From positions 1 to 13,237 of the forward strand of contig JAOQAA010000336.1 in the NCBI GenBank assembly GCA_025963815.1: a DNA stretch of 13,237 nt, read 5' to 3'. This stretch comes from Capsulimonas sp. Lineage in GTDB: Bacteria > Armatimonadota > Armatimonadia > Armatimonadales > Capsulimonadaceae. Position numbers and translations under genes: made by a program. How positions within the stretch are numbered: the first letter of the stretch is position 1; each line of letters opens with the position of its first letter. A model generated the notes under the pieces. The model was not told where the DNA came from and did not search any database. It was given only the letters and a program-made list of their open reading frames with translations. Shown piece after piece: positions 1-13,237 of the stretch.

Positions 1-409
1 TGAAGCCGTAGCTCTCATGCAGGCCGACACTCGGATCATTGGGCATCGTGATTCCCGCTTAAGCCTTGTAAAATCCCTGCAGCTCGAGCAGCGCGAACAA
101 CGCCTTGTAGAGCCTGCGGCCGATCCCCTGACGGTGGTGCGCCGGATCGAGGTAGATCGAGATCGTCACTGCCCATTGGTACGCCAAACGATCGCGGTGA
201 CGGCTGGCGTACGCATAACCGGCGACCACGCCGTCACGCTCGAAAATCAGCCACGGAAACTCACGCGTCACACGGGCGATATCGTCGCGCAAAACATCGA
301 CCGGCGGCGGCGTTACATCGAATGTGATCGCCGATTCCGCGCAGATCGGGCCATAGATTCGCAGGATATCTTCCGCGTCGTCCGGGGTGGCCAGTCGTAT
401 AAGGTCCAT
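1..409 (-). pseudogene. GNAT N-acetyltransferase (phosphinothricin acetyltransferase-like), interrupted by an in-frame stop; continues past the left edge
   Basis: The ATG at 409-407 has a good ribosome binding site (AAAGGGG about 7 nt upstream) and lies 11 nt after the argC stop, so the two genes are probably cotranscribed. The first 116 residues are a typical PAT/Bar-like GNAT domain: an early RLATPDDAEDILRIY segment, ITFD near residue 29, and the acetyl-CoA loop R93-Q-G-I-G-R98. After GFYKA the frame meets TAA (61-59), but the same frame continues with AGITMPNDPSVGLHESYGF up to the window edge. That is the standard C-terminal part of this family, where a Tyr normally sits at the stop position (GFYxAYAGI). 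One base change in a Tyr codon (TAT or TAC to TAA) explains it. The family acetylates phosphinothricin, methionine sulfoximine or similar amines. A truncated product would lack the last strands of the fold and is unlikely to work. A sequencing error is possible. Confidence 0.85.
59..61 (-). other. In-frame TAA nonsense codon inside the acetyltransferase gene
   Basis: On the minus strand the codons read GGA TTT TAC AAG GCT TAA GCG GGA ATC. Family-like sequence continues in the same frame directly after the stop, so this is a substitution and not an indel. The expected residue is Tyr. Confidence 0.85.
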
Positions 410-420
410 ATCCGTCCCCT

Positions 421-1470
421 TTACGGCCACATGGCGGCCATGGTCAGGCCCGCCGTTTCGTCGAACCCGCACGCGAGGTTCATGTTCTGGATCGCCTGTC
501 CCGCCGCGCCTTTGACAAGGTTATCGATGGCGGAGATCACAATCACACGGTTGGTGCGCGTATCCACGGCGAGGCCGATGTGGCAGTAGTTCGTGCCTTG
601 CGTATGCTTCGTCGCCGGGAACTGGCCCGCGTCTAAAATCACCACGAATGGTTCGTCCGCGTAGTAAGTGTTAAAGAGGGCCTGAAGATCGCCCGCGTCG
701 GCCTTAAGATTGGCGTAGGCCGTGGTCAGAATACCCCGCGTGATTGGCGACAGATGAGGCGTGAACGTGATCAAAATCGGCTCACCCGCGATTTGCGAGA
801 GCGACTGCTCGATCTCAGGCACATGTCGATGGACGCCCGCAACGCCGTAAGGCTTGATGCTTTCGTTGACTTCGCTGAAGTGGAAGTCCAGGCCAAACTT
901 CGACCGACCCGCGCCGGAAACGCCGCTGTGGCTGTCGATAATAATAGACTTGCGGTCGATCAAGTCCGCCGCCAATAGCGGCGCCAGCGCCAGGGCCGCC
1001 GAAGTTGGATAGCAGCCGGGGTTCGCGATCAGCTTGGACGACTTGATCGCTTCTTTGTTGAGTTCAGGAAGACCGTACGTCGCTCGCTCGATCCAATCTT
1101 GAGCCTTATGCTCCGACTTGTACCACTGCGCGTAGTGCGCCGGGTTCTTCAATCGGAAATCCGCGCTGAGGTCGATCACCGGCTTGCCCGCCTCGATCAG
1201 CGCCGGCGCATGCTCCATAGCCAGCCCCGCCTCGCCGGCGAGAAAGACGACATCGCATCGGTCAATCGCTGTCTGCGAATCGAACTTCTCGCAGACCAAA
1301 TTGATCCGCTTCGCCACGCCCGGCAGCGCCGCCGACAGCGGCTTGCCCGCATATGTCCCCGACGTCACATACGTCAGCTCCACATTCGGATGGCCCGCCA
1401 GCAGCCTCGCCAGCTCGCCTCCGCCATACCCCGATACTCCCACAATCCCGACCCGCAATCGATCCGCCAT
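421..1470 (-). CDS. argC: N-acetyl-gamma-glutamyl-phosphate reductase
   Basis: ArgC catalyses the third step of arginine/ornithine synthesis: NADPH-dependent reduction of N-acetyl-glutamyl phosphate to the semialdehyde, in the cytoplasm. The 349-residue product is full length for the family. Visible landmarks are the Rossmann loop GIVGVSGYGGGEL (8-20), the catalytic Cys153 in ANPGCYPTSAAL, HSGVSGAGRS (181-190), the HRHVPE motif (214-219) and FTPHLSPITRGIL. The ATG at 1470 follows a GTGAGG ribosome binding site (1484-1479) with 8 nt spacing. The gene lies directly behind two intrinsic terminators and an Arg-rich leader peptide, so its transcription is probably attenuated. A PAT-like acetyltransferase follows 11 nt downstream. 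The other arg genes are not in the window. Confidence 0.97.
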   Translation of the reverse strand: MADRLRVGIVGVSGYGGGELARLLAGHPNVELTYVTSGTYAGKPLSAALPGVAKRINLVCEKFDSQTAIDRCDVVFLAGEAGLAMEHAPALIEAGKPVIDLSADFRLKNPAHYAQWYKSEHKAQDWIERATYGLPELNKEAIKSSKLIANPGCYPTSAALALAPLLAADLIDRKSIIIDSHSGVSGAGRSKFGLDFHFSEVNESIKPYGVAGVHRHVPEIEQSLSQIAGEPILITFTPHLSPITRGILTTAYANLKADAGDLQALFNTYYADEPFVVILDAGQFPATKHTQGTNYCHIGLAVDTRTNRVIVISAIDNLVKGAAGQAIQNMNLACGFDETAGLTMAAMWP

Positions 1471-1478
1471 TGGTTTTG

Positions 1479-1484
1479 CCTCAC
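1479..1484 (-). promoter_or_regulatory. argC ribosome binding site
   Basis: GTGAGG lies 8 nt before the argC ATG. It begins immediately after the T-tract of terminator 2, so the attenuator runs right up to the start of translation with no spare leader. Confidence 0.8.
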
Positions 1485-1542
1485 AAAATAAAAAAGAACG
1501 CCGCCCGCCGTCTTAACTGATTAAGACAAGCGCGCGGCGTTC
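1485..1542 (-). terminator. Terminator 2 of the argC leader (attenuator, promoter-distal)
   Basis: On the minus strand GAACGCCGC (1542-1534) pairs perfectly with GCGGCGTTC (1504-1496). The stem continues upward with further pairs, including GTCTTAA (1527-1521) with TTAAGAC (1516-1510) around a TCAG loop. TTTTTTATTTT (1495-1485) follows directly. This is a textbook Rho-independent terminator placed just before the argC ribosome binding site. Its 5' arm is also complementary to the 3' arm of terminator 1. Confidence 0.88.
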
Positions 1543-1551
1543 CCCAAAAGC

Positions 1552-1611
1552 AAAAAGCCGCGCGCCATCGAATTCCCATGCCCCCAGAGGGGAAGGGAAA
1601 TGGCCCGCGGC
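1552..1611 (-). terminator. Terminator 1 of the argC leader (attenuator, promoter-proximal)
   Basis: On the minus strand GCCGCG (1611-1606) pairs with CGCGGC (1562-1557), GCCA (1604-1601) with TGGC (1567-1564), and TTCCC (1599-1595) with GGGAA (1577-1573). The top contains a small CCCC/GGGG hairpin. TTTTT (1556-1552) follows, then GCTTTT. The 5' arm can pair instead with a segment inside the leader peptide coding region (1662-1647), which would prevent this terminator. Confidence 0.82.
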
Positions 1612-1678
1612 TCGATTAAATCGAGCCTTCTCCACGCTTAGCGTGTCGCGGACGCATTTCCCAAAACACGAACGCGAC
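1595..1678 (-). promoter_or_regulatory. Alternative pairing segments 1, 2 and 3 of the argC attenuator (pause hairpin and antiterminator)
   Basis: Segment 1, GTCGCG (1678-1673), lies in the Arg codons and pairs with CGCGAC (1650-1645) in segment 2. Segment 2, GGGAAATG-C-GTCCGCG (1662-1647), pairs with segment 3, CGCGGGCCATTTCCC (1609-1595), through 15 pairs with one bulged C (1654) and one G-T wobble (1652/1604). Segment 3 is the 5' arm of terminator 1, so 2:3 excludes the terminator (3:4). Two small hairpins sit between: CACGC-TAA-GCGTG (1645-1633), with the leader stop codon in its loop, and GGCTCGA...TCGAGCC (1627-1609). The pairing is read directly; the switching is inferred. Confidence 0.75.
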
Positions 1679-1715
1679 GACGCAGCGACAGGTTGTTTGC
1701 TGCTAGAAAAGACAT
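1638..1715 (-). CDS. Arginine-rich leader peptide of the argC attenuator (25 aa)
   Basis: This short reading frame runs from ATG 1715-1713 to TAA 1640-1638. It encodes MSFLAANNLS, then L-R-R-R-V-R (residues 11-16), and ends ...SATR. Five of 25 residues are Arg, with codons CGT, CGT, CGC and CGT clustered at 12, 13, 14 and 16. Such runs of the end-product amino acid are the hallmark of attenuator leader peptides. A ribosome stalled with Arg12/Arg13 in its active sites would cover RNA to about 1664, leaving segment 2 (from 1662) free to form the antiterminator. A ribosome that reaches the stop codon would cover segment 2 and allow terminator 1. No Shine-Dalgarno is seen; the ATG is 9 nt after a -10 element, so the mRNA may be leaderless. 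The function is inferred from position and architecture. The peptide itself probably has no other role. Confidence 0.75.
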   Translation of the reverse strand: MSFLAANNLSLRRRVRVLGNASATR

Positions 1716-1724
1716 TGTACGAAA

Positions 1725-1754
1725 AGAATACCCGGCCCAAAGTCGATTTGTCAA
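1725..1754 (-). promoter_or_regulatory. Predicted promoter of the argC leader
   Basis: A perfect -35 TTGACA (1754-1749), an 18-bp spacer and TATTCT (1730-1725) place the start near 1718-1715, at or just before the leader-peptide ATG. The -35 overlaps the stop codon that the upstream frameshifted gene would have. A second -10-like box, TACAAT (1719-1714), would start downstream of the ATG and so would not express the peptide; it has no good -35 at normal spacing. Confidence 0.6.
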
Positions 1755-2279
1755 GCTGTGTGAGAAGTTCTGGTACAGTCGCTTAAGAGCTGGTCAGTTG
1801 CCCCTCCGTCACACGGATGCAAATCACGCAATTGTTTTAAGACGGCCTGTATTTCCGGCGTTGGCGTTTCCGCCAGAGCCCAGACCATCGCTTCCCATTC
1901 CCGGTCGAAAAATCATTCACCTGCACCAAGAGAAGCGCCATCCAAGCGGCGCGAAGCGCTCCTGGGACTTCACCGCCCAACGCACTCAAAATGAGCAGGC
2001 GATAGTTGGGATTGTATAGCCGATCGCCGATTTCACTGACCGCTTCCTTGGGGTTACGCTGAAAATACGCCTTGACCACTTGAGACATCGCATGGCGATC
2101 CCAATCGTCAAAGTGGTAATCAGCGGGTGGCGGCAGTTGATCGTGCAGATCTATGTAGTCAAACAAGACGCCGATTTGCGTGATGGGCCATTTCCATGCA
2201 AACGCGGCGGCGTACTAAAGGGGGTGAAGTGATGGCTGGAATCCGTGATGTGCTCCAGCACGAAGCGCACATCATCCAT
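1751..2279 (-). pseudogene. Hypothetical protein gene broken by two -1 frameshifts
   Basis: Three consecutive frames join into one coherent protein of about 176 residues that I do not recognise. Frame 1 starts at ATG 2279 (MDDVRFVLEHITDSSHHFTPF) and would stop at 2151. Frame 2 carries FAWKWPITQIGVLFDYIDLHD and on to AAWMALLLVQVNDF. Frame 3 resumes as FDREWEAMVWALAETPTPEI and ends at TGA 1753-1751. The first shift is near 2200-2210 in a CCG-rich tract, the second at the T5 run 1912-1908, where six Ts would restore TTT TTC GAC. Without frame 3, frame 2 ends in an unnatural basic tail (GLWRKRQRRKYRPS). The restored protein is acidic, helical and soluble, with no signal peptide. Both lesions lie in repeats, so assembly error is as likely as real decay. 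A TATAAT at 2319-2314 could be its promoter. Confidence 0.7.
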
Positions 2280-2313
2280 GTTCGGCGAATTCTTTTGCGT
2301 CATAGATGGGAAC

Positions 2314-2319
2314 ATTATA
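2314..2319 (-). promoter_or_regulatory. Possible -10 box for the frameshifted hypothetical gene
   Basis: A consensus TATAAT lies on the minus strand 34 nt before the ATG at 2279, with no convincing -35 at normal spacing. It could equally be chance in an AT-richer intergenic stretch. Confidence 0.3.
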
Positions 2320-2429
2320 CATCTTCATGACAGTCTGGAAGCGTGTAGGGCTTCGCCTCGCCAGGCAAGCAGGATTTCTTGTCCCGCTGGCGGAACCTAC
2401 CACCATCACAGTTCTGGAAAGAGTCACTA

Positions 2430-3497
2430 TTGAAAACTGTCGCCCTCGCTGTCGCCGGAACGTTGATGACCGGCTTAATTATCCCCACGGCGCACGCCGC
2501 CGTCGCCAAGAAACACCCCGTGAAGAAGCCCGTGGTCGGAACCCGGGGAACACATCAGATGGCCGGAGGCGAAGGCGTTCTCGGAGAGACGTATACGCTC
2601 AAGGAAGGGCCAAATTTCACGCTGGTCAGCGCGGAATACAGCGTTGCGCGGATCAATCTGAGCGCGGGCAGTGTGCTCGTTCCCAAGGCGGACGAAAAGC
2701 TGCTCGTGCTGCACTTACGCGCCAAGAACCCGCGCAAGGACGATCTTTATCTGGGCGGAACGTTTGTCGGGTTCCAGACGGTCGCCATGGACGGCAAGAC
2801 CCGTGACGACAGCGAGTACATCATCCACAGCGGTGATAAAGACAGCCTCGCGGTCACGCTCAAGCCTGGCCAGGGGATCGACGATCTCGTAACCGCCTGC
2901 ATCGTGCCCGCCGCCGGCCCCGTCCCGAAGCTGATCCTGACCAAAGGCCGCGAAGGCACGAACGAAGAGGTGACGCGCTACTCGCTGGGGACAGCCCAGA
3001 ACCCGGTCAAGCCGCTTCCCGCGCCCATCGCCGATCCGGCCGACCCCAAGGGCGCGACGGCGCTCACGAGCGTGCCGGCCGTAATCGGGCAGACTTACCC
3101 CGCCGGGTTCTTCGACATCACGCTCGATTCACTTGCCTTCTCCACCGACAAAATCGGCGAAAACGATCCGCCGGAGGGAAAGCGCTGGCTTGTGGGGGTC
3201 ATGACGCTCAAAAACCAGTCGTTCCAGCACGTCTATATCTCGGCCGCCAACGCCTTCAGCATCTTCCTCAAGGATGAAGACGGCGACAAGACGACGTTCT
3301 CCGACTACCTGCGGCATGTCAAGACCGATGACAATACCGACAACAGCCCGGAATACGGCGAAACCGTCCGCACTCGCTTCTTCCTCGCCGTTCCCAAGGA
3401 CGGCGCGCCCGGCAAGACCCTCAGCATCGCGGAAAGCGTGGACAACAGCGGCGGCGTCTCCCGCGCGTATGTGTACGATATTTCGGGACTGAAATAA
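2430..3497 (+). CDS. Exported protein with two DUF4352-like immunoglobulin-fold repeats
   Basis: I chose the TTG at 2430 because GGAAAGAG lies 7 nt upstream and the resulting N-terminus is a clean signal peptide: MKTVALAVAGTLMTGLIIP followed by a cleavage site near AHA-AVA (residue 23). The frame stays open further upstream, but the added sequence (MSRWRNLPPS...) is not signal-like. The mature protein of about 330 residues holds two similar beta-rich domains. The first begins GETYTLKEGPNFTLVSAEYS and continues with KLLVLHLRAKNPRKDDLYLG; the second begins IGQTYPAGFFDITLDSLAFS and continues with KRWLVGVMTLKNQSFQHVYI. This pattern resembles the DUF4352/telokin-like fold of secreted and lipoprotein ectodomains. 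No catalytic motif is visible. The role is unknown, probably a periplasmic or cell-surface structural or binding protein. It ends at the shared inverted repeat 3502-3548. Confidence 0.8.
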   Translation: MKTVALAVAGTLMTGLIIPTAHAAVAKKHPVKKPVVGTRGTHQMAGGEGVLGETYTLKEGPNFTLVSAEYSVARINLSAGSVLVPKADEKLLVLHLRAKNPRKDDLYLGGTFVGFQTVAMDGKTRDDSEYIIHSGDKDSLAVTLKPGQGIDDLVTACIVPAAGPVPKLILTKGREGTNEEVTRYSLGTAQNPVKPLPAPIADPADPKGATALTSVPAVIGQTYPAGFFDITLDSLAFSTDKIGENDPPEGKRWLVGVMTLKNQSFQHVYISAANAFSIFLKDEDGDKTTFSDYLRHVKTDDNTDNSPEYGETVRTRFFLAVPKDGAPGKTLSIAESVDNSGGVSRAYVYDISGLK

Positions 3498-3501
3498 AAT
3501 A

Positions 3502-3548
3502 CACCAGCGCTCAATACTGACGATCATCGTCAGTATTGAGCGCTGGTG
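3502..3548. terminator. Perfect 23-bp inverted repeat; shared convergent terminator
   Basis: CACCAGCGCTCAATACTGAC (from 3502) with GAT completes an arm that is exactly reverse-complemented at 3526-3548, with one base (C3525) at the centre. It lies 4 nt after the stop of the plus-strand exported protein and 26 nt after the stop of the minus-strand HD-GYP gene. On the minus strand it is followed by TATTTTATTT, as an intrinsic terminator should be. On the plus strand the following ATCTTGTCC is only weakly T-rich. It is best read as the terminator of the minus-strand operon that also blocks read-through from the other side. Confidence 0.8.
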
Positions 3549-3574
3549 ATCTTGTCCTATGCTGGTCATGGAGC

Positions 3575-5023
3575 CTAAGCGGCGAGCGGGAGATCGTCCC
3601 AGCCTTCGCTCTCATCCTGCGTCTCCTCGACGACGCGCAGGAAGATTTCCGTCAGCGTCGGATCGAAGTGCGTTCCCGCGAGGCCGCGAATGTGGGCGCA
3701 GACGCGGTCGTGGGCCCAGGCTCTGCGGTATGGGCGGTCGGAGCGAAGGGCGTCCCAAACGTCCACAAACGCAAAAAGGCGAGCGGCGAGCGGGATCTCT
3801 TCGCCGCTCAAGCCACGCGGATAACCGGTTCCGTCCCATTTTTCGTGGTGATAGCGTGGGATGTCCAGCGCCGGCTCTAAGAACTCAATCGGCTGCAGCA
3901 TCTGAACGGCGTATTCCGGATGGAGGCGCATCACAACCCATTCGGCTTCGGTCAAGGCGCCGGGCTTGAGCAGGATTTCGTCAGGGATGCCCATTTTACC
4001 GATATCGTGCAGCAGGGCGCCATGCCGCAGAGTATTCAGCTGGTCTTCCCCCATCCCCAGCGCTTGCCCCATGCGCAGAGTGAGTTCGGTGACGCGCCGG
4101 CAGTGTCCTTCGGTCTCGTGATCGCGCATTTCCAGCGCGCGGCTCCAGCCTTCGATCGTGGCGTTGTAGGCCACCAAAAGCTCGGCCGTGCGAAGGCTGA
4201 CGCGTTCTTCCAATTCATTGTTGGTTTGGCGCAGCTCTTCATGCGCTTTGCGGAGCGCCTCAGCGGAGGCGAGACGCTCCGCCCCAGCGATCAGAGCGTT
4301 GCGCTGATAGGTGTAAACGCAAATCGTGACCGCCAGCGACATCAGCAGGGCTACTCCAAGTCCTGCCCACACCGCGCGGCGCAGATGCGACAGGTTATCC
4401 GTATACTGGGTCGCGTTCATGTCGACACCGACAATTCCGACACAGTGTCCATGAGAATCGCGGATCGGCGCATATCCGCTCATAAACGAGCCCCAGCGAT
4501 CGGGATAGACTTTGGTGTCGGCCCCAACGATCCCCGTCCGAAGAGCGCGGAGCATCGGCGGCGGCGCCTCGGGGTACTCCTCCATGATATGCGATTTGTC
4601 ATCGACGCCATCTCCATCGGCGTCCCCCGCAGGCGTGGGATCCAGAACGAAGAAGACTTTATTGTTGCGCAGGACGCACGTATAAATGAACTTCATATCG
4701 CTGCTGGCGATCAGCATCGCTTGCAGCGGAGCGATGGCGCGCCGGTACTCGGGCGTCGATTCCTGAGCAGGCAAGATGAAATCTTTGTGGCGATCCGCAT
4801 CCACCACGGTCGCCGCCATCGCCGCCGTGTGGCGAAGCTCGGCGCGCATGCCATCGTAAGCGGCGGACAGTGAGCTGTAGTAAAGCGCGAGACTGCTAAC
4901 GCAGCTGGCCACCAGCAGGACAAAGCCGGCAAGAAGCGCCGCCTTGTACGGAGCCACCGACGTGACGCGTTGTTTGAAGCGACGCCGCCGCAATTTGTAA
5001 GTAGTGCTTAAGAACTTGTCCAT
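3575..5023 (-). CDS. Membrane-bound HD-GYP domain protein (predicted c-di-GMP phosphodiesterase) with extracytoplasmic sensor
   Basis: The 482-residue protein has a basic N-terminus, TM1 (about 27-48), an extracytoplasmic sensor region (about 49-216), TM2 (about 217-240), a coiled-coil linker (about 245-282) and an HD-GYP domain. The sensor has Cache-like features: FIYTCVLRNNKVFFVLDPTP, an acidic DADGDGVDD loop (134-142) that looks like a calcium-binding loop, and GIVGVDMNA just before TM2. The catalytic domain shows HDIGKMGIP (339-347, metal ligands H339/D340), H368 and HHEKWDGTGYPRGL (392-405, GYP at 400-402). These match active enzymes that hydrolyse c-di-GMP to pGpG/GMP. The ATG at 5023 has only a poor ribosome binding site. 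It follows the GGDEF gene by 25 nt, so the two are probably cotranscribed and the second may depend on translational coupling. Confidence 0.92.
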   Translation of the reverse strand: MDKFLSTTYKLRRRRFKQRVTSVAPYKAALLAGFVLLVASCVSSLALYYSSLSAAYDGMRAELRHTAAMAATVVDADRHKDFILPAQESTPEYRRAIAPLQAMLIASSDMKFIYTCVLRNNKVFFVLDPTPAGDADGDGVDDKSHIMEEYPEAPPPMLRALRTGIVGADTKVYPDRWGSFMSGYAPIRDSHGHCVGIVGVDMNATQYTDNLSHLRRAVWAGLGVALLMSLAVTICVYTYQRNALIAGAERLASAEALRKAHEELRQTNNELEERVSLRTAELLVAYNATIEGWSRALEMRDHETEGHCRRVTELTLRMGQALGMGEDQLNTLRHGALLHDIGKMGIPDEILLKPGALTEAEWVVMRLHPEYAVQMLQPIEFLEPALDIPRYHHEKWDGTGYPRGLSGEEIPLAARLFAFVDVWDALRSDRPYRRAWAHDRVCAHIRGLAGTHFDPTLTEIFLRVVEETQDESEGWDDLPLAA

Positions 5024-5048
5024 AAAAGTGCGTACGAAAAATCCTGTC

Positions 5049-6761
5049 CTACGCCTCTTTGAGAGAAGCGGACATTCGATCCATCTCTTCCGGCGCGGAG
5101 CCGGTTTTCGGTCTTGCTAAAACCACGCGGTTTCTGCCCGCGCGCTTCGCCTCGTAAAGGGCCTGATCCGCACTGCTGACAAGCGCTTCCGGCGTCTCCC
5201 GGTCCACGGCAAAAGCGCTGACGCCAATGCTTACGGTGATCGGCCGGTGCGCGAATGCGTAACATTCGATCGAGACGCGAATGCGTTCGGCCATGGTCCG
5301 CGCGCCCTCCAAATCGTTGAGCGGCAGCAGCATCGCGAACTCTTCGCCGCCATAACGCGCAACCACATCCGTATCGCGCGCGCTCTCCTCCAGCAGCTGA
5401 GCCACTTCCTTGAGAACCGTATCCCCCGCCGGATGACCATAGGTATCGTTGTAGCTCTTAAAATGGTCGACATCCATCAGCAGAAGCGCGAAGGGAATCC
5501 GATAGCGCGCGGCGCCCGCGCAGGCTTCGGTCATTCGCTCGTAAAAGACCCGATGGTTTACCAATCCCGTCATGCCGTCCGTCATCGCCAGACTTTCCAG
5601 TCGCGCGTTGGCGGCGGCCAGTGATGTGTTTCGCGTCTCAATTGCATCCTGCGCCGACTGAAGCTCCTGGTAAGCGCCATGCAGCTTTCGGTTCAGCCGG
5701 GCGTTGTCCAGGATAGCGATGATCTGGCGGAATAGCAGCAGCACCACCAGGAGCGCCGCCCCCAAGTACACTCCATATTCCAGCATGGAGGGTTCCCGGC
5801 CACGAATGCAGTAAACCACGAGACCGGCGATGGCCGGGAGCAGCGCATACGGCAGCAGCGCCAGCCAAACCGCTCCGTCGGCCGGCTGCAATTTTGGGGC
5901 TTCGTCCTCATCATACGGAGACAGACCGTCGTGGCTCAGCGAAGAGCTTCGAAGCAGTGTGGCGGCAAGTCCGATCAGCAGATACGCCAGAGGCCAAAAA
6001 ATATCCACCACCTTGCCGGTCACGTATGTCTCGTGCAGGGTCTGATATGCAAAGACGATATCAGCAATGACGATGCTGAGCATTCCCAAAACCATCAGCG
6101 CGCCCGCACTGCGCGGAATTGTACGACGCTCCTGAACGCAGAGGATCAGCACACAGAACAAAAGGATCAAGTCGCCGATGGGATACCCGGCGCTCAACAA
6201 TGTTCCAAGCGTCGATGCCTGAGATGTGAGCACCGTCGGCCCCAGCACAAAGTACCAGCTGCAAGTGAAGGCGCACGTCATAATCAGCATGCTATCCAGC
6301 AGCACACGCAGGCGCAGAGTCGCCGAGACGGGACGCGATGGCATCAGCAAAATCCCCGCCAGCAGCAGCGGGTACTCTGTCAGATAAGCAATATCCGCCA
6401 CCGAGGGAAAAGGCGGTTCTTTCAAAACCTGTTCGTAGTAGGCCCAGATCCCCTCACCAATACAATCTCCCAGCGCCCCCAACGCAATCATCGTACAGGC
6501 GATGCGGATGGCTCGGAAGCGTTTTGATTCCTGCCCCCTACCTTTGCGACGTCCCGCTAGAAGATCGCGCGCAATCCAGACCAGCGCCGCAAGCGGCGCG
6601 ACTACCGAGGCGCCGTTGTCAAACGCAACACGCAGCGTTCGCGAAATCCCAGGCGTCACAAGCGCCAGCAATAGCACGCCGATAAAAACGGCTGAAAAGA
6701 TCAACCGCTGGCGAAATATCGTATCGATCGAATCCGTGTTGGCGTGGCGTGGCGTAATCAT
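5049..6761 (-). CDS. Membrane diguanylate cyclase (GGDEF domain) with multi-helix membrane sensor
   Basis: The 570-residue protein makes c-di-GMP from two GTP. Residues about 20-350 contain about ten hydrophobic helices, including PPFPSVADIAYLTEYPLLLA (116-135), a signature of an integral-membrane sensor common in front of GGDEF domains. A coiled coil (about 352-390) leads into the GGDEF domain, which starts at MTDGMTGL (393-400). MDVDHFKSYND holds the metal-binding Asp430. The active-site GGEEF is at 471-475, and the inhibitory I-site RxxD is present (R462-D465, five residues before GG). It therefore looks catalytically active and subject to product inhibition. The ATG at 6761 has GGTGAGG about 14 nt upstream, a loose ribosome binding site. 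It sits 51 nt behind the small membrane protein gene and 25 nt ahead of the HD-GYP gene. Confidence 0.95.
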   Translation of the reverse strand: MITPRHANTDSIDTIFRQRLIFSAVFIGVLLLALVTPGISRTLRVAFDNGASVVAPLAALVWIARDLLAGRRKGRGQESKRFRAIRIACTMIALGALGDCIGEGIWAYYEQVLKEPPFPSVADIAYLTEYPLLLAGILLMPSRPVSATLRLRVLLDSMLIMTCAFTCSWYFVLGPTVLTSQASTLGTLLSAGYPIGDLILLFCVLILCVQERRTIPRSAGALMVLGMLSIVIADIVFAYQTLHETYVTGKVVDIFWPLAYLLIGLAATLLRSSSLSHDGLSPYDEDEAPKLQPADGAVWLALLPYALLPAIAGLVVYCIRGREPSMLEYGVYLGAALLVVLLLFRQIIAILDNARLNRKLHGAYQELQSAQDAIETRNTSLAAANARLESLAMTDGMTGLVNHRVFYERMTEACAGAARYRIPFALLLMDVDHFKSYNDTYGHPAGDTVLKEVAQLLEESARDTDVVARYGGEEFAMLLPLNDLEGARTMAERIRVSIECYAFAHRPITVSIGVSAFAVDRETPEALVSSADQALYEAKRAGRNRVVLARPKTGSAPEEMDRMSASLKEA

Positions 6762-6812
6762 GACGAAAAGAACAGCCTCACCGTTATATTATCGGAAAAC
6801 GAGCGAATTCCT

Positions 6813-7091
6813 TTACCATGGGTATGCGAGGGTCCGATGGCGTGCGACGAGGAGCCAGATCTGCCAGGCGAACACGGCGCCCCAGAAGATCGTAACCCAC
6901 GGGGGCTTGGCCCAGCATCGCCATTCCTGGACGCCGCGAGCGGAGGCGAGAAGATAGAAGAGGGTGGCGAGGCCGCTGAGAACGAGGAGAGAAAAGTTCT
7001 GAAAGATCAGCACCAGAAATGCGGCTTTGCAGAAGGTGAAGGCCCAGCCTTCATAGGCGCGACCCTGACGCTGGCGGTCCCATTCGCTCAT
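6813..7091 (-). CDS. Small hydrophobic membrane protein, translationally coupled to the radical SAM gene
   Basis: The start ATG (7091-7089) overlaps the TGA stop of the radical SAM gene (ATGA), a classic coupling arrangement, and AAAGGCGC lies just upstream. The frame is open further upstream, but that region is the radical SAM gene's own C-terminus read in another frame. The 92-residue product begins MSEWDRQRQGRAYEGW, has a long hydrophobic stretch (about 17-50, one or two helices) and a second one (about 65-83, rich in Trp: PWVTIFWGAVFAWQIWLL), and ends in a short basic tail. I do not recognise a family. The tight linkage suggests it works with the radical SAM enzyme or the Lgt-like protein at the membrane, for example as an anchor or partner; this is inferred from position only. 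Confidence 0.75.
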   Translation of the reverse strand: MSEWDRQRQGRAYEGWAFTFCKAAFLVLIFQNFSLLVLSGLATLFYLLASARGVQEWRCWAKPPWVTIFWGAVFAWQIWLLVARHRTLAYPW

Positions 7092-8497
7092 TGGGAAGCG
7101 CCTTTCGCCAGCATCGGCAGGGCGATTCCCGCCGCGCGGGGACGACGCGCACGATGCAGAATATTGTATTCGCAGAACGAAATCGCTTCTCCCGTCTCCG
7201 TGAGGATCTTGGTGCAGCACTGATCGATGCGCCGCCGATCGTACGTATGGGCGTCCATGAACGGCTTGACCACGATCCGGAAGACGCGCCGGCCCATCAG
7301 CTCGGGCTTACCGATCAAGGGCAGGACGTCGCGCAGTCCGCCCCGGAGGAACAGGATCGCCAAGTCTCGCAGCGCGCGGCCTCCGCGCAGGTGAACGGTG
7401 TCCGACCAAACACGCCGCGCGGCGCCGCCAATGATCCCGGCAAAGCTGATCCGATCGGCAAACAAGTCCAGATACTGGGCGACGTCTAAATGGCGCGGCA
7501 GCGGTGTGATCGTCTCGCGCCGATCGTCGAGAAAGCCATAGGTGAGCGCGCTGCAGTCGGGATGGCTGCACGGCAGGCCGACGAAATCCGAGCGCCGCAG
7601 CGCGCCATCCGTCTGCGCCTCGAGAAGGGCGAGCACATCAGTGAGCGTCAGGCGCTCGGGCGCGGCGTAGTCGTCGTGCTCATAACGTCCGCTGCTCATG
7701 ACCGGCTGAAAGTTCAGGCCGTTGACATGATCGTTGGCGAGCGCAAAACGATACAAGTCGCCGATCTCGTCATCGTTGACACCGCGCTCCACCGTAGGCA
7801 CGAGGGTGACGAAAAGGCCCGCCTCCCCCGCTTTTTTGAGCGCCAGCGTTTTTTCCGCGCGCAAGTCTCGGCCATAAAGGCGTTCATGGACCTCTGGCCG
7901 GAAACTGCTGAAGGAGAAAAATAGTTCGACCTTGTCGCGATGGCGCCCCAGCGTCGCGCAAAGTTCATCGCTCTGCGCAATCCGCAGACCGTTCGTATTG
8001 ACGAGAACACGCCCAATGGGATATTCGAGCGCCAGATCCAGAATTTCGGCGAACTGGGGATGTATGGTCGGCTCGCCGCCGCTGAGCATAAGCAGGTCCA
8101 AGCCCGACTGCCGCCGGAAGAACTCATCCAGCCGCCTCCGCGCTTCGTCCACGGTCATGAAGTCGTGACCATGCGCGTCGGCATAGCACGTGGGGCAGCG
8201 CAGGTTGCAGGCGAGGGTGATTTCCAGCAGCAGCACGCAGACCGGAGGGCCTGAGATTGGGTCGCAGACGGTATCTCCGCCGCAGCAGCCGCCACCCACG
8301 CGCGGCGGCGTGTACTGGCGCAGGCGTCGATACTCCCCGGCGTCCGACGCCAGAAGCGTCCGACTTGCGCCATGTCGCGGGCACAGGCTTTCCATCCAGA
8401 TGCGCCCGTCATCCTCGGTGAGAACGGCGGGGACATCGCGCAGGCACTGCGGGCACAGGCTTTGGGTTTCTTCGTTCCAGGGTGTTGTCGGCGGCAT
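7088..8497 (-). CDS. Radical SAM enzyme of the Tes/MJ0619-like type (candidate lipid or lipoprotein modification enzyme)
   Basis: The 469-residue protein carries the radical SAM cluster motif C97-NLR-C101-PT-C104, the SAM-binding SGGEPT (139-144) and a TIM-barrel-like NTNGLRI (167-173). The N-terminus has a zinc-ribbon-like CPQC (15-18) paired with CPRHG (39-43), and a Cys cluster follows (C71, C72, C78). After the barrel come LPCSHPDC (308-315), CC (427-428) and FCEYN (441-445). These additional cysteines could bind auxiliary iron-sulfur clusters. This layout recalls the archaeal MJ0619/tetraether lipid synthase (Tes) group, which couples alkyl chains of membrane lipids; assignment to that group is from memory of the motif order. 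The ATG at 8497 has AGGAG about 10 nt upstream. The gene sits in an operon with an Lgt-like membrane protein, which also suggests a lipid-related substrate. The exact reaction cannot be told. Confidence 0.85.
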   Translation of the reverse strand: MPPTTPWNEETQSLCPQCLRDVPAVLTEDDGRIWMESLCPRHGASRTLLASDAGEYRRLRQYTPPRVGGGCCGGDTVCDPISGPPVCVLLLEITLACNLRCPTCYADAHGHDFMTVDEARRRLDEFFRRQSGLDLLMLSGGEPTIHPQFAEILDLALEYPIGRVLVNTNGLRIAQSDELCATLGRHRDKVELFFSFSSFRPEVHERLYGRDLRAEKTLALKKAGEAGLFVTLVPTVERGVNDDEIGDLYRFALANDHVNGLNFQPVMSSGRYEHDDYAAPERLTLTDVLALLEAQTDGALRRSDFVGLPCSHPDCSALTYGFLDDRRETITPLPRHLDVAQYLDLFADRISFAGIIGGAARRVWSDTVHLRGGRALRDLAILFLRGGLRDVLPLIGKPELMGRRVFRIVVKPFMDAHTYDRRRIDQCCTKILTETGEAISFCEYNILHRARRPRAAGIALPMLAKGASQ

Positions 8498-8530
8498 GGC
8501 GTAATGCTCCTCGGATCGACTGAAATCAGG

Positions 8531-9073
8531 TTAGCGATTGAATACCATGAGGCTTCCGAAGCACCAGACGAACACGCCGAGCACCAGCACGCCGAAGGTG
8601 ATGAGTCCGTATCCGACGCCGCGCGCGAAGTAGCGATAGGTCGGGCGCAGAGAAAAATAAATGACCGGCATAGCGATCATGCCGATCCCATAGATAAAAA
8701 TCGACACAAAAGAGAGGATGAACCCGAGCACCATGTCCCCCCCGGCGTTCCCCGTCACAAATTTCGACAGCGGCGGCGCGGGCTGGGCGTAGCCGGCCGG
8801 CGGGGGCGGCCACTGCGCGGACTGGACGGGCGTCACATTCGTACCGCAGTTGGGACAGAGGGGCTGAAAACGCGGTAACTGAAAGCCGCAGTTGGAGCAG
8901 AATCCAGACATTTGCGTTGGCTGCGGCATCGCGGCCTGCGGGGGAGGCGGCGGGGCAATCGGCGTGATGGACAGTTCATGCCCGCATCGGGGGCATGAAC
9001 TTTCCATACCTTGAAGCGCCAAGCCGCATTGAGGACAAACACTGGCGTTGGAAGCGGGATAATCAATCGGCAT
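8531..9073 (-). CDS. Membrane protein with two N-terminal zinc ribbons
   Basis: The 180-residue protein has four CxxC knuckles forming two zinc ribbons: CPQC (13-16) with CPRC (27-30), and CSNC (59-62) with CPNC (73-76). Pro-rich linkers follow each ribbon (about 41-52 and 89-101). Two transmembrane helices follow (about 115-140 and 153-177), leaving the ribbons probably in the cytoplasm. The ATG at 9073 has GGGGAGAG about 8 nt upstream and starts 3 nt after the stop of the Lgt-like gene, so the genes are cotranscribed. No enzyme motif is present. Such zinc-ribbon membrane proteins are often adaptors; here it could recruit a partner, perhaps the radical SAM enzyme (33 nt downstream), to the membrane. 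That role is inferred. Confidence 0.85.
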   Translation of the reverse strand: MPIDYPASNASVCPQCGLALQGMESSCPRCGHELSITPIAPPPPPQAAMPQPTQMSGFCSNCGFQLPRFQPLCPNCGTNVTPVQSAQWPPPPAGYAQPAPPLSKFVTGNAGGDMVLGFILSFVSIFIYGIGMIAMPVIYFSLRPTYRYFARGVGYGLITFGVLVLGVFVWCFGSLMVFNR

Positions 9074-9076
9074 AAT

Positions 9077-9778
9077 TTAAGCTCTCCCCACAGCCTGCGC
9101 AAGCCGTGCGGGATACAAAAGACGATGGAGCTTGACGGAAAAGAACAGCAGTCCCACTAGACACGCCCACTGAGCCGCCGTCAGTCCCAGCGCGGCGGCG
9201 TTTCCTTCGCGGAAGAACTCGATCGTAAAACGAGCGATGCAGTACAGCACGCCCTGAAGAAAGAACAGCGTGTTTTCCGGTGGACGCTTCCGGTCGCACC
9301 AGAGCAAGACGACCAGGATGAGCGCGTTCGCGGCGCTGAGATACAGCTGCGAGGGATGACGCCAGGCGCCGTGCTGCCAGATCGCCCAAGGCTCGTGGGT
9401 CGGCTTGCCGTAGCAGCAGCCGGCGAAGTAGCAGCCCCAGCGGCCGACCGCCTCGCCCGCGCTGAGCGCCACGGCGAAGAGATCTCCCGTGGGGCGCCGA
9501 ATACCGAGAAATCGCTTATACAAAATCGCCGCGATGTATCCTCCGGCAAGCGCCCCTAGAACGGATTTGCCGTCAGAGCCTGCCGCGACCCACTGCGCGA
9601 TATGGCCGCCGATCAAGCCGCCAATCAGCGCCGCCGCAACGATCGCCGCCATGCCGCTGGTCGCCATCTTGCGACGCCGCGCCATCACGATCCACGCGAC
9701 GAGACCGACCGCGTACCCCAGGGCGTAACAGCCGGCGAGGGGTGTCCACAAGAACCAGTTATGCCATACAAAATTCAT
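9077..9778 (-). CDS. Divergent Lgt-family membrane protein (prolipoprotein diacylglyceryl transferase-like)
   Basis: With the ATG at 9778 the protein has 233 residues, shorter than E. coli Lgt (291). Lgt transfers diacylglyceryl from phosphatidylglycerol to the lipobox Cys of prolipoproteins. Landmarks seen are GRWGCYFAGCCYGKPT (112-127, matching the GRLGNFINGE region with its essential Arg), HPSQLY (141-146), and RFTIEFFREGN (183-193, with the second conserved Arg). In place of the E. coli SFHGGLIG segment, which carries the important His103, it has SVLGALAG (72-79), and the upstream GGRIG reads GGLIG. It is therefore a divergent subfamily that may use another acceptor or donor. The frame is open 90 nt further upstream, but M31 fits the usual N-terminus and a TATAAT box sits just ahead. 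It heads a tight operon with zinc-ribbon and radical SAM genes. Confidence 0.8.
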   Translation of the reverse strand: MNFVWHNWFLWTPLAGCYALGYAVGLVAWIVMARRRKMATSGMAAIVAAALIGGLIGGHIAQWVAAGSDGKSVLGALAGGYIAAILYKRFLGIRRPTGDLFAVALSAGEAVGRWGCYFAGCCYGKPTHEPWAIWQHGAWRHPSQLYLSAANALILVVLLWCDRKRPPENTLFFLQGVLYCIARFTIEFFREGNAAALGLTAAQWACLVGLLFFSVKLHRLLYPARLAQAVGRA

Positions 9779-10035
9779 CCCGGCCCCATTATACTTCGCC
9801 GAGCGCCGAGCGTTATAGGTCCAAGGGCCTATTTCTGTCGCACGAATGAAATTTCCCAAAGGTTGCAAAACTCAATCAACACGAAAAAAGAGTCGTCACG
9901 GAGCGTCAATATGGAGTATTATTGAAGGCAGACCGAGAACAGAAGGTCCTAACCTTTACCCAGACTTGGATTTCCGGAAGCCGTTCCACCGCCGTCGGCG
10001 TCCCCAGAGCGCTCTCACTTCGAAAGGAAAACACC
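9779..10035. other. Divergent intergenic region between the Lgt-like operon and the lipoprotein gene
   Basis: These 257 bases hold the TATAAT box of the minus-strand operon and the ribosome binding site of the plus-strand lipoprotein gene (GAAAGGA, 10022-10028). I see no strong hairpin, no convincing plus-strand promoter and no small gene. Open frames crossing it in both directions lack the features of real N-termini. Confidence 0.5.
9788..9793 (-). promoter_or_regulatory. -10 box of the Lgt-like operon, only 9 nt before the ATG
   Basis: A consensus TATAAT (9793-9788) is followed by GGGGCCGGG and then the ATG at 9778. A start 6-9 nt downstream gives an mRNA with a leader of 0-3 nt. No good -35 is seen at normal spacing. 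If this box is used, the longer upstream start at 9868 cannot be. Confidence 0.45.
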
Positions 10036-10536
10036 TTGCAATCATTTCGCGCACCATTTGCCCTGTGCATACTCGCATTGGCGACGCTGCCGTTTCTCGC
10101 CGGATGCGGCGGGGGCGGAGGAGGAGGAGGTCCGACCGACCCGATCCCAACATCGGCGTCCATCACCCGGACGGCTCCCAACGGGCTGACGGCCACGCTG
10201 AAGGAAAGCACGAACTCCATTAGCGCGGGCTCCAGCGTGACATACACCTATACGCTGACTAACAATACCGTCAATCCCATCACGATCTCCGCCGCCGTCG
10301 CGTCAACGACGAGGCCGACCGTAACCCTGGGGATTACCAACTCCACGGGAACGCTGATCTACGCTTCATTGCCGCCGCCGCCGCCGCTGGTCACGACGAC
10401 CCTGGCGCCGGGCCAATCGCTGACGTCCACCGAGGTCGTCACGCTCGGCACAACGGGCGTCTTGGTCGCCACCGCCAAGTTCGGCGACCTAACGCCTGTT
10501 TTCAGCGTCGGGACGCTCCCGATCACCGTCCATTAA
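10036..10536 (+). CDS. Lipoprotein with BsuPI-like domain
   Basis: The TTG at 10036 is chosen because GAAAGGA lies about 8 nt upstream and the product then starts with a proper lipoprotein signal: MQSFRAPFALCILALATLPF and the lipobox LAG-C24. Eight glycines follow the Cys directly (25-32), a typical flexible tether, encoded by a GGA-rich tract. The remaining domain reads GLTATLKESTNSISAGSSVT and continues with YTYTLTNNTVNPITI. This beta-sandwich pattern resembles BsuPI (named from an intracellular proteinase inhibitor but widespread in secreted proteins). A five-Pro run encoded by (CCG)5 interrupts it. The 166-residue protein is presumably membrane-anchored; its binding partner is unknown. 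It is divergent from the Lgt-like gene, so a substrate-enzyme link is conceivable but unproven. Its stop is only 4 bp from the convergent metalloprotease gene's stop. Confidence 0.8.
   Translation: MQSFRAPFALCILALATLPFLAGCGGGGGGGGPTDPIPTSASITRTAPNGLTATLKESTNSISAGSSVTYTYTLTNNTVNPITISAAVASTTRPTVTLGITNSTGTLIYASLPPPPPLVTTTLAPGQSLTSTEVVTLGTTGVLVATAKFGDLTPVFSVGTLPITVH
10108..10131 (+). repeat. GGN tract encoding eight glycines, including (GGA)4
   Basis: Eight consecutive Gly codons directly after the lipobox Cys, with GGA repeated four times at 10117-10128. Length changes by slippage would stay in frame and only alter tether length. Confidence 0.8.
10372..10386 (+). repeat. (CCG)5 microsatellite encoding five prolines
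   Basis: Five perfect CCG codons in frame within the BsuPI-like domain of the lipoprotein. They probably fall in a surface loop, so repeat-number change would be tolerated. Confidence 0.8.
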
Positions 10537-10540
10537 CGGC

Positions 10541-11200
10541 TCACTCCCCCTGGCCGGGCGGCGTCGCCGCCGCCCGCCAGAGGTTCTCCCGCACCCACGC
10601 TTTGCCACCTTCGTAATACGCCGCCCAGCAATACGCGACCAGGCTCACCACGCCGATCGCCGCCGTGATCGTACTCCCCGCCCACCAATACGGACGGCCG
10701 TAAATCACATTGAAATCACCTGAGAATGCCCCGAACAGACAGATCATCGGATACCAGAACAGCACAACATACCATTGCTCCATCGCGGCGGAGGCTAGGA
10801 TAATGCGCCAGATCAGCGACACACGCCCATACCGGGCCGCAAGCGCCAGCGCGATCCCCATCGCGTAGCTAACGAAGTTGCCGGCAAGCGCCACCCACCA
10901 ATCCTGGCGATTGGTCAGCGTGCTAAGATATGCGATCTCTCCCCAGTAACCAAAGTAGTGGAGCCGAATCCCTTGTGCGCCGAAGAGCGCCGCGACCAGC
11001 GCGTGTCCGCCCTCGTGCAGCAAAACCACCGGCGGCCACAAAAAGTAAAAAGCGATGCCATTGGCCAGCCGCATATCCTCCGGCGTCACCGTGTCGTCGA
11101 ACAAACTCTTGCGCCCCTTCCAGACCGCGAAGGCCATACGAATAGCGAGAACTCCATAGATGATGGAAATAATCGTGAGAATGCCCGGGGTGAGAAACAT
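10541..11200 (-). CDS. M50-like intramembrane zinc metalloprotease family protein
   Basis: The 219-residue protein is mostly hydrophobic with about five or six helices. HEGGH (62-66) at the end of a hydrophobic segment (FYFLWPPVVLLHEGGHALVA) fits the HExxH zinc site of site-2-protease (M50) type enzymes. GDFN (161-164) in a later helix could provide the third, Asp, ligand, in place of the usual NxxPxxxxDG. Such proteins cleave membrane-bound substrates, though short ones like this without PDZ or CBS domains are often uncharacterised. The ATG at 11200 has GCAGGAGC about 11 nt upstream. It follows the AEC transporter gene by 59 nt on the same strand. The C-terminal coding part contains a GC hairpin (10556-10575) that may act as a weak stop for the converging lipoprotein transcript. 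Confidence 0.75.
   Translation of the reverse strand: MFLTPGILTIISIIYGVLAIRMAFAVWKGRKSLFDDTVTPEDMRLANGIAFYFLWPPVVLLHEGGHALVAALFGAQGIRLHYFGYWGEIAYLSTLTNRQDWWVALAGNFVSYAMGIALALAARYGRVSLIWRIILASAAMEQWYVVLFWYPMICLFGAFSGDFNVIYGRPYWWAGSTITAAIGVVSLVAYCWAAYYEGGKAWVRENLWRAAATPPGQGE
10556..10575 (+). terminator. GC-rich hairpin, possible weak terminator of the lipoprotein gene
   Basis: GGGCGGCG (10556-10563) and CGCCGCCC (10568-10575) form an 8-bp stem with a TCGC loop 20 nt after the lipoprotein stop codon. No T-tract follows, and it lies inside the coding end of the opposite gene, so it may simply reflect Ala codons. Confidence 0.3.
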
Positions 11201-11259
11201 GGGTAAAAATAGCTCCTGCCGTTAGCTTACCTGAATTTGGCGGACGAGCGCACGGCAAG

Positions 11260-12189
11260 TTATCCCAGCCACGCGACCAGCAGCGAAATGGTAAGTACGG
11301 AGATGAGGGTGGAGAAGAGGATTGCGCGGGAGGTAACGGCGGCCTCACGGCCGTAGAGCTTCGCCAGCATAAACGGTCCTGTCCCAATGGGCAATGCGCT
11401 GAGCAGCAGCGCGCCGTGCGACCAGAGCGGCGGCATCGGAAACACCCAGAAGCAAAGCGCGCCGGTGACAAGCGGCTGAAGAAACAGCTTCAAAATGACC
11501 AGCCGCCACACCGTGGACATCTCACACGCGGCGGCCGGCTGCGCGAGAAACAGGCCGATCGTGACCAGCGCGCAGGGGCTGGCCGCCGCCCCGAGCAGCG
11601 TGGTAAAGCGTAAAATCGGCGTTGGGATTACGATGTGAAGCGCCGCGCACATCAGCCCCAGCATCGGCGCCGCCAGCAAAGGATTGGTCGCAAGCGACTT
11701 CCCAACCTTCCCCAGCGTCCGCCCCAGGCTCTTCTCCTGCTGCAAGTCCATCTCGATCAGTACAATCGCGCCCGCAAACAGCACGCACGCCGTCAGCACC
11801 GCCGCAATCGCCGCCACGGGCAGGCCCCGCTCCCCGAACACCGCCAGACACAGCGGGATCCCCATAAACCCCGTGTTCGGATAAGCCGCTCCCAGCCCCT
11901 CAATACTCTTATCCGCCAGCCGATGCGACTTCCGCCGATCCAGCGCAAACGACAAAACAAACGTCGCCGCCATTCCCCCGACAAACGACGCCAGAAACCC
12001 CGGATGATCGATCTCCCCCCACGTAATCCCCGCCATCGACTGAAACAGCACCACCGGCAGCGCCAGCCGCACGACAAACGTGTTCAAGTGATCGACAGCG
12101 GCGGGGCCAAGCACGCCCCGCCTGGCGGACAGATAGCCGACGAGGATCAGAGCAAAGATGGGGAGAACGGCGTTCAGGACGGATTGCAT
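11260..12189 (-). CDS. AEC-family (auxin efflux carrier-like) transporter
   Basis: The 309-residue length and pattern of about ten hydrophobic helices match the AEC/bile-acid-arsenite-like transporter group, whose bacterial members move small organic acids such as malate or malonate. Family-like segments are the N-terminal VLPIFALILVGYLSARRGVL, ALPVVLFQSMAGI (43-55) with the characteristic Pro, the mid-protein GAAYPNTGFMGIPLCLAVFG with the conserved Asn/Gly/Pro helix break, and the C-terminal SALPIGTGPFMLAKLYG. The substrate cannot be told. The ATG at 12189 has no Shine-Dalgarno; a promoter 7 nt upstream suggests a leaderless mRNA. The metalloprotease gene follows after 59 nt and may be cotranscribed. 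Confidence 0.9.
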   Translation of the reverse strand: MQSVLNAVLPIFALILVGYLSARRGVLGPAAVDHLNTFVVRLALPVVLFQSMAGITWGEIDHPGFLASFVGGMAATFVLSFALDRRKSHRLADKSIEGLGAAYPNTGFMGIPLCLAVFGERGLPVAAIAAVLTACVLFAGAIVLIEMDLQQEKSLGRTLGKVGKSLATNPLLAAPMLGLMCAALHIVIPTPILRFTTLLGAAASPCALVTIGLFLAQPAAACEMSTVWRLVILKLFLQPLVTGALCFWVFPMPPLWSHGALLLSALPIGTGPFMLAKLYGREAAVTSRAILFSTLISVLTISLLVAWLG

Positions 12190-12196
12190 GTCAGCA

Positions 12197-12226
12197 ATTG
12201 TGCATCATCGCGATGCTAAGACGCAA
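12197..12226 (-). promoter_or_regulatory. Predicted promoter of the AEC transporter gene (leaderless)
   Basis: TTGCGT (12226-12221), an 18-bp spacer and CACAAT (12202-12197) lie just ahead of TGCTGAC-ATG. The predicted transcription start is at or next to the A of the ATG at 12189. This agrees with the lack of any ribosome binding site there. Confidence 0.45.
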
Positions 12227-12246
12227 GGTTTTGAAGGGAGCATCGC
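12210..12246. repeat. 8-bp inverted repeat overlapping the AEC promoter
   Basis: GCGATGCT (12210-12217) and AGCATCGC (12239-12246) are perfect reverse complements separated by 21 bases, and the -35 box lies inside. The pair could be an operator or a weak hairpin downstream of the exported-protein gene ending at 12255. No T-tract follows on the minus strand, so an intrinsic terminator is unlikely. Confidence 0.35.
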
Positions 12247-12254
12247 AGTACTTG

Positions 12255-13052
12255 TCACCGCTCCGCCTCCCGCTCGGCCTTGATCAGCACGGGCGTTCCG
12301 CGCAGGGCGAGCAGATCGGCAAGGTCGGCGCAGAGGACCTTTTCCTTGCCATCGAGCTGTGTGGTTACGTTGACCTGGATCTGGATGCCTATGCATACGC
12401 GGCCGTCGGATAGGCGCAGGGGATCCGTGGGTCTACCAGCAATATCGGGAGAATTCCAAGCGCTGAAGAAGTCTTCGAGGAGCTTGATCTGTGACGATGA
12501 GAATTCTGAAACTGATACGCCGCCATCCCAGCCGGTCTTGTCTTCGAGATACTTCTTTTTCTGGTCAGGCGTCAGGCTGCCAAAAAAGGCAGCGCCTTTT
12601 TGAGCGTCATGCTGATAATCAGGTCCAAAATGGACTACGGAACTGAATGAATTATGGACAAGTTTGCTGGACTTCGTGATTTGCGGAATAATTTGAAGCG
12701 CAACGGTCGCGTCCGCAAAAGGGTCGGGCTTCGCGAGCCATTGATCGACATCTTTGTAAGGTGTCAGCACGGCTTCATGGCTTCGGAATTGGCGGAGCAC
12801 GAGATCCCGAATCTCAGGAGACCATTCGAAGGCGGGTGAGGTGTTCAGAGTGTAAACAAGGCTGTCGCGCAGGGGCGCCGGCCAGGCGGCGAACGCTTTG
12901 TCGCCAATTTGCGCTTTGAGAGCCTCCATTGTGAACGCCGTGATACGCGCGTCCGCCTCGGCTGTCTGCGGTGAGAGGGCAGACGCTGCGGGGGCAACGC
13001 CCAGGATGGATGCGGCCGCGCACAATAAGGCTGTGAAGGAGAGACGTGTCAT
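12255..13052 (-). CDS. Exported protein of unknown function
   Basis: I chose the ATG at 13052, where AGGAAA lies 7 nt upstream, over an upstream in-frame start at 13121. The 265-residue product then begins with a signal peptide (MTRLSFTALLCAAASILGVA) with a likely cleavage site after AASA (residue 25). The mature part is charged and probably helical at first (ITAFTMEALKAQIGDKAFAA), then contains a long stretch without recognised motifs and a C-terminal segment RVCIGIQIQVNVTTQLDGKE that looks like a beta strand pair. Two Cys (in RVCIG and VLCAD) near the C-terminus could form a disulfide. I recognise no family. It starts 16 nt after the stop of the pseudopilin-like gene, so the two may share a transcript. 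Confidence 0.8.
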   Translation of the reverse strand: MTRLSFTALLCAAASILGVAPAASALSPQTAEADARITAFTMEALKAQIGDKAFAAWPAPLRDSLVYTLNTSPAFEWSPEIRDLVLRQFRSHEAVLTPYKDVDQWLAKPDPFADATVALQIIPQITKSSKLVHNSFSSVVHFGPDYQHDAQKGAAFFGSLTPDQKKKYLEDKTGWDGGVSVSEFSSSQIKLLEDFFSAWNSPDIAGRPTDPLRLSDGRVCIGIQIQVNVTTQLDGKEKVLCADLADLLALRGTPVLIKAEREAER

Positions 13053-13068
13053 CGTGTTTCCTAATATT

Positions 13069-13237
13069 TTAAAAGAGTTTAAACGATGGCGTTTTGGCGG
13101 TGTCCGCGACCCAATGCACATAGCCGGAGGAGAATCCGTAGTTGGTTCCGTGCAGGTGGCGGCCGGGTTTAGGCCGGGAGACGCCGGTGTCGGACGCGTT
13201 TCGCTTGTTGGCGCGGCTTTCGAAAATCGCGACCGTC
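13069..13237 (-). CDS. C-terminal end of a pseudopilin-like (DUF1559 / H-X9-DG type) protein; runs off the right edge
   Basis: The last 56 codons before TAA (13071-13069) read in one open frame to the window edge. The segment GRHLHGTNYGFSSGYVHWVA matches the C-terminal H-X9-DG motif of DUF1559 pseudopilin-like proteins: a His, nine residues, then an acidic-Gly pair, followed by an aromatic-rich end. Here the Asp is replaced by Ser (SG). These proteins begin with a prepilin cleavage/methylation site and are abundant in Planctomycetota and Armatimonadota; that part lies outside the window. The piece is too short for many gene finders. The downstream exported-protein gene starts 16 nt later. Confidence 0.7.
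   Translation of the reverse strand, partial: TVAIFESRANKRNASDTGVSRPKPGRHLHGTNYGFSSGYVHWVADTAKTPSFKLF

Follow-up and report, generated by a model that had tools for sequence, protein, structure and literature searches.

The region upstream of argC in the window, that is, in the whole 13,237-nt stretch of Capsulimonas sp. DNA that was analysed, very probably carries a ribosome-mediated transcription attenuator of the trp/his type that serves arginine synthesis, as judged from sequence comparison and RNA folding. Its parts, their conservation in relatives and the alternative pairings between them are directly visible in sequence and computation. An arginine attenuator at this place had been proposed in a first-pass annotation made from the letters alone, and our sequence and folding analyses support that interpretation. 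The features of the locus are summarized in Table 1.

Table 1 Features of the argC locus and its leader, in window coordinates
Feature	Position	Strand	Details
Promoter (putative)	1725..1754	-	-35 TTGACA 1754-1749, 18-nt spacer, -10 TATTCT 1730-1725
Leader peptide ORF (candidate)	1638..1715	-	25 codons MSFLAANNLSLRRRVRVLGNASATR + TAA; stop codon 1640-1638
Control codons (predicted)	1668..1682	-	Arg12 CGT, Arg13 CGT, Arg14 CGC, (Val15), Arg16 CGT
Segment 1	1664..1678	-	GTCGCG 1678-1673, extended by CGTGTTT 1670-1664; partner is segment 2
Segment 2	1645..1662	-	GGGAAATGCGTCCGCGAC; partner is segment 1 or 3
Segment 3	1595..1611	-	GCCGCGGGCCATTTCCC; core GCCGYGG
Segment 4	1557..1577	-	3' arm of T1; alternative partner is segment 5
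Terminator T1 (predicted)	1546..1611	-	hairpin 1611-1557, -35.8 kcal/mol, then TTTTTGCTTTT; U-tract 1556-1546
4:5 antiterminator helix (predicted)	1525..1569	-	1569-1557 with 1538-1530 and 1528-1525
Terminator T2 (predicted)	1485..1542	-	hairpin 1542-1496, -32.4 kcal/mol, then TTTTTTATTTT; U-tract 1495-1485
argC, N-acetyl-gamma-glutamyl-phosphate reductase	421..1470	-	TIGR01850 equivalog, 436.8 bits vs cut-off 233.6
GNAT acetyltransferase frame	59..472	-	overlaps argC end; 137 codons, TAA at 61-59

Re-reading of the coordinates confirmed the promoter (TTGACA-18-TATTCT) and the 25-codon ORF with LRRRVR at codons 11-16 that the first-pass annotation had described. This sigma-70-like site is the sole promoter-like match in positions 1300-2400, where 0.7 such sites are expected from shuffling, so that the match by itself is not significant. 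The promoter is also conserved in the only same-genus genome sampled (G001), whose ArgC is 95% identical to that of the window, and the block conserved between the two begins at the promoter. In 20-nt bins, their identity was 25-50% upstream of 1790, 60-75% in the two bins of 1790-1751, and 70-100% from 1751 to argC, with the lowest bin in this conserved stretch (1571-1590, 70%) including part of the T1 loop. Transcription is predicted to start near 1718. Because the ATG of the leader ORF lies 9 nt 3' of the -10 box, the leader message would begin approximately 3 nt before it, and the ORF is thus predicted to be nearly leaderless, with a 5' UTR of about 3 nt. In family f1, to which the window belongs, the ATG lies 9-10 nt past the -10 box in six genomes (the window's included) and also in G006.

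The putative leader ORF is short and contains a run of codons for the amino acid of the pathway itself. Across five f1 members, the two codons that vary within R-R-R-V-R differ only synonymously, and alignment A1 has a 3-nt in-frame indel in the ORF. Behind argC, the GNAT frame of the window (137 codons) is shorter than its 210-aa counterpart in G001, and the contig ends 58 nt beyond its TAA. The operon order in G001 is argC, GNAT and argJ. In G006, another GNAT gene stands between the leader and argC, and the leader lies >650 nt upstream of argC.

We then examined argC upstream regions across Armatimonadota, a phylum that has received little study, where 196 of 291 genomes had an argC match at E ≤ 1e-60. 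Upstream DNA was read for 125 argC loci (125 genomes), mostly the higher-scoring among the matches listed, with some skipped. Promoter-anchored and GTG/TTG counts were made on the 123 regions of ≥200 nt, and the promoter-free count on the 121 regions of ≥400 nt. A promoter was borne by 62 of the 123 regions searched, and among these, 24 had a promoter-anchored ATG ORF with four or more Arg within six codons and 32 had one with three or more. Shuffling of the DNA downstream of promoters (100 rounds) gave means of 0.3 (maximum 2) and 3.0 (maximum 8), respectively, and the antisense control gave 0 of 13 regions. The next amino acid in the phylum set was Ala, with 3 of 6 codons in five regions; 4 was reached by Arg alone. 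When no promoter was required, at least 4 Arg in 6 codons occurred in 26 of 121 regions in sense, compared with 9 in antisense and a shuffle mean of 6.8. Conservation of the Arg codon run before argC, which the first-pass annotation had named as a check, was observed in 24 of the 62 promoter-bearing regions and in all seven sampled f1 members (G006 among them).

With GTG and TTG starts allowed, at least 4 Arg were found in 27 of 123 regions and at least 3 in 35 of 123, covering 10 of the 35 families sampled. Under the rule of at least 3 Arg, such leaders were present in f1 (6/7), f2 (7/8), f9 (9/13), f24 (3/10), f11 (3/3), f21 (1/1), f42 (1/1), f43 (2/2), f44 (1/1) and f45 (2/7), and were not found in the other 25 of the 35 families (e.g., 0/13 in f18, 0/11 in f30, and 0/7 in f5). 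G006 was scored as a miss in the promoter-anchored and family counts because of the distance of its leader from argC behind the GNAT gene. Outside the Arg run, the peptides differ between families, as exemplified by LRRRVRVLGNASATR (f1), RRRVRRPSEVTG (f2) and SRRRRERFGI (f9). Leader peptides of f11 have TRVRRR right at the stop codon, R-x-R is present in many leader peptides, and L032 (uncultured Chthonomonas) and G080 share an identical one. Upstream of argG, the 30 loci had no consistent leader, and only two ORFs (G023 and G001) contained four or more Arg within six codons. The genome-wide promoter pattern was little informative on the leader question.

The leader RNA (1718-1485) folds at -115.9 kcal/mol, compared with -81.0 ± 4.5 kcal/mol for dinucleotide shuffles (z of -7.7), and 0 of 200 shuffles was as low. 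It can be divided into six segments, forming 1:2, 3:4 (T1) and 5:6 (T2) or, alternatively, 2:3 and 4:5. The 1:2 helix alone amounts to -15.3 kcal/mol; RNA reaching from the segment 3 end to the T2 loop folds at -32.9 kcal/mol, a small upstream hairpin included. The first-pass annotation had recognized four segments, which were located where it had placed them, although segments 2 and 3 each extend 2 nt further at one end; the 2:3 helix, given there as 15 pairs, has 14 in the energy model. Its pairing of segment 3 with segment 4 ahead of a T-tract corresponds to the T1 hairpin and U-tract. Nevertheless, the picture of one terminator and four segments was incomplete, since T2 and the 4:5 helix add up to six segments. 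T2, which ends 25 nt before argC, was not described in the first-pass annotation, where only an RNA end near 1485 is mentioned. T1 and T2 were called by hairpin-plus-U-tract prediction; a simple pattern scan listed neither. As in trp/his-type systems, intrinsic terminators are thus predicted between the leader ORF and argC, and they would terminate transcripts in the cell. Tandem terminators are predicted also in the f9 members G077, G075 and G078.

Sequence comparison indicates that a mutually exclusive antiterminator is kept across relatives. The segment-3 core GCCGYGG recurs in members of f1, f9 and f24 (GCTGTGG in G079). In the motif-bearing leaders, segment 2 spans approximately 28 nt before to 14 nt after the stop codon of the peptide, and segment 4 ends in GCGGC, ACGGC or similar and is followed by a T-rich stretch. 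Arg runs are also found in families without the segment-3 motif in their leader RNA. Alignment A2 contained 13 sequences and was made without G001, G070, G013, L005, L011, L014, L016 and the motif-less leaders. Over 13 aligned sequences, the 2:3 helix was 95.2% paired (32-60% with slid partners) and the 3:4 helix 91.1% (37-46%), with two pairs and one pair, respectively, changed on both sides. Column shuffles reached the covariation score in 19/500 (2:3) and 15/500 (3:4) cases, and had as many pairs with changes on both sides in 169/500 and 248/500. Both alternative pairings, whose conservation in relatives with compensatory changes the first-pass annotation had also named as a check, are kept, but within the conserved cores such changes are few and the covariation appears thin.

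A swap test compared each segment 3 with its own partners and with those of other species. It was based on 13 of 39 leaders, excluding 19 without GCCGYGG, the close copies L002, L116 and L206, and L005, L011, L014 and L016, in which the motif match was an unconvincing T1 arm. The mean duplex energy changed from -21.0 to -16.1 kcal/mol with segment 2 of other species and from -23.7 to -18.8 kcal/mol with segment 4. Own partners beat swapped ones, with 0 of 20000 permutations as good for each helix, and likewise in a nine-sequence subset. The swap on the variable part of segment 3 alone was weaker (238 and 23 of 20000; 1542 and 98 in the subset). In a single-sequence dual-pairing test, whose statistic varies with the particulars of the minimum-energy fold, 14/39 leaders, the window's among them, scored 0 bases, and at most 5 of 100 shuffles were as good in 11/39 leaders. 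Furthermore, covariance model R1 matched 14 of the 291 phylum genomes, with one match each and always at a known argC leader. It reached no new family, and all the matched genomes but G001 belonged to the training set.

Controls from other phyla comprised 79 argC loci besides L032, of which 78 were long enough to count. Among the 78 searched, Arg leaders were found in 2 of 22 promoter-bearing regions, and Thr reached 4 in one region. Both Arg leaders belong to one class, namely L062 (Cyanobacteria bacterium SZAS LIN-3) and L075 (Candidatus Obscuribacterales, Melainabacteria). Leaders of the form (N/S)RRRR(D/E)FL.NSG were present in 6 of the 29 argC loci inspected in that Melainabacteria class, L062 and L075 included, and an ISRRRPGL ORF was present at three further loci. 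In the six leaders, the Arg codons vary synonymously only, whereas amino acid replacements affect two of the six codons that follow. Downstream lies a terminator with CCCCGGG...CCCGGGG or similar, to whose 5' arm ACTCGGGG just 3' of the Arg run can pair, as shown for L238, with 7.8-8.9 expected pairs for this pairing in all six leaders. Folding thus predicts this form to be a minimal three-segment attenuator. Within the class, two of the 60 genomes searched for ArgR scored above threshold, and one of these two (G348) is without such a leader. That set of 60 included just two of the six leader genomes, G291 and G292, and ArgR was found in neither.

For the window and its relatives, we propose that transcription starts near 1718 and that a ribosome would initiate on the almost leaderless ATG. 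If charged tRNA-Arg is ample, the ribosome would reach the stop codon and cover segment 2, whereupon 3:4 would form T1, 5:6 would form T2, and the transcript would end before argC. If arginyl-tRNA is short, the ribosome would wait at Arg12-Arg14 and cover segment 1. Segments 2 and 3 would then pair while emerging, T1 would be blocked, and segment 4 would take segment 5. Once formed, 4:5 would block or delay T2, and argC would be transcribed together with the genes behind it (GNAT, and argJ in G001). We infer, as did the first-pass annotation, that low charged tRNA-Arg stalls the ribosome on the translated leader and turns argC on, which would constitute the response to arginine.

To represent the ribosome, RNA was masked as far as 12 nt downstream of the first nucleotide of the A-site codon, and the remaining RNA was folded for five f1 leaders (G000, the genome of the window, and G001, G004, G002 and G006). 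For a ribosome that has reached the stop codon, 5/5 leaders were predicted to form T1 in RNA extending to the T1 end, and T2 in RNA extending to the T2 end. With the ribosome at codon 1, 2 or 3 of the Arg run and segment 6 not yet made, 2:3 and 4:5 formed in 5/5. A stall at the fourth Arg codon gave T1, for which reason codons 12-14 would be the control codons. By this simple mask, a stalled ribosome is predicted to free segment 2 and a terminating ribosome to cover it. The spacing argument of the first-pass annotation thus holds under mask folding, with segment 2 left free by a stall at the first three Arg codons and T1 obtained with the ribosome at the stop codon.

On the other hand, equilibrium often favours the terminators, and the read-through model would therefore depend on folding order, requiring 2:3 and 4:5 to persist by forming first. 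At the T1 end, equilibrium favoured 3:4 in G001, G004 and two of the three stall positions of G000; with segment 6 out, T2 beat 4:5 in the stalled states of four of the five f1 members, the exception being G002. In G000 and G001, the 4:5 helix was predicted in RNA not yet containing segment 6 even when the ribosome had advanced to the stop codon (11.0 and 11.7 pairs). With no ribosome, T1 was predicted in G000, G001 and G004, and read-through, not super-attenuation, in G002 and G006. A larger set comprised 22 of the 39 leaders (16 motif-bearing leaders and the six from the Melainabacteria class, positioned by means of their own terminator; L005, L011, L014 and L016 omitted). In 22/22, at least five pairs of upstream RNA with segment 3 were predicted before segment 4 emerges for a stall at Arg 1 or 2, and at least five T1 pairs with the ribosome at the stop codon. 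In the latter state, at least one upstream pair with segment 3 persisted before segment 4 in 16/22, local hairpins included. For a stall at Arg 1 or 2, the equilibrium fold at the T1 end favoured 2:3 over 3:4 in only 6/22 leaders.

Bacterial arginine synthesis is known mainly through ArgR, and control by this regulator is the commonest known type for arg genes. ArgR (PF01316) was found in 0 of 61 Armatimonadota genomes, leader-less families included, and in 9 of 14 controls (8 over the cut-off), with estimated completeness being 69% for the genome of the window and 95% for G001. On this count, membership of argC in an ArgR regulon is very improbable. Absence of ArgR does not predict the leader, because ArgR is also missing in tested families without it. 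No Rfam family matched the window at its gathering threshold, and two weaker hits that fell on the leader were unrelated; a T-box or known riboswitch was rejected on this basis. A speF-type leader was also rejected, as the HIRRT...HIMM core is absent from the peptides by eye and the downstream gene is argC. It seems fairly probable that arginine-sensing attenuation is a standing control in many ArgR-less Armatimonadota and in a Melainabacteria lineage, and that it is old and has been repeatedly rebuilt. In this view, f1 would combine tandem terminators with a nearly leaderless ORF, part of f9 would also have its terminators in tandem, other families would have a single one, and Melainabacteria would have a minimal form of three segments.

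This kind of mechanism has long been known. What is apparently new, as far as could be seen, is its use for arginine, its occurrence in these lineages, and the joint presence of tandem terminators and a nearly leaderless ORF. The trp, leu, ilv, thr and phe attenuators of Proteobacteria and Actinobacteria likewise have a leader peptide with cognate codons, an alternative antiterminator and an intrinsic terminator, and the argC leader differs from them in amino acid and lineage. The his attenuator has alternating segments A-F, and the segments of the argC leader alternate in the same way. Further likenesses to the his attenuator of Salmonella and E. coli are the run of cognate codons in a leader ORF and an extra hairpin between the pause hairpin and the terminator, the latter as described in part of PMC1183508, where attenuation is also given as the only control of the his operon of S. 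typhimurium. Unlike his, the argC leader concerns arginine, has a predicted nearly leaderless ORF and two tandem U-tract terminators, and belongs to an unrelated lineage. For Actinobacteria, the relevant portion of PMC1262725 reports Trp, Leu, Ilv and Cys leaders and no conserved RNA structure before arginine operons; for other species, it gives T-boxes as the RNA-based control of arginine genes. According to an excerpt of PMC2965389, its authors knew of no leader-peptide systems outside Proteobacteria and Actinobacteria, with the exception of ermC, until they described their Firmicutes example.

No attenuator of arginine synthesis was found in the open-licence PMC literature, which is weak evidence of absence given that scope. 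The first-pass annotation knew of no well-described ribosome-mediated arginine control of this kind; this view has to be qualified, as leaders with arginine codons are known for speF and rbf (parts of PMC6386406 and PMC13009471). In those parts of the two sources, speF and rbf are not arginine-synthesis genes and do not have a classical intrinsic-terminator attenuator. In the Salmonella speF leader orf34 (speFL), as would be the case for argC, consecutive Arg codons pause the ribosome at low arginine and expression goes up. It differs in that the gene encodes ornithine decarboxylase, that Rho, RNase G and unfolding of the ribosome-binding site are involved, and that the peptide has the HIRRT...HIMM core; the same portion of the paper states that its authors found no intrinsic terminator (PMC6386406). 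In S. aureus rbfL, Arg codons of a leader ORF also sense arginine shortage, but low arginine blocks translation of a biofilm regulator and the codons are rare AGA/AGG (part of PMC13009471). Mycobacterial polycysteine ORFs resemble the argC leader in being leaderless and short, with a run of a single amino acid and a role as attenuators, and differ in using cysteine and in being said to regulate how downstream genes are translated (part of PMC9031893).

Several other explanations were weighed against an arginine attenuator. The leader might sense another stalling agent, either a macrolide-like drug acting at R-x-R or a small molecule bound by the peptide, in which case Arg would matter as part of the peptide. 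An Arg-Leu-Arg motif is described in antibiotic-stalled leader peptides in part of PMC8632094, and R-x-R is common in the peptides found here, but we consider this explanation quite unlikely given that the controlled gene belongs to arginine synthesis, that the peptides are dissimilar between families outside the Arg run, and that the Melainabacteria-class leaders have four contiguous Arg. A shade less likely is an action of the stalled ribosome on argC translation or message decay, in place of transcription or in addition to it. Leaders with arginine codons and outcomes of this type are on record (parts of PMC6386406 and PMC13009471), and when the whole leader of G000 or G001 is folded without a ribosome, its first codons pair with the ribosome-binding region of argC; this region nevertheless lies outside T1, T2, 2:3 and 4:5, and two U-tract terminators are predicted between the leader ORF and argC.

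T1 and T2 could also be a constitutive pair of partial terminators that only lower argC expression or end stray transcripts, with the Arg ORF being a by-product of GC-rich RNA. CG-rich stems are indeed readily read as Arg codons, as in the promoter-free count (antisense 9 and shuffles 6.8, against 26 of 121 in sense), and equilibrium folding favours the terminators in many states. With a promoter required, however, shuffles gave 0.3 and antisense 0/13, against 24. The frame and its Arg codons are kept through synonymous changes and an in-frame indel, and Arg runs recur where the leader RNA lacks the segment-3 motif, which makes this a very improbable reading. The least probable of all is that ArgR, another DNA-binding repressor, or a T-box or riboswitch controls argC and that the leader is irrelevant, even though ArgR is the commonest known control of arg genes. 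T-boxes for arginine genes also exist (part of PMC1262725); against such control stand the ArgR count of 0/61 genomes and the lack of an Rfam family at threshold in the window. As for the attenuator itself, T1 may be a pause hairpin only, with T2 as the sole attenuator.

If the attenuator works as proposed, arginine would join the amino acids whose synthesis is under ribosome-mediated attenuation, and the sensor would be the translation of arginine codons itself. It would also explain how the pathway is controlled in part of the families of a phylum without detected ArgR (0/61). The leaders would offer many natural variants of one switch, including forms with a nearly leaderless ORF and forms with tandem terminators, for studies of ribosome position versus folding. 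In the Arg runs of 31 leaders, CGT, whose frequent use may reflect either tRNA charging or RNA pairing, accounted for 60 of 125 codons, compared with 34 of 220 in ten ORFs of the window.

The leader Arg runs, i.e., the clustered arginine codons of the leader peptides upstream of argC, drew on CGT for 60 of 125 arginine codons across 31 leaders, and the corresponding figure for ten ORFs of the window was 34 of 220. Minimum-energy folding of the whole leader without a ribosome predicted that the argC ribosome-binding region is paired to the opening codons of the leader ORF, both in the window's genome (G000) and in G001, the only same-genus genome sampled.

In Armatimonadota families f11, f21, and f42-f45 (argC loci L181, L187, L191, L197, L163, L172, L164, L194, L195, and L198), R-x-R-R or a similar motif closes many leader peptides at or near the stop codon, and several of these leaders carry a GCCGCC-type hairpin with a T-rich tail. 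Three Melainabacteria-class loci (L246, L252, and L253) have a short ORF containing ISRRRPGL...RPGADMA, which starts approximately 174-186 nt 5' of the argC match and is a possible additional leader form in that class.

We also counted sites in genomes G000-G006 at which TTGACA-N17-19-TANNNT precedes an ATG by 4-34 nt, and compared them with the reversed pattern. The promoter-ATG pattern exceeded its reverse (148 vs 4 in G000, 272 vs 4 in G001, and 83 vs 16 in G003), which suggests, from sequence counts, that 5' UTRs are short or absent at many genes.

GNAT genes beside argC might encode candidate pathway acetyltransferases. The window's frame, downstream of argC, has 137 codons and ends with TAA at 61-59; its G001 counterpart after argC is 210 aa long, with argJ next. 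The closest NCBIfam models for the GNAT after argC were ArsN1b/PPT acetyltransferase, with every score below cut-off. In G006, of the window's family, a different GNAT gene lies between leader and argC. The HD_5 and GGDEF proteins, which adjoin each other in the window, are possibly cyclic-di-GMP enzymes, and the window's radical SAM protein has an N-terminal zinc ribbon.

Genes near argC and elsewhere in the window
Feature	Sequence	Position	Strand	Remark
GNAT acetyltransferase	window	59-472	-	
GNAT acetyltransferase	L207	1819-2451	-	
GNAT acetyltransferase	L206	943-1482	+	
HD-domain (HD_5) protein	window	3575-5023	-	adjoins GGDEF
GGDEF protein	window	5049-6761	-	adjoins HD_5
Radical SAM protein	window	7088-8497	-	closest models TrsS/tetraether lipid synthase, below cut-off
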